A stretch of DNA of 64,000 nt from Mariniflexile litorale (lineage in GTDB: Bacteria; Bacteroidota; Bacteroidia; Flavobacteriales; Flavobacteriaceae): positions 1,063,501 through 1,127,500 of the forward strand of contig NZ_CP155618.1 in the NCBI RefSeq assembly GCF_031128465.2, in the 5' to 3' direction. The notes under the pieces are model-generated. The model was not told where the DNA came from. It ran no database searches and was given only the letters and a program-made list of their open reading frames with translations. Shown in pieces: positions 1-64,000 of this stretch. A program made the position numbers and the translations under genes. Positions within the stretch are counted from its first letter, which is position 1. Each line of letters begins with the position of its first letter.

Positions 1-132
1 GCGGAACATAAAACAGAAACTGTGGAAGGTTTTACTTCCGTTATTTTTCAGCATGAAATAGATCACTTAAATGGTATTTTGTATTTAGACCATTTGAACA
101 AAGAAGTAATTGATGCTAAATCGAAAAATTAA
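1..132 (+). CDS. def: Peptide deformylase, C-terminal end (partial)
   Basis: Only the last 43 codons are present; the gene begins before the window. The reading frame contains FQHEIDHLNGILYLDHL, which fits motif 3 of peptide deformylases (HExDH, with two metal-ligand histidines and the catalytic Glu) followed by the family's usual G-x-L-x-x-D-H-L tail. The enzyme removes the N-formyl group from nascent proteins in the cytoplasm. The stop codon directly abuts the convergent gldC gene. Motifs 1 and 2 cannot be checked, and flavobacteria often carry more than one deformylase paralogue, so the symbol is by family only. Confidence 0.8.
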   Translation, partial: AEHKTETVEGFTSVIFQHEIDHLNGILYLDHLNKEVIDAKSKN

Positions 133-468
133 TTACTTTTTAATCTCCAACTTTTCAGCAAAATAATCGCAGAAATCTTTCATTGTTGCTGTCATTTTTT
201 CGTCTTGAGTAGCCCGGTGAAATGTATCACTCATAGCCACTAGAGTTTGATGAAAAAACAATTTCATTTCATCAACAGGCATATCTTTGGTCCATAAATC
301 AATTCGTAAAGTTTCTTGAACTTTAGAGTCCCAAACCGCTAACATCATTGCTTTAGCTTCTTCATTGGTAATTCCGCCATCCTCAGCCGTCCAATGCAGT
401 TTTTCTGGTACTCTGTTCGCATCAAGTTCTACGGTTAATTCTATTTTGGAGGTAATTGATTTCGACAT
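133..468 (-). CDS. gldC: Gliding motility protein GldC
   Basis: A 111-residue protein with no signal peptide or membrane segment. Size, composition and position directly after gldB match GldC of Flavobacterium johnsoniae. GldC is a small accessory protein that improves gliding motility and is not absolutely required; its biochemical role is unknown. The start codon overlaps the gldB stop codon by one base (TAATG), so the two genes are translationally coupled in one operon. It converges with the upstream deformylase gene with no spacer. The identification rests on recognising the family and on synteny; no catalytic motif is expected. Confidence 0.88.
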   Translation of the reverse strand: MSKSITSKIELTVELDANRVPEKLHWTAEDGGITNEEAKAMMLAVWDSKVQETLRIDLWTKDMPVDEMKLFFHQTLVAMSDTFHRATQDEKMTATMKDFCDYFAEKLEIKK

Positions 469-1448
469 TACTTTCGTGGTTTAAACTTTGAATTATTAAA
501 AATCTCTTCTGAACTTTTTATTAACATATCTTTTATAGATACCTCATTTTGCTGCATATAAGCCTTCACAATTTGCCAGCCAATATATTGCCCTAAACGC
601 CCTGGCGATTCTGCATCAATATCTTCCAAATAAAATTTAGAGAATGGTGCAGGTGTAATAAACCTGCCCGCTAATTTGGTATCGGTGCTAAATAGCAATT
701 CATGCTCAACAAAATAGCGCCAAATATAACTTTCGTTACTTATAGCCCAATCCAGTTGTTCTTTGGTATATCCTATACGTTCTGCTTCAGTTTTAAATGG
801 AATAACCACATCTTTAAAATAAAGTTGTTTTCCAAAGTAAATAAGTTCGTCTAAAAACATTTTTCTTGCTTGCTGATGAATGTATTTTTTAGCATATTCT
901 GTGGATAAATCCACTACTATTTGTTCCTTTTTTAAATCTTCTCTTAAATATTTAGAAATATTTTCATAAAACTCATGATTACTACCTAAATAATTATCTA
1001 ATGCGATAACTACAATAGTATCCGTAATAATGATGCGGTTTCTATAATCGACATCGCTTGTTGTAGTAATAATTCTTGGGGTACGAAACTCAGGAAAATA
1101 ATATTTTAAATGGTTAAATAAAGATTCAATTTCCAACTCGGTAGCATCAATATCTAGAAACGTTTTTTCTACCTCGTTAAATAGTTGTTTTTGCAAGGTG
1201 TCTTGTGCCTTTTGAATCCAGAAAGAATCTGAATATTTTTCTGAAAACATAAACGGGTATGCCCGTTTTAAATCTGGTAAACTTTCATTATTAATTTTAG
1301 CAAATAACAAATCAAATCTTTCAATATGAGCATCTAAATTAATCTTAGCAATGTCATTTTCTAACCCACTCTCCTTTTTACAAGAAAAGACCGTAACCAT
1401 TATGGTCAAAAAAATTAATATATGTTTCCTATAAAACTTAAACGTCAT
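468..1448 (-). CDS. gldB: Gliding motility lipoprotein GldB
   Basis: A 326-residue protein with a lipoprotein signal peptide: basic start, hydrophobic stretch and a lipobox with the acylated Cys at residue 23, followed by KKESG. The rest is soluble and probably periplasmic. Length and the partner gene gldC fit GldB, an essential gliding-motility lipoprotein of F. johnsoniae; known gliding components are linked to the type IX secretion machinery, but GldB's exact task is unclear. It is transcribed divergently from nadE, with a 73-bp intergenic region carrying back-to-back -7 boxes. The divergent nadE neighbour is, to my knowledge, a recurrent flavobacterial arrangement. Confidence 0.9.
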   Translation of the reverse strand: MTFKFYRKHILIFLTIMVTVFSCKKESGLENDIAKINLDAHIERFDLLFAKINNESLPDLKRAYPFMFSEKYSDSFWIQKAQDTLQKQLFNEVEKTFLDIDATELEIESLFNHLKYYFPEFRTPRIITTTSDVDYRNRIIITDTIVVIALDNYLGSNHEFYENISKYLREDLKKEQIVVDLSTEYAKKYIHQQARKMFLDELIYFGKQLYFKDVVIPFKTEAERIGYTKEQLDWAISNESYIWRYFVEHELLFSTDTKLAGRFITPAPFSKFYLEDIDAESPGRLGQYIGWQIVKAYMQQNEVSIKDMLIKSSEEIFNNSKFKPRK

Positions 1449-1475
1449 AAATTTTTATTAATAGAGTGTTTCGTT

Positions 1476-1495
1476 TATTTTTGTTAGCAAAGGTA
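1476..1495. promoter_or_regulatory. Divergent -7 boxes for nadE and gldBC
   Basis: Two matches to the Bacteroidota -7 consensus TAnnTTTG lie head to head. TATTTTTG at 1476-1483 on the plus strand points to nadE, whose ATG is at 1522. TACCTTTG at 1495-1488 on the minus strand points to gldB, whose ATG is at 1448. No convincing -33 TTG is seen at the usual spacing for either. The boxes are only a few bases apart, so the two polymerases would compete for the site. Confidence 0.5.
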
Positions 1496-1521
1496 CAATT
1501 CTTGGATTAAATTCATTTGAA

Positions 1522-2310
1522 ATGCAAACAGAAAAAGTTGTAAATTATATAGTTCATTGGTTAAAAGATTATGCAACCCAAGCAAGGGTAAATGGTTTTG
1601 TTATTGGTATTTCAGGGGGGATAGATTCGGCAGTAACATCTACACTATGCGCTAAAACAGGCCTAGATGTGTTATGTATTGAAATGCCCATCCACCAAGC
1701 CGAAAGCCATGTAACCAGAGCTCAAGAACATATTAAACAATTAAAAGAAAAGTTTGATACTGTAAGCGACACCAGAAGCGATTTAACACCCGTTTTTGAA
1801 GCATTTAAAAACGAAGTGTTTTTTGATGGAGACCAAGCTACTGTTGACATGGCACTAGCAAACACCAGAGCACGCTTACGCATGACAACCCTTTACTATT
1901 ACGCCGGTCTTTATAAGTTATTAGTAGCTGGAACTGGTAATAAAGTAGAAGATTTTGGAGTGGGTTTTTATACAAAATATGGTGATGGTGGAGTGGATTT
2001 AAGTCCTATTGCCGATTTGGTTAAATCTGAAGTTTATGAATTAGGAGATTTTTTAAAAGTACCAGAATCTATTATGAACGCTGCTCCTAGCGACGGACTC
2101 TTTGGAGATGCAAGAAGTGATGAAGACCAAATAGGCGCATCATACCCAGAATTAGAATGGGCTATGAAAATGGATGAAGCGGGTAAACGAGCTGAAGATT
2201 TTACAGGCAGAGAACAAATTGCCTTTAATATATACAAACGATTCAACACTGCCAACAAACATAAGATGATTCCTATACCTATTTGCGAAATTCCTAGTAA
2301 TTTGCTTTAA
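1522..2310 (+). CDS. nadE: NH3-dependent NAD+ synthetase
   Basis: A 262-residue cytoplasmic enzyme for the last step of NAD biosynthesis, amidation of deamido-NAD with ATP. The N-type ATP pyrophosphatase P-loop SGGIDS is at residues 31-36. Further family blocks include NTRARLRM, the VAGTGNKVEDFGVGFYTKYG segment and the DLSPIADLVKSEVYELG segment. There is no N-terminal nitrilase-type glutaminase domain, so it belongs to the short, ammonia-using class. The next gene is co-directional about 100 bp downstream with its own promoter, so nadE is probably monocistronic. The divergent neighbour is gldB. Confidence 0.95.
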   Translation: MQTEKVVNYIVHWLKDYATQARVNGFVIGISGGIDSAVTSTLCAKTGLDVLCIEMPIHQAESHVTRAQEHIKQLKEKFDTVSDTRSDLTPVFEAFKNEVFFDGDQATVDMALANTRARLRMTTLYYYAGLYKLLVAGTGNKVEDFGVGFYTKYGDGGVDLSPIADLVKSEVYELGDFLKVPESIMNAAPSDGLFGDARSDEDQIGASYPELEWAMKMDEAGKRAEDFTGREQIAFNIYKRFNTANKHKMIPIPICEIPSNLL

Positions 2311-2313
2311 ATG

Positions 2314-2344
2314 TTGCAAATTATCTAAAAATATACTACATTTG
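2314..2344 (+). promoter_or_regulatory. Promoter of the response-regulator gene
   Basis: TTG at 2314-2316, a 20-base spacer, and a perfect -7 box TACATTTG at 2337-2344. This is the canonical Bacteroidota arrangement (-33 TTG, -7 TAnnTTTG) and lies just after the nadE stop codon. The gene's ATG is at 2413, leaving a leader of roughly 60 bases. Confidence 0.6.
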
Positions 2345-2412
2345 CAGCAAGCTTAATCTCTCAATTATAATATCTTTCTAACTTAATTATAATAAAAAAA
2401 GCTTTTACAATT

Positions 2413-3045
2413 ATGATAAAATTATTAATAGCAGACAACCACCCTATTACAAGGAAAGGGCTTGAGGTTCTTTTTTCAGCATCTTCTAACATTAAAATTG
2501 TTGCTAGTGTTGACAATGGCGATGCCATTTTAGAATACATCAAAAAAAATCCTGTAGACATTATTTTAACCGAAGCAGATCTTCCTAAACTGAACGGTTT
2601 GACCGTTTTACGTTATTTAAAAAAAGACTATCCAGACGTTAAAACTATTATCTTTAGCGCACAACCTGAAGAAGTATATGCCGTAAATGCCATAAAAGCT
2701 GGTGCTCATGGTTATATACATAAATCAGTTAACGTTATAACAATTAACGAGGCTATTTTAAAAGTTAACGATGGTGGTATTTATTTAAGTAACGATTTAA
2801 CGCAGCAATTAGCATTTGGAAACAGAGTTAACAAAGGCGGATCATTCTACAAAAAACTATCAACCAGAGAAGCAGAAGTTTTAAAACTTTTAACTATTGG
2901 TAGAAAAAACAAAGAAATTTCTAAAGAACTTGATATAAACGAGAAAACAGTTAGTACTTACAAAGCACGTTTAATGCGTAAATTAAAAGTTACTAATCTG
3001 GTAGATTTAGTTAATCAAGCAAAGCTTAACGAATCGTTGCTATAA
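2413..3045 (+). CDS. LuxR/NarL-type response regulator, atypical receiver
   Basis: A 210-residue protein with an N-terminal CheY-like receiver (about residues 1-120) and a C-terminal LuxR-type helix-turn-helix (about 145-205; KLSTREAEVLKLLTIGRKNK, then EISKELDINEKTVSTYKARL). In the receiver the acidic pocket (A7-D8-N9) and the conserved Lys (K104 in GYIHKS) are present. The phospho-acceptor position, normally the Asp in a LxDxxMP context, reads LTEADLPKLNG, placing Glu at residue 54. The protein may therefore be constitutively active or phosphorylation-independent. The 3' end overlaps the convergent dnaG by 6 bp. No sensor kinase gene is nearby. Confidence 0.88.
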   Translation: MIKLLIADNHPITRKGLEVLFSASSNIKIVASVDNGDAILEYIKKNPVDIILTEADLPKLNGLTVLRYLKKDYPDVKTIIFSAQPEEVYAVNAIKAGAHGYIHKSVNVITINEAILKVNDGGIYLSNDLTQQLAFGNRVNKGGSFYKKLSTREAEVLKLLTIGRKNKEISKELDINEKTVSTYKARLMRKLKVTNLVDLVNQAKLNESLL

Positions 3046-4998
3046 TACACGATTAAGTTTTCTAGACAACAACATTTTTAGACCCGAATAGTCTTTTACT
3101 TCTTCAAGTATATTTCTATTCGTGTCTATTTTGTTTTGTAAGGTTTCCTGTTGAAATTCTTTCACCTTTTGGTCTATTAAAAAACAACGAAGGCTTAATA
3201 TAGTTTCACTTACCAATTGGGCCACACTATGTGTTTTTTCTTTGGGAAAGATGTTCATACGTTGCCAATTATCTAATGCATACCGCTCATCTTCCATTAA
3301 AATATGAGTGATTTCATTACCCATTTCGGCATCTACAGAATTTATAAAGTTTTTTAGCTCAAACTCTGGATTTTGGTTTAAGGTATCCATAATGGTGTGA
3401 TACAAGGTTTTAAATTGCGGATTGGAAAATTCCATCTCATCATCTTGAAGGTCTAAAAACACTTTTTCGAACACTTTAACTTGATGGATAACTGGTTCTA
3501 AAACCAATTCGTTTTTATCATTTTCTTTCAACACCAAATCTTCAAAATCTTCAGTTCTGTTTCCATAAAGTAACAACACTTCAATTATTTTTCGTTCTAA
3601 GATATACTGAACATTTACTTTTTCAACTGGCTGTTCATGCTTAATAACTTGAAATGCTTTTTGTTCGGCTTTAAATTGTTTATTCTCTTCCTGAGAGTCC
3701 TTTTTATTAATCTGCGCCAGCGTACTAAACAATACTTCCTCACTAATATCCATAATTCTGGCACATTCCTGAATATAGATTTCTTTTTTAATATGGTCTG
3801 GAATTTTTGAAATACTATTAACAATATCTCTTACGGTATCTGCTTTTTTTATAGGATCATTTTTAGACTCTTCAAATAAAACAGAAGCTTTAAATTGAAT
3901 AAAATCTTTAGAGTTTTGAGATAAATAAGCAGCCAATTCTTCCAAAGTATTCTGTCTGGCAAAACTGTCGGGGTCTTCACCTTCGGGAAATGTACAAACT
4001 TTTACATTCATACCTTGTTCCAGAATTAAATCAATCCCTCTTAAGGATGCTCGCATACCTGCAGCATCACCATCAAAAAGCACCGTAATATTTTTTGTAA
4101 GTCTGTTTATTAAGCGAATTTGTTCGGATGTTAAAGCGGTGCCTGACGAAGATACCACATTTGTAATACCTGTTTGATGAAACTGAATCACATCAGTATA
4201 GCCTTCAACCAAAAAGCAGTTATCTTCTTTGGCGATACTTTGTTTAGCATGATAAATTCCATACAACACATTACTTTTATGGTAAATATCACTTTCGGGT
4301 GAATTTACATATTTAGCCGCTTTTTTATCGCTGGTTAAAATACGTCCTCCGTACCCCAAAACACGCCCGCTCATACTTTTTATAGGAAACATAACGCGTC
4401 CTTTAAACCTATCGAAACGTTTATCTTCTTTTACAATAGTAAGTCCAGTTTTTTCTAAATAATCGATGTTATAGCCTTGTTTTAAAGCTTCGTCTGTAAA
4501 GGCCTGCCATTCGTCAAGCGAGTAACCCAAATCGAATTTCTTAATAGTTTCATCAGTAAAGCCACGTTCTTTAAAATAACTTAAACCTATCGATTTCCCT
4601 TGATCTGTTTTATGCAGTATCTTTTGAAAATAGGTGTTTGCAAATTCACTTACCAAATACAAGCTTTCCCGTTCGCTCGCTTTTTCTTTTTGCTCGTTAC
4701 TTTGTTCGGTTTCTTCTATTTCAATATTATACTTTTTAGCCAAGTATTTTATGGCTTCAGGATAAGTAAAATGCTCATGTTCCATTAAAAACGATACCGC
4801 CGTACCTCCTTTTCCTGTTGAAAAGTCTTTCCATATTTGCTTTACGGGCGATACCATAAAACTAGGCGAACGCTCCTCGCTAAACGGACTCAAACCTTTG
4901 AAGTTACTACCCGATTTTTTGAGTTGCACAAAATCGCCAATAACCTCCTCTACACGGGCGGTTTCAAAAACTAAATCTATGGATGCTGGTGATATCAA
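3040..4998 (-). CDS. dnaG: DNA primase DnaG
   Basis: A 652-residue primase that makes RNA primers for replication with the DnaB helicase. The order is an N-terminal region equivalent to the zinc-binding domain (about 35-65), the catalytic core with a TOPRIM fold (EGYTDV, and DGDAAGMRASLRG for metal binding), and a C-terminal helicase-interaction region. The usual Cys/His zinc ligands are absent: the motif reads GLSPFSEERSPSF and later KDFSTGKGG where other primases have CPFHxEKxPSF and CFGCG. From memory this is a trait of flavobacterial primases and not damage. The start is a TTG codon, giving the expected family start (M)ISPASIDLVFE; no nearby ATG fits. Confidence 0.93.
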   Translation of the reverse strand: MISPASIDLVFETARVEEVIGDFVQLKKSGSNFKGLSPFSEERSPSFMVSPVKQIWKDFSTGKGGTAVSFLMEHEHFTYPEAIKYLAKKYNIEIEETEQSNEQKEKASERESLYLVSEFANTYFQKILHKTDQGKSIGLSYFKERGFTDETIKKFDLGYSLDEWQAFTDEALKQGYNIDYLEKTGLTIVKEDKRFDRFKGRVMFPIKSMSGRVLGYGGRILTSDKKAAKYVNSPESDIYHKSNVLYGIYHAKQSIAKEDNCFLVEGYTDVIQFHQTGITNVVSSSGTALTSEQIRLINRLTKNITVLFDGDAAGMRASLRGIDLILEQGMNVKVCTFPEGEDPDSFARQNTLEELAAYLSQNSKDFIQFKASVLFEESKNDPIKKADTVRDIVNSISKIPDHIKKEIYIQECARIMDISEEVLFSTLAQINKKDSQEENKQFKAEQKAFQVIKHEQPVEKVNVQYILERKIIEVLLLYGNRTEDFEDLVLKENDKNELVLEPVIHQVKVFEKVFLDLQDDEMEFSNPQFKTLYHTIMDTLNQNPEFELKNFINSVDAEMGNEITHILMEDERYALDNWQRMNIFPKEKTHSVAQLVSETILSLRCFLIDQKVKEFQQETLQNKIDTNRNILEEVKDYSGLKMLLSRKLNRVL

Positions 4999-5120
4999 TT
5001 AAAGAGGAGATTATAATTAAAATGTAAAGGTAATTATAAACTATTGATTATTGAAATTTACATTTTTAGGAAGTTTGAATTTGTGGGAAAAAAGAACTAA
5101 CTTCGTTTGACAACTGAACT

Positions 5121-5152
5121 GATAAAGTTCATAAAACGGAACTTTATCTTTG
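5121..5152 (+). promoter_or_regulatory. Promoter overlapped by a perfect 10-bp inverted repeat
   Basis: GATAAAGTTC at 5121-5130 and its exact reverse complement GAACTTTATC at 5139-5148 are separated by 8 bases. The right arm overlaps a perfect -7 box, TATCTTTG at 5145-5152. No -33 TTG sits at the right distance. The layout suggests an operator for a dimeric regulator controlling the 118-residue protein downstream. A transcribed hairpin is less likely because the repeat lies upstream of the expected start site. Confidence 0.5.
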
Positions 5153-5194
5153 TATTAGCATTCATTGCACAACGCACTCAAAACCATAAAACAA

Positions 5195-5551
5195 ATGAAA
5201 AAAGTATTTGGATTTCAAATTTCTATAAATGGTAAAGAAATATGTCGAGCTGGATTTGAAAATGAAAACTCCATAGTTACCTGTATTTTAGATTCTATAA
5301 GAAGAGAAAAGGACAGTTCAGAAAAATTAAATATTTTAGTTAGCGGATTAAATTCGGACACTCATCAACATGCTGATTGGTTTAGAAATAAATTAGAGGA
5401 AGGAGATAAAATTTCTATAGAAATAATATCTAACAATTTTGATTCTCCCATTTCAATAGGAAAAGCTTACTCCAAAAAAGATATATTAACTCAAAAATTA
5501 AAATCGTACCACAAATTAAAAGAAGAGTTAAAAGATTATTTAGAAGAATAA
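5195..5551 (+). CDS. Hypothetical protein, 118 residues
   Basis: I do not recognise this family. The chosen start is the ATG at 5195 (MKKVFGFQISINGKEICRAG); a TTG 30 bases upstream would add ten residues but is less likely. The protein is soluble, with an N-terminal half that looks like beta strands, a central SGLNSDTHQHADWF segment, a GDKISIEI strand and a Lys-rich helical tail (KLKSYHKLKEELKDYLEE). There is no signal peptide. It stands alone between dnaG (divergent) and a lipoprotein gene (convergent). The promoter with an overlapping inverted repeat suggests regulated expression. A small immunity-like or stress protein is possible but unsupported. Confidence 0.65.
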   Translation: MKKVFGFQISINGKEICRAGFENENSIVTCILDSIRREKDSSEKLNILVSGLNSDTHQHADWFRNKLEEGDKISIEIISNNFDSPISIGKAYSKKDILTQKLKSYHKLKEELKDYLEE

Positions 5552-5802
5552 AAAGCTGCCTGAATTTACTCAAACGTCGAATTACTGGAAAGCAAAATTA
5601 AACCTAATAATCTGAACTCAAAAAAATAACGAAATGACAATAAAGCCTTATATAAAAGCGGCTATTTTTAGCTAATACTAAGTCGCTTACTTGTTTACCA
5701 ACTTCTGTTTTTCCTTCGGAAAACCCTCGATCACTAACACGCAACTTTCCAAAATAAACGTTAACGAAAATAGGACTCGTTCAACAATTTACTACACGCT
5801 GC

Positions 5803-7074
5803 TTATTGAGGCCTAAAAAACAACGTATACAAGGTGCCTGTACCTCCAGCTCCTCCTCCAAAGTTTACAGCTATAGATCCATCGTCTTTTAAATCACCTC
5901 CAAAAGAAATAGAACGAGAAAAACGTTCTTCTGATTCCAAATTTAGCCCAAAACCACCATCGGTATTATTAATTCTACTAAAGCCCTTAATTGTTTTATT
6001 AGCATTTAAATAAAGTACATACCCCCAACCTTCATATTGTTGATTGGCTCCTGTAATTAAATCGGGAATGCCATCCCCATCCATATCGCCGGCTGCACAC
6101 ATAGCATGCCCAAAATTAGCACCAGCCGTTCCATTAGGGTTGGCATCTGCAACTAGTTCATCTGTAAAACCATTTAAGCCTTCAGCCAATTTAACTTTAG
6201 ACACCACATTGTAATTTAGCTTATCTAAAGAAAGGATCCATACAGCTCCTCTACCACCATCAGACATAAAGGCACCAACTGCTAATTCTTTAGTACCATC
6301 GTTATCCAAATCGCCTAGCATAGCAACTTCTCTCCCTCCAAATTGGTCGCCATCTTCAAGCCCAGTTCCAAAACCACCTTGGGTAGAACTGATAGTCACT
6401 TTATTGGCATATATAACTTCGGAAGCACTGTTTAAAAATAGGATATCAATAGCACCTCGACTACTTCCCCCATCGTTAGACCCTGGAACGCACGCTACCA
6501 AATCTATTCTACCATCTCCATTTAAGTCTCCAATAGCTGATAATCCATTCGCGATAATGTTGTTATTTTTAACATAATCTTTAACCGTACCATTTGCATT
6601 TAAATGAATAATATACAAAGCGTTATTGGGTGGTACTGGGGATGCTACAGCAATGTCTGGAATGCCATCACCATCATAGTCTCCAATACCTGCTACACCA
6701 TAACCAAAAAAGTTTCCTGCATTTAAAACCTCAGTAAAACCACCTTCAAGCATGGATATCTTCTGGCTCGATTGCACCGTTCCATTAGTATTCATAAATA
6801 AAACATACACAGCGCCAGCATCTATTGCCCCATCATCATCGGAACGTGCACCCACAACAAAATCGATAATTCCATCGCCATTAACATCTCCTATTTTATC
6901 ATGATCTCTTCCAAACCGATCGCCGCTTTCTAAATTAGCTACTGAGTTTCCATTTATGGTTATAAATCCTTCTGGTTGATACCATAATGTTTTTGAACTA
7001 GTTTCAATTGAATTCTCTTTTTTACTGCAACTCATTACAATTAGTAAAACGGAAAGTATTGATATTATTTTCAT
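5803..7074 (-). CDS. FG-GAP / integrin-alpha-like repeat lipoprotein
   Basis: A 423-residue lipoprotein with a signal peptide ending in the lipobox VMSC (Cys about 16). The mature part consists of repeated FG-GAP-like blades with Ca-binding DxNxDGxxD loops: IGDVNGDGIIDFVVGA, IGDYDGDGIPDIAVA, IGDLNGDGRIDLVA, LGDLDNDGTKELAVGA and AGDMDGDGIPDLITGA. These repeats form beta-propellers in integrin-alpha and similar cell-surface proteins. It is probably exposed in the periplasm or on the cell surface, with a role in adhesion or binding of surface polymers. It is a single gene with no clear operon partner, and no T9SS C-terminal sorting domain is evident. The ligand is unknown. Confidence 0.85.
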   Translation of the reverse strand: MKIISILSVLLIVMSCSKKENSIETSSKTLWYQPEGFITINGNSVANLESGDRFGRDHDKIGDVNGDGIIDFVVGARSDDDGAIDAGAVYVLFMNTNGTVQSSQKISMLEGGFTEVLNAGNFFGYGVAGIGDYDGDGIPDIAVASPVPPNNALYIIHLNANGTVKDYVKNNNIIANGLSAIGDLNGDGRIDLVACVPGSNDGGSSRGAIDILFLNSASEVIYANKVTISSTQGGFGTGLEDGDQFGGREVAMLGDLDNDGTKELAVGAFMSDGGRGAVWILSLDKLNYNVVSKVKLAEGLNGFTDELVADANPNGTAGANFGHAMCAAGDMDGDGIPDLITGANQQYEGWGYVLYLNANKTIKGFSRINNTDGGFGLNLESEERFSRSISFGGDLKDDGSIAVNFGGGAGGTGTLYTLFFRPQ

Positions 7075-7207
7075 GTATGCTTTAATTTACTCTTGGACTG
7101 CTATTAAACTTAATGGTTTAATGAATAAGGTTCTATAAAAGTTTATTTCAAAATAATAAGCGAGGTAGAAAACATTTAAAACTGTTAGTAATATATAGTA
7201 CTTTTAT

Positions 7208-7260
7208 GACGGGTCAAAACCATAGTTCACCCATAGATACTTCGTAGATACTGTATAGTT
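7208..7260 (+). repeat. GACGGGTCA / CGTAGATACT dispersed repeat, copy 1
   Basis: GACGGGTCA (7208-7216) is followed some 25 bases later by TAGATACTTCGTAGATACT. The same two words recur in the same order at 39053-39115, inside the relic island, so this is a dispersed intergenic element. Its function is unknown. Confidence 0.5.
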
Positions 7261-7560
7261 ATAGCATGGTTATATTATGGTTATAGTAAGTAAGATAATT
7301 ATAATCTCATCCAAATCAAGTTACAACTAACATATTTAATATAGATATTAACCTAAGTGATATGCCTATTAACAATGCTGAATTTTAGTAACAAATAATT
7401 ATCCTAATACCCTAAGCCTTATTTGAACCTTGAAGCTGTTAAAATTAAATAAAATCTCGCAATATTACAGTAACTAATTGATAATTAAAATTTTATTAAT
7501 AAAACATCAGCTTAATACTATTTATAAACTTACTTTGCTAACAGGGTTATTACATGTCAA

Positions 7561-7620
7561 ATTGAGCTTGTCGAAATATTCTAACCGAGTGATAATAAAA
7601 ATCGGTTTCAACAAGCTTAA
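7561..7620. repeat. REP-like imperfect palindrome
   Basis: The left arm TTGAGCTTGTCGAAA (7562-7576) pairs with TTTCAACAAGCTTAA (7606-7620) at 13 of 15 positions, with G-U wobble at the other two. An inner perfect stem AACCGA / TCGGTT (7583-7588 and 7602-7607) closes a 13-base loop. The words TTGAGCTTGTCGAAA and its complement are frequent in flavobacterial intergenic DNA, as far as I know. Confidence 0.55.
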
Positions 7621-7673
7621 CCTAACAAGGTAAATAAAAGCGTGGTTCAGACAGCCTCTAGCTTTTCGTTTGA

Positions 7674-8765
7674 CTAATCCATATCAAACCTCAAACCAAC
7701 GGAAATATTATTTTGTTTGATGGTTTGATCTTTAAAAATGGGGGATAAATCGTATTTAACGTAAAGCGCCACCTGATCAAAAGCAATATAACTACTCAAA
7801 CCATAAACAAGGTTACTGGTATTAAAGCTTTGTTTTTCCTTGTCTTTTTTACGATTACCATCTATTTCGTATTTTAATTTTTGGCGTGTGCCTATGTTAA
7901 ATCCGCCATAACCACCAATACCAATTTTAAATTGATTATCGGTTGAATATCTAAAATAATCATCCTTCTCTATTTTTTTGGAAGGCCCAAATTCAAAATG
8001 CACAGGAAACACTAAATTGGTAATAGCTAATTTTGATTTTTTTAAATTTTCAGGAAATTCCTCTAACAGAGTTTGCTCTCCTTGCTGAACAAAGTATTGG
8101 TTATCGGTTGGTTTTAAACCATTAAATTGAAAAGAATACCCGTATTTTAAACGCATAAAGTTTGATTCTTTAAAAACACGCGTTTTCCAAGCCCACCCTA
8201 TTTCAAAAAAACGAGAACCTCCAAATTTATAAGGTGAATCGTCTAGTTTTCCACCTTCAATAATAGCATTGTTTAAACCAAAGGCCAATACAAAGTCGCT
8301 AGCCGTTCGTAAATCATACTTTCTTTTCTTTGGTTTATCATCTTCTTCTTTACCAAAAAAAACAAACTTATCTTCTCCTCCTTCACCTCCCCCAATTCTA
8401 AAAATATTAGGCGATGGTTTTTCCTCGCTGGTTTGGTAACCATCTTCATTACGTTCTAAAAGTGCAATTTTATTATCAATGATATCGATTCGATTTTCAA
8501 TATTTAAGGCACGTTTTTGGGCTGCTTCTTTTTTTAAAATTTCAGCTTCGGCACTTGTTATCACTCCACTTGACAATCGTTTATTAATAGCTTCGACCTC
8601 TACTTTTAAAAACTCACGTTCTTCATTTTGAATGTGTTCTTTAGTAGTTCTCAAATTGGCTATTTTGTCTTTATTATTTCCTTTTTGAAGTGTGTCTTGT
8701 GCATTCATGACTTGCACACTTAGGCATAGTATTACCTGTACTAAATACTTTGTAATTGTTTGCAT
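7674..8765 (-). CDS. Outer-membrane beta-barrel protein of a sigma/anti-sigma module
   Basis: A 363-residue protein with a signal peptide (MQTITKYLVQVILCLSVQV, cleaved after NAQ). Residues about 28-110 form a charged, probably coiled-coil region (KEHIQNEEREFLKVEVEAINK and similar). A Gly-rich linker (FRIGGGEGGEDKF) and a C-terminal half of alternating polar and aromatic strands follow, ending GLRFDMD, as in PorT-like or OmpA-like barrels. It follows the sigma factor and a membrane anti-sigma-like gene on the same strand, so it may be a target or output of that regulatory pair. The exact family name is not known to me, and the barrel call is from sequence pattern only. Confidence 0.65.
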   Translation of the reverse strand: MQTITKYLVQVILCLSVQVMNAQDTLQKGNNKDKIANLRTTKEHIQNEEREFLKVEVEAINKRLSSGVITSAEAEILKKEAAQKRALNIENRIDIIDNKIALLERNEDGYQTSEEKPSPNIFRIGGGEGGEDKFVFFGKEEDDKPKKRKYDLRTASDFVLAFGLNNAIIEGGKLDDSPYKFGGSRFFEIGWAWKTRVFKESNFMRLKYGYSFQFNGLKPTDNQYFVQQGEQTLLEEFPENLKKSKLAITNLVFPVHFEFGPSKKIEKDDYFRYSTDNQFKIGIGGYGGFNIGTRQKLKYEIDGNRKKDKEKQSFNTSNLVYGLSSYIAFDQVALYVKYDLSPIFKDQTIKQNNISVGLRFDMD

Positions 8766-8928
8766 AACTGTTCGTTTTTTTGACCCTAATGGGTGTTTAT
8801 AATTGATTGATTTATTGATGAAATTTCTATGTTTGTGATGGTGTTATTTTTTTAAGTCGAAGCAATCTCATAACCTAGTTATAAACTAACAAATTACGTC
8901 GTCGTGCCTCCTCGTAATAACGAAACTA

Positions 8929-9675
8929 TTAATCATTGCGTTGTGCTACGGCTGTTTTTACAGAGTTATAACTCGCTTGTATGGCTTCAAATACTTTACT
9001 TCTAAACGATTGATCCAAATCGGCTTCCACTTCCTGAAGCAGTATATTCGCATCAACAATTCCTGTGTTAGTATTATACATTTTATTTAATCGAATTTCC
9101 TTTTGAGCTTTTTGTAATAAATCATCTATAACAGCATCAGTAACTTCTAAATTTTTGTCTTTCAAACCTTGTACAGTTGCTACAACATCCTGTATTTTTC
9201 GTTCTTCAAAGGTTAATTTTTCTTGTAACACGATTGTTGGTGTTACTATACTACTTTTTTCTTTTGGAACCACTAGCACTTTTGTTACTACAACAGAATT
9301 GTTATTTGCTTGGATGGTGGGATTATCTTTCAATGGCTGTTTTTCTGTTTCCTCAATTGGTTTTTCTTCTCTTAAAACATTTTTTAGTTTATCAACTTCT
9401 TCTACAGCCACTTGTGTGTTTTCCTTTTGATCTATAACAGTAGGTGTACTAACAATTACTGGCTTCACTTCTTCCGTATTAAAAAATTGAAATGCAACAA
9501 ATAAAACACCTACAATACTGGCGGCAATTCCAACCCACCAAACTGCTTTTTTGCTTTGCTTATTGTCTCCCTTTTCTAAACGTTCCGAAAGTTTTGTCCA
9601 CGCATCGTTTGATGGCTGTAAACTTCTACCCTCTAATTTATTTTTTATACTATTGTCAAATTTATTTGATTCCAT
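8929..9675 (-). CDS. Single-pass membrane protein, probable anti-sigma partner
   Basis: A 248-residue protein with one transmembrane segment at about residues 44-65. A short cytoplasmic N-terminus contains PSNDAWTKLSERL, a pattern typical of small flavobacterial membrane proteins encoded after ECF sigma genes. The periplasmic part is Lys/Val/Glu-rich and low in complexity. Its start overlaps the end of the sigma-factor gene by 14 bp, indicating translational coupling. It lacks the HxxxCxxC motif of zinc anti-sigma factors, so an anti-sigma role is inferred from context and topology. Confidence 0.6.
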   Translation of the reverse strand: MESNKFDNSIKNKLEGRSLQPSNDAWTKLSERLEKGDNKQSKKAVWWVGIAASIVGVLFVAFQFFNTEEVKPVIVSTPTVIDQKENTQVAVEEVDKLKNVLREEKPIEETEKQPLKDNPTIQANNNSVVVTKVLVVPKEKSSIVTPTIVLQEKLTFEERKIQDVVATVQGLKDKNLEVTDAVIDDLLQKAQKEIRLNKMYNTNTGIVDANILLQEVEADLDQSFRSKVFEAIQASYNSVKTAVAQRND

Positions 9676-10240
9676 AACTTGTTTTTTTATCCAATTCTTG
9701 TAATCGTTCTTGAAGCATTTTACGTGCTTTAAACAATTGGGATTTTGATGTGCCTTCTGTAATACCTAGCATACCTGCAATTTCATGATGTTTATAGCCT
9801 TCAATGGCATACATAACAAATACCATTTTATAACCTTCAGGCAGTGCGTCAATCAATTGTTGCAATTGGGCAACTTCAATATCTGTATTGATATGATCGC
9901 TATAATTATTTTTAAAATCGACTTCTTCAACAGGAAACTCCACTTGCTTTTTTTGTCTTAAAAACGAAATAGATTCTCTTACCATAATACGCCGAATCCA
10001 TCCTTCAAAACTCCCTTCTGCCCTATAACTACTTAAATTTGAAAATACTTTAAAAAACCCGTTAAGCATGGCTTCTTCTGCATGCTGAATATCTTTAATA
10101 TAATACCTACAAACACTTAACATTTTTGGTGCATGTAACTCATATAACACATGTTGTGCTTCACGATTATTCTTAACAGCACTTTTAATAAGTGCCGATT
10201 CGTTTTTATGGAGTTGTATAACTTTCAAAAATGATTTCAT
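9662..10240 (-). CDS. ECF-type RNA polymerase sigma factor
   Basis: A 192-residue sigma-70 family protein. Region 2 lies at about residues 28-95 (DIQHAEEAMLNGFFKVFSNL, then EGSFEGWIRRIMVRESISFL). Region 4 lies at about 125-180 (LPEGYKMVFVMYAIEGYKHH, then EIAGMLGITEGTSKSQLFKA). It recruits core RNA polymerase to a specific promoter set, probably an envelope regulon. The operon order is sigma factor, membrane anti-sigma-like protein, outer-membrane protein. Its own promoter is not obvious. The assignment to the extracytoplasmic-function class is secure from the two domains and the absence of region 3. Confidence 0.9.
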   Translation of the reverse strand: MKSFLKVIQLHKNESALIKSAVKNNREAQHVLYELHAPKMLSVCRYYIKDIQHAEEAMLNGFFKVFSNLSSYRAEGSFEGWIRRIMVRESISFLRQKKQVEFPVEEVDFKNNYSDHINTDIEVAQLQQLIDALPEGYKMVFVMYAIEGYKHHEIAGMLGITEGTSKSQLFKARKMLQERLQELDKKTSYGIK

Positions 10241-10487
10241 TTAGCCTTCTATTTATAAAGACGCCAATTTTACAAGAATGGTTGCCTAGTAGAATAAATT
10301 TTTATTTAAATATAATTTTAAGTTGTAGTATAAGTACATATAATTTAGAATTTAAACACCTATTTTCTTTTATAAAATTTACTGAGAATTCAATTTAAGC
10401 AGCACAAAACACGTTACTTGTTAAAATTTAACATTATTTTTATTAAATTATGATAAACACTGAATTTTTATCATATAAATAGTAAAA

Positions 10488-10521
10488 TTGTTAAATATTT
10501 TTCAGTAAAACATTATATTTG
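10488..10521 (+). promoter_or_regulatory. Promoter of the ATP-grasp / alpha-E / transglutaminase operon
   Basis: TTG at 10488-10490 and a perfect -7 box TATATTTG at 10514-10521 are separated by 23 bases. The operon's first ATG is at 10542, so the leader is only about 15 bases. The remaining 300-bp intergenic stretch upstream is AT-rich and shows nothing else recognisable. Confidence 0.6.
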
Positions 10522-10541
10522 ATTGTCTACACTCTAATATT

Positions 10542-11984
10542 ATGAATAAAAATGCACTTTTCTCGTCTTACGAAAAACTACCGAATACTTGGGATGAAAT
10601 GTACTGTGACAAAAAACAATTTAGAGCTCAATACGAAGGCTTTATTGAATATTTGAAAAATACATCTTCTGAAAAACTAACAAAAAAAGAAGACCTTTCC
10701 AAACAGTTATTTATGAGTCAGGGGGTCACATTCACGGTTTACAACGACAATGAAGGTATTGAAAAAATATTTCCTTTTGATATTGTTCCTAGAATTATTA
10801 CTGTACAAGAATGGGATAAAATTGAAAGAGGTATTAAGCAACGTCTTAAAGCATTAAATTTATTTATAAAAGATATTTATAATGAACAATTTATTATTAA
10901 AGACGGCATTATACCTGCTGATTTAATTTACTCATGTCCAAGTTTTTTACGCGAAATGAAAGGCATTAAAGTACCATACGATGTGTATGTGCATATTTCT
11001 GGAGTGGATTTAATAAGAAATAACGATGGTGAATTTTATGTACTAGAAGACAACTTAAGAACTCCTTCTGGCGTTAGTTACATGCTAGAAAATAGAGAAA
11101 TTTCCAAACGTTTGTTTCCAGGTATTTTGCCAAAAACCCACGTGAGGTCGGTTTCAAACTACCCAAATTTGCTTTATAAAAAGCTAAAAGAACTTTCAGA
11201 GCTTACTAACCCTAATATTGTCTTATTAACCCCAGGTATCTATAATTCTGCTTATTACGAACACACAACCCTAGCTCGATTAATGGGTATTGAACTGGTT
11301 GAAGGCACTGATTTGGTAGTAAAAAATCATTTTGTTTATATGAAAACCACCAATGGGTTGAAACAAGTAGATATTATTTATAGACGTGTTGACGATGATT
11401 ATTTAGATCCTTTAGAATTTAACGCGCAAAGTGCTTTAGGGGTTGCTGGCATCATGGCTGCTTACAGAAAAGGCCATGTAAATATTGTAAACGCTCCTGG
11501 AACTGGCATTGCAGATGACAAAGCTATTTACATTTACGTGCCCGATATGATTAAATATTATTTAGATGAAAAACCAATTTTAAAAAACATAGAGACCTAT
11601 CAATTAGGACGAGCAAACGAACTTGAATATGTTACCAAAAACATTAGAGAAATGGTAATAAAAAAAACCGATGGTAGTGGTGGATATGGGATGCTCATGG
11701 GACATGAAGCTTCAGATACCGAAATAAAAGGTTATTTAGACAATGTCAAGAAAAAACCCGAAAATTTTATAGCACAACCAATCTTGCGTTTATCAACAGC
11801 ACCTTGCTATATTAATGGGCAGTTATCACCTCGCTGTATCGATTTACGCCCATTTGCTCTCGCAGGTAAAGATGGTATCGATATTTGCCCTGGAGGCCTT
11901 ACAAGAGTCGCTCTTAAAAAAGGTTCTTTGGTGGTTAATAGCTCCCAAGGAGGTGGTAGTAAAGACACTTGGGTATTGCAATAA
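10542..11984 (+). CDS. Circularly permuted ATP-grasp protein
   Basis: A 480-residue cytoplasmic protein of the circularly permuted ATP-grasp family, related to glutathionylspermidine synthase and found next to alpha-E and transglutaminase genes in many bacteria. Characteristic blocks are FPFDIVPRII, DVYVHISGVDL, YVLEDNLRTPSGVSYMLENR, VDIIYRRVDDDYLDP, then KKTDGSGGYGMLMG near the ATP site, and SPRCIDLRPFAL. Members are predicted to form amide or peptide bonds at the expense of ATP, but the substrate is unknown. It is the first of three genes; the alpha-E start lies about 20 bp downstream. Confidence 0.88.
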   Translation: MNKNALFSSYEKLPNTWDEMYCDKKQFRAQYEGFIEYLKNTSSEKLTKKEDLSKQLFMSQGVTFTVYNDNEGIEKIFPFDIVPRIITVQEWDKIERGIKQRLKALNLFIKDIYNEQFIIKDGIIPADLIYSCPSFLREMKGIKVPYDVYVHISGVDLIRNNDGEFYVLEDNLRTPSGVSYMLENREISKRLFPGILPKTHVRSVSNYPNLLYKKLKELSELTNPNIVLLTPGIYNSAYYEHTTLARLMGIELVEGTDLVVKNHFVYMKTTNGLKQVDIIYRRVDDDYLDPLEFNAQSALGVAGIMAAYRKGHVNIVNAPGTGIADDKAIYIYVPDMIKYYLDEKPILKNIETYQLGRANELEYVTKNIREMVIKKTDGSGGYGMLMGHEASDTEIKGYLDNVKKKPENFIAQPILRLSTAPCYINGQLSPRCIDLRPFALAGKDGIDICPGGLTRVALKKGSLVVNSSQGGGSKDTWVLQ

Positions 11985-12004
11985 TAATTCTAAAATATGA
12001 GAAT

Positions 12005-12931
12005 ATGTTAAGTAGAGTAGCAAACAACCTTATTTGGTTAGATCGATATATGGAACGGGGCAATGGCATTTTAAGTTTACTCAAGGTAAACTTTTATGCG
12101 AATCAAGACTCTCCCGAACTATTTTCATGGACTCCAATTATTAAAAACTTTACGACCTCAGAAAACGATTTTTATACAGAAGATGCTATAGAATGTATCC
12201 ATTTTATGATATTTAATATAGGTAATTCAAACTCTATTTTAAATATTGTTACAAAGGCTAGAGAAAATGCCAGAAGCGTACAAGAGCATATATCTAGAGA
12301 GCTTTGGTTGTGCATCAATAACTACTATCTATATCTTACCGATAAAGATTTACCAAGAAGACTTAGAGAAGAAGATCCTATCCAATTTTTAGAAGATTTA
12401 AGAAAACACCATTTAATTTATTATGGAACTTCTGACATCACACAAGAACGAGGTCCTTCCTACTATTTCATGAATGTAGGCAAGTTTTTAGAACGTGTAA
12501 TCCAAATATCAGATTTTACAGCCTTAAAACTCATGGAAATTGGAAACACCTCAGATAGCTTAGAAAAAAGCTTCTATTGGAAAAACTTATTGCTTTCAAT
12601 TGGCGGATACCAATTATACCTAAAAACACATAAATCGACATTTAACGAAGAACACATTGTTAGGATGGTTTTTCAGGATAAATTATTTCCCCGATCAGTA
12701 TATTACTGTGTAAACAAATTAAGCCGACATATTAATCAACTCATAGAAGCAAACGAACTTGAAAAAAACAATTTAGAGTTTTTATTAGGCAAGCTGGAAA
12801 GCTCAATTAAATATACAACCATAGAAAGCATTACCGAACAAGGACTAAATATGTACATTGATGGTATTAAAGAAGATATAAGAAACATCTCCATCAATAT
12901 TAATTCGGTTTACTTGTCTAATGTTAATTGA
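12005..12931 (+). CDS. Alpha-E domain protein
   Basis: A 308-residue, mostly helical protein of the alpha-E family. The ATG at 12005 is chosen because it gives the family's typical start MLSRVANNLIWLDRYMERG; an in-frame ATG 36 bp upstream overlaps the ATP-grasp gene and adds unrelated residues. The family carries a conserved acidic and aromatic core and is always found with circularly permuted ATP-grasp and transglutaminase genes. A role in modifying or holding a peptide substrate has been predicted by comparative genomics and, to my knowledge, not shown. It is the middle gene of the operon. Confidence 0.87.
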   Translation: MLSRVANNLIWLDRYMERGNGILSLLKVNFYANQDSPELFSWTPIIKNFTTSENDFYTEDAIECIHFMIFNIGNSNSILNIVTKARENARSVQEHISRELWLCINNYYLYLTDKDLPRRLREEDPIQFLEDLRKHHLIYYGTSDITQERGPSYYFMNVGKFLERVIQISDFTALKLMEIGNTSDSLEKSFYWKNLLLSIGGYQLYLKTHKSTFNEEHIVRMVFQDKLFPRSVYYCVNKLSRHINQLIEANELEKNNLEFLLGKLESSIKYTTIESITEQGLNMYIDGIKEDIRNISININSVYLSNVN

Positions 12932-12945
12932 TTTTAAAACTTATT

Positions 12946-13899
12946 ATGGCAACATTCTTTATAAAACATATTACAAAATACAGTTATAGCAATACAGTAG
13001 TAGACGGTGCAAATCTAATTAGGTTACACCCAATAAACGATGATTATCAAAAAGTAGTATCCCATTTTATATCGGTAACAAATAATCCGCTTATTGAAAC
13101 ACACATTGATTTTTACAACAATAAAATAGGTACCTTTTTAATTACCGAACCTCACGATGAATTATCTATTATATCTGAAGTTGAAATAATTACAACAAGC
13201 CGATTATTTCCAGAGGATATCACAGTTGTTTCAAAACAATGGGAAGATCTAAAATTAAGAAAATATGATGCTGATGTCATTGATTTTTTAAAGCCAACAG
13301 CATTTAGTGGTTCTAATGACGTTTTAAACTTAATACAATCAAAAAAACTTACCGAAACAACGCCCTTCAAAGCCGTTTTAGAACTTTGCCAATATGTCTA
13401 TACGCATTTCAACTACCTAAAAGGGATAACAAACGTAAACTCAACTTTAGATGATGTTTGGAATTTAAAAGCTGGTGTCTGTCAAGATTTTACCACTATT
13501 TTACTACAAATGGTTAGAATGTGCGGTATTCCTGCACGGTACGTTAGTGGCTATATTTGTCCTACTGATGATATATCAAGAGGTCAAGGTGCTACCCATG
13601 CGTGGATTGAAGCATACATTCCATTTTACGGTTGGTTGGGTATAGACCCAACAAATAATGCCATCGCAAACGAAAACCATGTTCGCTTGGCAGTTGGTAG
13701 AAACTATACAGATTGTTCTCCTGTAAAAGGTGTTTTTAAAGGAATAGTAGCATCAAATTTGTTTGTTAAAGTAGAAATTAGCACTTCAAAAAACACAGAA
13801 ACTTCCATTCCACCCCCAAATACCTTTACTGGTTCTAGCACAAATAACAGCTACCAACGTAATCTAGAACACATTCAGCAGCAACAACAACAACAGTAA
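12946..13899 (+). CDS. Transglutaminase-like protein of the ATP-grasp/alpha-E operon
   Basis: A 317-residue protein with an N-terminal bacterial-transglutaminase beta domain and a papain-like transglutaminase core. The triad is visible: Cys in LKAGVCQDFTT, His in GATHAWIEAYIP, Asp in LGIDPTNN. There is no signal peptide, so it acts in the cytoplasm as a peptidase, amidase or acyl transferase on the product of its partners. The ATG at 12946 is preferred over an in-frame TTG at 12928. The C-terminus ends in seven Gln residues encoded by a CAG/CAA run (about 13879-13896), a low-complexity tail that may vary in length between strains. Confidence 0.87.
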   Translation: MATFFIKHITKYSYSNTVVDGANLIRLHPINDDYQKVVSHFISVTNNPLIETHIDFYNNKIGTFLITEPHDELSIISEVEIITTSRLFPEDITVVSKQWEDLKLRKYDADVIDFLKPTAFSGSNDVLNLIQSKKLTETTPFKAVLELCQYVYTHFNYLKGITNVNSTLDDVWNLKAGVCQDFTTILLQMVRMCGIPARYVSGYICPTDDISRGQGATHAWIEAYIPFYGWLGIDPTNNAIANENHVRLAVGRNYTDCSPVKGVFKGIVASNLFVKVEISTSKNTETSIPPPNTFTGSSTNNSYQRNLEHIQQQQQQQ

Positions 13900-13948
13900 A
13901 TTTCAGAAAAATAATCTGTAAAATAATTTTACATCTCGCATATTAATC

Positions 13949-13966
13949 GTAATATTGCAATATAAC
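13949..13966. promoter_or_regulatory. ArsR operator and overlapping -7 box
   Basis: GTAATATTGCAATATAAC is an 18-bp inverted repeat with one mismatched pair; its centre ATATTGCAATAT (13952-13963) is perfectly palindromic. It overlaps a near -7 box (TAATATTG, 13950-13957, one mismatch) and ends 6 bp before the ArsR start codon. Position and symmetry fit autoregulation by the dimeric ArsR repressor. Confidence 0.6.
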
Positions 13967-13971
13967 AATTA

Positions 13972-14307
13972 ATGAATATGGGATTAGCTAAAACTGAAAT
14001 ATTTACCGATTTACAAAACGAAATTGCATTGTTTGCAAAAGCATTCGGACACCCTGCTAGAGTGGCTATTTTACAACACTTGTTTAAACTTAACACCTGT
14101 GTTTGCGGCGACTTAGTAAATGAAATCGGGCTAGCCCAACCTACCATTTCTCAGCATCTCAAAGAATTAAAAACCTTAGGTCTCATTAAAGGTAATGTAG
14201 AAGGCACCAGTGTTTGTTACTGTATAAACACTGAAAATTGGACTAAAATGAAAGAAGTTATGTTTCAGTTTTTAGATCAAGACCTTACAGAACCAACTTG
14301 CTGCTAA
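13972..14307 (+). CDS. arsR: ArsR-family arsenic-responsive repressor
   Basis: A 111-residue winged-helix repressor. The metalloid-binding segment LNTCVCGDLVNEIGLAQPTI matches the CVCxxL arrangement of arsenite-sensing ArsR proteins, with the two Cys at the start of the sensing helix, followed by the recognition helix SQHLKELKTLGLI. The protein ends in PTCC, giving further thiols. It opens a four-gene arsenic operon and has a palindromic operator just upstream. Arsenite binding should release it from DNA. An alternative start two codons downstream is possible. Confidence 0.9.
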   Translation: MNMGLAKTEIFTDLQNEIALFAKAFGHPARVAILQHLFKLNTCVCGDLVNEIGLAQPTISQHLKELKTLGLIKGNVEGTSVCYCINTENWTKMKEVMFQFLDQDLTEPTCC

Positions 14308-14340
14308 AAAATTTCTTAATTAACCGCTATAAAAAAACAT

Positions 14341-14811
14341 ATGAAACTTTCAGAAATAAAAACAATATTAAGTCAATTAGACACCATCGCTTTTCAATTA
14401 CCTAATGGCGATTTAGTACCCACACATTTTCACGTTACCGAAGTTGGTAAAATAACCAAAAGCTTCATCGATTGTGGTGGCACGGTGCGTAAAGAGGACG
14501 TCGTTAATTTGCAACTTTGGAATGCTAACGACTACGACCACAGATTGCATCCAGAAAAACTATTAGACATCATTAAGCTTTCCGAGAAAATATTAAGCAT
14601 AGAGGATTTAGAGATAGAAGTGGAATATCAAGCGGACACTATTGGAAAGTTTGGGTTAGACTTTGATGGTAATAACTTTTTATTAACATCAAAGCAAACT
14701 GATTGTTTGGCTCAAGACCAATGTGGTGTGCCAGCAGAAAAGCAAAAAGTTCAACTATCTGAAATTATACCTGCAGGTGCTTCTTGTACCCCAGGAAACG
14801 GTTGTTGCTAA
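14341..14811 (+). CDS. DUF6428 family protein of the arsenic operon
   Basis: A 156-residue protein that I assign to DUF6428, a family found in Bacteroidota arsenic-resistance operons between arsR and the arsenate reductase. Visible features are an N-terminal PxGxxVPxHFHVTE segment, FIDCGG, and a Cys-rich C-terminus (TDCLAQDQCG, then GASCTPGNGCC), which could bind arsenite or a metal. The function is not established. It lies 33 bp after arsR and about 16 bp before the reductase gene, on the same strand. Confidence 0.8.
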   Translation: MKLSEIKTILSQLDTIAFQLPNGDLVPTHFHVTEVGKITKSFIDCGGTVRKEDVVNLQLWNANDYDHRLHPEKLLDIIKLSEKILSIEDLEIEVEYQADTIGKFGLDFDGNNFLLTSKQTDCLAQDQCGVPAEKQKVQLSEIIPAGASCTPGNGCC

Positions 14812-14827
14812 TTTTAAAAAAAATTAT

Positions 14828-15460
14828 ATGAAATTATTTGACACCATAGAAAATATTATTTCAACCTTAAATGTTGAAACAATTACTAAAGAACGTAAAG
14901 CGACTTTACAACCTTTAATCGATTATATTAAAACTAAAAGCGACACACAACAAACCATACGCATCAACTTTATTTGTACACACAATTCACGAAGAAGCCA
15001 TTTGTCTCAAATTTGGGCGCAAACTATGGCGGCACATTTTGATATTAAAAATGTATTTTGCTATTCTGGTGGCACCGAAGCAACCGCTTTATTTCCTGTA
15101 GTTGCAGAAACATTAAAAAATTCTGGTTTTGAAATCAATACCATTTCGAAAGGAGACAATCCTGTTTACAGCATAAAGTATACCGAAAATGAACATCCTA
15201 TCATTGGGTTTTCAAAAAAACTGGATGATAGTTTTAACCCGAAATCTGAATTCGCTGCTATTATGACCTGTTCTCAAGCCGATGGAGGTTGCCCGTTTAT
15301 TGCAGGTGCCGAAAAACGAATTCCGATTACCTTTGAAGATCCAAAAGCTTTTGATAATACGCCTCAACAAATTGAAAAATATAATGAAAGGAGTCTTCAA
15401 ATAGCTACCGAACTTTTTTATGTATTCTCACTTATAAATATAAAAAATGGCAACATCTAA
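14828..15460 (+). CDS. Low-molecular-weight phosphatase-like arsenate reductase
   Basis: A 210-residue protein. The ATG at 14828 is chosen because the longer in-frame start overlaps DUF6428 and adds unrelated residues. The catalytic P-loop CTHNSRR (CX5R, about residues 54-60) is followed by SHLSQIWAQ, as in low-molecular-weight tyrosine phosphatase-type arsenate reductases. A downstream [15 protein letters not shown] segment provides further Cys for thiol relay. It would reduce arsenate to arsenite for export by the next gene. Its end overlaps the ACR3 start by 14 bp, so the two are coupled. A tyrosine-phosphatase activity cannot be excluded. Confidence 0.85.
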
Positions 15461-16505
15461 AAGACTTAGCTTTCTAGACAGAAACCTAACCCTGTGGATT
15501 TTTGTAGCAATGGCATTAGGCGTTGGAATAGGGAATATCGCTCCAAATTTTCCAAAAATAATAAACTCATTTAGTAGCGGAACTACTAATATTCCAATTG
15601 CAATTGGGTTGATTTTAATGATGTATCCTCCTTTAGCAAAGGTTAATTATTCCTTATTACCAAAAGTTTTTAAAAACATAAAAATACTTTCAATTTCACT
15701 TATTCTTAATTGGATTATTGGACCTGTTTTAATGTTCATCTTAGCAATTACGTTCTTGCGGGATTACCCTGAATATATGGTAGGACTTATTCTAATTGGC
15801 TTAGCTAGATGTATTGCCATGGTGCTGGTTTGGAACGACCTTGCGGAGGGTAGCAGCGAATATGGCGCTGGTTTAGTAGCCTTAAACAGTATTTTTCAAG
15901 TTTTTGCCTATAGTTTTTATGCTTGGATTTTTATTACCGTGCTACCTCCCTATTTTGGGTTTGAAGGAGCCATTGTAGATATATCCATTAAAACCATAGC
16001 CGAAAGTGTTGCCATCTATTTAGGAATCCCCTTTTTATTAGGTATTTTAAGTCGGATTGCTCTAATTAAGCTAAAAGGCGAAGATTGGTACACGAAAAAA
16101 TTCATACCTGCCATTTCTCCCATAACACTCATTGCTCTATTATTTACTATTGTCGTTATGTTTTCATTGAAAGGAAAAATGATAGTTGAAATTCCTATGG
16201 ATGTTTTAATAATTGCATTGCCTTTACTTATTTATTTTAGCTTAATGTTCTTAATTGGATTTTTCTTTAGCAAAGCTACAGGGGCTGACTATGATAAAGC
16301 TGCTGCTGTTTCTTTTACTGCTGCTGGAAATAACTTTGAATTAGCTATTGCAGTTGCTATAGCTGTTTTTGGATTAAATTCTGGACAAGCATTTGCAGGC
16401 GTCATAGGTCCTTTGGTGGAAGTTCCCGCATTGATTTTTCTAGTTAAAGTTTCCTTTTGGTTAAGAAAAAGGTATTACAAAAAACCAATACTTCACGCAA
16501 AATAA
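15447..16505 (+). CDS. arsB: ACR3-type arsenite efflux transporter
   Basis: A 352-residue integral inner-membrane protein with about ten transmembrane segments. The ACR3 signature [16 protein letters not shown], with its conserved Cys, lies at about residue 118-133, and the [18 protein letters not shown] motif is near the C-terminus. It exports arsenite using the proton gradient. It is the last gene of the ars operon and overlaps the reductase gene. The symbol follows common annotation practice; ACR3 is not homologous to E. coli ArsB. Confidence 0.93.
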
Positions 16506-16535
16506 AATGATATCAAAGACAATATAATAGGCCTA

Positions 16536-17513
16536 CTATTTCTTTCTTTCAATAACATAATTCACCATCAATTCCAGTGAATTTCTGTAATTTGATTCTG
16601 GATAGGTTTGAAGAATTTGTAGTGCTTCTTCTTGAAACTGATCCATTTTAGTAATAGCATAATCTAAACCTCCATTATTTTTCACAAAAGTGATAACTTC
16701 TTTAACACGTTTTTTGTCTTTATTGTGGTTTTTTATAGAATTAATTAACCACTTCTTATCTTTTTTATCGGCTTGATTTAATACGTAAATTAACGGCAGG
16801 GTCATTTTTTGTTCTTTAATGTCTATACCTGTTGGTTTACCTATTTGGTCGTCGCTATAATCAAATAAATCATCTTTAATTTGAAATGCCATCCCTATTA
16901 ACTCACCAAATTTACGCATGGCTTCTACGTGAACCGATTCTGGTTTTACAGAAGCAGCACCCAAACTACAGCAAGCTGCAATTAAAGTTGCTGTTTTTTG
17001 TCGAATAATTTCATAATAAACAGCTTCAGTAATATCAAGTTTTCTAGCTTTTTCAATTTGAAGTAATTCGCCCTCACTCATTTCGCGCACGGCGATAGAG
17101 ATGATTTTAAGCAAATCGAAATCATTGTTATCGATACTTAAAAGCAAGCCTTTTGATAATAAATAATCACCTATTAAAACGGCTATTTTATTTTTCCAAA
17201 GGGCATTTACAGAGAAAAAACCGCGGCGACGGTTACTATCATCTACCACATCATCATGTACCAAAGTGGCAGTATGTATTAATTCAATAACTGAAGCTCC
17301 TCTATATGTACGCTCGCTTACTTCACCGTTTGACACCATTTTGGCTACCAGAAATACGAACATGGGTCGCATTTGTTTCCCTTTTCGGTTTACTATGTAA
17401 GTTGTAATTCTATTAAGTAAAGCCACTTTACTAGACATTGACAAAAGGAACTTTTGCTCGAAAAGATCCATTTCAAAGGCTATAGGGTATTTTATTTGCT
17501 CTACTATTTTCAT
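16536..17513 (-). CDS. Polyprenyl diphosphate synthase (long-chain type)
   Basis: A 325-residue trans-prenyl transferase. The first Asp-rich motif is HDDVVDDSNRRRG and the second is IKDDLFDYSDDQIGKPTG. The fifth residue before the first motif is Ala (HTATLVHDD), a small residue that usually allows long products, so the enzyme probably makes the side chain of menaquinone or a similar long chain. It converges with the ars operon and is followed upstream by rlmN on the same strand, after a spacer of about 146 bp. Product length cannot be read from sequence, so no symbol is given. Confidence 0.88.
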   Translation of the reverse strand: MKIVEQIKYPIAFEMDLFEQKFLLSMSSKVALLNRITTYIVNRKGKQMRPMFVFLVAKMVSNGEVSERTYRGASVIELIHTATLVHDDVVDDSNRRRGFFSVNALWKNKIAVLIGDYLLSKGLLLSIDNNDFDLLKIISIAVREMSEGELLQIEKARKLDITEAVYYEIIRQKTATLIAACCSLGAASVKPESVHVEAMRKFGELIGMAFQIKDDLFDYSDDQIGKPTGIDIKEQKMTLPLIYVLNQADKKDKKWLINSIKNHNKDKKRVKEVITFVKNNGGLDYAITKMDQFQEEALQILQTYPESNYRNSLELMVNYVIERKK

Positions 17514-17659
17514 TCAGAGTTTAAAGATACTATTTCAAATGAATTATATAAAAAAGTTTGATGTTTTTTAGTAAGTGAATTCATTCTAACACATCATGTT
17601 TTATTTCGATTTAAGAAATTCAAAAATCTATTATATCAGAAGAATGACAAAGCTTTAGG

Positions 17660-18700
17660 TTAACTTTTATTTGCTAATTGTCCGCAAGCCGCATCAATAT
17701 CTTTACCTCGACTACGACGCACATTCACTACTATTCGGTTTTTTTCTAATGCAGAAATATAATTTTCTAAAGCTTCGTTTGATGCTTGCTGAAATTCACC
17801 ATCATCAATAGGGTTATATTCAATAATATTAACTTTACAGGGCACATATTTACAAAACGCTACAAAGGCATCAATATCTTTTTTAGAATCGTTAATTCCT
17901 TTCCAAACCACATATTCATAGCTAATTCTACTTTTGGTTTTAGCGTACCAATATTCTAAAGATTCGCGTAAATCTTCTAAAGGAAAATGTTCATTAAAAG
18001 GCATGATGGTAGTTCGAACCTCATCGATTGCTGAATGTAATGAGACTGCTAAATTAAATTTTACATCATCATCAGCCATTTTTTTAATCATTTTAGGCAC
18101 ACCTGATGTTGAAACTGTAATACGTTTTGGAGACATCCCTAAACCTTCTGGAGATGTAATTTTATCAATGGCTTTAATAACGTTATTGTAATTCATAAGT
18201 GGTTCACCCATACCCATAAAAACAATATTACTAAGTGGGCGGTTGAAATACAATTTACTTTCGTTGTCAATAACTACTACTTGATCATAAATTTCATCAG
18301 GATTCAAATTACGCATGCGTTTTAAACGTGCGGTGGCACAAAATTTACAATCTAAGCTACAACCAACTTGACTCGACACACAGGCCGTTGTTCTTGTTTC
18401 TGTTGGTATTAAAACGGACTCTACAATTAACCCGTCGTGTAAACGTACGGCATTTTTAACCGTACCATCGTTACTGCGTTGTATTGTATCTACTTTTATG
18501 TGATTAATAACAAAGTTATCTTCAAGCATTTGTCGCGTTTCTTTCGAAACATTGGTCATGTCATCAAACGAATGTGCTCCTTTTTGCCACAACCATTCGT
18601 AAACCTGATTGCCCCGAAAGGCTTTATCGCCTTCTTTTTCGAAGAAGTCACGAAGTTGTTCTTTAGTTAATGCGCGTATGTCTTTTTTTATAACTGCCAT
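17660..18700 (-). CDS. rlmN: Dual-specificity RNA methyltransferase RlmN
   Basis: A 346-residue radical-SAM enzyme that methylates C2 of A2503 in 23S rRNA and A37 in some tRNAs. The [4Fe-4S] motif CSLDCKFC is present, with the catalytic C-terminal Cys in DIDAACGQL. An N-terminal helical domain precedes the barrel (KEQLRDFFEKEGDKAFRGNQ). Length matches the family. The 275-bp region before its start contains a weak GC-rich repeat and the Flavo-1-like element, and no clear -7 box was seen. Confidence 0.95.
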   Translation of the reverse strand: MAVIKKDIRALTKEQLRDFFEKEGDKAFRGNQVYEWLWQKGAHSFDDMTNVSKETRQMLEDNFVINHIKVDTIQRSNDGTVKNAVRLHDGLIVESVLIPTETRTTACVSSQVGCSLDCKFCATARLKRMRNLNPDEIYDQVVVIDNESKLYFNRPLSNIVFMGMGEPLMNYNNVIKAIDKITSPEGLGMSPKRITVSTSGVPKMIKKMADDDVKFNLAVSLHSAIDEVRTTIMPFNEHFPLEDLRESLEYWYAKTKSRISYEYVVWKGINDSKKDIDAFVAFCKYVPCKVNIIEYNPIDDGEFQQASNEALENYISALEKNRIVVNVRRSRGKDIDAACGQLANKS

Positions 18701-18845
18701 AAGTGATGCAAAAATAGGGAAAATTTTCTCCCTTAATCCCTCCTTAATAAGGAAACTGCTACGTGCTTACTCAAATGTTAATTTATATTTTTATGAAGCG
18801 TTGGAGTTAGGGTTAAACTCAATTTAAACCGAACCTTTGGCTGGT

Positions 18846-18928
18846 GCATTAGCGATTGCAGCGGCATCCTTTTTTGAGGCACGAAAAAAAAGATATAGCG
18901 GAAAGCGCGACCCTCTGGGTAATGCCCA
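18846..18928 (+). ncRNA. Recurrent structured element, possible Flavo-1 RNA, copy 1
   Basis: The element begins GCATTAGCGATTGCAGCGG and ends GGAAAGCGCGACCCTCTGGG then TAATGCCC. A second copy with the same opening and closing blocks and a different middle occurs on the minus strand at 42443-42578. The CGACCCTCTGGGT part can form a short hairpin. Such elements are abundant between flavobacterial genes. I suspect this is the Rfam Flavo-1 motif but cannot confirm it from sequence alone; it could equally be a mobile repeat with no RNA role. Confidence 0.45.
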
Positions 18929-18939
18929 AATTAATTGTA

Positions 18940-18967
18940 TAAAAAAAGCCTTGAATTAACAAGGCTC
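18940..18967 (-). terminator. Intrinsic terminator after queA
   Basis: On the minus strand, AGCCTTG and CAAGGCT form a perfect 7-bp stem with a 6-base loop (18966-18947), followed by seven T residues. It lies 10 bases after the queA stop codon. Confidence 0.8.
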
Positions 18968-18975
18968 TTTATATT

Positions 18976-20025
18976 TTATATGATCAACATGGCATCGCCA
19001 TAACTGTAGAATTTATACTTTTCTTTTATAGCTTCTTCGTATGCCTTTTTAATGAAATCGTGACCTGCAAATGCAGAAGCCATCATTAACAAAGTTGATT
19101 TTGGTGTGTGGAAGTTAGTTATCATGCAGTTAGCAATACTAAAATCATAAGGAGGAAAAATGAACTTATTAGTCCATCCTTCTACTTCGTTTAATTCTCC
19201 ACCTGATGATACTGAACTTTCAATAGCACGCATGGCAGTAGTACCTACAGCACAAATACGTTTTTTATTTTTTTTCGCAGCATTCACTATTTCTACTGCT
19301 TTTCCTTCAATTTTTAGCTCTTCACTATCCATTTTGTGTTTAGAAAGATCTTCTACTTCCACTGGATTAAAAGTTCCTAAACCAACATGTAAAGTAACTT
19401 CAGCAAATTTAACACCTTTAATTTCTAAACGTTTTAACAGGTGTTTAGAGAAATGAAGTCCGGCTGTTGGTGCAGCTACAGCTCCTTCATTTTTAGCATA
19501 AATAGTTTGATAACGCTCTTCATCTTCAGGTTGCACTTCTCTTTTAATATATTTTGGAAGTGGTGTTTCGCCAAGTTCATTTAGTTTTCTGCGAAATTCT
19601 TTATAAGATCCATCATATAGAAAACGTAATGTACGACCACGAGACGTTGTATTATCAATAACCTCGGCTACTAACGTATCGTCGTCTCCAAAGTATAACT
19701 TATTACCGATTCTTATTTTACGTGCAGGATCGACCAATACATCCCAAAGGCGTTGTTCTTCGTTTAATTCTCTTAATAAAAAAACCTCAATTCTTGCGCC
19801 TGTTTTTTCTTTATTACCATATAATCTGGCAGGAAATACTTTAGTATTATTAAGAATTAAAACATCATCTTCATCAAAATAATCAATAATATCTTTGAAC
19901 ATTTTATGCTCAATGGTTTGTTTTTTTCTATCTAGAACCATTAAACGAGATTCGTCTCTATTTTCTGCTGGATATTCTGCGAGTAATTCTTCTGGTAAAT
20001 TAAAACCAAAGTGTGATAACTTCAT
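18976..20025 (-). CDS. queA: S-adenosylmethionine:tRNA ribosyltransferase-isomerase QueA
   Basis: A 349-residue enzyme that transfers and isomerises the ribose of SAM onto 7-aminomethyl-deazaguanine at the tRNA wobble position, making epoxyqueuosine. Family blocks seen include [57 protein letters not shown] and [18 protein letters not shown]. Length is typical. It is followed by an intrinsic terminator and preceded by aroA on the same strand with a 115-bp gap. Other queuosine genes are not in the window. Confidence 0.96.
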
Positions 20026-20140
20026 GTAAAAAAGAGTTTATTTGTTTAGTTGTTATTCGTTTATAAACCAATGCTTAAAGTTACAAACGGCTGCAAATAT
20101 ACGATTGTGGAATAGGCCTTGTCAAGTAAATACGTGATTA

Positions 20141-21373
20141 TTATTTAGTTATTTTAAAACCAATAGATTCTAAGTCGTTCCAAAAGGTTGGATATGATTT
20201 TGAAACCACCTCAGCTTCTTCAATAACTATTGGCGTTTTAAGGGCCAATGGTGCAAATGCCATAGCCATTCTATGGTCGTTATAAGTGGCAATAGGCACG
20301 TATTCTTTTATGGTGTTTGATGCTGAAAGATGTAATGACTTGTCAGTAATATTCACGTTGCCACCTAATTTTTCAATTTCGGTTTTTAAAGCGACTAACC
20401 TATCGGTTTCTTTAATTTTTAAGGTATGAAGTCCTGTTAAATTACAAGCTAATCCCAGGGCAAAACAAGTTACTGCTATGGTTTGAGCAATGTCTGGTGC
20501 ATTTGCCAAATCGAATTCGATTGACGATTGACAATTGGCGATTGATGATTTAACCAAAGTCATTGTGTTATTTTCAAAAGTTGTTTCTACTCCAAAAGAC
20601 TTATAGATTTCGACCAACACAGAATCTCCCTGCAAGGAGTTTTCTTTGTAAGATGACAGTATTATTTCTGTTCCAACTTCGCAAAGTGCCGCAATACTGA
20701 AATAATAAGATGCCGAAGACCAATCGGACTCTACGGTTAAGGTGTTGGGTGTTGAGTTCTGGGTGTTGGGTTTTACGGTTATTATGTTTCCGATGAATGA
20801 GGATTCTACACCTATTTCATCCAACAAACTCAACGTCATTTTAATATAAGGTACCGAAGTTATTTCACCTTCAAGTGTTAACTCAATACCATTTTCAAGT
20901 TTTGAAGCTATTAATAGTAATGCTGAAATATACTGACTACTAACATTAGCCTGCAAGGACACTCTATTTTTGGTTAGTTTTTTTCCTTTAATTTTTATAG
21001 GAGGATACCCTGAATTTTCAACATACTCAATCTCTGCTCCAAGTTCCTGAAGTGCCTCTACCAAAATTTGAATAGGACGCTCTTTCATACGTTTTGAACC
21101 TGTAAGGGTCACTTCTCGTCCTTCTTGAATTGAAAAATACGCTGTTAAAAATCGCATCGCAGTTCCTGCGTGATGAATGTCAACCACATTAGACGTTGAT
21201 TTTAAAGCATCCGTCATTAAACAACTATCATCTGAATTCGAAACATTTTCTAGATTAATAGATGGATATAATGCTTTTAAAAGCAATAATCTATTGGATT
21301 CACTTTTAGAACCTGTTATTGTGATTTTAGATTGACTATTTGCGATTTGCGATTTTTGAAGTGTGATATTCAT
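20141..21373 (-). CDS. aroA: 3-phosphoshikimate 1-carboxyvinyltransferase (EPSP synthase)
   Basis: A 410-residue shikimate-pathway enzyme. Motifs are GSKSESNRLLLLKAL, HAGTAMRFLTAYFS (the LPGSKS and NAGTAxR equivalents), SQYISALLLIA, DWSSASYYF, LKIKETDRL and YNDHRMAMAFAPLAL. Three stretches look unlike the family core and resemble dispersed flavobacterial repeats translated in frame: QIANSQSKI near the N-terminus, NTQNSTPNT in the middle, and SSIANCQSSI before the FDLANAPDIAQ block. They probably sit in surface loops or at the N-terminus. The residues needed for catalysis are present, so the enzyme should be active. Confidence 0.95.
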   Translation of the reverse strand: MNITLQKSQIANSQSKITITGSKSESNRLLLLKALYPSINLENVSNSDDSCLMTDALKSTSNVVDIHHAGTAMRFLTAYFSIQEGREVTLTGSKRMKERPIQILVEALQELGAEIEYVENSGYPPIKIKGKKLTKNRVSLQANVSSQYISALLLIASKLENGIELTLEGEITSVPYIKMTLSLLDEIGVESSFIGNIITVKPNTQNSTPNTLTVESDWSSASYYFSIAALCEVGTEIILSSYKENSLQGDSVLVEIYKSFGVETTFENNTMTLVKSSIANCQSSIEFDLANAPDIAQTIAVTCFALGLACNLTGLHTLKIKETDRLVALKTEIEKLGGNVNITDKSLHLSASNTIKEYVPIATYNDHRMAMAFAPLALKTPIVIEEAEVVSKSYPTFWNDLESIGFKITK

Positions 21374-21424
21374 TTTATAAATTAAAAAAGTAACAAATAG
21401 TTCGCGACTGTACTCGAACTAACA

Positions 21425-21451
21425 TAAAAAACGCTTCTTAAAAGAAGCGTT
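21425..21451 (-). terminator. Intrinsic terminator after the MazG-like gene
   Basis: On the minus strand, AACGCTTC and GAAGCGTT form a perfect stem around a short T/A-rich loop, followed by a T run. It lies 17 bases after the stop codon of the pyrophosphohydrolase gene and separates it from aroA. Confidence 0.75.
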
Positions 21452-21467
21452 CAAATATACTTATAAT

Positions 21468-21794
21468 TTATTTTAGTTTTTCATTATTATGATGCCTGTC
21501 GTGGTCTCGTTTTCCTTTCTTGTCCATTCTTGTATCGAAAGCTTGTTGTAAATCGACACCAGTTTGGTTTGCTAAACATAATACTACAAACAACACATCG
21601 GCAAGTTCTTCGCCTAGGTCTTTATCTTTATCGCTTTCTTTTTCGCTTTGTTCTCCATAGCGACGGGCAATAATACGGGCAACTTCACCCACTTCTTCGG
21701 TAAGTTGTGCCATATTAGTGAGTTCGTTAAAATAGCGAACGCCGTGGTCTTTAATCCATTTGTCTACTTCTTGTTGTGCGTTTTGAATGTTCAT
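21468..21794 (-). CDS. MazG-like nucleotide pyrophosphohydrolase
   Basis: A 108-residue all-helical NTP pyrophosphohydrolase of the MazG/iMazG type. The metal-binding pattern is seen in LTEEVGEVARIIARRYGEQS (ExxE) and GEELADVLFVVLCLAN (ExxD). It hydrolyses nucleoside triphosphates, probably non-canonical ones, to monophosphates. Its start overlaps the stop of the upstream DUF3857 gene by one base, which suggests co-translation with the 669-residue secreted protein, although no functional link is evident. A terminator follows. Confidence 0.88.
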   Translation of the reverse strand: MNIQNAQQEVDKWIKDHGVRYFNELTNMAQLTEEVGEVARIIARRYGEQSEKESDKDKDLGEELADVLFVVLCLANQTGVDLQQAFDTRMDKKGKRDHDRHHNNEKLK

Positions 21795-23803
21795 TATACT
21801 TTTGTTAAAACTATTTGTTCTGCTTCTTTTTCTATCATCTTGCTAAAATACTCTTTTAAAGCTTCATAATAAATGGGAGAGATAATTGCTTGATTCATTT
21901 CTGCATCTATTACCAATTGAATTTTTGAACCAATAACTGATATATTGTATTTAAATGCACCTAAGTTATCTGGTAAAGCTAATATGACTGATTCTGGAAT
22001 AACTTCTACTCTATAGCCCTCTGGCAGGTCAACACTTATCATGTATCTACTACTTGAAGAATAGCCAAAATCTACTGGAAACTCTCTCTTTTCTAACTTA
22101 AATGGATTTTCTTTTGTTTTTAAAAAGAATAGAGGAGAAAAATATAACTTATCTGCTATAACATCTACTTGACCTTCTAAAGTAAATTTAAATGACTCCA
22201 TAACAGGATTGGATAAATCCATTTCGTTTTTAACCTCAAACTCATCTATCTCCATACCACCATACTCGTTTTCTAGTTTTTCTAAATATTGACTTTTATC
22301 AGTCTCTAAATATTGTTCTCTATAAGTCATGGCACTATAATTTGTTTTCGCAATTCTTATAGCACCCTCTAAATTGCCATTCTGTTTTAAATTGGCTATT
22401 ATTGTTACAATATTTTTAGATTTCTCTTTTGGATATAAACTTATTGTAGAAGAGCTTTTATCATCTCTTACAATTCTACCTTCCCAATTCAATGTTCTTA
22501 TAGGCAAGATATTTGGTGTACTGTATTTACTAGTAGCATCCAACAGAATAACGCCATTTGATGTTTCAATAGCAGAAACGACATAGTTATAACCATCTAG
22601 TGTTGGAAACAAAGGTATTCCATTATGTCTTGTGCTAACTAAAACAGGGTTTGCATTTAATCCAGCATACCTTAGCATTGCTGTTAACATTAAATTTATT
22701 TCGGCATCATTACCTACTTGATCTTTATAGGCCTTACGCACACCTCCATCGGTATATTTTCCGTAATAGCCATTCCATTTCACTCTATGTTTTACATGAT
22801 TATAAATTAATGATGCCCTCATTATTGGATCTGAAGTACTATTTATTAAAGCATCAATATCTTCTTCAAAATAACCCGTTTTCCCTAACTCTATATCAAA
22901 ACTTGGACTTTGAAAAATAGTTTTAACCACATCTTCCCAGGTTGTAGAATAATACTTTATAGGTGATTGTGGGTACTTAACATAAGATAATTCGTAACTA
23001 ATAGCCGAACAGTAATTATTAATGTTATTTACGTAGGGCTCTTCTTTTAAGGCGGAAACATTTGTCAAACTATAAGAGGTCACATTTTTTTTAAAATCTA
23101 AATTTGAAGAACTAAATGTTGTTTTTACAGGCCCACTAAAACCATCACTTCTTTCTTTCTCCATAATTGTTATTTTACCATGTCTCACTTCAACTTTTGG
23201 AATAACACTTAAAAACCCTTTAGTCAATAATTTAAAATTATAATACTCAGGAGCTTCAAAAGAAGCCTCTAAACTGTGTATTGGTATATCATGTTGAAAT
23301 ACAAAATCATCAATATTTGCAATAAAAGGAGATTCAACTCTATACTTATATTCAATAATAGAGCCTACTTTAATATTAGGCATAGTAAATTTCACTTGAT
23401 TTAGATACTTGTTTAACTCAGATTCAAAAATTCCATCTTTTCCTAGTTTTTCATTAATAATTTTCCCTTCTATTAAATTATAGGTATATGCTTTTAAATT
23501 TGAAAATTCCTCCTGGTCACGATTACTTTTATAAAGACTCACCTTTTTTGTAGTGTAATCGAAGCCTTCTTGGGTGTATATTTTTATACGCTCGAAGATT
23601 TCAGTAACCACCACAAATCCTTTTTCTTGATCATATTGAAAATAAGTTCTTCTATATTTATGTAAGTATGCGGCATTTGCGAAAGAGTCTAAAGGATTAA
23701 ATTTTTCTTCTAATTCTTGTTTTGAAACTTTACCAAAACTAAAATTTTGAGCAAATGAGTTCATACAAAAGCAAATAATTAAAAATAGTGTTGTAATTCT
23801 CAT
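21794..23803 (-). CDS. DUF3857 protein with a transglutaminase-like domain lacking the catalytic Cys
   Basis: A 669-residue secreted protein with a signal peptide (MRITTLFLIICFCMNSFAQ). A DUF3857-type N-terminal beta region (about 50-250) precedes a transglutaminase-like core (about 310-420) and a DUF3858-like C-terminus. Aligned with the neighbouring 637-residue paralogue, the position of the catalytic Cys (GDCKALTNYT) reads GNDAEINLML, and the His position (GNHVILNIP) reads YNYVVSAIE. It is therefore probably catalytically inactive and may act in binding. It lies 3 bp from its paralogue in what looks like an operon. Confidence 0.8.
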   Translation of the reverse strand: MRITTLFLIICFCMNSFAQNFSFGKVSKQELEEKFNPLDSFANAAYLHKYRRTYFQYDQEKGFVVVTEIFERIKIYTQEGFDYTTKKVSLYKSNRDQEEFSNLKAYTYNLIEGKIINEKLGKDGIFESELNKYLNQVKFTMPNIKVGSIIEYKYRVESPFIANIDDFVFQHDIPIHSLEASFEAPEYYNFKLLTKGFLSVIPKVEVRHGKITIMEKERSDGFSGPVKTTFSSSNLDFKKNVTSYSLTNVSALKEEPYVNNINNYCSAISYELSYVKYPQSPIKYYSTTWEDVVKTIFQSPSFDIELGKTGYFEEDIDALINSTSDPIMRASLIYNHVKHRVKWNGYYGKYTDGGVRKAYKDQVGNDAEINLMLTAMLRYAGLNANPVLVSTRHNGIPLFPTLDGYNYVVSAIETSNGVILLDATSKYSTPNILPIRTLNWEGRIVRDDKSSSTISLYPKEKSKNIVTIIANLKQNGNLEGAIRIAKTNYSAMTYREQYLETDKSQYLEKLENEYGGMEIDEFEVKNEMDLSNPVMESFKFTLEGQVDVIADKLYFSPLFFLKTKENPFKLEKREFPVDFGYSSSSRYMISVDLPEGYRVEVIPESVILALPDNLGAFKYNISVIGSKIQLVIDAEMNQAIISPIYYEALKEYFSKMIEKEAEQIVLTKV

Positions 23804-23806
23804 TTA

Positions 23807-25720
23807 TTATTGGTTTTTAATTAATGCTATTTTTGAATTATCTAGTTTATTTATTTCTTTATAAAAATCTCTATAAGTTTCGTAATCCTCTTTTGGATAT
23901 TCACCATCATTAATTACTAATTCACGTTTATAAAGTAAAGTTGAATCGTCTTTAACAACAATTTCAATTTTATAGCTGCCAAATTTATTTTCTATAAGAG
24001 CATTATCAGGAGATGATTCTATGGTAAAACCTTCTGGTAATTTAATTTCAACTTCATCTACATCTTTAAAGCCTCTTTTAATTTTAAGTGGCAATTTTCT
24101 ATCTCTATATCGATCGGGAATATCTGTATTTCTATTTAAGGCATTTACTGTAAGTAGCATTCTATTTCCCACTATTTTAGAATAGTTGGGTGCTACAAAA
24201 CTAACATCTTCAACAAACTCATTATCTAATTTGTTGTTGTTAATCTGCATATTATTAATTCTCATACCATTCACATAATTCCAGCGTTTTTTGTAACGAG
24301 TATCTAAATCTCGCTCGGTTTCAGTTTCTAACCAATACTTATTATCGTATTGTATGCCTTTAGAGTTTACGGTTATTTTCACATCAATGAAGCCATCGTT
24401 AGACACGGTATAACTTCCGTTTATAAACTGTGTATTCTCTTCTGTGGTATACTTTTTTGTATGTTTTATTTTGCCAGCTTCTGGAGTTATTACCAAAACA
24501 TCCCTATCATCGGTAAAATCACCTATAAAACCAAAAGGGAGTTTCTGGCTGGTACATTCTAACCAGATATCTTCTTCATTTGCAATTGGAATATTAAGAA
24601 TTACATGATTACCTTGCATGGCAGCAAAATCGTTTTCTAAATTTCTTTGTGAACTTCCTGCGTAAACAACAGTATAATTTGACTGAATACCCGCCGCGTT
24701 TAAAAGGGACATGGTGTAATTGGTTAAGGCTTTACAATCGCCATACCCTAATTTATCAACTTCTGAAGCCTTAAATGGTTTCCAGCCACCAATACCTACT
24801 TGTACACTTATATAACGAGTCTTATTTTGAACGTAATCATAAACTTTTCGTGCTTTATCTAAATCTGTCGCTTCATCTTTTACAAGATTTTGTATCATGG
24901 CAACAGTACTAACTGGTAAATCGTGGGTATCTTTTATTAAATCTTGATACATCCACTTTCCAAAATCCGCCCAATCTTCAACTTCTGTTTGCACGCCTTC
25001 CAAAGCAAACTTATTTGAAGTTACTAAAATTTTTGGAGCGATATCAACTAAAGACGGACTATAAGCTTCAGGTTTGATAGCTTCTATATTTTTCACCTTA
25101 TAGCTTATTTTGTTCTGAAGAGCTTCCTTAAACAAATCAATTCCTTCTAAATTCTTTTCCTTAGTTCTAATTGTTATATCGCTAGGAAAACTTATGGTAT
25201 ATGAGCTATTTTCAACACTTAAAAAATGGTCGTTGATTGGGGTAAACGACTCTATAAAAGCTGTATTTTTAGTATTGATTTCACTAACAAATTCTATGGT
25301 GTATGGATACGAAATTGGGGTGTATTCTAAATATTTAACTCTAGAGTCTGAATATAACGTACCGCCATCTACCGCACTCACATCTTTAAAATCATTCTTC
25401 TTTACTTTTTTAATAACCGCACCAAATTGATTAAACACTAAAACTTCTAATGTTTTTATTTTTACATTATTATCATAATGCACAAAAGCGTCGATATTGC
25501 TATTTCCTTCTTTATTTAATACGGTTATAATTCGCTTTTCATAAACCGTCATATCATTCACAGAGTTTATTGTGATATCTATTTGATTAGAACGAATAAC
25601 AGCATTAGCGTTTTCCTTTAAATTAGCAGGAATTGTTAAACTAACAAGTAAGTTTTCTTGAGAATAAATTTGTAGTGTTGCGAATAAAACAAAATATAAA
25701 ATAATAAGTTTTAACTTCAT
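23807..25720 (-). CDS. DUF3857 / transglutaminase-like secreted protein
   Basis: A 637-residue protein with a signal peptide (MKLKLIILYFVLFATLQIYS). It contains a DUF3857 N-terminal domain and a transglutaminase-like core with Cys in KLGYGDCKALTNYTMSLLN and His in MQGNHVILNIP; the third position is Glu or Asp in EDIWLECTSQ. It acts in the periplasm or outer membrane, with the substrate unknown. Together with the 669-residue neighbour it forms a tandem of paralogues, common in Bacteroidota. The C-terminal 200 residues are beta-rich (DUF3858-like). Confidence 0.82.
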   Translation of the reverse strand: MKLKLIILYFVLFATLQIYSQENLLVSLTIPANLKENANAVIRSNQIDITINSVNDMTVYEKRIITVLNKEGNSNIDAFVHYDNNVKIKTLEVLVFNQFGAVIKKVKKNDFKDVSAVDGGTLYSDSRVKYLEYTPISYPYTIEFVSEINTKNTAFIESFTPINDHFLSVENSSYTISFPSDITIRTKEKNLEGIDLFKEALQNKISYKVKNIEAIKPEAYSPSLVDIAPKILVTSNKFALEGVQTEVEDWADFGKWMYQDLIKDTHDLPVSTVAMIQNLVKDEATDLDKARKVYDYVQNKTRYISVQVGIGGWKPFKASEVDKLGYGDCKALTNYTMSLLNAAGIQSNYTVVYAGSSQRNLENDFAAMQGNHVILNIPIANEEDIWLECTSQKLPFGFIGDFTDDRDVLVITPEAGKIKHTKKYTTEENTQFINGSYTVSNDGFIDVKITVNSKGIQYDNKYWLETETERDLDTRYKKRWNYVNGMRINNMQINNNKLDNEFVEDVSFVAPNYSKIVGNRMLLTVNALNRNTDIPDRYRDRKLPLKIKRGFKDVDEVEIKLPEGFTIESSPDNALIENKFGSYKIEIVVKDDSTLLYKRELVINDGEYPKEDYETYRDFYKEINKLDNSKIALIKNQ

Positions 25721-25788
25721 AAATTGTATTTAAGTTTAATTGAAATCTTAAATATAAAATATTACAAGAATTATTCACATAAGAAAAA

Positions 25789-26325
25789 TCATATTTCGTT
25801 GTAATACCTGTCTTTTAGTTTAAAAATTAAAAACCTTACACCTAATATGATAAAACAAGGGATAATCACATACTTGAATTCGCTTAACAAGACTTGAATT
25901 CCCCTTTCTGAAAAAAATTTTTCAATACCAATAGGTGACACTCTAATTTCTCTAAAAGGAAAGAAAAAGCGATTGTTATCAAAAGGAATAAAAAAGCCTA
26001 CACCTTTACCTCCAGAAGTCATAGCATCTAAAATACCATGAGATAGTGTTGAAAAAAGAATCACCAAAAACCAAATAAGTTTACGCTGTTTCCCTAATGT
26101 AAACATTATAACAAATGCCCACAATAACGCAAATAACAAAGAATGTGTAAATCCACGATGCCCCAAAAGATGCAGATATGGAATTCCCAATTGGAAACTT
26201 ACAACATCAAAATCTGGTAAAATAGTTGAAAAAATAGCTACTAAGAGTAACCTTTTTGTGTGCTTGGTATCTATAAGTTTTGTTAAGGTAAAACCAACGA
26301 CACTATGACCAAAAATGGATGCCAC
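25789..26325 (-). CDS. Membrane-bound metal-dependent hydrolase (YdjM/DUF457 family)
   Basis: A 178-residue inner-membrane protein with about four hydrophobic segments. His and Asp motifs are ASIFGHSVVGF, ILPDFDVVSF, LLGHRGFTHSLLFALLW and FSTLSHGILDAMTSGGKGVG, matching the YdjM family of predicted metal-dependent hydrolases. The start is GTG and overlaps the dtd stop codon by one base, so translation is coupled to dtd. The enzymatic role is unproven in the family. The C-terminal basic tail (KLKDRYYNEI) is cytoplasmic by charge. Confidence 0.82.
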   Translation of the reverse strand: MASIFGHSVVGFTLTKLIDTKHTKRLLLVAIFSTILPDFDVVSFQLGIPYLHLLGHRGFTHSLLFALLWAFVIMFTLGKQRKLIWFLVILFSTLSHGILDAMTSGGKGVGFFIPFDNNRFFFPFREIRVSPIGIEKFFSERGIQVLLSEFKYVIIPCFIILGVRFLIFKLKDRYYNEI

Positions 26326-26777
26326 TATTCTTTGTTTTTTGAATCAATTATTATAGTTACAGGGCCATCGTTAATCAGTTCTACTTTCATATCGGCACCA
26401 AATTGGCCTGTTTGTATAGATGTACCCAAATCAGTTTCTACTTGTTTTATAAATGCTTGGTAAAGCGGGATGGCAACATCTGGTTTTGCTGCCTTAATAT
26501 AACTAGGGCGGTTGCCTTTTTTGGTCGCAGCGTGTAATGTGAATTGGCTCACGGCAATAATATCTCCCTTAACATCTAATATTGACTTATTCATAACACC
26601 ATCGGCATCACCAAAAACACGAAGATTTATGATTTTATTAGACAGCCATTTAATATCTTCTAGTGTATCATCATTTACAATACCAAAAAGAATTAAAAGT
26701 CCGTTTGAAATAGACGCCATCTTTTTACCTTCAATAGTAACACTTGCTTTTGAAACTCTTTGAATTACAACTTTCAT
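26325..26777 (-). CDS. dtd: D-aminoacyl-tRNA deacylase
   Basis: A 150-residue homodimeric enzyme that removes D-amino acids, and glycine from mischarged tRNA-Ala. Family motifs are MKVVIQRVSKASVTIEGK, the SQFTLHA motif that shapes the active site, KKGNRPSY, and the C-terminal DGPVTIIID with the Gly-Pro pair. Length is exactly that of the family. A GC-rich repeat lies directly before its start codon. It is coupled to the downstream membrane hydrolase gene. Confidence 0.95.
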   Translation of the reverse strand: MKVVIQRVSKASVTIEGKKMASISNGLLILFGIVNDDTLEDIKWLSNKIINLRVFGDADGVMNKSILDVKGDIIAVSQFTLHAATKKGNRPSYIKAAKPDVAIPLYQAFIKQVETDLGTSIQTGQFGADMKVELINDGPVTIIIDSKNKE

Positions 26778-26812
26778 TCCTTCCTACCCCCTAACTCTTA
26801 TCAAAAGAAAAG
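26778..26812 (-). repeat. GC-rich start-codon-adjacent repeat (dtd)
   Basis: On the minus strand the bases before the dtd ATG read GAGTTAGGGGGTAGGAAGGA, ending against the start codon. This is a partial copy of the family seen before tyrA, metF and the sulfite reductase and inside cobA. It lacks a clear CTTTGG half. Confidence 0.4.
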
Positions 26813-26850
26813 GGAACTGTTATGTTAAAATTAAATTTCTCGTAAACTGT

Positions 26851-27801
26851 CTATTGATTCTCCCAATTATCAGTTCTATAATGCTCATTTTCACCTTCAA
26901 TAATTTGTAAATAACTTCGATAGCGAGAAAAGGCAATCTCGTCGTTATCTAATGCCTTCTTCACGGCACAATTTGGTTCTCTAACATGTAGACAGTTATT
27001 GAACTTGCAATCTTGTTTTAGTTTGAAAATTTCAGGAAAATAATCGCCTACTTCTTCTTTGTCCATATCTACCACTCCAAAACCTTTTATTCCAGGCGTA
27101 TCTATAATTTTTCCACCAAAACCTAAATCAAACATTTCTGCAAATGTAGTAGTATGCTGACCTTGCATGTGTAATGTTGAAATTTCTTTAGTTTTAATGT
27201 TCAAACCTGGCTCAATGGTATTTAGAAGGGTTGATTTCCCAACACCTGAATGTCCTGAAAACATACTCACTTTATCAAGCATCAGTGCTTTTACCTTATC
27301 TACATTTTTACCAGTTTTGGCCGAAACCCCAATACATTCATAACCTATTTGTCGATAAGTATGTGCCAAAAACCTCACTTCATTTAAGGTTTCTTCATCA
27401 TATGTATCTACTTTATTAAATAGTAGAACTGTTTTAATGGAATACGCATTTGCTGTTACCAAAAACCGATCAATAAAACTGGTTAAAGTTGGAGGGTTGT
27501 TAATGGTAATCATTAAAAAAACCTGATCGATATTAGAAGCTATAATATGTGTTTGTTTTGATAAATTTACAGATTTACGAACAATATAATTGGTTCTATC
27601 ATGTATATTATGAATGACACCCGACACCTGATTGTTATCGGTTTCTAACTCAAAATCCACAACATCTCCAACCGAAATAGGATTGGTACTTTTTATTCCT
27701 TGTATTCGAAATTTACCTTTTATACGGCATTCGTACGTTTCACCCAATTCGGTTTTAACGGTGTACCAACTTCCTGTAGATTTATAAACGAGTCCTGTCA
27801 T
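26851..27801 (-). CDS. rsgA: Ribosome small-subunit-dependent GTPase RsgA
   Basis: A 316-residue circularly permuted GTPase acting late in 30S assembly. An N-terminal OB fold (about 1-75) is followed by the permuted G motifs: G4 FNKVD, then the P-loop GHSGVGKSTLLN (about 180-191), then DTPGIKGFG. A C-terminal zinc knuckle reads CKFNNCLHVREPNCAV. It is co-directional with dtd 73 bp downstream. No promoter was recognised. Confidence 0.96.
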   Translation of the reverse strand: MTGLVYKSTGSWYTVKTELGETYECRIKGKFRIQGIKSTNPISVGDVVDFELETDNNQVSGVIHNIHDRTNYIVRKSVNLSKQTHIIASNIDQVFLMITINNPPTLTSFIDRFLVTANAYSIKTVLLFNKVDTYDEETLNEVRFLAHTYRQIGYECIGVSAKTGKNVDKVKALMLDKVSMFSGHSGVGKSTLLNTIEPGLNIKTKEISTLHMQGQHTTTFAEMFDLGFGGKIIDTPGIKGFGVVDMDKEEVGDYFPEIFKLKQDCKFNNCLHVREPNCAVKKALDNDEIAFSRYRSYLQIIEGENEHYRTDNWENQ

Positions 27802-27943
27802 TCATTTTATTATAACACAAAATAACAATTTTTAAATTGAATTTACCCTTCAATAATTGCTTTTTTGTTACAAGTTGCTTTCCTTAATCAATAATATTTA
27901 TGATATAAATTCCAGAAGGAAACTTATAACAAATCTACATATA

Positions 27944-28084
27944 ATGGATCGTTTTGCAATCATGAGTTATATTATTTGTATTAATGCTCAGGGATACCCA
28001 ATAGAAAAAATCAAATCTTTTAAAACGAGAGATGAATCAATTCAGTTTTTGATTAAACAGCACTATTCCCATAACCAATATTAA
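27944..28084 (+). CDS. Possible small protein, 46 residues
   Basis: An ATG at 27944 opens a 46-codon frame (MDRFAIMSYIICINAQGYPI to the end HYSHNQY). The frame is open further upstream but without a good start. No family is recognised and there is no partner or terminator. The distribution of charged residues (KIKSFKTRDESIQFLIKQ) is protein-like. It could be a real short gene in the 380-bp gap between rsgA and the secreted protein, or chance. Confidence 0.3.
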   Translation: MDRFAIMSYIICINAQGYPIEKIKSFKTRDESIQFLIKQHYSHNQY

Positions 28085-28179
28085 CTATTATTTACATAAA
28101 ACATCAACTTATCGGTTTTTATAATCGTTTTGTCGATCATTTTCATATTTTAGCATCTTAATTTTAAAAACCAAACAAC

Positions 28180-28629
28180 ATGAAAAAATTATTAATTGTA
28201 TTATGTATTGCTTTATTCTCATTTATTGAAACTAACGCACAAGTAGAGTATAAAGTTGTAACTAGTGTAGAGTCAATTGTTCCTAATGGTTTAGGACGTT
28301 CTAGACTTATCAGTGCAAACGAAGAAAAAGATTATAAAGAATTTACCACCACACAAACTGAAGACGATAATACTCGTAATAAATCTAAACGTGATGAAAT
28401 AAGAGTTAAAGATTTTGATGAAACGAAATTGTTAAACTTTTATAATATAGGAGGTATTCGCTTTCAAAATATTGCTGCTAATGATGCCATTATCACTTCA
28501 AAAATAAACACTATGATTCAAGAAGGATGGGAATTAGCTTTTGTAACAAGCGGTGTAGAAAGTGAAGGAGGAAAAGGTGATGGTCAAGGGATTTTTATTA
28601 CTAGATACCTTTTTAAAAGAACTAAATAA
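28180..28629 (+). CDS. Secreted hypothetical protein, DUF4177-like C-terminus
   Basis: A 149-residue protein with a signal peptide (MKKLLIVLCIALFSFIETNA). The mature chain is charged. Near the end, SKINTMIQEGWELAFVTSGV resembles the LNxxGxxGWELV motif of DUF4177 proteins, followed by a beta strand (GIFITRYLFKRT). It is probably periplasmic; the function is unknown. It is a lone gene, followed 13 bp downstream by a strong bidirectional terminator. Confidence 0.7.
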   Translation: MKKLLIVLCIALFSFIETNAQVEYKVVTSVESIVPNGLGRSRLISANEEKDYKEFTTTQTEDDNTRNKSKRDEIRVKDFDETKLLNFYNIGGIRFQNIAANDAIITSKINTMIQEGWELAFVTSGVESEGGKGDGQGIFITRYLFKRTK

Positions 28630-28641
28630 AAACTATATTAT

Positions 28642-28674
28642 AAAAAAAAGCCTCACAATTGTGAGGCTTTTTTT
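28642..28674. terminator. Bidirectional intrinsic terminator
   Basis: GCCTCACAATTGTGAGGC (28650-28667) is a perfect 18-bp palindrome flanked by eight A residues on the left and seven T residues on the right. It therefore terminates both the plus-strand secreted-protein gene and the minus-strand aromatic operon, whose last stop codon is at 28681-28683. Confidence 0.9.
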
Positions 28675-28680
28675 ATAATA

Positions 28681-29763
28681 CTAACCATTAATCACCTTCT
28701 CTTGGTGATTAATTGATTCTTGGTGAATCGCTTTAAACATTTTTAAAATAAACTCTTCACTTAAGCCTTGAGATTCTCCCTCAATAACCATTTTACCTAA
28801 AATTTCATTCCAACGCTTACTTTGTAATACAGCAACGTTTTTCTGTTTTTTAAGGGCGCCTATACCATCGGCAGCTTTCATACGTTTACCCAATAACTCA
28901 ATAATTTGATTGTCAACCACGTCAATTTGTGCTCTTAAATTATTAAGCTCCTTATTATAATCAGCTTCTGGATCGCTTTCTTTTCTAATTTTCAAATCTT
29001 TCATGATTTGAACTAAAGTTTTTGGCGTTACTTGTTGAGAAGCATCACTCCAAGCGTTATCTGGATCGTAATGGGTTTCAATCATTAACCCATCAAAGTT
29101 TAAATCTAAAGCAGCTTGAGATACATCAAAAATCATATCACGCTTTCCGGTAATATGCGAGGGATCGTTGATTAATGGAATATCTGGATATTTATTTTGA
29201 AACTCAATAGCTAATTGCCATTCTGGATTGTTTCTGTATTTTGTTTTTTCATAAGTTGAAAACCCTCTATGAATCGCACCAATATTTTTAACACCCGCTT
29301 TGTAAATTCTTTCAATACCACCTAACCATAAAGCTAAATCTGGATTTACAGGGTTTTTAATTAAAACAGGTTTATCGGTTCCTTGTAAAGCATCTGCAAT
29401 TTCTTGCATAATGAATGGGCTTACTGTAGAACGTGCACCAATCCATAATAAATCTACATCATGCTCTAAAGCTAATTTTACATGGGCAGCGTTTGCTACT
29501 TCGGTACAAATTTTCATACCAGTTTCTGCTTTTACCTTTTGCAACCATTTTAAACCTAACGCACCAACACCTTCAAACATTCCTGGACGTGTTCTTGGTT
29601 TCCAAATACCTGCTCTAAAATAACTTACATCCGTATCTTTTAGCTCATGTGCTATTCTTAATACTTGCTCTTCTGTTTCAGCACTACAAGGTCCTGCAAT
29701 TACCAGTGGATGACTTAAATTTAAATCATCTAACCACGTTCTCATTTCTTTTTTGTTTTCCAT
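28681..29763 (-). CDS. Bifunctional DAHP synthase / chorismate mutase (type II)
   Basis: A 360-residue fusion. Residues about 1-260 are a KDPG/beta-type 3-deoxy-7-phosphoheptulonate synthase (HPLVIAGPCSAETEEQVLRI, RAGIWKPRTRPGMFEG, PVLIKNPVNPD, DPSHITGKRD, MIETHYDPDNAWSDASQQVT). Residues about 270-355 are an AroQ-type chorismate mutase (LRAQIDVVDNQIIELLGKRM, then KKQKNVAVLQSKRW). It catalyses the first shikimate step and the branch to prephenate. The mutase is at the C-terminus, opposite to the Bacillus fusion. It is the last gene of the attenuator-controlled aromatic operon and ends in the bidirectional terminator. Confidence 0.93.
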   Translation of the reverse strand: MENKKEMRTWLDDLNLSHPLVIAGPCSAETEEQVLRIAHELKDTDVSYFRAGIWKPRTRPGMFEGVGALGLKWLQKVKAETGMKICTEVANAAHVKLALEHDVDLLWIGARSTVSPFIMQEIADALQGTDKPVLIKNPVNPDLALWLGGIERIYKAGVKNIGAIHRGFSTYEKTKYRNNPEWQLAIEFQNKYPDIPLINDPSHITGKRDMIFDVSQAALDLNFDGLMIETHYDPDNAWSDASQQVTPKTLVQIMKDLKIRKESDPEADYNKELNNLRAQIDVVDNQIIELLGKRMKAADGIGALKKQKNVAVLQSKRWNEILGKMVIEGESQGLSEEFILKMFKAIHQESINHQEKVING

Positions 29764-29857
29764 AATTTTAGTAAAATTTCAATAATCAAATTCCAAATCC
29801 CAAAATTGTTATCGGGCTACCATTGAAATTTGGCATTTTATAATTGGTAATTTATAT

Positions 29858-30709
29858 TTAATTTATTCCCTTTAAAATATCTTTTATATAATTAGTTTCT
29901 TTCATTTCTTTAAAAATAGCATCAAAATCATCCTCTTTCATTAAGTCTTTAAAATGAGTCAGATTTGTTATATATTCTTCCAATGTTTCTATAACATTTT
30001 GTTTGTTTTGTTTAAAAATGGGTGTCCACATTTCTGGTGAACTTTTCGCTAAACGCACGGTTGAGGCAAATCCACTTCCCGCCATATCAAAAATATCACG
30101 TTCGTTCTTTTCTTTATCAATCACCGTTTTACCTAACATAAACGCACTAATATGCGATAAATGCGATACGTAAGCAATGTGTTTATCATGTGCCTCTGGA
30201 TTCATGTAACGCATACGCATACCAATCGATTTAAACAACTCCAACGCTTTTTCTTGAAGTTTGAATGTTGTTTTTTCAACTTCACAAATAATATTTGTTT
30301 TCCCAACAAACAAATCAGGAATAGCTGCACTAGGTCCTGAATGTTCTGTTCCCGCAATAGGATGCATTGCTAAAAAATTTCTTCGTTTCGGATGATTTTC
30401 AACCACTTTACAAATATCGGCTTTTGTTGAGCCTGCATCTACCACCAAACCATTGTCTGATATTTTATCTAAAACAATTGGTAATAATTTTACAGTAGCA
30501 TCAACAGGAATAGAAATAATTACTAAATCGGCATGAACAACATCATCCAAAGTTGCCTTTTTATCAATTAACTTCAGCGTTAATGCTTCGTCAAGCGTCG
30601 TTTCTTTTCTACTGATACCATGAATAACCACCTCTGGATATTTCTTTTTAATATCAATAGCAAGACTTCCGCCTATTAACCCAACGCCTATCATGTATAT
30701 ATTTTTCAT
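29858..30709 (-). CDS. tyrA: Prephenate dehydrogenase
   Basis: A 283-residue NAD(P)-dependent enzyme of tyrosine synthesis. A Rossmann fingerprint GVGLIGGSLAIDIK is at the N-terminus, followed by HPIAGTEHSGPSAA (substrate-binding His) and DMAGSGFASTVRLAKSSPEM. There is no ACT or mutase domain, consistent with the mutase being fused to the DAHP synthase. It is the third gene of the aromatic operon. A GC-rich repeat (30712-30744) sits against its start codon. Confidence 0.93.
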   Translation of the reverse strand: MKNIYMIGVGLIGGSLAIDIKKKYPEVVIHGISRKETTLDEALTLKLIDKKATLDDVVHADLVIISIPVDATVKLLPIVLDKISDNGLVVDAGSTKADICKVVENHPKRRNFLAMHPIAGTEHSGPSAAIPDLFVGKTNIICEVEKTTFKLQEKALELFKSIGMRMRYMNPEAHDKHIAYVSHLSHISAFMLGKTVIDKEKNERDIFDMAGSGFASTVRLAKSSPEMWTPIFKQNKQNVIETLEEYITNLTHFKDLMKEDDFDAIFKEMKETNYIKDILKGIN

Positions 30710-30744
30710 TTCCCTCTCCCAACCCTCTCCAAAGGAGCGGGCTT
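30710..30744 (-). repeat. GC-rich start-codon-adjacent repeat (tyrA)
   Basis: On the minus strand, CTCCTTTGGAGAGGG then TTGGGAGAGGGAA ends directly before the tyrA ATG. CTCC-TTT-GGAG forms a short hairpin. It is the same family as the copies at metF, the sulfite reductase, cobA and the precorrin-2 dehydrogenase. Confidence 0.55.
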
Positions 30745-30793
30745 TTAAATTACTACTAATTATCTCTATTTACTGTTATAGCAAACTGTTTGC

Positions 30794-31939
30794 TCATTTT
30801 ACTCGTGCTATTGCTTCTTCTAAAACTTCAGTGGAAGCACACAAGGAAAACCGTATGTATCCTTCACCTTTACTACCAAAAATAGTTCCTGGTGTAATGA
30901 ATATATGATTGTTTTTAAGTACTAAATCTATAAACTCCTCCGACTTTACAAAAGGTGGTAACTTAGCCCAAACAAATAAACCAGTCGCATTTTTATCGTA
31001 AGTACAATTTAAAGCCTCGGCTAATTGCCATACTAAATCTCTACGTTGTTTGTAAACATTGTTTAAAGTCACAAACCACATGTTCGAACATTTTAAAGCT
31101 TCAATAGCGCCTCTTTGAATGCCATAAAACATTCCAGAATCCATATTACTTTTCACTTTTAAAACATTGTTTATATGATTACTATCGCCAACAACCATAC
31201 CAACACGCCATCCTGCCATGTTAAATGTTTTACTTAAGGAATTTAATTCTAAACACACCTCTTTAGCACCTTCAACTTCTAAAATACTTCTATATGAATC
31301 GTTTAAAACAAAACTGTATGGATTGTCGTTAACAATTAAAATATTATGTTTTTTACCAAAGGCTACTAAGTCTTCAAATAAAGACTTACTTGGTTGTGCA
31401 CCTGTTGGCATATGCGGGTAATTCACCCACATTATTTTTACTTTACTTAAATCTAATTTTTCTAAAGCATCAAAATCTGGCAACCAATTTGTAGCTTCAT
31501 CCAACTCATAAAAAACAGGAATGGCACCAACTAAATTTGTAACCGACGCATATGTTGGATACCCTGGGTTTGGTATTAACACCTCATCCCCTTCATTAAG
31601 GTATGCCATAGAAATATGCATAATCCCTTCCTTGCTCCCCATTAATGGCAAGATTTCTGTGGATGGGCTTAAGTTTACCGAAAAATGGGCTTTATAAAAA
31701 TCAGCAATAGCCTCTCTTAATTCCGGTAAGCCTTGATAACTTTGGTATTTATGTGCACTTGGGCTTGCAAACCCTTCATTTAAAGCATCAATAACCTTTT
31801 GTGGAGGCTGCATATCTGGGCTACCAATCCCCAAATTAATAATAGGCTCACCATTGGCAATAAGCAAATTCACCTCTCTCATTTTTTTTGAGAAGTAGTA
31901 CTCTTCAACGGTGTTCAATCTGTTAGCTGCCTCAATCAT
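30794..31939 (-). CDS. Class I/II aminotransferase of the aromatic operon
   Basis: A 381-residue PLP enzyme of fold type I. The lysine motif is SLSKTFNMAGWRVGMVVG, with the NYPHMPTGA and NDNPYSFVL segments and a C-terminal GEGYIRFSL. Placed between pheA and tyrA, it most likely transaminates phenylpyruvate and hydroxyphenylpyruvate with glutamate or aspartate. It overlaps pheA by 4 bp (ATGA), indicating tight coupling. Substrate range is inferred from context; an aspartate or LL-DAP aminotransferase activity is the main alternative. Confidence 0.87.
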   Translation of the reverse strand: MIEAANRLNTVEEYYFSKKMREVNLLIANGEPIINLGIGSPDMQPPQKVIDALNEGFASPSAHKYQSYQGLPELREAIADFYKAHFSVNLSPSTEILPLMGSKEGIMHISMAYLNEGDEVLIPNPGYPTYASVTNLVGAIPVFYELDEATNWLPDFDALEKLDLSKVKIMWVNYPHMPTGAQPSKSLFEDLVAFGKKHNILIVNDNPYSFVLNDSYRSILEVEGAKEVCLELNSLSKTFNMAGWRVGMVVGDSNHINNVLKVKSNMDSGMFYGIQRGAIEALKCSNMWFVTLNNVYKQRRDLVWQLAEALNCTYDKNATGLFVWAKLPPFVKSEEFIDLVLKNNHIFITPGTIFGSKGEGYIRFSLCASTEVLEEAIARVK

Positions 31940-32763
31940 AATTTTGCGTTTTTATACTCGCCCAAAACTTTAAAACTTTGTGCCATAATTTCTATAATAG
32001 ATTTTGCCTTTTTAAAATCATTATAATTTTCAAAAGTAATATCTACAAAAAAAGCATATTTCCAAGGTGTTTCAACAATGGGTAAGGATTGTATTTTAGT
32101 TAAGCTCAATTTACAATCGCTCATCACATTTAGAATAGCCGCTAAACTACCTCGTTTGTGATCGGCCTCAAACCGAACCGATGCTTTATTAATTTGTGTT
32201 TCTGGCACTTCCGAATTGGTACGCTTAACAATTACAAAACGCGTTTCGTTGTGCTTTATAGTTTGAATACTTTTTGCTAAAATGTCCAAATCAAAAATTT
32301 CGGCTGCGATAGCACTTGCTATAGCTCCAACACCCTTTAGTTGCTTTTCTTGTATACGCTGTGCAACTTCTGCTGTATCTTTATCTTCAATCAATTTAAT
32401 ATGAGGGTGTAGTTTAAAAAACTCCGTACACTGCAATAACGCCATGGGATGCGAATACACTTCCTTTATTTCTTTTATATTCTGATTAGGTAGAGCCATT
32501 AAATTGTGCTGAATATCTAAATAATGTTCACCAACAATATGCAACCCAAACTTATTAATTAAGGCATAATTAGGAATGATAGATCCCGCTATGGAATTTT
32601 CTAAAGCCATGATAGCTGCATCACATTCTTTGGTTATCAAAGAATCGACTACTTGATCGAATGTTAAACATTCTATAGCATCAACAGGCTTATCAAAAAA
32701 TTGCTGCGACACAATATGATGAAAAGATCCTTTTACGCCCTGTATGGCTACTGTTTTTATCAT
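31936..32763 (-). CDS. pheA: Prephenate dehydratase
   Basis: A 275-residue enzyme that converts prephenate to phenylpyruvate. The PDT domain (about 1-180) has VAIQGVKGSFHH, ALENSIAGSI and NETRFVIVKR. The ACT domain (about 195-275) has GSLAAILNVMSDCKLSLTKI. The ESRP motif that binds Phe in many PDTs reads QSLP here. The ATG at 32763 is chosen over a TTG two codons upstream. It is the first structural gene of the operon, and its ATG lies 4 bases after the T-run of a terminator preceded by an aromatic-rich leader peptide. Confidence 0.93.
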   Translation of the reverse strand: MIKTVAIQGVKGSFHHIVSQQFFDKPVDAIECLTFDQVVDSLITKECDAAIMALENSIAGSIIPNYALINKFGLHIVGEHYLDIQHNLMALPNQNIKEIKEVYSHPMALLQCTEFFKLHPHIKLIEDKDTAEVAQRIQEKQLKGVGAIASAIAAEIFDLDILAKSIQTIKHNETRFVIVKRTNSEVPETQINKASVRFEADHKRGSLAAILNVMSDCKLSLTKIQSLPIVETPWKYAFFVDITFENYNDFKKAKSIIEIMAQSFKVLGEYKNAKL

Positions 32764-32767
32764 ATAC

Positions 32768-32840
32768 AAAAAAAAGTCCCGATTTTCATCGAGACTTAGT
32801 ATTAAAATTTATGTTTATAAATTATACATACAACGTCTCG
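32768..32840 (-). promoter_or_regulatory. Phe/Tyr attenuator: terminator with competing antiterminator
   Basis: On the minus strand, AGTCTCGAT and ATCGGGACT form a 9-bp stem (one G-U) closed by a GAAA loop (32796-32775). Eight T residues (32775-32768) follow, a good intrinsic terminator 4 bases before the pheA ATG. Upstream, CGAGAC (32840-32835), inside the last codons of the leader peptide, is the exact complement of GTCTCG in the terminator's 5' arm, so the two pairings exclude each other. TATGT and ACATA between them can form a nested hairpin. A ribosome at the leader stop would cover CGAGAC and let the terminator form; one stalled at the Phe/Tyr codons would leave it free for antitermination. 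Confidence 0.8.
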
Positions 32841-32902
32841 TTTTTTCTGCTAAAGAAAAAATAAAATCCGCTAAAATATGTATAACCTACTGTTGTCTTC
32901 AT
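32822..32902 (-). CDS. Aromatic-rich leader peptide of the pheA operon, 26 residues
   Basis: A short frame of 26 codons plus stop. It contains Tyr at residues 7, 9, 14 and 25 and Phe at 10, 13, 15, 16 and 17, with the core YTYFSGFYFFFS. Nine of 26 residues are aromatic, far above expectation. Tyr7-Phe17 is the regulatory codon cluster. Codons 21-23 carry the antiterminator strand. It lies immediately upstream of a terminator that precedes pheA, as in enterobacterial pheL leaders. The peptide itself is not expected to have a function. Initiation cannot be proven because this phylum lacks Shine-Dalgarno signals. Confidence 0.78.
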   Translation of the reverse strand: MKTTVGYTYFSGFYFFFSRKNETLYV

Positions 32903-33023
32903 AATTATGCCGCTAAAGTAATTAATATTTTAAGAAATAGAAACAGGTTAAAACCTTTTTTTTCATATTTATCAAAAGTTTTAAATATTTTACAGCAAAA
33001 CATACATTACATTAGATAATCAT

Positions 33024-33031
33024 TATTTTTG
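33024..33031 (+). promoter_or_regulatory. -7 box of gldA
   Basis: TATTTTTG at 33024-33031 matches TAnnTTTG and lies 17 bases before the gldA ATG. No -33 TTG was found at the usual distance. Confidence 0.4.
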
Positions 33032-33048
33032 AATAAATAATTTTAAAT

Positions 33049-33945
33049 ATGTCAATACAGGTAGAAGGTGTTTCGAAATTTTACGGAAACCAAAAAGCAT
33101 TGAACAACATCTCTTTTAAAGTTCAAAAACCAGAAATTGTTGGTTTTTTAGGTCCAAATGGTGCAGGAAAGTCTACTATGATGAAAATCTTAACCACTTA
33201 CCTAGACGCCAATGAAGGTTCAGCTACCGTAAATGGATTTGATGTAACTAACAATAAACAACAAGTACAACAAAGTGTAGGGTATTTACCAGAACACAAC
33301 CCCTTGTATTTAGACATGTATATTAAGGAGTATTTGGCTTTTAATGCGAGTATCTATAAAATTAATAAAGAGCGTATTGAGGAAGTTGTTGAACTTACTG
33401 GCCTAACCCCCGAAGCCCATAAAACAATTGGACAACTCTCAAAAGGGTACCGCCAACGTGTAGGTTTAGCCAATGCCTTATTGCACAATCCCGATGTTTT
33501 AATTTTAGATGAACCCACTACAGGTTTAGATCCCAACCAATTAGTAGAGATTAGAAACCTTATAAAATCAATTGGTAAAACTAAAACTGTTTTTCTTTCT
33601 ACACACATCATGCAGGAAGTAGAAGCTATGTGCGACCGCGTTATTATTATTAATAAAGGAGAAATTGTTGCCGACAAAAAACTTAATGACTTACGCAAAA
33701 GCAAAGAACAAATAGTTATTGTTGAGTTTGATTACCGTGTTGAAGACGCTTTTTTATTAAAGTTACCAAAAGTTAAAACGGTGGTTAATACACACGATTT
33801 TGTATATGAAGTCACTTTTTCTACCTCTGAAGATATGCGTTCCCATGTATTTGATTTTGCACACGACAATAAATTAAAAATATTACAACTCAACCAAAAA
33901 AACGCGAGTTTAGAATCGCTTTTTAGGGAATTGACTTCAAAATAA
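33049..33945 (+). CDS. gldA: Gliding-motility ABC transporter ATP-binding protein GldA
   Basis: A 298-residue ABC ATPase. The Walker A motif is GPNGAGKSTMM, the Q-loop region YLPEHNPLY, the signature LSKGYRQRVGLANALL, the Walker B ILDEPTTGLDP, and the H-loop STHIMQEVEAM. Length equals F. johnsoniae GldA, which works with membrane subunits GldF and GldG in gliding motility. Those partners are not in this window, so the transporter genes are dispersed, as is known for Flavobacterium. It is divergent from the aromatic operon. The C-terminal 80 residues match the GldA tail in style but were not aligned. Confidence 0.87.
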   Translation: MSIQVEGVSKFYGNQKALNNISFKVQKPEIVGFLGPNGAGKSTMMKILTTYLDANEGSATVNGFDVTNNKQQVQQSVGYLPEHNPLYLDMYIKEYLAFNASIYKINKERIEEVVELTGLTPEAHKTIGQLSKGYRQRVGLANALLHNPDVLILDEPTTGLDPNQLVEIRNLIKSIGKTKTVFLSTHIMQEVEAMCDRVIIINKGEIVADKKLNDLRKSKEQIVIVEFDYRVEDAFLLKLPKVKTVVNTHDFVYEVTFSTSEDMRSHVFDFAHDNKLKILQLNQKNASLESLFRELTSK

Positions 33946-34046
33946 TACAAATTTAACGAAAAGCGCTTCCCTCTAGCGTAACGACCAAACAAACACTTTA
34001 TATTGGAATTATGATTAATATCATCTTTAGTAAAAAGGACAGATAG

Positions 34047-34054
34047 TAACTTTG
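34047..34054 (+). promoter_or_regulatory. -7 box of pta-ackA
   Basis: TAACTTTG at 34047-34054 matches TAnnTTTG, about 90 bases before the pta ATG. The 198-bp gap between gldA and pta shows no terminator that I can see. Confidence 0.4.
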
Positions 34055-34143
34055 TAAGGTCATTTTTTTAACAATAAAATAAGTGTAATTTTTACGATTA
34101 GAACCGTAAAACCAATTACCTTTATTCACACTACAAATACAAT

Positions 34144-36231
34144 ATGAGCAAAGGAATTTATGTAGCTACTATTGAACCAAACAGCGGGAAATCTGTGGTT
34201 GTTTTGGGTTTAATGCGTATGCTTTTAGGAAAAACAGCTAAAGTTGGATACTTTAGACCTATTATTGAAGATTTAGATCCAAGCGAAATGGACAACCACA
34301 TTAGCACCATACTTTCGCATTTTGAGATTGACATCAATTACAAAAAAACCCATGCATTTACCCGAAATGAAGTTTTGGATTTATATAATCAAGGAAAATC
34401 GGGTGAAGTACTGGATGAAATTATTAAAAAGTACAAATATCTTGAAACTCACTTTGATTTTGTTTTAGTTGAAGGTACCGATTTTTCACATGAAAACTCA
34501 AGCATAGAATTAGATTTAAACATTCTAATTTCAAAAAACCTAGGACTTCCTGTAATAATTGTTATGCAAGGTGACAAGAAAGAACTTAAAGAAATTACGG
34601 ATAGTGTTCAATTAGCACACGATACTTTTAGAAACGATGTGAATGTACTTTCTATAATAACCAACAAAGTAAACCCTGAAGACATTTCAACATTAAAAAA
34701 CCTACTCCTTAAGCGCATAAGTAATACGGATATTACGGTAATTCCAAAAATTCACAGTTTATCTAGCCCCACAGTAAAAGAGGTTGTAAAATTACTAGAC
34801 GGTAAAGTTCTTTTTGGTAAGGATATGCTAAATAATCTTATAGATAGCTTTAGCGTAGGCGCCATGCAATTACGCAACTATTTAACACACTTAAAAGAAA
34901 ACGCTTTAGTGATTACTCCAGGTGATAGAGCCGACATTATATTAGGAGCATTACAAGCTAATATTTCCAAAAACTACCCGAAAATTTCTGGTATTATTTT
35001 AACAGGAGGCCTGATTCCCGAAGAACCTATTTTAAAACTTATTGAAGGACTCTCTAGTGTTGTACCCGTAATTAGTGTGAAAGACGGCACCTATGCAGTT
35101 ACTAATAAAATAGGTAATATTAAATCTAAAATTTACGCTGAAAACGAAGAAAAAATTACCACCTCTATTTCTACTTTTGAAAAACACGTGGATACGGATA
35201 AACTTGCGGATAGGTTAATAACCTTTGAATCGAGCGTATTCACACCTAGAATGTTTCAATATAATTTATTACAACGTGCCTTAAAAAATAAAAAGCATAT
35301 TGTGTTACCCGAAGGTGGCGACGAACGCATTTTAGAAGCTGCAGCACGATTGATAAATGCGCAAGTAGTAGAATTAACCCTTATTGGTGATGAAGAATTA
35401 ATTAAAGAACGTATTGAAAAACTGGACATTTCATTAGATTTGAATGCTATCAATATCGTGTCTCCAACGACATCTCCTTATTTTGATGATTACGTAAATA
35501 CTTTTTACGAACTTAGAAAACATAAAAACGTTAATTTAGAGATGGCAAGAGATGCTATGTCCGACGTATCCTATTTTGGCACCATGATGATTTACAAAGG
35601 GCATGCCGATGGTATGGTATCTGGTGCCGTGCATACCACACAACACACCTTACTTCCAGCATTACAATTTATCAAAACTAAACCTGGTGTAAATATTGTA
35701 TCATCTATTTTCTTTATGTGTTTAGAAGACCGAATTTCCGTTTTTGGAGATTGTGCCATTAATCCCAATCCCAATGCACAAGAATTGGCAGAAATTGCCA
35801 TTTCATCTGCCCAAACTGCTAAAGATTTTGGTATTGAACCCAAGGTTGCGATGTTATCGTATTCTTCGGGTACATCGGGAAAAGGTGCCGATGTTGACAA
35901 AGTTAGAGAAGCTACCGAAATTGTTAAAACACTATCACCCACCTTAAAAATTGAAGGCCCTATTCAATATGATGCTGCAGTTGACATGCGTATAGGAAAA
36001 AGCAAATTACCCAATTCTGAAGTTGCAGGTAGCGCCAGTGTGCTTATTTTTCCAGATTTAAATACTGGAAACAACACCTATAAAGCTGTACAACGCGAAA
36101 CAGGAGCCCTAGCCATTGGACCTGTTTTACAAGGGTTGAACAAACCTGTTAACGACTTAAGCAGAGGCTGCACCGTAGACGATATTTATAGTACCGTAAT
36201 AATAACCGCCATACAAGCCCAAGAAAATTAA
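34144..36231 (+). CDS. pta: Phosphate acetyltransferase, long form
   Basis: A 695-residue enzyme that interconverts acetyl-CoA and acetyl phosphate. An N-terminal BioD-like P-loop domain (about 1-200; YVATIEPNSGKSVVVLGLMR) and a DRTGG-type domain (about 210-330) precede the catalytic Pta domain (about 375-695; LPEGGDERILEAAARL, YKGHADGMVSGAVHTTQHTL, SYSSGTSGKGADVDKVREAT, LIFPDLNTGNNTYKAVQRE). This is the class II enzyme as in E. coli. It lies 2 bp before ackA, so they form an operon. Confidence 0.96.
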   Translation: MSKGIYVATIEPNSGKSVVVLGLMRMLLGKTAKVGYFRPIIEDLDPSEMDNHISTILSHFEIDINYKKTHAFTRNEVLDLYNQGKSGEVLDEIIKKYKYLETHFDFVLVEGTDFSHENSSIELDLNILISKNLGLPVIIVMQGDKKELKEITDSVQLAHDTFRNDVNVLSIITNKVNPEDISTLKNLLLKRISNTDITVIPKIHSLSSPTVKEVVKLLDGKVLFGKDMLNNLIDSFSVGAMQLRNYLTHLKENALVITPGDRADIILGALQANISKNYPKISGIILTGGLIPEEPILKLIEGLSSVVPVISVKDGTYAVTNKIGNIKSKIYAENEEKITTSISTFEKHVDTDKLADRLITFESSVFTPRMFQYNLLQRALKNKKHIVLPEGGDERILEAAARLINAQVVELTLIGDEELIKERIEKLDISLDLNAINIVSPTTSPYFDDYVNTFYELRKHKNVNLEMARDAMSDVSYFGTMMIYKGHADGMVSGAVHTTQHTLLPALQFIKTKPGVNIVSSIFFMCLEDRISVFGDCAINPNPNAQELAEIAISSAQTAKDFGIEPKVAMLSYSSGTSGKGADVDKVREATEIVKTLSPTLKIEGPIQYDAAVDMRIGKSKLPNSEVAGSASVLIFPDLNTGNNTYKAVQRETGALAIGPVLQGLNKPVNDLSRGCTVDDIYSTVIITAIQAQEN

Positions 36232-36233
36232 AT

Positions 36234-37421
36234 ATGCAAGTATTAATATTAAATTCAGGGAGTTCTTCCCTAAAATTTCAATTATTTTCAATGCCAAAAG
36301 AAACCATTTTATGTTCTGGAGTAGTAGAACGTATTGGTTTTAATGATGCTATTTTAAGATTTAAAACAGATAAAGGCTCCATTGAATTAGAATCTAAAAT
36401 TTTAAATCATAAAACAGCATTAAAATTAGTGGCTCAACACCTTTTAGATAAAGATACAGGTATTATAAAATCTCCCAAAGATATCGCTATTGTTGGGCAT
36501 AGAGTGGTACATGGTGGTATCTTTTTTAGTAAACCAACCTTAATTACCGAAGATGTAAAAGAAAAAATTAAAACCTTAGCTTCTTTAGCACCTTTACATA
36601 ATCCCGCCAATTTAGAAGGTATTATAGTTGCCGAAGATATTTTTCCAAAAGCAAAACAAGTCGCTGTTTTTGACACAGCTTTTCTTCAAACCATTCCAGA
36701 AGTAGCTTATAAATACGCGATTCCTAATGAGTTTCTAACCGAACATCACATCCGTTTATATGGGTTTCATGGCACAAGTCACAAATATGTTTCAGAAAAA
36801 GCAATTGAATTTTTAGGGAAAGAAGAATCAAAAATTATCACCATTCATTTAGGCAACGGTTGCAGTATGACAGCCATTAAAAATGGCAAAAGTATCGATC
36901 ACTCCATGGGGTTTTCTCCTTTAGATGGATTAATAATGGGAACACGCTCGGGCGACATAGATCCTTCTATTATTTTTCATTTGAAAGACAAATTAGGTTA
37001 TAGTTTAAAAGAAACAAACACTCTTTTAAACAAAAAAAGCGGTATGTTAGGATTAACAGGCTATAACGATTTAAGAGATATTGAAACGATGGCTGCAAGA
37101 GGTAATAAAGAGTGTATTCTTGCCTTACAAATGAATGCTTACCGTATTAAAAAATACATTGGTAGTTATGCGGCTGTTTTAAATGGGTTGGATGCTATAG
37201 TATTTACAGCTGGTATTGGGGAAAACTGCAAATTAATGAGACAGTTGGTTTGTGAAAATTTAGATTTTTTAGGCATTCATTTGGATGTTGAAAAAAATAA
37301 TTCTGATTTAAGAACCATTAGAGCCATAAATAAAGAGGATTCAAAAGCAAGAATTTTGGTGATTCCCACTAATGAAGAGTTAGAAATTGCCAAACAAACG
37401 GTAAATTTAATTAAAAATTAA
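36234..37421 (+). CDS. ackA: Acetate kinase
   Basis: A 395-residue enzyme that makes ATP and acetate from acetyl phosphate. Motifs are LILNSGSSSLKFQLF at the N-terminus, VGHRVVHGG, FDTAFLQTIP, GFHGTSHKYVSEKA, ITIHLGNGCSMTAIKNG, MGTRSGDIDPSI and FTAGIGEN. It is the second gene of the pta-ackA operon. Its last 48 bases form part of a 119-bp direct repeat, and a second copy of this 3' end lies at 39520-39567, on the far side of the relic island. Confidence 0.96.
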   Translation: MQVLILNSGSSSLKFQLFSMPKETILCSGVVERIGFNDAILRFKTDKGSIELESKILNHKTALKLVAQHLLDKDTGIIKSPKDIAIVGHRVVHGGIFFSKPTLITEDVKEKIKTLASLAPLHNPANLEGIIVAEDIFPKAKQVAVFDTAFLQTIPEVAYKYAIPNEFLTEHHIRLYGFHGTSHKYVSEKAIEFLGKEESKIITIHLGNGCSMTAIKNGKSIDHSMGFSPLDGLIMGTRSGDIDPSIIFHLKDKLGYSLKETNTLLNKKSGMLGLTGYNDLRDIETMAARGNKECILALQMNAYRIKKYIGSYAAVLNGLDAIVFTAGIGENCKLMRQLVCENLDFLGIHLDVEKNNSDLRTIRAINKEDSKARILVIPTNEELEIAKQTVNLIKN

Positions 37422-37492
37422 TCGTCCTTTATATACTTCTTGAACATCTACAACTGGAGGAATAGTTACTGATATAACGTTGCCTGTACTTG
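37374..37492 (+). repeat. 119-bp direct repeat, left copy
   Basis: Positions 37374-37492 and 39520-39638 are identical except at two sites (37378/39524 and 37422/39568). The unit contains the 3' end of ackA followed by the 3' end of the convergent GIN-domain lipoprotein gene. In this left copy the ackA end is the functional one and the lipoprotein end is an orphan fragment. The ancestral junction was probably ackA and the lipoprotein gene converging with a 15-bp overlap. Confidence 0.9.
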
Positions 37493-37732
37493 TAACTACT
37501 CCTTCCTATCACCTAGTTTCTAATACTATTACTCATCGTATAAGAAGAAACAATTTAAAAACACCTTTATTTTAAAAGCTGTCTTTTATTAGTGCTTTGT
37601 AATACCTATTTTCCTTTCACAATTTACATAAGCAGTCTCTTAACTGCGTCAGGAATTCTAATTATAAATAGTATTAATGGTAAAACAAATGATTGATTTT
37701 TATCCGCTGCAGCATGTCTTGGAAGTTGTTGA

Positions 37733-37936
37733 ACAACACATTTTAAAAGGGTAGTCGTTAAGCCAAAGTTTAAGTCAAACATAAACTTGTTTGACGACAA
37801 AATTTTAGCCCTCAACAAAGCAGCAGAGGAAACCAACCAAACCGAGTTTATTTTTGATAGACTTAATATCCAATATAATACCCAAGTGAATGAGCAATCT
37901 AAAATGTTGTCTATTATGAAACCATCATTGTTATAA
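37733..37936 (+). pseudogene. Unidentified gene remnant
   Basis: A 67-codon open frame without a start codon runs to the stop TAA at 37934-37936. It ends in MLSIMKPSLL and contains KILALNKAAEETNQTEFIF, a plausible helical protein C-terminus. I do not recognise the family. REP-like palindrome 1 begins 33 bases after the stop codon. The upstream part is disrupted, so it is a fragment of a once longer gene. Confidence 0.4.
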
Positions 37937-37969
37937 TTGTGAGGATTTTTATGGGCTTTATTTTAATAG

Positions 37970-38033
37970 CCCCCCGCTGTTCCCTAGTATGCGCTACCGC
38001 CAGTTTGCAACTGGTGGCGTATCGAGTAAGAAA
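37970..38033 (+). repeat. REP-like palindrome 1
   Basis: The unit opens CCCCCGCTGTTCCCTAGTAT, then has a CCAGTT-TGC-AACTGG stem (38000-38014) within GCTACCGCC and GGTGGCG, and closes with GAGTAAGAAA. The same opening and closing blocks recur in REP-like palindrome 3 and partly in 2. Terminator-like hairpin T1 follows 14 bases later. Confidence 0.65.
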
Positions 38034-38047
38034 TAAAAAAAGAGAAG

Positions 38048-38078
38048 CCGCATTTTAGAGATAGAATGTGGTTTTTTT
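38048..38078 (+). terminator. Terminator-like hairpin T1
   Basis: CCGCATTTTA and TAGAATGTGG pair over 10 bp (two G-U) around GAGA, followed by seven T residues. It lies between REP-like palindrome 1 and the stop of the XRE remnant. As a plus-strand terminator it has no intact gene to serve. Confidence 0.5.
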
Positions 38079-38265
38079 ATGCAATAGATTTAAGCTTCAC
38101 GGACTTAATCAAGGTATCAAGGGTATAAAGAATATGCTCCCTATCATCCTCGTTCATTTGCTGTACCTCAATGACACGTTTAAGCAAGGTATTGTCAACT
38201 TCAACATCTAGCTTACCAATTAAGAAATCCAAGCTTACTTCAAGAACATCTACAATCTTGGAAGC
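38077..38265 (-). pseudogene. Truncated XRE-family regulator (C-terminal part)
   Basis: On the minus strand the frame reads ASKIVDVLEVSLDFLIGKLD, then EVDNTLLKRVIEVQQMNEDD and IKSVKLKSIA before a TAA stop. This is the typical C-terminus of a small Bacteroidota helix-turn-helix XRE protein (SLDxLxG, then a helix RVxEVQxxNEDD). The N-terminal DNA-binding half is missing: homology stops exactly where REP-like palindrome 2 begins at 38265. It is a gene fragment cut off by the palindrome element. Confidence 0.65.
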
Positions 38266-38336
38266 CCCCTGCTGCCGCTAGTATATCCACAACGGCTACC
38301 GCTAGCATTTGCTAGTGGCGGTAAGAGTAAGAAAGT
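38265..38336 (+). repeat. REP-like palindrome 2
   Basis: The core CTAGCA-TT-TGCTAG (38302-38315) sits in GGCTACCG and TGGCGGTAAGA contexts, closing with GAGTAAGAAA like the other units. The left part (TGCTGCCGCTAGTATATCC) is a variant of the common opening block. It truncates the XRE remnant. With the inverted palindrome at 38396-38430 it forms a REPIN-like pair. Confidence 0.65.
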
Positions 38337-38360
38337 CTAATAATATAAATATAAGAAAAG

Positions 38361-38390
38361 CTTTTACAAATTTTTGTAAAGGATTTTTTT
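38361..38390 (+). terminator. Terminator-like hairpin T2
   Basis: CTTTTACAAA and TTTGTAAAGG form a 10-bp stem (one G-U) with a 2-base loop (probably opened in practice), followed by a T run to 38390. It follows REP-like palindrome 2 at a distance similar to that of T1 and T3 from theirs. Confidence 0.45.
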
Positions 38391-38395
38391 AGCTA

Positions 38396-38430
38396 GTTTA
38401 CGGCCACTAAGCACAGCTTAGCGGTAGCGA
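38396..38430 (-). repeat. REP-like palindrome, inverted copy
   Basis: Read on the minus strand it is CGCTACCGCTAAGC-TGT-GCTTAGTGGCCGTAAA, the same layout as palindrome 2 (GCTACCGCTAGCA, then GCTAGTGGCGGTAAG) but in the opposite direction. The stem is CTAAGC-ACA-GCTTAG at 38407-38421. It lies about 50 bases before the RAYT remnant. Confidence 0.6.
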
Positions 38431-38479
38431 ATAAAATTTGTATTAAATTTGTGTAGCAGAGTTTTATTATTTTAGAATT

Positions 38480-38650
38480 ATGAGCAGAAGTTATAAATTT
38501 TATAATAAGCAAAGACTATATTTTGTAAGTTTTGCAACCATAAACTGGATAAACGTTTTTACAAGACAGTTATATTCTAATGTAATACCTTAAAGCATAG
38601 GCTTTTGCATAGAAGAAAAGGGTATAGAGTTGTATGCATATTGTTTTATG
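38480..38650 (+). pseudogene. RAYT / IS200-like transposase remnant 1
   Basis: From an ATG at 38480 the frame reads MSRSYKFYNKQRLYFVSFAT, then INWINVFTR, the characteristic N-terminus of Bacteroidota REP-associated tyrosine transposases. A single in-frame TAA at 38591-38593 interrupts it, after which SIGFCIEEKGIELYAYCFMP continues the family sequence. Homology stops at 38650, just before the expected NHVH (HUH) active-site motif, where REP-like palindrome 3 begins. A -7 box TAAATTTG lies upstream near 38443. It is not functional. Confidence 0.75.
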
Positions 38651-38713
38651 CCCCGTTGTTCCCTAGTATCCGCTCCCGCTAGTTTTTAAAACTAGTGGCG
38701 GTAAGACTAAGAA
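38650..38713 (+). repeat. REP-like palindrome 3
   Basis: The unit opens CCCCGTTGTTCCCTAGTAT, has a perfect CTAGTTTT-T-AAAACTAG stem (38679-38695), then TGGCGGTAAGACTAAGAAA. It truncates RAYT remnant 1 immediately before the catalytic motif. Terminator-like hairpin T3 follows. Confidence 0.7.
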
Positions 38714-38727
38714 AAAACAAAGTAAAG

Positions 38728-38756
38728 AACCACAATATAAAAGTTGTGGTTTTTTT
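38728..38756 (+). terminator. Terminator-like hairpin T3
   Basis: AACCACAA and TTGTGGTT form a perfect 8-bp stem with an 8-base loop (38728-38751), followed by a T run. It is the third case of a terminator-like hairpin placed 14 to 25 bases after a REP-like unit. Confidence 0.5.
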
Positions 38757-38818
38757 ATGAAAAAGCTTTTTTAATTTTAAAGTTCTGAATGATATTATCG
38801 ATAAGGAAAAAGAGTTTA

Positions 38819-38856
38819 CTCCGCTCTGCGAAGTCTGTGGCTTCGAAGCATAACAC
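38819..38856 (+). repeat. CGAAGT-type palindrome, copy a
   Basis: CCGCTCTGCGAAGTCTGTG then GCTTCGAAGCA. A near-identical block is at 39375-39404. The other copies in the island keep the CGAAGT / ACTTCG stem. Confidence 0.55.
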
Positions 38857-38928
38857 TAAGAAAAGTAAAATATATTTCAATTCAGCTTTACTAAGTCCGT
38901 GGCTAACCGTTTTTCGAAGTATGCTGTG

Positions 38929-38945
38929 CGAAGTTTATAACTTCG
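38929..38945 (+). repeat. CGAAGT-type palindrome, copy b
   Basis: CGAAGTT-TAT-AACTTCG, a perfect 7-bp stem with a 3-base loop, flanked by TG on the left and TATTGTATTGAGTAAG on the right. Confidence 0.55.
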
Positions 38946-39024
38946 TATTGTATTGAGTAAGCAAATACAATTTATTGAAGTTTACATTGTAGAAATAGGT
39001 TTTTAGAATACATCTGTAAGATGG

Positions 39025-39039
39025 GAAGTTTTAAACTTC
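39025..39039 (+). repeat. CGAAGT-type palindrome, copy c
   Basis: GAAGTTT-T-AAACTTC, a perfect 7-bp stem, followed by GTATAACAAACA. Copy e has the similar right flank ACATAGCAAACA. Confidence 0.5.
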
Positions 39040-39052
39040 GTATAACAAACAT

Positions 39053-39115
39053 GACGGGTCAAGGACGGGTCACCTTCCTAGATGCTCCGTAGTTCCTTCG
39101 TAGATACTCCGTAGA
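39053..39115 (+). repeat. GACGGGTCA / CGTAG dispersed repeat, copy 2
   Basis: GACGGGTCA occurs twice (39053 and 39064), followed by three CGTAG words about 11 bases apart (CTCCGTAG, CTTCGTAG, CTCCGTAG). The same combination occurs at 7208-7260. Confidence 0.5.
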
Positions 39116-39245
39116 TAAAGTGACTCCATGTTAAAAATACAAAAACATTTAAAATATACCAAAAATAGCAAAACATGCCAAAATTAACAGTTTACTCAGG
39201 AACCAACTAATTTCTAAAACAGCTAGTTTTTAAATTAGGGGGACA

Positions 39246-39340
39246 GGCTTATACTTTGTAAGTTTTGCTACAGTAATTGGATAGATATTATTATTATTAT
39301 TGAAAATTTCGACTACTGTATAAAAGAAAAAGGTACGATA
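39246..39340 (+). pseudogene. RAYT / IS200-like transposase remnant 2
   Basis: GLYFVSFATV is encoded from 39246. After a one-base deletion the other frame gives NWIDIIIII then ENFDYCIKEKG, the same segment order as RAYT remnant 1 (YFVSFATINWI, then CIEEKG). An ATT microsatellite (39286-39301) lies inside. A degenerate CTAGTTTTTAAATTAG palindrome precedes it at about 39220. The catalytic motifs are absent. Confidence 0.65.
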
Positions 39341-39374
39341 GTTTCCATCCAAACTAAAACTAGATAATATAGCC

Positions 39375-39404
39375 CGCTCTGCGAAGTCTGTGACTTCGAA
39401 ACAA
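39375..39404 (+). repeat. CGAAGT-type palindrome, copy d
   Basis: CCGCTCTGCGAAGTCTGTGA then CTTCGAAACA, matching copy a. The stem CGAAGTC-TGT-GACTTCG is perfect (39382-39398). Confidence 0.55.
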
Positions 39405-39480
39405 TATTAAAAGATAAGAATTGAGTTTTATACGCCACATTTTAACAATAAGATGTGACTTAAATATTTAGTATAAATGC

Positions 39481-39495
39481 GAAGTTTTAAATTTC
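39481..39495 (+). repeat. CGAAGT-type palindrome, copy e
   Basis: GAAGTTT-T-AAATTTC with one wobble, preceded by ATGC and followed by ACATAGCAAACA. It lies just before the right copy of the 119-bp direct repeat. Confidence 0.45.
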
Positions 39496-39519
39496 ACATA
39501 GCAAACAAACTTTAAGGTA

Positions 39520-39638
39520 GAAGTGTTAGAAATTGCCAAACAAACGGTAAATTTAATTAAAAATTAACCGTCCTTTATATACTTCTTGAACATCTACAAC
39601 TGGAGGAATAGTTACTGATATAACGTTGCCTGTACTTG
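39520..39638 (+). repeat. 119-bp direct repeat, right copy
   Basis: The partner of 37374-37492, with two mismatches over 119 bases. Here the lipoprotein gene end (from 39553) is the functional one and the ackA 3' end is the orphan fragment. The offset between copies is 2,146 bases. Confidence 0.9.
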
Positions 39639-40299
39639 AAATTTGACCTGTTAGTGATTGTTGCGGATTTATAATCATATCATTAGAGCTCCGGTTCCAA
39701 AATATTACATTTTGAGCTATTAAATTGGCCCCTTCAAAACGTGAGGTACCTGATGCAAAAGTGATATTAAGATTATTTGTTTTACCTGAAATAAAACAAT
39801 TAGACAAGTTGTTAAATACTAAATTAAAAGCATCATTATCTATTTGTAATCTAAAGTTTCCGTTTGTAAACGAATTTGGCGCATTGTAATCTTCAGCTAA
39901 GATAGTAAGATTCGAATAGGTTAAAACGCCCTCTGAACGCACTTCATATTGTGTGGAGCTTCTTATTTCAGTAATATTTGCTGCCGTTACATATACTTTA
40001 GTAACTCCATAATTTCGAACATAATTACAGGAGTTATTATCTGTAAGGATTAGTTTGCCCTCCTCAACAACTGCTTCCACGTCATTTAATAAATTTTCAC
40101 CTGTTTCAATAACGACTTTCTGCTCTATACCATCTTTAATTATTAACTCAATATCTCTATTCACCAATATTTTATCAAATGTAGAAACATTGATTTCTTG
40201 TTGAATAACAGTTCCTGTAGTTTGAAAACAATCACCAGCATTTTCACTATTACATGAAAGAAATAAAATAGAAATTAATATGTATGTTAGTTTTTTCAT
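39553..40299 (-). CDS. GIN-domain (DUF2807) lipoprotein
   Basis: A 248-residue lipoprotein with a signal peptide and lipobox FLSC (Cys about 16). The mature protein is a repetitive beta-helix of the head-GIN/DUF2807 type (FDKILVNRDIELIIKDGIEQ near the N-terminus, then regularly spaced short strands). It is probably anchored in the outer membrane; the function is unknown. It lies 2 bp after the lipid A deacylase-like gene on the same strand, so the two are an operon. Its 3' end was duplicated together with the ackA end. Confidence 0.85.
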   Translation of the reverse strand: MKKLTYILISILFLSCNSENAGDCFQTTGTVIQQEINVSTFDKILVNRDIELIIKDGIEQKVVIETGENLLNDVEAVVEEGKLILTDNNSCNYVRNYGVTKVYVTAANITEIRSSTQYEVRSEGVLTYSNLTILAEDYNAPNSFTNGNFRLQIDNDAFNLVFNNLSNCFISGKTNNLNITFASGTSRFEGANLIAQNVIFWNRSSNDMIINPQQSLTGQISSTGNVISVTIPPVVDVQEVYKGRLIFN

Positions 40300-40301
40300 T
40301 T

Positions 40302-41402
40302 TTACAATCTTACTCCTATTCCTAATTCAATAGCTTCTGCTTTGGCTCCATGTGTTTTTAAAGTTAGAGCACCAAACCACTTCTCGTTAATATAACGCTT
40401 CAACCCAATTCTTAAATAAGTTTTTCCTTCAAAATCAAACGGGTAATACACATAATATCCCAATTGCGTTTCTATAGAGGTTTTATTAACAAACAATTCA
40501 TGACCTACAAAAACACCAACACGCTTGTAATCTTCATCTCCAGATACATTTTCTTCAGGAAATGAGATACTTTTATAATAAATTAATTCTTTTAAAAAGT
40601 TTGAAAAGAACACATCAGTTCCAACCTGAAATGCGCTTTTTATATTAATACGTTTATCAGCATACGCTGAAACAATATAAAATGGATACTGGCCGCTACC
40701 CACTACATCACTTTCGTTAATACCACTTCTAAAAACGAAATTATATTTTATGGGTTGGGCAAATTTTTCTTTTTCACCATCAGCTATGGTGGTAATATAT
40801 GAAGGTTCTTCTGTATCCAAATTATAAGTCACACCCAAATTAAAAGCAATTGTATTCGTACTTGCATTTGGCGCTTTTACATTCCCATTAGAATAATGAA
40901 GCAATGAAAACCCTGCTTGTAAACCAAAGTTATCAATAATCCTTTCTTTTTTATAATTAAGTATTACGAGAGTACTACTTAATAAATGAGAACCATAAGC
41001 AATGTTCCTATAGTTCTTTTCTTTATTATAAGGGTTGGGAACATACGCAATTCCTTGTCCTATACGAAACATTAAATTCCGATTTAAAAAATAGAAATTA
41101 TAATGTGCATAAAGTGATGTGTTTTTACCTAAAACCTTATTTTTGAGATTTTGATATGAAAAAGTCACACCATAATCGGGGTAGTTAAAACGTTGTTCCC
41201 AATCGTTAAATCCGTAGGTTTTTTTGTTCCAACTTAAAATGACACCTTCAGGATGTCCGTTAATTAAATGTAGAATGTCGTTGTTGTGCAATGCAATGTT
41301 CCCTTTAAAATAATTAACATCCACATACGATGTATGTTGTTTGTCTTGCGAAAAACCAATAAGTGTTAAAATTAAAAAAGTGTAGATTAAAAATGGCTTC
41401 AT
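40302..41402 (-). CDS. Acyloxyacyl hydrolase / PagL-like outer-membrane lipid A deacylase
   Basis: A 366-residue protein with a signal peptide (MKPFLIYTFLILTLIGFSQ). The motif LLHYSNGNVKAPNASTNTIA corresponds to the HxSN active-site block of PagL lipid A 3-O-deacylases, with His and Ser as catalytic residues. The surrounding strands alternate as in an outer-membrane beta-barrel, and the chain ends in GIGVRL. It is longer than PagL, as usual for Bacteroidota members. The ATG at 41402 is preferred over a TTG two codons upstream. The lipid substrate is inferred. Confidence 0.75.
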   Translation of the reverse strand: MKPFLIYTFLILTLIGFSQDKQHTSYVDVNYFKGNIALHNNDILHLINGHPEGVILSWNKKTYGFNDWEQRFNYPDYGVTFSYQNLKNKVLGKNTSLYAHYNFYFLNRNLMFRIGQGIAYVPNPYNKEKNYRNIAYGSHLLSSTLVILNYKKERIIDNFGLQAGFSLLHYSNGNVKAPNASTNTIAFNLGVTYNLDTEEPSYITTIADGEKEKFAQPIKYNFVFRSGINESDVVGSGQYPFYIVSAYADKRINIKSAFQVGTDVFFSNFLKELIYYKSISFPEENVSGDEDYKRVGVFVGHELFVNKTSIETQLGYYVYYPFDFEGKTYLRIGLKRYINEKWFGALTLKTHGAKAEAIELGIGVRL

Positions 41403-41437
41403 TAACAAATTTACTATGAGTAAAAGTAGTCGTTTAA

Positions 41438-42394
41438 TTAAAACAACTCCGATGCAATCGCTTTTATATTATCACTTTTACCCATCGAGTAGTAATGTAA
41501 AAATGGCACACCTGCCGCTTTTAATTCTTTAGATTGCTGAATGGCAAACTCAATCCCCACTTGTCTAACAGCCTTATTGTCTTTGCAAGCCTCCACCGCA
41601 TCAATAAGATCTTCAGGTAAGTCTATTTTAAAAACTTGTGGCAACACTTGTAAGTGACGCTTTACGGCAAGTGGTTTTATACCTGGAATAATAGGCACTG
41701 TAATACCTATAGCTCTGGCTTTCTCTACAAAGTCGAAATACTTTTTGTTATCAAAAAACATTTGCGTTACTACGTAATCGGCTCCTGCATCTACCTTCGC
41801 TTTCAAACGTTTTAAATCGGTATTAAACGAAGGCGCTTCCATGTGCTTTTCTGGATATCCTGCAACACCAACACAGAAATCGTAATTGTGTTCTACCTCT
41901 ATTTCGTCGTGCAAATATTTTCCATTATTTAAGTCAGTTATTTGCTGTACCAATTCACTGGCATAGCAATTCCCGCCCTCGGTTGGTATAAAATAAGGTT
42001 CATCTTTTCTAGAATCACCACGTAGTGCCACCACATTATCAATACCTAAATAGTGACAATCTACTAAAACATACTCGGTTTCTTCCTTCGTAAAACCACC
42101 ACATAACAAATGCGGAATGGCATCAATATTATATTTATGCATAATAGAAGCACAAATACCAACTGTTCCAGGGCGCAAACGCGTAATACGCTTATCTAAA
42201 AGACCGTTACCTTTATCAACATATACATATTCTTCTCTAGAAGTTGTTACATCAATAAACGGTGGTTTAAACTCCATTAATGGATCTATATTATTATACA
42301 AATCCTGAATGTTTTTACCTTTTTGAGGTGGCACCACTTCAAACGAAAATAATGTTTTGCCGTTGGCTTTTTTTATGTGATCGGTTACTTTCAT
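41438..42394 (-). CDS. metF: 5,10-methylenetetrahydrofolate reductase
   Basis: A 318-residue FAD enzyme that makes 5-methyltetrahydrofolate for methionine synthase. Motifs are FSFEVVPPQKGKN, DVTTSREEYV, HLLCGGFTKEE, VALRGDSRKDEP, GVAGYPEKH, and then DAGADYVVTQMFFDN and IIPGIKPL. It is the last gene downstream of metH on the same strand, so it probably belongs to the SAM-riboswitch transcript, although a repeat element and a small gene lie between them. A GC-rich repeat abuts its start codon. Confidence 0.95.
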   Translation of the reverse strand: MKVTDHIKKANGKTLFSFEVVPPQKGKNIQDLYNNIDPLMEFKPPFIDVTTSREEYVYVDKGNGLLDKRITRLRPGTVGICASIMHKYNIDAIPHLLCGGFTKEETEYVLVDCHYLGIDNVVALRGDSRKDEPYFIPTEGGNCYASELVQQITDLNNGKYLHDEIEVEHNYDFCVGVAGYPEKHMEAPSFNTDLKRLKAKVDAGADYVVTQMFFDNKKYFDFVEKARAIGITVPIIPGIKPLAVKRHLQVLPQVFKIDLPEDLIDAVEACKDNKAVRQVGIEFAIQQSKELKAAGVPFLHYYSMGKSDNIKAIASELF

Positions 42395-42414
42395 TCCCTT
42401 AAATCCCCAAAGGG
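42395..42414 (-). repeat. GC-rich start-codon-adjacent repeat (metF)
   Basis: On the minus strand, TCCCTTTGGGGATTTAAGGG ends next to the metF ATG. TCCC-TTT-GGGGA gives a small hairpin. It is the same family as the copies at tyrA and the sulfite reductase. Confidence 0.5.
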
Positions 42415-42442
42415 ACTTTTAATTAGTTAATATTTTTACTTT

Positions 42443-42578
42443 TTGGGCCTTACCACAAGGGTCGCTCTTTTCGTTACAAGTCCTCGCTCGTACCTTGCTG
42501 TGGGCTTTCCACTGCAAATGCGGAGCATTCACGATTTCTAATTTATCAAAACAATATGCATGAGTAATCGCTAACGCA
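42443..42578 (-). ncRNA. Recurrent structured element, possible Flavo-1 RNA, copy 2
   Basis: Read on the minus strand, it begins GCGTTAGCGATT and ends with a GAGCGACCCTTGTGGTAAGG block followed by CCCAA. The middle contains GCAGTGGAAAGC. Opening and closing blocks match the element at 18846-18928, with a longer and different middle. It separates the 79-residue gene from metF. The RNA role is not proven. Confidence 0.45.
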
Positions 42579-42580
42579 AA

Positions 42581-42820
42581 TTAAAGCAATAACTTTTTAA
42601 CGTCTTCATATTCTTCTTCATATTCCCAATAAATCCATCTACCATCCACATAATCGGTTAAAATATATTTTTCACTAATGGACTTTATTCTAGAAACTGG
42701 AATTAGTTTCTTTGCAAAATTTTCTGAAGGAATGGGTTCCATCATTTCTTTATTTTTACTGTTGTAACCGTGAGAAATAATATAACTACCTAATGTTAAT
42801 TCTATAAAGTTATCTTTCAT
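42581..42820 (-). CDS. Small conserved-looking protein, 79 residues
   Basis: I do not recognise a family. It is a soluble protein with an N-terminal strand-like part (FIELTLGSYIISHG), a central AKKLIPVSRIKSISEKYILT and an acidic C-terminus (WEYEEEYEDVKKLL). There is no signal peptide. It lies between metH and metF on the same strand, 74 bp from metH and about 187 bp from metF. The context suggests co-transcription, but a methionine-related role is not supported by sequence. Confidence 0.55.
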   Translation of the reverse strand: MKDNFIELTLGSYIISHGYNSKNKEMMEPIPSENFAKKLIPVSRIKSISEKYILTDYVDGRWIYWEYEEEYEDVKKLLL

Positions 42821-42833
42821 ATTATTTTTTTAC

Positions 42834-42867
42834 CAGACCTAACAGGCTTTAAAAACATGTGAGGTCT
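42834..42867. repeat. AGACCT-type imperfect palindrome
   Basis: AGACCTAACAGG and CATGTGAGGTCT form an imperfect hairpin, followed by TAAAC. The similar unit at 61811-61841 also ends TGTGAGGTCTAAA, so the family is dispersed. Confidence 0.4.
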
Positions 42868-42894
42868 AAACTTTGACAAATCTTGCAGGTTGAA

Positions 42895-45579
42895 TTACTC
42901 ATCGGCAATAGTTGGATGCAACCACTTTCTAGCTTTTTCTTTGGTGATCCCTTTACGAACCGAATAATCAGTTACTTGGTCATCGGTTATTTTTCCTAAG
43001 CCAAAATACTTTGCTTCGGGATTTCCAAAATAATAACCCGAAACAGCTGCTGCAGGCCACATGGCTAAACTTTCTGTTAGAGTAACACCTATTATTTTTT
43101 CAACTTCCAACAACTCCCAAATTGTTTCCTTTTCTAAATGATCAGGACATGCTGGATACCCTGGAGCCGGACGAATCCCTTTATAACTTTCTTTAATTAA
43201 ATCATTATTAGTTAGATTTTCATCTGAATCATAACCCCAATGTTTCGTTCGCACTTGTTTATGCAAATATTCAGCTAAAGCTTCTGCAAACCTATCCGCA
43301 ATGGCTTGCGCCATAATCGCATTGTAATCATCTTCTTTGGCTCTATAACTATCCGCTAGCTCTTGTGCTCCAAAAATAGCAACACAGAACGCACCCATAT
43401 AATCGGTTTTTCCAGTTTCTTTTGGTGCAATAAAATCGGCTAAAGCAATATTTGGAATCCCTTCTCTTTTGCTTAATTGCTGACGCAAGGTTCTAAAAAC
43501 AGCTATTTCCTTTCCCTTTTTCTGAATAGAAATATCATCGTCGTGTATCGCATTCGCTTCAAACAAACCAAAAACAGCTCTCGGTTTTAATAATTGCTTC
43601 GCTATGATTTCTTTTATCATGGTTTGTGCCTCATCATACATAATGGTAGCTTGCTCGCCAACAACCTCATCGGTTAAAATATCTGGATATTTACCGTGTA
43701 AATCCCAACTTCTAAAAAACGGACTCCAATCTATAAAAGGTTCTAACTCTTTTAAACTTAATTGCTTTAAAACTTGAATACCTAATTCATTTGGTTTTGA
43801 AATTTCAGATGTTTCCCAATCTATTTTAAACTTCCTTTTTCGGGCTTCATTAATTGAAATATATGATTTCTCTTTACCACGTTTTAAAAACTTGGTACGG
43901 AATTCATCATAATCTTTTTTCAAGTTGGCCACATATTCATTGGCTGTTTTCTTATTCAGTAAATCACCCACAACGGTTACAGCTCTTGAAGCATCATTCA
44001 CATGAACCACTGCATTTTTATACTGTGGATCAATTTTTACAGCGGTATGTGCTTTTGATGTGGTTGCACCACCAATAAGTAAGGGCAAGATGAAATTTTG
44101 GCGCTCCATCTCTTTTGCCAAATACACCATTTCATCAAGCGATGGCGTGATTAATCCTGACAACCCAATAACATCTACATTATGTGCTTTTGCTTCTGCT
44201 ATAATTTTTTCAGGTGGTACCATAACCCCCAAATCGACTATTTCATAATTATTACAAGCTAAAACCACACTCACAATATTTTTGCCAATATCATGTACAT
44301 CACCTTTTACGGTTGCCATTAACACCTTACCAATAGCTTGTTGAAACTCCCCTTTTTCGGCTTCAATAAACGGATTCAAATAACCAACGGCTTTTTTCAT
44401 AACACGCGCCGATTTTACAACCTGAGGCAAGAACATTTTTCCTGCTCCAAACAAATCGCCTACCACATTCATCCCAATCATTAAATGTCCTTCAATAACA
44501 TCAATAGGTTTTTCGGCTTGCAATCGAGCTGTTTCCACATCTTCAATAATAAAAGCATCAATACCTTTTACCAAGGCATGTGTGATACGATCTTGAACTG
44601 GGTTTTCTCGCCATGATAAATCCACGCCTTTTTCAACTTTAGAACCTTTCACGGTTTCAGCAAAGTCTAATAAACGTTCAGTCGCATCATCACGTCTGTC
44701 TAAAATAACATCTTCAACACGTTCTAATAAATCTTTTGGAATATCATCATACACTTCTAAAAGCGATGGATTCACAATCCCCATATTCATACCCGCTTGA
44801 ATTGCGTAGTATAGAAACACCGAATGCATCGCTTCACGAACCCCATCATTCCCTCTAAATGAAAACGACACATTACTCACACCTCCACTCACACTTACGT
44901 TTGGCAAATTCTCACGTACCCAACGCGTGGCTTCTATAAAATCGATGGCATTTCGTTTATGCTCATCCATTCCTGTTGCTACAGGAAAAATATTCAAATC
45001 GAAAATAATATCTTCGGAGGGAAAGCCTACTTTATCAACTAAAACATCATACGATCGTTTTGCTATTTCAATACGTCTGTCGTAATTATCGGCTTGTCCA
45101 ACCTCATCAAAAGCCATGATGACTACAGCTGCTCCGTAACGTTTAATTTTTTTTGCTTCCGCTATAAACTTGTCTTCACCTTCTTTTAAAGAAATGGAAT
45201 TAACCACGCATTTACCTTGCACGACTTGAAGCCCAGCTTCGATAATTTCCCATTTAGAACTATCAATCATGATAGGCACACGAGAAATATCTGGTTCAGC
45301 AGCAATTAAATTCAGAAAACGCACCATAGACTCTTTTCCGTCTATAAGGCCGTCGTCCATATTTATATCGATAATTTGTGCACCGCCATCTACTTGATGA
45401 CGTGCAATTGCTAAAGCTTCATCAAACTGTTCGTCTTTAATAAGTCTTAAAAACTTTCGTGAACCTGCTACATTAGTACGCTCACCAACATTTATAAAAT
45501 TGCTGTTTTCGTTTAGGATTAGTGGCTCCAATCCTGAAAGTCTCATGTATTTTCGTTCAACCTTTTCTTTCATGTTCAT
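42895..45579 (-). CDS. metH: Methionine synthase, folate/cobalamin/activation part
   Basis: An 894-residue protein with the pterin-binding domain (about 1-290; [20 protein letters not shown]), the cobalamin cap and binding domains (about 320-560; [20 protein letters not shown] with the DxHxxG motif, [13 protein letters not shown]), and the SAM-dependent activation domain (about 570-894; [15 protein letters not shown]). The homocysteine-binding domain is a separate gene 4 bp upstream, so MetH is split in two, as in some other Bacteroidota. The reaction needs B12, yet no B12 riboswitch is present; a SAM riboswitch controls the unit. Confidence 0.95.
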
Positions 45580-45583
45580 CTAA

Positions 45584-46597
45584 TTATTGAGATACTGAAA
45601 CATATTCAGCATGACGACGAGGTTTATATTTAGCAGCTATATCTGCAATCGTTTTAATGTGCTCTGGGGTTGTACCACAACAACCACCTATAATATTAAT
45701 TAAATCCTTTTTTAAATACTCTTCAATTTGTTCGCCCATTTCCTCAGCAGTTTCGTCGTACTCTCCAAAGGCATTTGGTAAACCCGCATTAGGGTGCGCT
45801 GAAATAGCAAAATCTGTTTTATTAGCAATGGCTTCTAAATGGGGTTGTAATAAGTTAGCACCTAGAGCACAGTTGAATCCAATGGATAATAATGGAATAT
45901 GCGATACAGAGATTAAAAAAGCTTCAGCGGTTTGACCTGATAATGTTCTACCTGATGCATCGGTAATAGTACCACTTAACATAATAGGCACATCGATATT
46001 CCGTTCTTCTTTTACTTCTTCAATAGCAAATAAGGCTGCTTTTGCGTTTAGCGTATCGAAAACGGTTTCTACCAATAATAAGTCAGCACCACCATCTAAC
46101 AACGCTTCCACTTGTTGTTTATATGCAATTCGCAATTCATCAAAAGTCACGGCTCTATAACCAGGATCATTGACATCAGGCGACATGCTAGCGGTACGAT
46201 TCGTTGGCCCAATAGAACCTGCTACAAATCGGGGTTTATTTGGTTCACGTTTTGTGAATTCCTCTGCAACTTCTTTTGCTATTTTGGCAGACTCGTAATT
46301 TAGTTCGTAAACTAAATCTTCCATTTGATAATCGGCCATAGCAATAGTTGTACCCGAGAATGTATTGGTTTCAACAATATCTGCTCCTGCTTCAAAATAT
46401 TTTCCGTGAATGGTTTTAATAGCTTCGGGCTGTGTAAGTGATAACAAATCGTTATTACCCTGCAATGGTGTTGGATAGTCTTTAAAGCGTTCGCCTCTAA
46501 AATCCTCTTCATTAAATTTATACTGTTGAAGCATGGTTCCCATAGCACCATCTAGTACTAAAATACGGTCTTGTAAAACTTTATGTATGTTTGACAT
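45584..46597 (-). CDS. metH: Methionine synthase, homocysteine S-methyltransferase part
   Basis: A 337-residue homocysteine-binding domain. Zinc ligands are the Cys in [17 protein letters not shown] and the CysCys pair in [13 protein letters not shown]; the N-terminus has [15 protein letters not shown]. The ATG at 46597 gives the family start [11 protein letters not shown]; an in-frame TTG at 46645 would extend into the leader just after the riboswitch and is rejected. It works with the B12-binding subunit encoded 4 bp downstream. First gene of the riboswitch-controlled met transcript. Confidence 0.93.
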
Positions 46598-46650
46598 GTT
46601 GATATTTTTATATCTGTATGTCATCAAGAAAAGTAAAAGAAACACTTTTC

Positions 46651-46761
46651 GTTATCTTTCCAATATTCTTTGAGAATACTAGTAGAACGTAGCACCTTCT
46701 TTACAAGATAAAGGGTTGCCAAGGTTTCAACGGGTCTATTCCCTCTACCTTTCTTGATAAC
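46651..46761 (-). promoter_or_regulatory. SAM-I (S-box) riboswitch upstream of metH
   Basis: On the minus strand the aptamer runs from GTTATCAAGAAAGGTAGAGG to GATAAC. P1 is GTTATC/GATAAC. Conserved blocks AGAGGGA, GACCC, TGAAACC, GGCAACC and GGTGCTA are in order. A -7 box TATTTTTG (46797-46790) lies just upstream. After the aptamer, GAAAAGT and ACTTTTC can form a hairpin without a T-run. TTTCTTGAT further on complements the 5' P1 strand ATCAAGAAA, so an alternative fold is possible. A second copy precedes metY. Confidence 0.92.
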
Positions 46762-46844
46762 ACAATTAATACGTTTATGAACTCGTGGGCAAAAATACCA
46801 CACATTTTTTTAAATTCACAGTAAATTGAGTAAAATTGCCCGAT

Positions 46845-47735
46845 TTACTCAAATAATGATGAAGACAAATAGCGATCACCTCTATCGCAAATAATAGCTA
46901 CAATAACACCTTCTTCAATAGTTTCTGCAATTTTTAAAGCACAATATACGGAACCCCCACTGCTCATACCTGCAAATACACCTTCTTCTTTAGCCAAACG
47001 TTGTGTTGTGGTTTTAGCATCGTGTTCACTAACATCTACAACGACATCTACTTTGGAACGATCAAAAAATTTAGGCACATACTCGGGCGACCATTTTCTT
47101 ATGCCAGGTATTTTAGCACCATCTTCTGGTTGCGCGCCTATTATACTGATGTTTTTATTTTTTTCTTTTAAATATGTTGAAACGCCCATAATGGTTCCTG
47201 TGGTTCCCATCGCAGACACAAAATGTGTTACCTCACCATCGGTATCATTCCAAATTTCAGGCCCAGTCGTTTTATAATGCGCTTTCCAATTATCGGCATT
47301 TTCAAACTGATTTAAAAGAGTATAACCTTTTTCATCCCTTAATTGAAATGCTAAATCTCGGGAACCTTCAATTCCAACATTCGCAGGCGTTAAAATAACC
47401 TCAGCACCATAGGCACGCATGGTTTTAACACGTTCTTCAGTAGAATTTTCAGGCATGATTAGTACCATATGTACTCCCAATAAATTTGCTATAAATGCTA
47501 AAGCAATTCCTGTGTTACCACTAGTTGCTTCTACCAAATAGTCTCCTTTTTTGATATCACCTCGCTTTAAAGCTTCATTAATCATATTAAAAGCTGCACG
47601 ATCTTTCACGCTTCCTCCTGGGTTATCCCCTTCGAGCTTTAAATATAATTTCACACCTTTTTTAGAAATAAGATGACTTGCTTCCACAAGCGGCGTGTTG
47701 CCTATTTGATCTAAAATACCTTTAACGGATGCCAT
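46845..47735 (-). CDS. cysM: Cysteine synthase CysM
   Basis: A 296-residue PLP enzyme that makes cysteine from O-acetylserine and sulfide (or thiosulfate). Motifs are KLEGDNPGGSVKDRAAFNMI with the PLP-binding Lys, EATSGNTGIALAFIAN, SAMGTTGTIMGVSTYL and GVFAGMSSGGSVYCAL. Length and the GDNPGGSVKDR form fit CysM rather than CysK. It overlaps the upstream serine acetyltransferase by 14 bp, so both are translated together. Confidence 0.93.
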   Translation of the reverse strand: MASVKGILDQIGNTPLVEASHLISKKGVKLYLKLEGDNPGGSVKDRAAFNMINEALKRGDIKKGDYLVEATSGNTGIALAFIANLLGVHMVLIMPENSTEERVKTMRAYGAEVILTPANVGIEGSRDLAFQLRDEKGYTLLNQFENADNWKAHYKTTGPEIWNDTDGEVTHFVSAMGTTGTIMGVSTYLKEKNKNISIIGAQPEDGAKIPGIRKWSPEYVPKFFDRSKVDVVVDVSEHDAKTTTQRLAKEEGVFAGMSSGGSVYCALKIAETIEEGVIVAIICDRGDRYLSSSLFE

Positions 47736-48492
47736 TCTTTTTGGGTCTAATTTTTATTTCGGTTTGATAGGTTACTAATGAGTTTTCTGGAACCGATTCT
47801 GTAATCCACACATTCGCTCCAATAGTACTGTTTGCACCTATTACAATATCGCCACCTAAAATGGTTGCATTAGCATAAATAGTTACATTATCTTCGATAG
47901 TTGGATGACGTTTGGTAGACTCTAAACTTTTCTTCACTTGAATACCACCTAACGTAACGCCTTGAAAAATCTTTACGTTATTTTTTATAATAGATGTTTC
48001 ACCTATCACAATTCCTGTTCCGTGATCGACGAAAAAAGAATCACCAATAGTTGCTCCTGGATGAATATCAATGCCAGTAATACCATGGACATATTCACTC
48101 ATCATTCTAGGAATGATAGGAACATTAAGAACATATAACTCATGACTCAAACGATATATCGAGATTGCATAAAACCCAGGACATGCTAGATAAACTTCCT
48201 CTAGACTTTTAGTAGCAGGATCAAAATTCACAACCGCAATGGCATCTAAATCTAATTTTTCGCGTATGGATTGAAACTTGCCTTGAAAGGCGTCCCAAAC
48301 AGCTTCACCATTATCAATTTTAAAGTTATCTGCTATTTTTAAAAATGTTTTTCTAAGACATTTTAATTCATCATCATGTGCATCAAATAAATAATAGAAT
48401 AAGTCTTTCGTAAAAGATTTTACAACATCTTTTAAACGAATATTATACTTTTTATGAGTCAATTTGTTATTTAATTCATTGCAAGGCTCCAT
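47722..48492 (-). CDS. epsC: Serine O-acetyltransferase (EpsC type)
   Basis: A 256-residue hexapeptide-repeat acyltransferase that makes O-acetylserine. The catalytic region (about 130-240) has GIDIHPGATIGDSFFVDHGT then GIVIGETSIIKNNVKIFQGV, followed by left-handed beta-helix repeats (IEDNVTIYANATILGGDIVI). The N-terminal 120 residues are helical. It is the EpsC variant rather than classical CysE by its extended N-terminus. It overlaps cysM, so O-acetylserine is passed to the next enzyme in the same operon. Confidence 0.9.
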   Translation of the reverse strand: MEPCNELNNKLTHKKYNIRLKDVVKSFTKDLFYYLFDAHDDELKCLRKTFLKIADNFKIDNGEAVWDAFQGKFQSIREKLDLDAIAVVNFDPATKSLEEVYLACPGFYAISIYRLSHELYVLNVPIIPRMMSEYVHGITGIDIHPGATIGDSFFVDHGTGIVIGETSIIKNNVKIFQGVTLGGIQVKKSLESTKRHPTIEDNVTIYANATILGGDIVIGANSTIGANVWITESVPENSLVTYQTEIKIRPKKNGIR

Positions 48493-48579
48493 ATCAAAAA
48501 TTTTGATTATCTAAATAGTTGTCGTTATATAATCTTGAAATTTACAACATTTAGCAACTTAGATAAAATATTCATCTAT

Positions 48580-49632
48580 TTATTGAATAGATTGAACCAC
48601 TGCTTTCGGTGCTTCTTTTCGAGACCCATCAAAACCATCAATACCACTCACCGTTGTATATTTCAATACATATTTTTTACCTGGGTTGATAATTCTATAA
48701 GCTGCTTGACACATTAAGGTGGCTTCGTGGAATCCACAAAGGATTAACTTTAATTTTTCTGGATAGGTATTTACATCTCCAATAGCAAAAACACCTGGTA
48801 TGTTCGTTTGATAATTTAATGAATTATCAACTTTAATGGCATTTTTTTCTATTTCTAAACCCCAATTTCCAATAGGTCCTAATTTTGGAGACAAACCAAA
48901 TAAAGGAATGAAATGATCCGTTTCTAAACGAAAATCTTCACCATCTTTATTTACTGTTAGCGCTTCAATTTTACCATCACCATGTAGTTCTGTAACCTCG
49001 GCAGGGGTTATTAAATTTATTTTTCCTAAGTTTTTCAGTTCACTTACTTTTTCAACAGAATCTAAAGCGCCTCTAAATTCATTTCTTCTGTGAATTAAAG
49101 TTACTTCTGAAGCCACATCGGCTAAAAAGATACTCCAATCTAAAGCAGAATCTCCTCCTCCAGAAATCACTACGCGTTTATTTCTATATACTTCTGGATC
49201 TTTGATAAAATACTCTAACCCATTATCTTCATAAATATCTAGGTTATCTAACCCTGGTTTTCTTGGTTCAAAAGAACCTAAACCTCCCGCTATAGCAACC
49301 ACAGGAGCATGGTGTTTTGTTCCTTTATTGGTTGTTACAATAAACGTTCCGTCTTCTAATTTATCAATAGTTTCGGCACGCTCACCCATGGTAAACCCTG
49401 GTTCGAATTGCTTCCCTTGTTCTAACAAGTTTTTAGTTAAATCGCCTGCTAATACTTCTGGAAATCCTGGTATATCGTAAATAGGTTTTTTAGGATAAAT
49501 TTCTGAACATTGCCCTCCTGGTTGTGGTAACGCATCAATTAAATGACATTTAAGTTTTAACAATCCTGCTTCAAAAACTGTAAATAATCCTGTTGGCCCA
49601 GCCCCTATTATAAGTATATCTGTTTTAATCAT
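48580..49632 (-). CDS. Ferredoxin-NADP reductase-like flavoprotein (type 2)
   Basis: A 350-residue FAD- and NAD(P)-binding protein of the thioredoxin-reductase-like ferredoxin-NADP reductase type 2 group. FAD motif ILIIGAGPTGLFTVFEAGLL, then GGQCSEIYPKKPIYDIPGFP, the NADP motif VISGGGDSALDW and the C-terminal FAIGDVNTYP. The CxxC of thioredoxin reductases is absent. The ATG at 49632 is used; a TTG seven codons upstream overlaps the neighbouring gene. Next to siroheme and sulfite reductase genes, it probably delivers electrons to the sulfite reductase through ferredoxin. Confidence 0.88.
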   Translation of the reverse strand: MIKTDILIIGAGPTGLFTVFEAGLLKLKCHLIDALPQPGGQCSEIYPKKPIYDIPGFPEVLAGDLTKNLLEQGKQFEPGFTMGERAETIDKLEDGTFIVTTNKGTKHHAPVVAIAGGLGSFEPRKPGLDNLDIYEDNGLEYFIKDPEVYRNKRVVISGGGDSALDWSIFLADVASEVTLIHRRNEFRGALDSVEKVSELKNLGKINLITPAEVTELHGDGKIEALTVNKDGEDFRLETDHFIPLFGLSPKLGPIGNWGLEIEKNAIKVDNSLNYQTNIPGVFAIGDVNTYPEKLKLILCGFHEATLMCQAAYRIINPGKKYVLKYTTVSGIDGFDGSRKEAPKAVVQSIQ

Positions 49633-49633
49633 T

Positions 49634-50284
49634 TTAAGACTCTTTTTTCTCAATTAATCCTTTGGTAAATTCGTTAAGTGTTTCCACCTTTTGTTCAAAA
49701 TCACCTTTTATTGTTTTTCTATATTCGTTTAAATTCTTTACCAAATCGTCTACATTTTCTGGGATGACATCCTCAAAAAACTGACGTAAACGTTTGGCTG
49801 TTGTTGGCGACTTTCCATTGGTCGAAATAGCCACCTTCACATTACCTTTAGTTACGATTCCTCCCATATAAAAATCACAATATGGTGGATTGTCGGCAAC
49901 ATTTACCAAAATACTACGCTTTCTACAATGTTTGTATACTTCTACGTTTACTCTAGGCACATCGGTAGTTGCAATAACAATATGCTTTCCTTTTAAATAT
50001 CGCTTACTATAACGTCTTTTTATCAACTTAACATCGCCTGTTTTTGCTAAGGCAATAGTAGCTTCTCTAAACATAGGCGACACCATGGTCACTTTAGCAT
50101 CTGGACTTGACTTTAAAAGAAAGGTTAATTTTTCTTCAGCCACATGGCCTCCTCCTATAATAAGTACGTTTAGGCTTTTTAGTTTTAAAAAAATAGGATA
50201 TAAATTATTCCTTCCATCCCCTTCCGTCCCCAAAGGGGAAACTTGCTCACTCAAACCGATTATATTTGAAGCTGCTTTTTTCAT
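49634..50284 (-). CDS. Precorrin-2 dehydrogenase / sirohydrochlorin ferrochelatase
   Basis: A 216-residue Met8p/CysG-N-type protein for the last two steps of siroheme synthesis. The NAD-binding motif NVLIIGGGHVAEEKLTFLLK begins at about residue 39. IVIATTDVPRVNVEVYKHCR and NVADNPPYCDFYMGGIVTKG then STNGKSPTTAKRLRQFFED are also diagnostic. Residues 15-25 (VSPLGTEGDGR) are encoded by a copy of the GC-rich repeat, just where family homology would begin (NNLYPIFLKL). It overlaps cobA by 4 bp. Confidence 0.9.
   Translation of the reverse strand: MKKAASNIIGLSEQVSPLGTEGDGRNNLYPIFLKLKSLNVLIIGGGHVAEEKLTFLLKSSPDAKVTMVSPMFREATIALAKTGDVKLIKRRYSKRYLKGKHIVIATTDVPRVNVEVYKHCRKRSILVNVADNPPYCDFYMGGIVTKGNVKVAISTNGKSPTTAKRLRQFFEDVIPENVDDLVKNLNEYRKTIKGDFEQKVETLNEFTKGLIEKKES
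50210..50243 (-). repeat. GC-rich repeat inside the precorrin-2 dehydrogenase gene
   Basis: On the minus strand, TTTCCCCTTTGGGGACGG then AAGGGGATGGAAGG encodes residues about 15-25. CCCC-TTT-GGGG forms a hairpin. It is the same family as the start-codon-adjacent copies at cysI-HEPN, tyrA and metF. Confidence 0.6.
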
Positions 50285-51090
50285 GAATTTCTAGCTACTT
50301 CACTATAAATAGATGTTAATTGAACCCGTTCTTTTACAACATCGCCAATAACAATAATGGCAGGGTTGGCTAATTGCTTTTCTTCAACCACTTTTGTTAT
50401 TGTGCTAATAGTACCGAAACCAAATTTTTCATTTTCGGTAGTACCTTCTTGAATAATCGCAATTGGCGTATCTTGTTTGTTTTCAGCTGAAAAAATTCGA
50501 ACGATTTCATCCAATTTCCCCATCCCCATCAAAATAACAACCGTAGCAGTAGATTTTGCTGCAATAGCAACATCATCAGATAATTGATGTGCTTTCGTAG
50601 TTCCTGTTATCACCCAAAAACTCTCTGAAGATCCACGCTTTGTTAACGGAATGCCTTGGTAAGCAGGAACAGCAATAGATGATGAAATACCTGGTACTAC
50701 AAAGGTTTCTAAACCAAACTGCTGTACATAATCAATCTCCTCGGCACCTCTTCCAAAAATAAAAGGGTCACCACCTTTTAAACGAACTACATGACCTTTT
50801 TCTTTCGCTTTAGTTACTATGAGTTCGTTAATTTGTTCCTGTTGAAACGCATAACACCCTTTGCGTTTCCCAACAAAAATAAGCTCTGCATTAGCTGAAG
50901 CATATTTAAGAAGTTCTTCGTTTATAAGCGCATCGTACAAGATCACATCTGCAGCTTCAATGGCCTTAATTCCTTTTACGGTAATTAATTCCACATCGCC
51001 AGGACCCGCGCCTACTACCGTTAACTTCCCCCTAACCCCCGAAGGAGGAATTGTAACTATGTTATTAGATGTGTTTTTTAATTTCTTCAT
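50281..51090 (-). CDS. cobA: Uroporphyrinogen-III C-methyltransferase
   Basis: A 269-residue SAM-dependent enzyme that makes precorrin-2 from uroporphyrinogen III. Motifs are KLTVVGAGPGDVELITVKGI, VILYDALIN, VRLKGGDPFIFGRGAEEIDY, VVPGISSSIAVPAYQGIPLT and VILMGMGKLDEI. Residues 14-22 (IPPSGVRGK) come from a GC-rich repeat located exactly where the conserved domain starts. Works with the next gene to supply siroheme for sulfite reductase. Confidence 0.93.
   Translation of the reverse strand: MKKLKNTSNNIVTIPPSGVRGKLTVVGAGPGDVELITVKGIKAIEAADVILYDALINEELLKYASANAELIFVGKRKGCYAFQQEQINELIVTKAKEKGHVVRLKGGDPFIFGRGAEEIDYVQQFGLETFVVPGISSSIAVPAYQGIPLTKRGSSESFWVITGTTKAHQLSDDVAIAAKSTATVVILMGMGKLDEIVRIFSAENKQDTPIAIIQEGTTENEKFGFGTISTITKVVEEKQLANPAIIVIGDVVKERVQLTSIYSEVARNS
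51026..51052 (-). repeat. GC-rich repeat inside cobA
   Basis: On the minus strand, TTCCTCCTTCGGGGGTTAGG then GGGAAG encodes residues 14-22 of CobA. It has the CTCC..TT..GGGG and GTTAGGGGG halves of the family. Confidence 0.6.
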
Positions 51091-51117
51091 TATTGTTTTT
51101 AAAGCTACTATTCACTA

Positions 51118-51143
51118 ATTCCCCCTTTGGGGCTAAGGGATTA
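51118..51143 (-). repeat. GC-rich repeat at the sulfite reductase stop codon
   Basis: On the minus strand, TTTAATCCCTTAGCCCC then AAAGGGGGAATTA overlaps the sulfite reductase stop codon. It has the same halves in a different order, so this copy is in the opposite orientation to the others. Confidence 0.45.
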
Positions 51144-53243
51144 AACCACTTTGTTTTCAAGCTTAGTATCTACAGATCTAAAAGCTCTTACTTTTTCTAA
51201 AAACTGGTTTGCACTTGTTATATAATTTGACGCAAAGGCTTCTGTAGGTGCATTTTTATTTATTTGATAAATTAAATCTGAAAAAGAAGTTCCTAAATTT
51301 AGTTTTCCACTTTCAACAAATAATTCATCAAACTGACTTACAATACCTGCATGTGTATTGGTGCTTTTGTTTTCAGCAAGCAACATCGCTTTTGCTGAGT
51401 TCACCATAGAGGTATATGCATGATAAATAGCACTTGAATACACTTTCTCGTTGAATGATTTTTGAGCATTTTCAATTTTCTCTTCACTCTCTAAAAATAA
51501 TGTGGCAATTAAATCGATAACCACGCCAGCACATTCGCCAATACCAATTGCTTTTTCATATTTTTCTTCCTCTCCCCAATCAATAAAATCTTCTTGAGTT
51601 AAGTTTGAAACATCTTGAAGATCGTTTAATAAATCATAAAAATATCTGTCGCCAGTTACTTTATAATACTCTACAAACTTCTTACCATCAGCATTTGCTT
51701 CATAATCATTTAAAATTCTGCGTAAAGCTTCTGGTCCTCTTCTACTTGGTACTTTTACTACTTTATCAGAAAACAAACCATTTCCATTCCCTAAATTCCC
51801 ACCACCTAATAATACTTGTAACGCTGGTGCTACTAATTTATCTGGTGTACGAACAGACATCCCTTGAAAACCAATATTTGCCATATTGTGTTGTCCACAA
51901 GCATTCATACAACCACTAATTTTTATAACTACATCGTCATTTTTCAAATACTGTGGGTATTCTGCTTTTATAACACGTTCTAACTCATCTGCAATACCTG
52001 TACTACTTGCTATACCTAAATTACAGGTATCGGTTCCAGGACATGCTGTAATATCTACTGCTTTGTTATAACCTGCTTCAACGAAGCCTAATTTTTCTAA
52101 TTCTGTATAGAAAAAAGATACTAAATCTTCTTTTACAAAAGGAATTACTATATTTTGACGCAACGACAAACGAATTTCGCCTGCTGCATATTTTTCTACT
52201 AAATCGGCTAACAAACGTGCTTTATCTGTGTAAAAATCACCTAAAAGCACTTTAATACCAATAGCCACAAAACCTTCCTGTTTTTGAGGAATCAAGTTGG
52301 TTGATTTCCACAAATCAAAAGCAGATTGATCTTTAATTTCTACTTGAGGAGCTTCAACAGATACTGGTTTTGAAGCTTCATAAGCATCAGCATCAATAAC
52401 AACTGTTTTAAACTCAATTGCTTTTTGTTCTGCTTCAACCAATTCTTTAAAGGCATCTAAACCGATGTCTTTAATTAAGAATTTCATTCTTGCTTTTGCA
52501 CGACTTTTACGTTCGCCATAACGATCGAAAACACGCACGACACCTTCCATTAATGGAATGATTTTATCTGAAGGTAAAAAGCTATATAACTCATCTGCAT
52601 GACGTGGTTGCGACCCTAAGCCACCACCAATCATCACTTTAAAACCACGAACTCCATTTTCGATTTTGGTTATAAAACCTAAATCGTGCATATATGAAAG
52701 TCCTGTATCTTCATCAGAAGATGAAAAAGACACTTTGAACTTACGCCCCATTTCTTGACAGATAGGATTTCTTAAGAAGAAACGAAATAACGCATCGGCA
52801 TATGGTGACACATCGAAAGGTTCATCTACATCAATTCCTGCTAGTTCTGAAGCCGTTACATTACGAACCGTGTTTCCACAAGCTTCTCTTAAGGTAATTC
52901 CGTCTTTATCCAATTCAGACCACAATTCTGGTGTTCTATTTAAATCAACATAATGAATTTGGATATCTTGACGGGTTGTAATATGTAAACGACCACGAGA
53001 ATATTCATCAGACACGTCTGAGATTCTACGTAACTGATTACTTTTTACTTTTCCGTAAGGCAATTTAATACGAATCATTTGTACGCCTTCCTGACGCTGA
53101 CCGTAAATACCACGTGCTAAACGAAGACTTCTAAATTTTTCTTCATCGATCTTGCCTGTATTGAATAACTCAATTTTTTTAGATAATTCTAAAATTTCGT
53201 TTTCAACAACTGGATTTTCTATTTCTGTTCTAAAACTTTGCAT
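51141..53243 (-). CDS. Siroheme sulfite (nitrite/sulfite) reductase with C-terminal HEPN domain
   Basis: A 700-residue protein. Residues about 1-560 are a hemoprotein sulfite reductase: two ferredoxin-like halves (RIKLPYGKVKSNQLRRIS), the siroheme region, and four [4Fe-4S] Cys at 401, 407, 445 and 449 (TACPGTDTCNLG, ISGCMNACGQHN). Residues about 575-690 are a helical HEPN-type domain (YSSAIYHAYTSMVNSAKAML), an unusual addition to a core metabolic enzyme. The ATG at 53243 is chosen over a GTG three codons upstream inside a repeat. It reduces sulfite to sulfide, probably with ferredoxin. The role of HEPN is unknown. Confidence 0.88.
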   Translation of the reverse strand: MQSFRTEIENPVVENEILELSKKIELFNTGKIDEEKFRSLRLARGIYGQRQEGVQMIRIKLPYGKVKSNQLRRISDVSDEYSRGRLHITTRQDIQIHYVDLNRTPELWSELDKDGITLREACGNTVRNVTASELAGIDVDEPFDVSPYADALFRFFLRNPICQEMGRKFKVSFSSSDEDTGLSYMHDLGFITKIENGVRGFKVMIGGGLGSQPRHADELYSFLPSDKIIPLMEGVVRVFDRYGERKSRAKARMKFLIKDIGLDAFKELVEAEQKAIEFKTVVIDADAYEASKPVSVEAPQVEIKDQSAFDLWKSTNLIPQKQEGFVAIGIKVLLGDFYTDKARLLADLVEKYAAGEIRLSLRQNIVIPFVKEDLVSFFYTELEKLGFVEAGYNKAVDITACPGTDTCNLGIASSTGIADELERVIKAEYPQYLKNDDVVIKISGCMNACGQHNMANIGFQGMSVRTPDKLVAPALQVLLGGGNLGNGNGLFSDKVVKVPSRRGPEALRRILNDYEANADGKKFVEYYKVTGDRYFYDLLNDLQDVSNLTQEDFIDWGEEEKYEKAIGIGECAGVVIDLIATLFLESEEKIENAQKSFNEKVYSSAIYHAYTSMVNSAKAMLLAENKSTNTHAGIVSQFDELFVESGKLNLGTSFSDLIYQINKNAPTEAFASNYITSANQFLEKVRAFRSVDTKLENKVV

Positions 53244-53275
53244 TTTCCCCACCCGACCTCCCCAAAGGGAAGGAG
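53244..53275 (-). repeat. GC-rich start-codon-adjacent repeat (sulfite reductase)
   Basis: On the minus strand, CTCCTTCCCTTTGGGGAGG then TCGGGTGGGGAAA ends directly before the ATG. CTCC..TTT..GGGGAG can fold into a hairpin. Best-preserved copy of the family in the window. Confidence 0.65.
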
Positions 53276-53317
53276 CACTTTACTGGGTCATTTTTTAGTT
53301 AAACTTTTATTTTATAA

Positions 53318-53351
53318 TTTCTCCTAATTCCCATTAAGGGTTAGGGGATTA
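53318..53351 (-). repeat. GC-rich repeat at the cysN stop codon
   Basis: On the minus strand, TAATCCCCTAACCCTTAATG then GGAATTAGGAGAAA starts at the cysN stop codon. It is a diverged, AT-shifted copy with CCCCTAACCC and TTAGGAG halves. Confidence 0.4.
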
Positions 53352-54596
53352 TTGAATAAAACCTGCTCCAACCGTGTTGTTATTCTGAGTATCAATTAGA
53401 ATGAACGATCCGTTTGTTCTGTGATTTTTAAATTGATCAAAGAAAAGTGGCTTATTGAATTTAAAGGTTACCGAAGCAATATCGTTCACACCCAAACCTT
53501 TTACATTTTTATCGATACCTGAATAATCTGGGTTTATTTTATGGTTGATAGTTTCAACTTTTGCTAATACTTTGTTTACACCATGTTGCAACACATATTT
53601 TGAACCAACCTCTAAAGGCGTTGAATCCATCCAGCAAATATTAGCTGTAAATTGTTTATCGATGGTAGGCAAATCATTTTCTAAAACAATCATATCCCCT
53701 CTGCTTACATTAATATCATTTTCTAAAGTGATAGTAACAGACGAACGTCTTGAAGCGGTTTGATATTTTTCATCATAGAAATAAATATCTTTAATTTTCG
53801 ATCTTGTTTTTGATGGCAATACTAAAATGTTGTCGCCAACACTTAACTCGCCGCCATATACTTTACCAGCATACCCTCTAAAATCGTGAAAATCTTCCGT
53901 TTTTGGACGAATCACATATTGCACAGGGAAACGTGGTGTACCCACATTATAAATATCTTTTTTATCTAATTGCTCTAAATGTTCTAATAAGGCTTCACCT
54001 TTATACCAAGACATTTTATCAGATTTATTTACAACATTATCTCCTTTTAAAGCACTTACAGGAATGAACGTGATTTTCTGATCTTGGTAATCTCTCTTAC
54101 TCATTAATTCAGAGAAATCTGCTTTGATTTTATTATAAACCTCTTCAGAATAATCAACCAAATCCATTTTATTGATAGCTACAACAACATCTTTAACTCT
54201 TAATAAATTATTGATAAAGAAGTGACGGTTGGTTTGCTCAATAACGCCTTTTCTAGCATCAATTAAAATGATAGATGCTTGCGATGTTGAAGCCCCTGTA
54301 ACCATGTTACGTGTATATTCCACGTGACCAGGTGTATCGGCAATAATGTAACTTTTTTTCGCTGTTGAAAAATATATGTGCGCCACATCAATAGTAATAC
54401 CTTGTTCTCTTTCTGCCACTAATCCATCGGTTGCCAATGAAAAATCTAAGTAATCATATCCTTTTTGCTTACTTGTTTTTTCTATAGCTTCTAACTTATC
54501 GGTCGTTAATGATTTTGTATCGTAAAGTATACGCCCAATTAAGGTACTTTTCCCATCATCTACACTTCCTGCTGTTGCAATTTTTAATACTTCCAT
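53349..54596 (-). CDS. cysN: Sulfate adenylyltransferase subunit 1
   Basis: A 415-residue GTPase subunit of ATP sulfurylase. GTP motifs are GSVDDGKSTLIGRILYDTKS, ADTPGHVEYTRNM and AINKMDLVDY, followed by EF-Tu-like domains 2 and 3. At 415 residues it has no fused APS kinase (CysC) domain, unlike NodQ-type proteins. GTP hydrolysis drives APS synthesis with CysD, encoded upstream. The gap between cysN and cysD holds a heptad repeat. Confidence 0.95.
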   Translation of the reverse strand: MEVLKIATAGSVDDGKSTLIGRILYDTKSLTTDKLEAIEKTSKQKGYDYLDFSLATDGLVAEREQGITIDVAHIYFSTAKKSYIIADTPGHVEYTRNMVTGASTSQASIILIDARKGVIEQTNRHFFINNLLRVKDVVVAINKMDLVDYSEEVYNKIKADFSELMSKRDYQDQKITFIPVSALKGDNVVNKSDKMSWYKGEALLEHLEQLDKKDIYNVGTPRFPVQYVIRPKTEDFHDFRGYAGKVYGGELSVGDNILVLPSKTRSKIKDIYFYDEKYQTASRRSSVTITLENDINVSRGDMIVLENDLPTIDKQFTANICWMDSTPLEVGSKYVLQHGVNKVLAKVETINHKINPDYSGIDKNVKGLGVNDIASVTFKFNKPLFFDQFKNHRTNGSFILIDTQNNNTVGAGFIQ

Positions 54597-54603
54597 TTTA
54601 TTT

Positions 54604-54690
54604 TTTGCTTTATGCTTTAGGCTTTACGCTTTAAGCATTTTAAACTTATCTTAATTTTTATTTGGCTTACGGCTTAAAACCTAAAGCTTA
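54604..54690. repeat. GCTTTA heptad array and partner inverted copy
   Basis: Four tandem 7-mers of the form nGCTTTA (TGCTTTA-TGCTTTA-GGCTTTA-CGCTTTA type) occupy about 54605-54635. Downstream, GCTTAAAACCTAAAGC (about 54671-54688) provides the inverse complement of GCTTTAGG. It fills most of the cysN-cysD spacer, so it is transcribed with the operon. Confidence 0.5.
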
Positions 54691-54701
54691 TTGCCTATAG
54701 C

Positions 54702-55607
54702 TTAGAAATACCCTTGCTGCTTACGTTTTTCCATCGCTGCTTCTGAACGTTTATCGTCAATACGAGCACCACGCTCTGAAATAGTAGAATCTCTAATTTC
54801 TTCAACTACTTTAGAAATTGTAGCTGCTTCTGATAATACAGCAGCCGTACAACTCATATCGCCAACGGTTCTAAAACGCACCATTTCCTCAATCACTTCT
54901 TCGCTAGCATCTCTATAAACAACTTCATCTTCTGCAGACCAAATCATGCCATCTCTTAAGAATACTTTGCGTTTATGAGCAAAATAGATAGAAGGTATTT
55001 CGATATTTTCTTGTTGTATATAAGACCACACGTCTAACTCTGTCCAGTTTGAAATAGGAAAACAACGTACATTTTGACCTAAATTAATTTGACCATTTAA
55101 CATATCAAATAACTCTGGACGTTGGTTTTTTTCATCCCATTGTCCAAAATCGTCACGTACAGAAAAAATACGCTCTTTAGCTCTTGCTTTTTCTTCATCA
55201 CGACGCGCACCGCCTATACAAGCATCAAACTTAAATTCTTCGATAGCATCTAAAAGTGTGGTTGTTTGAAGTTGGTTTCTACTTGCGTATCTACCAGTTT
55301 CTTCTTTTACTTTACCTTCGTCAATAGAATCTTGTACATTTCTAACAATTAACTCTAAACCTAATTCTTTAACCAGTCGATCTCTAAATTCAATAGTTTC
55401 AGGAAAATTGTGACCTGTATCAATATGCATTAAAGGAAACGGAATTTTAGCAGGATAGAATGCTTTTACCGCCAATCTCACCAATGTGATAGAATCTTTT
55501 CCTCCAGAAAACAACAATACAGGTTTTTCAAACTGTGCCGCTACTTCTCTAATAATGTATATCGCTTCATTTTCTAATGAATTAATATCGTAAGTGTCTT
55601 TATTCAT
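54702..55607 (-). CDS. cysD: Sulfate adenylyltransferase subunit 2
   Basis: A 301-residue PP-loop ATPase subunit of ATP sulfurylase. The pyrophosphatase loop LLFSGGKDSITLVRLAVKAF is near the N-terminus; ACIGGARRDEEKARAKERIF and RCFPISNWTELDVW are further family blocks. The ATG at 55607 gives MNKDTYDINSLENEAIYIIR, the usual start; a GTG seven codons upstream is rejected. It catalyses the adenylyl transfer from ATP to sulfate with CysN. Confidence 0.96.
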   Translation of the reverse strand: MNKDTYDINSLENEAIYIIREVAAQFEKPVLLFSGGKDSITLVRLAVKAFYPAKIPFPLMHIDTGHNFPETIEFRDRLVKELGLELIVRNVQDSIDEGKVKEETGRYASRNQLQTTTLLDAIEEFKFDACIGGARRDEEKARAKERIFSVRDDFGQWDEKNQRPELFDMLNGQINLGQNVRCFPISNWTELDVWSYIQQENIEIPSIYFAHKRKVFLRDGMIWSAEDEVVYRDASEEVIEEMVRFRTVGDMSCTAAVLSEAATISKVVEEIRDSTISERGARIDDKRSEAAMEKRKQQGYF

Positions 55608-55681
55608 AATCTTATTTTTTCTCGTCACGACTGTTTTCTGATGTGTGACTTTCTACTTTTTAACTTTTACTTTAAACTTAA

Positions 55682-56317
55682 TTAAGCATGTAATCCACAC
55701 TCTCTATTTTCTAAAGCTTTTGTTGGATCAAAATATTTAAATTCGTTTGGTAATTTATTTTCTTCTAGATATGTATCCAAATCGGCATCCGACCAATAGT
55801 AAAACGGACTCACTTTTAAAACACCATCTTTACTTACACTAAAAATACCGATGCTATCTCTAAAAGCGGTTTGCCCTTGACGTAGGTTTGTAAACCATAC
55901 TTTTGGCTTGTGTTCTTCCATAGCACGTTTAAAAGGCTCTAACTTCACTTGTTCTGTAAATAAAGCGTGCTCTGGAGCATCTACACTTGGAATTCCCATA
56001 ACTACATCTCTGTGAGAAGACGTTTGTTTTGGCACATACAAAAACACATTTAAGTTTAAATCTTTAATTACTTTTTCGGCGTGTCTATATGTTTGCGGTG
56101 TGTTGTAACCTGTATCGCACCAAACCACGGGAATGGCACTTTCTACAGAAGCCACAGCATGCAAAATAGCCGCTTCATAAGGTCTAAAGTTTGTTGTTAC
56201 TACCGCTTTTTTATTAAGTTCAAAAGCCTTCTGGATAATTTCTGATGGCTTGGCGTCTTTTAAAAGCGTATTTAATTCGTTTATTTTCTCTTGCGTTATC
56301 ATCTCTATTTTCCCCAT
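55682..56317 (-). CDS. cysH: Phosphoadenylyl-sulfate reductase
   Basis: A 211-residue (or 206 from ATG 56302) PAPS/APS reductase. The PP-loop-like N-terminal region leads to VVWCDTGYNTPQTYRHAEKV, and the catalytic Cys is in the C-terminal ENRECGLHA. Only two Cys are present, so the CC and CxxC pairs that bind a [4Fe-4S] cluster in APS-type reductases are missing. That would predict PAPS as substrate, although no APS kinase gene lies in this cluster. The start overlaps the upstream gene by about 13 bp if the first ATG is used. Confidence 0.92.
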   Translation of the reverse strand: MGKIEMITQEKINELNTLLKDAKPSEIIQKAFELNKKAVVTTNFRPYEAAILHAVASVESAIPVVWCDTGYNTPQTYRHAEKVIKDLNLNVFLYVPKQTSSHRDVVMGIPSVDAPEHALFTEQVKLEPFKRAMEEHKPKVWFTNLRQGQTAFRDSIGIFSVSKDGVLKVSPFYYWSDADLDTYLEENKLPNEFKYFDPTKALENRECGLHA

Positions 56318-56568
56318 TTAATGTTATTCCAAATACGTTCGTGAAAGAAGTACAATACCATTTTTGTAACTACCTCAACACCACCAATCAAAAGCGCTGT
56401 ATCCAACTTTCCTGTAACAATCCAAGAAATTATCATGGTATCTATAGTTCCTACAATTCTCCAACTAATAGACTTTACAATACTTCTTAGCGGCTTCTCT
56501 TTAGCGCTATCCGTCTTAAAGGACGTTTTCTCGTTTTGATTTGAATTTGTTAACACTTGATCAATCAT
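56305..56568 (-). CDS. DUF2061 small membrane protein
   Basis: An 87-residue protein with an N-terminal soluble part and a membrane part (SISWRIVGTIDTMIISWIVT, then LLIGGVEVVTKMVLYFFHER). RSIxKxISWRxxGTxDT is the DUF2061 signature. Such genes commonly lie in front of sulfate-assimilation genes in Bacteroidota; a role in sulfate uptake or in membrane support is suspected. It is the first gene of the cysH-cysD-cysN transcript and has a clear promoter. Confidence 0.82.
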   Translation of the reverse strand: MIDQVLTNSNQNEKTSFKTDSAKEKPLRSIVKSISWRIVGTIDTMIISWIVTGKLDTALLIGGVEVVTKMVLYFFHERIWNNIKWGK

Positions 56569-56589
56569 TTTACTTGCTATTATATTAAT

Positions 56590-56641
56590 CCTATCGATTT
56601 AGTAGGGAATGCAAATTTAAAACTTTTTGCTACAAATCAAA
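56590..56641 (-). promoter_or_regulatory. Promoter of the cysH operon with CCTA-N9-TAGG motif
   Basis: On the minus strand, TTTG (56641-56638), an 18-base spacer and TAAATTTG (56619-56612) form a good promoter. CCTACTAAATCGATAGG (56606-56590), a CCTA-N9-TAGG inverted repeat, covers the expected start site. The same spaced motif occurs upstream of metZ (58272-58288). It is a candidate operator for the Rrf2 regulator. Confidence 0.6.
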
Positions 56642-56663
56642 CTATAATTTAATTTTTTTTCAT

Positions 56664-57077
56664 TCATCTATCGGACAGGTCCTTTAAAGTCGTATTCTTA
56701 AAGACTTCAAGTGTACTATCTCGTACTTGAATCATAAGCTTATTAACACTGCAAAGATTTTCGTCAGGACAATCATCACACTTTTCATAAAAATTCAGAC
56801 TTACACAAGGCACCATCGCAATAGGACCTTCTAGAACACGCATTACCTCGGTCATTAAAACTTCCGAAGGATCCTTTCTTAAATAATAGCCACCATGCTT
56901 TCCTTTTTTAGAACCTAAAATGCCTGTTTTTCTTAAGCTAAGTAAAATACTTTCTAAAAATTTCTGAGGTATTTGTTCGCTTCTAGCAATTTCTCCTACT
57001 TGTACTGGCATATCACTTCCGCTTCTGGCTATGAAAGTAAGGGCTTTTAATCCGTATTTTGTTTTTTTAGATAGCAT
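56664..57077 (-). CDS. Rrf2-family transcriptional regulator
   Basis: A 137-residue winged-helix regulator. The N-terminus MLSKKTKYGLKALTFIARSG and the wing KKGKHGGYYLRKDPSEVLMT are typical of Rrf2. Four Cys in CVSLNFYEKCDDCPDENLCS could hold an iron-sulfur cluster or sense thiols. It lies 13 bp after metZ and upstream of the cysH operon on the same strand, in the arrangement of the cysteine-metabolism regulators CymR and CysR. It probably senses cysteine or the O-acetylserine state and controls the flanking sulfur genes. Confidence 0.88.
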   Translation of the reverse strand: MLSKKTKYGLKALTFIARSGSDMPVQVGEIARSEQIPQKFLESILLSLRKTGILGSKKGKHGGYYLRKDPSEVLMTEVMRVLEGPIAMVPCVSLNFYEKCDDCPDENLCSVNKLMIQVRDSTLEVFKNTTLKDLSDR

Positions 57078-57090
57078 GATGCGAAGGTAA

Positions 57091-58257
57091 TTAATTTAAA
57101 GCTTGCTTCAAGTCGGAAATAATATCATCAATATGCTCTAAACCAACTGAAACTCTCACCAAACCATCTGTGATCCCTGCCGCAGCTTTTACTTCAGCTT
57201 CTACTTTAGCGTGTGTAGTGCTCGCTGGGTGCGTTACTATGGTTCTTGTATCTCCTAAATTGGCAGATAATGAACACATTTTAATGGCATCTAGAAAAGA
57301 TCTTCCGCCTTCTAAACCACCTTTTACCTCAAAAGCTATTATATTACCACCTAATAACATTTGCTTTTTCGCTATGTTGTATTTAGGATGCGACTTTAAA
57401 AATGGATATTTTACCCATTGCACTTTAGGATGCGCTTCTAAAAATGTTGCTAATTTTAGCGCATTTTCACAATGTTTATCAGTTCTAACAGCTAAAGTTT
57501 CTAATGATTTTGACAACACCCATGCATTAAAAGGACTCATGGAAGGCCCTGTAAGTCTTGCAAATAAATAGATTTCTCTAATCAATTCTTTTTTTCCAAC
57601 CGTAACACCTCCAAGAACTCTCCCTTGTCCGTCCATTAACTTGGTGGCAGAATGAATCACCAAATCAGCACCATATTTTATAGGTTGTTGTAAATAAGGT
57701 GTTGCAAAACAATTATCGATCACCAACAAGATCTTGTGTTTTTTACAAATAGCATTTAGGTATTCTAAATCCAACACGTCAACACCTGGGTTGGTTGGTG
57801 TTTCTGCATATAAAAACTTGGTATTTGGTTTAATTAAACTTTCAATGGTTTCAACTTCATTTACATTAAAATAAGAACACTCTATATTCCATTTAGGAAA
57901 GTATTTTGTAAACAAACCATGAGTAGCCCCAAATACAGAACTACACGACACTACGTGATCTCCCGCATCTAATAATGTTGCAAAGGTTGAAAAAACAGCA
58001 GCCATACCACTAGCAAAAGCAAAACCAGCTTCTGCCCCCTCCATTAAGCACACTTTATCTACAAATTCGTTAACATTAGGATTACTGTAACGGCTGTACA
58101 GATCGCGTTGCTTTTCTTCTGCAAAAGATGCTCGCATTTCTTCAGCATCATCAAAAACAAATCCTGATGTTAAATATAATGGCACCGAATGCTCAGAAAA
58201 CTGAGTTGTTTCAGATTGTGTTCTTACGGCTAAAGTTTCAAATTTTTTATTACTCAT
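57091..58257 (-). CDS. metZ: O-succinyl/O-acetylhomoserine sulfhydrylase (MetZ type)
   Basis: A 388-residue PLP enzyme of the Cys/Met metabolism family. The PLP Lys lies in LVIHSATKLMDGQGRVLGGV; DGQGR is characteristic of MetZ. The family blocks YAETPTNPGVDVLDLEYLNA and SVGLEHIDDIISDLKQALN are present. It adds sulfide to an acylated homoserine, giving homocysteine directly. It lies upstream of the Rrf2 gene. MetY is present in the same region, so two sulfhydrylases coexist. Cystathionine gamma-synthase activity cannot be excluded. Confidence 0.83.
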   Translation of the reverse strand: MSNKKFETLAVRTQSETTQFSEHSVPLYLTSGFVFDDAEEMRASFAEEKQRDLYSRYSNPNVNEFVDKVCLMEGAEAGFAFASGMAAVFSTFATLLDAGDHVVSCSSVFGATHGLFTKYFPKWNIECSYFNVNEVETIESLIKPNTKFLYAETPTNPGVDVLDLEYLNAICKKHKILLVIDNCFATPYLQQPIKYGADLVIHSATKLMDGQGRVLGGVTVGKKELIREIYLFARLTGPSMSPFNAWVLSKSLETLAVRTDKHCENALKLATFLEAHPKVQWVKYPFLKSHPKYNIAKKQMLLGGNIIAFEVKGGLEGGRSFLDAIKMCSLSANLGDTRTIVTHPASTTHAKVEAEVKAAAGITDGLVRVSVGLEHIDDIISDLKQALN

Positions 58258-58271
58258 ATTTTTATATTTTG

Positions 58272-58288
58272 CCTAGACCCTGCATAGG
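58272..58288 (-). promoter_or_regulatory. CCTA-N9-TAGG motif upstream of metZ
   Basis: On the minus strand, CCTATGCAGGGTCTAGG has the same CCTA-N9-TAGG spacing as the motif at the cysH operon start. It is 15 bases before the metZ ATG. It is a candidate operator; no -7 box was found next to it. Confidence 0.4.
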
Positions 58289-58327
58289 TATTTCCTCCAA
58301 TTCTATTTTAAAGCTTTAAAAGCTTCT

Positions 58328-58373
58328 AAGTTTCAAAGTCACAAAGCTTTATCTCTTAACGACTTTGAAACTT
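58328..58373. repeat. AAGTTTCAAAGTC inverted repeat
   Basis: AAGTTTCAAAGTC (58328-58340) and GACTTTGAAACTT (58361-58373) are exact reverse complements over 13 bp, with a 20-base spacer that itself contains CACAAAGC. The flanking CTTTGCGACTT is another copy of the half unit. It lies between metZ and the fused gene. Confidence 0.6.
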
Positions 58374-58386
58374 TGCGACTTATAAC

Positions 58387-61300
58387 TTAATTTATATGTT
58401 TAGACAACCTTAAAATATCTCCAAAAACGCCTCTTGCAGTCACTTCCGATCCTGCTCCTGCACCTTGAATCACGATGGGTTGCTCGCCATAACTTTCAGT
58501 GAATATTTCAAAAATAGCATCACTTCCTTTTATTTGCCCTAATGTACTATCACCTGGAATGGATACTAATTTCACTTCTAAAACGCCTTTGTCTTTTGAT
58601 AAATCACCCGATAAATCGCCAATATATCTTAATACGTGCCCAGATTTTTGAGCTTCTTTTATTTTCTGAAATTCATCATCTAAAACATTCAACTGACTTA
58701 AAAACTCAGGTACAGAAATATTTCTGTAGGCTTCAGGAATTAAGTTTTGAACGGAAACATCATCAAATTCATTGTGTAAATCTAACTCTCTTGCTAAAAT
58801 TAATAATTTTCTAGCCACATCATTTCCTGAAAAATCTTCTCGCGGGTCGGGTTCGGTAAAACCTTTGTCAATAGTTTCTTGAACAATGGTGCTAAACGGT
58901 TTATTTTGAACTGAGAAATTATTGAATAAATAACTCAACGTTCCTGAAAACACACCACGAATTCTGGTAATATTTTCACCAGATTCGTGTAACAATTTAA
59001 TAGTATCAATTAAGGGTAAACCTGCGCCAACCGTAGTTTCGTATAAATATTGTTTATTATGTTCTTTTAATTGTGTTCGTAAATCGGTGTAAAATTGATG
59101 CGAAATGGTATTTGCAATTTTGTTTGATGACACTAAATCAAAACCAGCTTCAACTAAAGGCATATAGTTGTCGTGAAATTTAGGACTTGCCGTATTATCT
59201 ACTGCAATTAAATTTTCTAAATGATGTGTTTTTGCAAAAGCAATCACATCTTCCATAGAACTTTCTAAGTTAGATGTTTTAATAGCCTCTTTCCAATTAG
59301 CATCAACACCTTTTTTGTTTAAAAGGAGTTTTTTAGAATTGCCAATAGCAAACACATTTAAATTGATACCTTTTCGTTTTTCAATATCGCCTTTCGATTT
59401 CAATATTTGATTAATTAAGGCACCTCCAACACCACCGTGACCAAAAATGGCAATGTTTATTTTCTTTGAAATTCCAAAAATTTCACCATGAATCACATTC
59501 ATAGCTTTATGAAGTTGGTTCTTTTTAACAACCAAACTCACATTTTTACCAGTAACCGTATTGTTAAATAATAATGGTGTAATCTGGTTTTTTATAAGGG
59601 CGTTGAATGGTTTATGGAACGAACTTAATTCTATACCAATAATCGAGATAACTGAGACATCATCAACCACCGCAATTTTATTAACATCTTGCGAATAGAA
59701 ATCGCTTTCAAACTCACGTTCTAAAGCAATAACGGCTTGTGTTGCTTGGTCGGCATTAATTATTAACCCAATACCTCGTTCCGAAGAACCTTGAGAAATG
59801 ATGCTAACACTGATGTTTTGAGTTGCTAAAGCTCCAAAAATTCGAGCGTCTACACCACTTTTTCCTAACAAACCTCGGCCTTCTAAATTTAATAAAGCCA
59901 CATTATCTAAAACTGATAAAGAGGTTACTTCTTTAGAATTTGGCTTTGCGGTAATTAAAGTCCCTTCATCTTCTGGATTGAACGTATTTAAAATACGCAG
60001 GTTGATATTTTTCTCTACCAACGGAATGATGGTTTTTGCATGCAGAACAGTGGTTCCAAAATTAGCTAACTCATTCGCTTCACTAAACGATAATTCACGT
60101 ATTTTTTTAGCATCTTCAACCATATCGGGATTTGCCGTATAAATACCGTTTACGTGTGTGTAATTTTGTAATTCTTCGGCATCTAAATAATTTGCCAAAA
60201 GTGCCGCGGTATAATTACTACCATTTCGACCTAAGGTAGTGGTTTCGTTTTTCGCGTTAGATCCAATAAAACCAGTTACAATATTTACAACATCATTACC
60301 TACTTCTTTGTAATATTTTTTTACGTTATCTTTTGAAAGTTGCAGAATAGGCTGTGCATTTCCGAAGGTATCATTGGTTTTTATTAAGGTTCTAGCATCA
60401 ACTGCCGATGCTTTTATGTTTTTCTTATTTAATAAACTTGCGATTAATTTTACCGAAAGCAATTCGCCTTGTGCTAAAATCTCATCCTTCGTTTTTTTAC
60501 TGTAATCACCTAATAAACTAACACCTTCAAACAATTTATCTAAAACTGAAAATTCTACTGAAAAATCAACCTCTTTTAATGGCTCAGTTTGATAGTTTTT
60601 AAATACTTGCAACACTTCTTTATAAGGATGTCCCTTTACGGCTTTATTTAGAATATCTTCCAAATCATCCGTCGCCGAACTTCTTGCCGAAACTACCACT
60701 GTCATTTTCTCTCCTTCCTTTACCTTATTTTCAATAATAGAAATAACGGTATTCAATCCATCGCCATTTGCTAATGATCTGCCTCCAAACTTTAATACTT
60801 TCATGCGTCTTTTTTTCGAATTTGGCATAAAAATGCCTTCTACTATTTTTTCTAATTGCTCATATTCCATTAAAAAAGCATCGTGCCCATGAACAGAATG
60901 TATTTCGTTATAAGTGACATTGGGGTTCGATACTGCTAATTGCTTATGAGTTTGCCTGTTTTCTTCAGCGGTGAAAAACAAATCGGAATCAACGCCTACA
61001 ATATGAATATTGCCATGTATGTTTTCCAACACATTAAAATCGGTTGGTCTGTTTTTAGTAACATCAATGGATTTTAATAGCTGATTCATTAATTTGTAAG
61101 CAGACAGTTGGAAACGTTCTTGCAATTTATTACCATGATGCAACAACCAGCTTTCTACATTAAAAATTTCTAATTCTTCATTTTTGGACCGCTGAAAACG
61201 CTCGTTGAAAGATTCTGGAGTGCGGTAACATAACATAGCGTGCATTCTAGCATCGTGCACAGGATTTCTAGAATTCAACAGAAACTGTTCTTGTATTTGG

Positions 61301-61788
61301 CAATTGGCTATTAACCAATCGGTTGATTTCCAATCGGTTGCCACTGGAATTAAATTTTCGGTAATATCAGGACTTAATACAGCCATTTCCCAAGCAATAC
61401 CACCCCCTAACGAACCTCCAATAAGCGCAAATAACTTATCAATTTTTAGTTCTTTTAAACCAATTAAAAAAATATTTGCAATATCGCGTGCAACAAAATC
61501 TTTATAGTTATCAATTACAAAACCATCGAAACCGTTCCCAGGGATATTAAAAGCCAAGACAGAATAAATAGCGGTATCTATAACCTTATCCGCACCCACT
61601 AAATCTTGCCACCATCCATCTTTACCTGCTACATGACTATTTCCTGTTAACGCATGATTTACCAAAACTATAGGCGCCGTACCTAAAGGCTTGCCAAATA
61701 CTTGGTAACTTAACTTTATTTCAGGGTTAAGTACTTTACTTTCTGTAATAAAGTTTTGAATAATGATATGTTGTAAATTCGATTCCAA
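58387..61788 (-). CDS. thrA: Homoserine O-acyltransferase fused to aspartokinase-homoserine dehydrogenase
   Basis: An 1133-residue trifunctional protein. Residues 1-320 are a MetX-type alpha/beta-hydrolase acyltransferase (nucleophile Ser in IGGSLGGGIAWE, Asp in GVDSDLFF, His in VHGHDAFLME). From residue 329 the sequence is a ThrA-like enzyme: aspartokinase (MKVLKFGGRSLANG), ACT domains (ISVSIISQGSSERGI) and homoserine dehydrogenase (FGHGGVGGALINQI, RGVFSGTLSYLFNNFS, PDPREDFSGNDVARKLL). It thus carries aspartate to acylated homoserine. The start is TTG, with no in-frame ATG before the conserved region. Internal ATG 60804 could give a separate ThrA. Confidence 0.9.
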   Translation of the reverse strand: MESNLQHIIIQNFITESKVLNPEIKLSYQVFGKPLGTAPIVLVNHALTGNSHVAGKDGWWQDLVGADKVIDTAIYSVLAFNIPGNGFDGFVIDNYKDFVARDIANIFLIGLKELKIDKLFALIGGSLGGGIAWEMAVLSPDITENLIPVATDWKSTDWLIANCQIQEQFLLNSRNPVHDARMHAMLCYRTPESFNERFQRSKNEELEIFNVESWLLHHGNKLQERFQLSAYKLMNQLLKSIDVTKNRPTDFNVLENIHGNIHIVGVDSDLFFTAEENRQTHKQLAVSNPNVTYNEIHSVHGHDAFLMEYEQLEKIVEGIFMPNSKKRRMKVLKFGGRSLANGDGLNTVISIIENKVKEGEKMTVVVSARSSATDDLEDILNKAVKGHPYKEVLQVFKNYQTEPLKEVDFSVEFSVLDKLFEGVSLLGDYSKKTKDEILAQGELLSVKLIASLLNKKNIKASAVDARTLIKTNDTFGNAQPILQLSKDNVKKYYKEVGNDVVNIVTGFIGSNAKNETTTLGRNGSNYTAALLANYLDAEELQNYTHVNGIYTANPDMVEDAKKIRELSFSEANELANFGTTVLHAKTIIPLVEKNINLRILNTFNPEDEGTLITAKPNSKEVTSLSVLDNVALLNLEGRGLLGKSGVDARIFGALATQNISVSIISQGSSERGIGLIINADQATQAVIALEREFESDFYSQDVNKIAVVDDVSVISIIGIELSSFHKPFNALIKNQITPLLFNNTVTGKNVSLVVKKNQLHKAMNVIHGEIFGISKKINIAIFGHGGVGGALINQILKSKGDIEKRKGINLNVFAIGNSKKLLLNKKGVDANWKEAIKTSNLESSMEDVIAFAKTHHLENLIAVDNTASPKFHDNYMPLVEAGFDLVSSNKIANTISHQFYTDLRTQLKEHNKQYLYETTVGAGLPLIDTIKLLHESGENITRIRGVFSGTLSYLFNNFSVQNKPFSTIVQETIDKGFTEPDPREDFSGNDVARKLLILARELDLHNEFDDVSVQNLIPEAYRNISVPEFLSQLNVLDDEFQKIKEAQKSGHVLRYIGDLSGDLSKDKGVLEVKLVSIPGDSTLGQIKGSDAIFEIFTESYGEQPIVIQGAGAGSEVTARGVFGDILRLSKHIN

Positions 61789-61810
61789 ATGTTACTATTG
61801 TTTTTCAAAA

Positions 61811-61841
61811 CCTCACAGTCCGAAGATTCGGGTGTGTGAGG
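61811..61841. repeat. AGACCT-type palindrome before the fused gene
   Basis: CCTCACA-GT-CCGAA-GA-TTCGG-GTG-TGTGAGG: two perfect nested stems (61811-61817 with 61835-61841, and 61820-61824 with 61827-61831). Followed by TCTAAA, as in the imperfect copy at 42834-42867. It sits in the 67-bp spacer between metY and the fused gene. Confidence 0.6.
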
Positions 61842-61855
61842 TCTAAAATGTATTA

Positions 61856-63130
61856 TTAAATTTTGCTAAATGCTTCTTTTAAATCAGCTTTTAAATCATC
61901 AATATCTTCCAATCCAACAGATAAGCGAATCAAGTCCTTTGGAACTCCTGCTGCTTCTTGTTCTGTATCTGTCAATTGTTGATGCGTGGTACTTGCTGGG
62001 TGAATGATAAGCGATTTGGTATCACCAATATTTGCCAACAATGAAAAGAGTTTTGAATTATCTGCAATTGCTTTTGCTGCATCAAAACCACCTTTGGCTC
62101 CAAACGTAATAAGACCACTTTGACCTTTTGGTAAATATTTATCTGCCAAGGTTTTATATTTACTCGATTCTAAACCTGGATAATTTACCCAAGCAACTTC
62201 CTCTTGTTGCTCTAACCATTTTGCAAGTTCTAATGCATTTTGGCTATGCTGTTTTATTCTTACTGGCAACGTTTCTAAACCTTGAATGATTTGGAATGCG
62301 TTAAACGGACTTAATGCCCCACCAAAATCTCTTAAACCCTCTAATATTAACTTAAAGGTATAGGCGGCAGCTCCTAAAGCTTCATGATATACCAACCCAT
62401 GATATCCTGCAGAAGGTTCTGTAAACTCAGGGAATTTCCCATTAGCCCAATTAAACGTTCCTGCATCTACAATAGCACCACCTAAAGAAGTTCCTTGCCC
62501 ACCAATATATTTAGTTAACGAATGAATGACGATATTCGCCCCATGTTCTATAGGGTTTAATAATACCGATGTAGCTACCGTATTATCTACAATAAAAGGT
62601 ACACCTGCCGCTTTAGCATGAACCGAAATTGCTTTTAAATCCAATACATCTAATTTTGGGTTCCCTAAAGATTCCACAAAAAAAGCACGTGTATTATCTT
62701 TTACTGCCGCAGCGAAATTATCAGGATTATCACCATCTACAAACGTTGTAGTAATACCTAAACGAGGCAATGTTACTTTTAATAAATTATAAGTTCCACC
62801 ATATAAACTGCTAGATGCTACAATATGGTCGCCCGCTTTTAATAAGGTTAATAAACCTGTTGAAATAGCGGCAGTCCCTGAAGCAAAAACGACTGCACCT
62901 ACACCACCATCAACAGCAGCCAACCGATCTTGTAATATTTGATTGGTTGGATTATTAAGTCTGGTATATATAAATCCTAATTCCTTTAATGAAAAAAGAT
63001 TTGCTGCATGATCTGAATTGTTAAACACATAAGACGACGTTTGATAAATAGGCACTGCTCGAGTTCCTCCTGTTGCTGTTGTGTCATGCCCTGCATGTAA
63101 TGCGTTAGTTGCTAATTTTAATGTACTCAT
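61856..63130 (-). CDS. metY: O-acetylhomoserine sulfhydrylase
   Basis: A 424-residue PLP enzyme. The Lys motif is IVIHSLTKYIGGQGTSLGGA, the family block NALHAGHDTTATGGTRAVPI is at the N-terminus, and SVGLEDIDDLKADLKEAFSK ends the protein. It converts O-acetylhomoserine and sulfide to homocysteine. It is the first gene of a transcript with a SAM riboswitch leader, followed 67 bp later by the fused enzyme that would make its substrate. Confidence 0.92.
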   Translation of the reverse strand: MSTLKLATNALHAGHDTTATGGTRAVPIYQTSSYVFNNSDHAANLFSLKELGFIYTRLNNPTNQILQDRLAAVDGGVGAVVFASGTAAISTGLLTLLKAGDHIVASSSLYGGTYNLLKVTLPRLGITTTFVDGDNPDNFAAAVKDNTRAFFVESLGNPKLDVLDLKAISVHAKAAGVPFIVDNTVATSVLLNPIEHGANIVIHSLTKYIGGQGTSLGGAIVDAGTFNWANGKFPEFTEPSAGYHGLVYHEALGAAAYTFKLILEGLRDFGGALSPFNAFQIIQGLETLPVRIKQHSQNALELAKWLEQQEEVAWVNYPGLESSKYKTLADKYLPKGQSGLITFGAKGGFDAAKAIADNSKLFSLLANIGDTKSLIIHPASTTHQQLTDTEQEAAGVPKDLIRLSVGLEDIDDLKADLKEAFSKI

Positions 63131-63250
63131 TTTTCTAGTTTTTTTGAGTTAATAAATAATTAAAACAAAAGCCAAATGCATCAAAAATTGATGTACTTAA
63201 TAGAAAAATGTTAAAAAGAAAATAAAATTACCCTCAAGTAATTCTGCTTG

Positions 63251-63367
63251 GTTATCTATCTAAAACGCTAAATTTAACTAGCTATTTAAGTAGAATTTAG
63301 CACCTTCTTTACAGGTAAAGGGTTGCTAAGGCTTCAATGGGTCTATCCCTCCGCCTTTCTTGATAAC
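63251..63367 (-). promoter_or_regulatory. SAM-I (S-box) riboswitch upstream of metY
   Basis: On the minus strand, P1 GTTATC / GATAAC encloses AGGCGGAGGGA, GACCC, TTGAAGCC, TAGCAACCC and GGTGCTAAA in the same order as the metH aptamer; GGCAACC is TAGCAACC here. The aptamer starts 120 bases before the metY ATG. Downstream, AATTAC-TTGAGG-GTAATT followed by a T-rich stretch (63242-63215) could act as a weak terminator. The remaining part of the 355-bp gap shows nothing else. Confidence 0.92.
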
Positions 63368-63485
63368 ATTTCAATAAGTTTTTGAACTTTGTGAATGCAA
63401 ATATTCAGTTAGAAAAAGTTAAAAACCTAATTTTTTTAAATAAATTTTAGAAAACATCTCACATTCAATCTTAACTACTTACAAT

Positions 63486-64000
63486 TTACTTATTAAAACG
63501 CATGTCATAAAACTTATTTTGAATAACTAATGCTATGGGTCTGTTTTGAATTTTAGATTCTAGCCACGATATAATATCCAAATACAAAAAAGCACGACTT
63601 TGGTAAGGATCGTGTTCAAATTCCTTAAGTTTTTTATGAAGTTTAATAAACTCATTTCTAACTTCATTTGGATAAATATCACCCAAACCTCTTAAAAATT
63701 TGATAAATTCTTTTTGTACATCGTACAGGTCTTCCATTTTAATTAAAAACTTATACGTACCCCGAATTAACACATCTAAATTATAGTCCATTCCCGCCTC
63801 GTAATGTGCCACCAAATTCAATATTCTTGCAAAACACAATAAATCTTCTCGCATTTGGAGTGTTTTGTTGCTTATTATTTTTTCTAAATACTGAATGCAT
63901 TTTTTATTTTCTCCAGCACCAAAATACATACTGGCTATTTTGTAATAAAACACCATAACGTGATGTTCGTCTATGCGATCATTATAATTTTTTAATCGAG
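63486..64000 (-). CDS. Unidentified helical-repeat protein (partial, 5' end beyond window)
   Basis: The frame is open to the window edge, so the visible 171 codons are the C-terminal part; an internal ATG at 63956 is not the start. The protein is Lys/Glu-rich and helical, with periodic patterns (YYKIASMYFGAGENKKCIQY, LEKIIS) resembling TPR-like units. No family is recognised with confidence. It sits upstream of the metY riboswitch on the same strand and is probably not related to sulfur metabolism. Confidence 0.55.
   Translation of the reverse strand, partial: RLKNYNDRIDEHHVMVFYYKIASMYFGAGENKKCIQYLEKIISNKTLQMREDLLCFARILNLVAHYEAGMDYNLDVLIRGTYKFLIKMEDLYDVQKEFIKFLRGLGDIYPNEVRNEFIKLHKKLKEFEHDPYQSRAFLYLDIISWLESKIQNRPIALVIQNKFYDMRFNK

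Follow-up and report, generated by a model that had tools for sequence, protein, structure and literature searches.

The pheA operon of Mariniflexile litorale is preceded by a short aromatic-rich reading frame and an intrinsic terminator, which are best read, with a probability of roughly 0.9, as a transcription attenuator controlled by the ribosome at Phe and Tyr codons. Judged from its sequence, the element very probably serves the cell to turn the genes on when Phe or Tyr runs short. It lies on the minus strand of the window, that is, the whole stretch of 64,000 nucleotides that was analysed. A sequence-only reading of this DNA had already pointed to it. The observation as a whole is right and far beyond chance, and its interpretation as Phe/Tyr attenuation is supported by conservation, by pairing tests and by a ribosome-masking computation.

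Four genes follow the element on the minus strand. These are pheA itself (prephenate dehydratase, 31936-32763, PF00800), a class I/II aminotransferase (30794-31939, PF00155) that overlaps the end of pheA by 4 bp, tyrA (prephenate dehydrogenase, 29858-30709, PF02153 and PF20463, with NCBIfam NF006307 above its cut-off) and a fusion of DAHP synthase and chorismate mutase (28681-29763, PF00793 and PF01817). All four belong to Phe and Tyr synthesis, and they would be carried on one transcript.

The leader peptide frame (32902-32822, minus strand) translates as MKTTVGYTYFSGFYFFFSRKNETLYV. Nine of its 26 codons encode Phe or Tyr, and Y7, Y9, F10, F13, Y14, F15, F16 and F17 are the putative regulatory codons. 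The distance from the leader ATG (32902) to the ATG of pheA (32763) is 139 bases on the minus strand, and an intrinsic terminator is present, as sequence, between the leader and the structural genes. The terminator stem (32795-32776) reads GTCTCGAT-GAAA-ATCGGGAC, is extended by two A-U pairs in the minimum-free-energy fold and is completed by a run of eight T (32775-32768), which is separated from the pheA ATG by the four bases GTAT. Its 5′ arm is segment 3 (32788-32795), common to the antiterminator (2:3) and the terminator (3:4), and its 3′ arm is segment 4 (32776-32783). Segment 2 (32817-32840) overlaps the leader stop and consists of the antiterminator strand CGAGAC (32840-32835), which is exactly complementary to GTCTCG (32795-32790), and of the 3′ arm (32831-32817) of an outer stem of 15 bp. 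The 5′ arm of this outer stem is segment 1 (32890-32876), located within the start of the leader and seen in the fold, in the pair list and by covariation. The stem encloses nearly the whole leader, adjoins CGAGAC and corresponds to a protector, or anti-antiterminator. With the protector 1:2 stem present, the four segments known from classic attenuators are complete in the window leader. Translation, sequence, fold and pair listing thus agree with what had been described before, namely a 26-codon aromatic-rich frame, a GAAA-loop terminator with eight T ending 4 bases before the pheA ATG and the exact complementarity of CGAGAC to the 5′ arm of the terminator. The anatomy given at that time was nevertheless incomplete, as the 1:2 protector hairpin had been overlooked.

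The 139-nt leader RNA folds with -34.8 kcal/mol (z -5.71), and none of 200 shuffles folded as well. In the minimum-free-energy folds of 28 near-relative elements, the own element included, the terminator was formed in all 28, and in all 28 at least five pairs led from the leader into segment 2 or into the stretch between segment 2 and the terminator. When RNAalifold was applied to a first mixed MAFFT alignment, the outer 1:2 stem was missed because diverged rows shift through indels; it reappeared in single folds and in a subset alignment.

Upstream of the leader, a candidate -7 promoter box, TACTTTAG (32913-32920, minus strand), matches TAnnTTTG in five of six positions and lies 10 nt before the leader ATG. 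Passages of PMC9723704 give TAnnTTTG as the -7 box of sigma-A. At least five of the six positions were matched in 155 of 164 leader upstreams compared to 980 of 1640 shuffles, and all six in 42 of 164 compared to 65 of 1640; the modal distance to the leader ATG was again 10 nt. If the box at 32913-32920 is truly a -7 box, the RNA would start only a few bases 5′ of the leader ATG, and the promoter would be placed directly before the leader.

To survey the element, the regions upstream of pheA were collected from 34 near-relative loci (own included), from 80 named loci that carry Flavobacteriaceae genus names or are labelled only Flavobacteriaceae, Flavobacteriales, Bacteroidia or Bacteroidetes, and from 105 class-wide loci, 219 in total. 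The near-relative set represents 34 of 45 pheA matches, with 11 left out there. The class draw of 107 matches was reduced to 105 by leaving out one match without its first 49 residues (G560) and the own genome, which is counted elsewhere. The named locus nearest to the own pheA is of a Mariniflexile, with 96% PheA identity. Since some named records are genomes already present in the other samples, 213 of the 219 upstreams of 300 bases are distinct. Our strict detector looked for frames that begin with ATG, are 10-50 codons long and have five or more Phe or Tyr in ten; the frame had to end in the interval from 110 bases upstream to 3 bases downstream of the point where an intrinsic terminator starts. 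It detected leader and terminator before pheA in 32 of 34 near relatives, in 78 of the 80 named loci and, class-wide, in 67 of 105. When a minimum antiterminator score of 12 was also required, 32, 78 and 65 loci remained. Eight further class loci missed by the detector (L164, L173, L176, L177, L187, L204, L228 and L232) were counted by eye, which brings the class-wide sample to 75 of 105 loci and to 19 of 30 families. In the two missed named loci (L144 and L146) the sequence begins about 130-150 bases before the match. Conservation in close relatives, on which the proposal had been made to depend, is therefore seen for both the frame and the hairpin, and the aromatic codons are likewise kept in relatives, as all 177 detected leaders contain both Phe and Tyr (5.1 and 3.9 on average).

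The controls were clear. Leader and terminator were detected in 177 of the 219 real upstreams, compared to none of 2190 dinucleotide shuffles of the same upstreams and none of the 219 on the reverse strand. Moreover, when the detector was run with each of the 190 residue pairs, Phe and Tyr ranked at the top with 177 of 219, followed by Phe and Ser with 160.

The element was not found, by the strict detector and by eye, before 30 of the 105 class-wide pheA genes. In the class sample it was absent from all eight loci of one family (f80: L174, L180, L182, L184, L188, L194, L196 and L197), from all four of another (f24) and from both loci of f5, a family of the window's own order, and it was present in three of eight loci of f22. 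It was also absent from two of the 11 matches left out of the near-relative set (G040 and G053), which were read with the class sample. By eye, several f80 loci carry a TATCTTTG-type box directly upstream of pheA. The family gives the impression of having lost the attenuator or of never having acquired it.

A covariance model (R1) proved weak as a class-wide finder: of 395 genomes in a scan of the phylum, 69 had a match at E <= 0.01. A gene-anchored search was therefore used. Of 30 loci inspected from the R1 scan, 22 had an aromatic leader and a PheA-like gene downstream and eight did not; all 16 inspected loci with E <= 7.2e-5 belonged to the former. In the own genome the next best R1 match had an E of 0.09.

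The genes downstream are conserved to different degrees. In 78 of the 80 named loci the aminotransferase, TyrA and DAHP synthase-chorismate mutase follow in that order. Among 40 diverse loci, in which the stretch up to 6 kb downstream was searched by tblastn at 1e-8, DAHP synthase-chorismate mutase was present on the same strand in 39, the remaining locus being cut by the contig end, whereas TyrA was found in 24 and the aminotransferase in 30. A link between the Tyr codons and a neighbouring tyrA was not found: 16 of the 40 loci showed no TyrA match within 6 kb, and all 40 leaders keep Tyr. The dual code thus tracks the shared entry enzyme more than tyrA.

Next we compared the leaders codon by codon, using pairs of equal length (25, 26 or 27 codons) with at least 75% identity, which are not independent of each other. 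Synonymous changes made up 41.6% of the single-base codon differences, whereas random changes would give 17.5%. Single changes hit Phe or Tyr codons 656 times; 593 of these remained Phe or Tyr, 169 of them being exchanges between the two. The codon differences were distributed as 430 at position 1, 1056 at position 2 and 1054 at position 3; that position 2 differs as often as position 3 counts against the attenuator, but is in part due to Phe-Tyr exchange. In addition, TTC and TAC account for 366 of the 1477 Phe/Tyr codons in distinct leaders. The excess of synonymous change and the retention of Phe or Tyr indicate that the leader frame is under selection as a frame.

Pairing was studied in a model-fitted alignment of 96 elements (94 distinct), a subset of the loci. 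For the 1:2 and 3:4 stems, 94.1% of the cells were standard pairs compared to 41-55% in slid versions, and 23 of 31 pairs had changed on both sides compared to 8.0 in shuffles, although this alignment was fitted to those two stems and leans towards them by construction. The antiterminator 2:3 is outside the model, and it was paired in 98.2% of the cells compared to 18-40% when slid. Within Flavobacteriaceae 2:3 hardly covaries, because there is too little variation there: one of six pairs had changed on both sides, and 122 of 500 shuffles did equally well. Covarying stems, which the sequence-only reading had suggested looking for in relatives, were observed for 1:2 and 3:4, but hardly for 2:3 inside this family. 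Class-wide, 76 distinct pairs of segments 2 and 3 were seen, such as CGAGAC/GTCTCG, GCCGGGACT/AGTCCCGGC, GGCAGGA/TCCTGCC and CAGGGAC/GTCCCTG. When leader tails were scored against terminator arms, a score of at least 15 was reached with the own arm in 71% of 161 distinct elements, compared to 33% of 4464 swaps with any other arm, 16% of 11792 swaps with an unlike arm and 5% for shuffled leader tails.

To locate the switch point, a ribosome that masks 15 nt on the 5′ side of the A site and 12 nt on its 3′ side was placed on the leader in a transcript cut after segment 3. For the window leader the computed probability of 2:3 rose from 0.05 at codon 1 to 0.85-0.99 at codons 2-17, fell to 0.13 at codon 18 and was 0.00 at every codon from 19 through the stop. 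Codon 17, the last antiterminating codon in this fold, is also the last Phe of the Phe/Tyr run. With a footprint of 15 instead of 12 nt the probability was 0.78 at codon 17 and 0.00 at codon 18. In 148 of the 167 distinct elements folded in this way, the last antiterminating codon lay close to the last aromatic codon, at -1 to +2 relative to it. Since the search for the antiterminator began only downstream of the last aromatic codon, the upper side of this agreement alone is free. In 133 of the 177 detected leaders the antiterminator begins 9-11 nt beyond that codon. With the ribosome at the leader stop, 150 of the 167 had a probability of 2:3 below 0.1. Of the same 167 elements, 15 regained the possibility of 2:3 at least 10 codons downstream of the last aromatic codon, probably because the ribosome can move beyond segment 2 on a long tail, and two never came to a probability of 0.5. 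In silico, the computation is in line with the sequence-only reading, in which a ribosome at the stop masks CGAGAC and a ribosome stalled at the aromatic codons exposes it.

The same computation indicates that the order of folding matters. In the full window transcript at equilibrium 3:4 was favoured at every ribosome position, with a probability of 2:3 of at most 0.03, so that 2:3 must prevail by forming first. Without a ribosome, the partial transcript of the window leader gave probabilities of 0.92 for 1:2 and 0.02 for 2:3. However, only 49 of the 167 elements, that of the window included, kept the probability of 2:3 below 0.5 without a ribosome, and termination of untranslated leaders is therefore not general by energy alone.

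We propose that RNA polymerase would start just upstream of the leader ATG and that a first ribosome would translate the leader. When charged tRNA-Phe and tRNA-Tyr are plentiful, this ribosome would reach the stop codon and cover segment 2, and the 3:4 terminator would then form before pheA. A shortage of either tRNA would stall the ribosome on one of codons 7-17, where it would open the 1:2 stem and leave CGAGAC free; with segment 4 still to be transcribed, 2:3 would form and the polymerase would continue into pheA and the genes for the aminotransferase, TyrA and DAHP synthase-chorismate mutase. In an untranslated leader 1:2 would form, and termination would be the default. Translation of the leader, termination in the cell and the response to Phe and Tyr are what we infer from the arrangement and its conservation.

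Three other explanations were weighed against this attenuation model. The hairpin could hide the start of pheA translation unless it is opened by the leader ribosome, which would amount to translational attenuation. In the window the T run ends so close to the pheA ATG that a hairpin there could hinder initiation. However, the distance between terminator and gene varies from about 0 to more than 200 nt over the relatives, whereas the G+C stem and the T run are kept, which fits termination and not occlusion of the start, and we consider translational attenuation improbable. Arrest by the nascent peptide, in which the peptide and not an uncharged tRNA would stall the ribosome (TnaC-like, with free Phe or Tyr as ligand), would also suit a translated leader with a fixed distance between stall site and stem. 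It is mainly aromatic identity that is kept, however, with Phe-Tyr exchange making up 169 of the 656 changes in such codons, and the flanking residues are variable, unlike in an arrest motif. Such an arrest therefore appears very improbable.

Equally small is the chance that the terminator is constitutive or controlled by a protein and the frame fortuitous, its Phe and Tyr codons reflecting merely DNA rich in TTT and TAT. The region is indeed A+T-rich, the codons for Phe and Tyr are T-rich, and other residue pairs containing Phe rank next in the detector. Against this stand the shuffles of the same composition, none of which gave leader and terminator, the share of TTC and TAC, the excess of synonymous change, the occurrence of Phe/Tyr leaders in 19 of 30 families and the coincidence of the switch point with the last aromatic codon. 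Attenuation of transcription at the Phe and Tyr codons thus remains the best-supported reading.

The logic of such an element is familiar. In the enterobacterial pheL system a Phe-rich leader frame, the segment pairings 1:2, 2:3 and 3:4 and a terminator precede pheA, and the pheL leader of E. coli codes for Phe only. T-box leaders also place a terminator before amino-acid genes and sense tRNA charging, which they do by direct tRNA binding and without a leader frame. The window element shares with the pheL-pheA attenuator (Rfam RF01859, Phe_leader) the Phe-bearing leader, the pairings 1:2, 2:3 and 3:4 and the terminator before pheA. In contrast to E. coli pheL its leader codes for both Phe and Tyr, and in contrast to pheL-pheA its operon also carries tyrA and DAHP synthase-chorismate mutase. 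It differs from T-box leaders in having a leader frame, and no T-box was detected in the window at the Rfam gathering level or, up to E 5, in 32700-33020. In the leader region Phe_leader gave the most bits of the Rfam models, but the match is weak (20 bits, E 0.47; gathering score 55) and is absent from the gathering-level matches of the window; Trp_leader gave 17.7 bits (E 0.39). The hisL, trpL and ilv/leu leaders and that of leuA in Shewanella follow the same logic with other amino acids and operons, and an anti-antiterminator is described for leuA of Shewanella in PMC2659441.

In print, the closest case is that of Flavobacterium psychrophilum. Excerpts of PMC9723704 (2021) report strong clues for leader-peptide attenuation before its amino-acid operons and a 5′ element upstream of pheA that is conserved in other genera and has no Rfam match. 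The gene and the bacterial family are the same as for the window element, and the two are likely one and the same. These excerpts describe the pheA element but give neither its leader sequence nor its segments, and they name no amino-acid code and no occurrence outside Flavobacteriaceae. The same source mentions the absence of a Shine-Dalgarno setting, a further difference from pheL-pheA. The view that such attenuators are little described for Bacteroidota is consequently right in degree, but it goes too far in that leader-peptide clues and a conserved pheA element appear in the excerpts of this paper. According to part of PMC2965389 (2010), its authors knew of no leader peptide system outside Proteobacteria and Actinobacteria before their own case in Firmicutes, and PMC7366714 mentions that B. 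thetaiotaomicron has small frames reminiscent of leader peptides within long 5′ UTRs. Among the literature matches listed, whose coverage mostly excludes subscription papers, there was no description of a Phe/Tyr leader of pheA across Bacteroidia. The mechanism is thus known and classic, and the Flavobacteriaceae case was, going by those excerpts, briefly anticipated in 2021; newly added here are the breadth, the dual Phe/Tyr code and the anatomy. We think it probable that the element represents a lineage-specific RNA family absent from Rfam, spread or inherited across the class Bacteroidia (19 of 30 families sampled), which would read Phe and Tyr together for the terminal aromatic pathway and its entry enzyme, with a 5′ untranslated part of a few nt and no Shine-Dalgarno contact.

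Further candidate leaders were observed in the own genome. A His-rich leader, MNFIQLHHHHFQICSQAK (HHHH), precedes hisG, a Trp leader, MKSFLNNTWWWSFINLRFVK (WWW), precedes a trpE-like gene and a Leu/Ile/Val-rich leader, MNKLVLNSISINVVVITLHR, precedes ilvD, each followed by a hairpin resembling an intrinsic terminator (L257, L258 and L260, near 3935337, 2869357 and 1157186 of the genome contig, respectively). From their sequences these are likely further attenuators, and leader-peptide attenuation looks like a routine form of control in M. litorale. A Thr/Ile-rich frame, MNHSVQNTSTTLPFSIKGNTSIFGTTTIITTLWGC (…FGTTTIITTLWGC), was also seen upstream of an aspartokinase/homoserine dehydrogenase gene (L264; Pfam match at 3285327-3285917 of the contig). 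As the detector found no terminator before this gene, a Thr leader is not claimed.

The only matches at the Rfam gathering level in the 64-kb window are two SAM riboswitches and one Flavo-1 RNA. One SAM riboswitch (63249-63369, minus strand) precedes the gene at 61856-63130, which is located upstream of a 1133-codon frame (58387-61788, minus strand). This frame, whose homoserine dehydrogenase part is PF00742, looks from its sequence like a fusion of a homoserine O-acetyltransferase-like hydrolase, an aspartokinase and a homoserine dehydrogenase. The second SAM riboswitch is found at 46649-46763 (minus strand, 80.5 bits) and Flavo-1 (RF01705) at 18835-18916 (plus strand). Flavo-1 is listed for Bacteroidetes in PMC2864571 and appears in PMC9723704 as a motif without real clues to its function.

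The results indicate that classic leader-peptide attenuation is an established means of amino-acid control in a large part of the class Bacteroidia, and they provide an anatomy for testing in the form of segments, a stall window and regulatory codons. Because the switch can operate only when the first ribosome does not fall behind the polymerase, the leader is also a handle on transcription-translation coupling, in a phylum that does not initiate translation as E. coli does. In a passage of PMC13323073 (2026), Bacteroidota are not among the phyla listed as runaway. If the reading as an RNA family with a very short 5′ untranslated part and no Shine-Dalgarno contact is true, such leaders would imply that ribosomes closely follow RNA polymerase in Bacteroidota, at least over the leaders.
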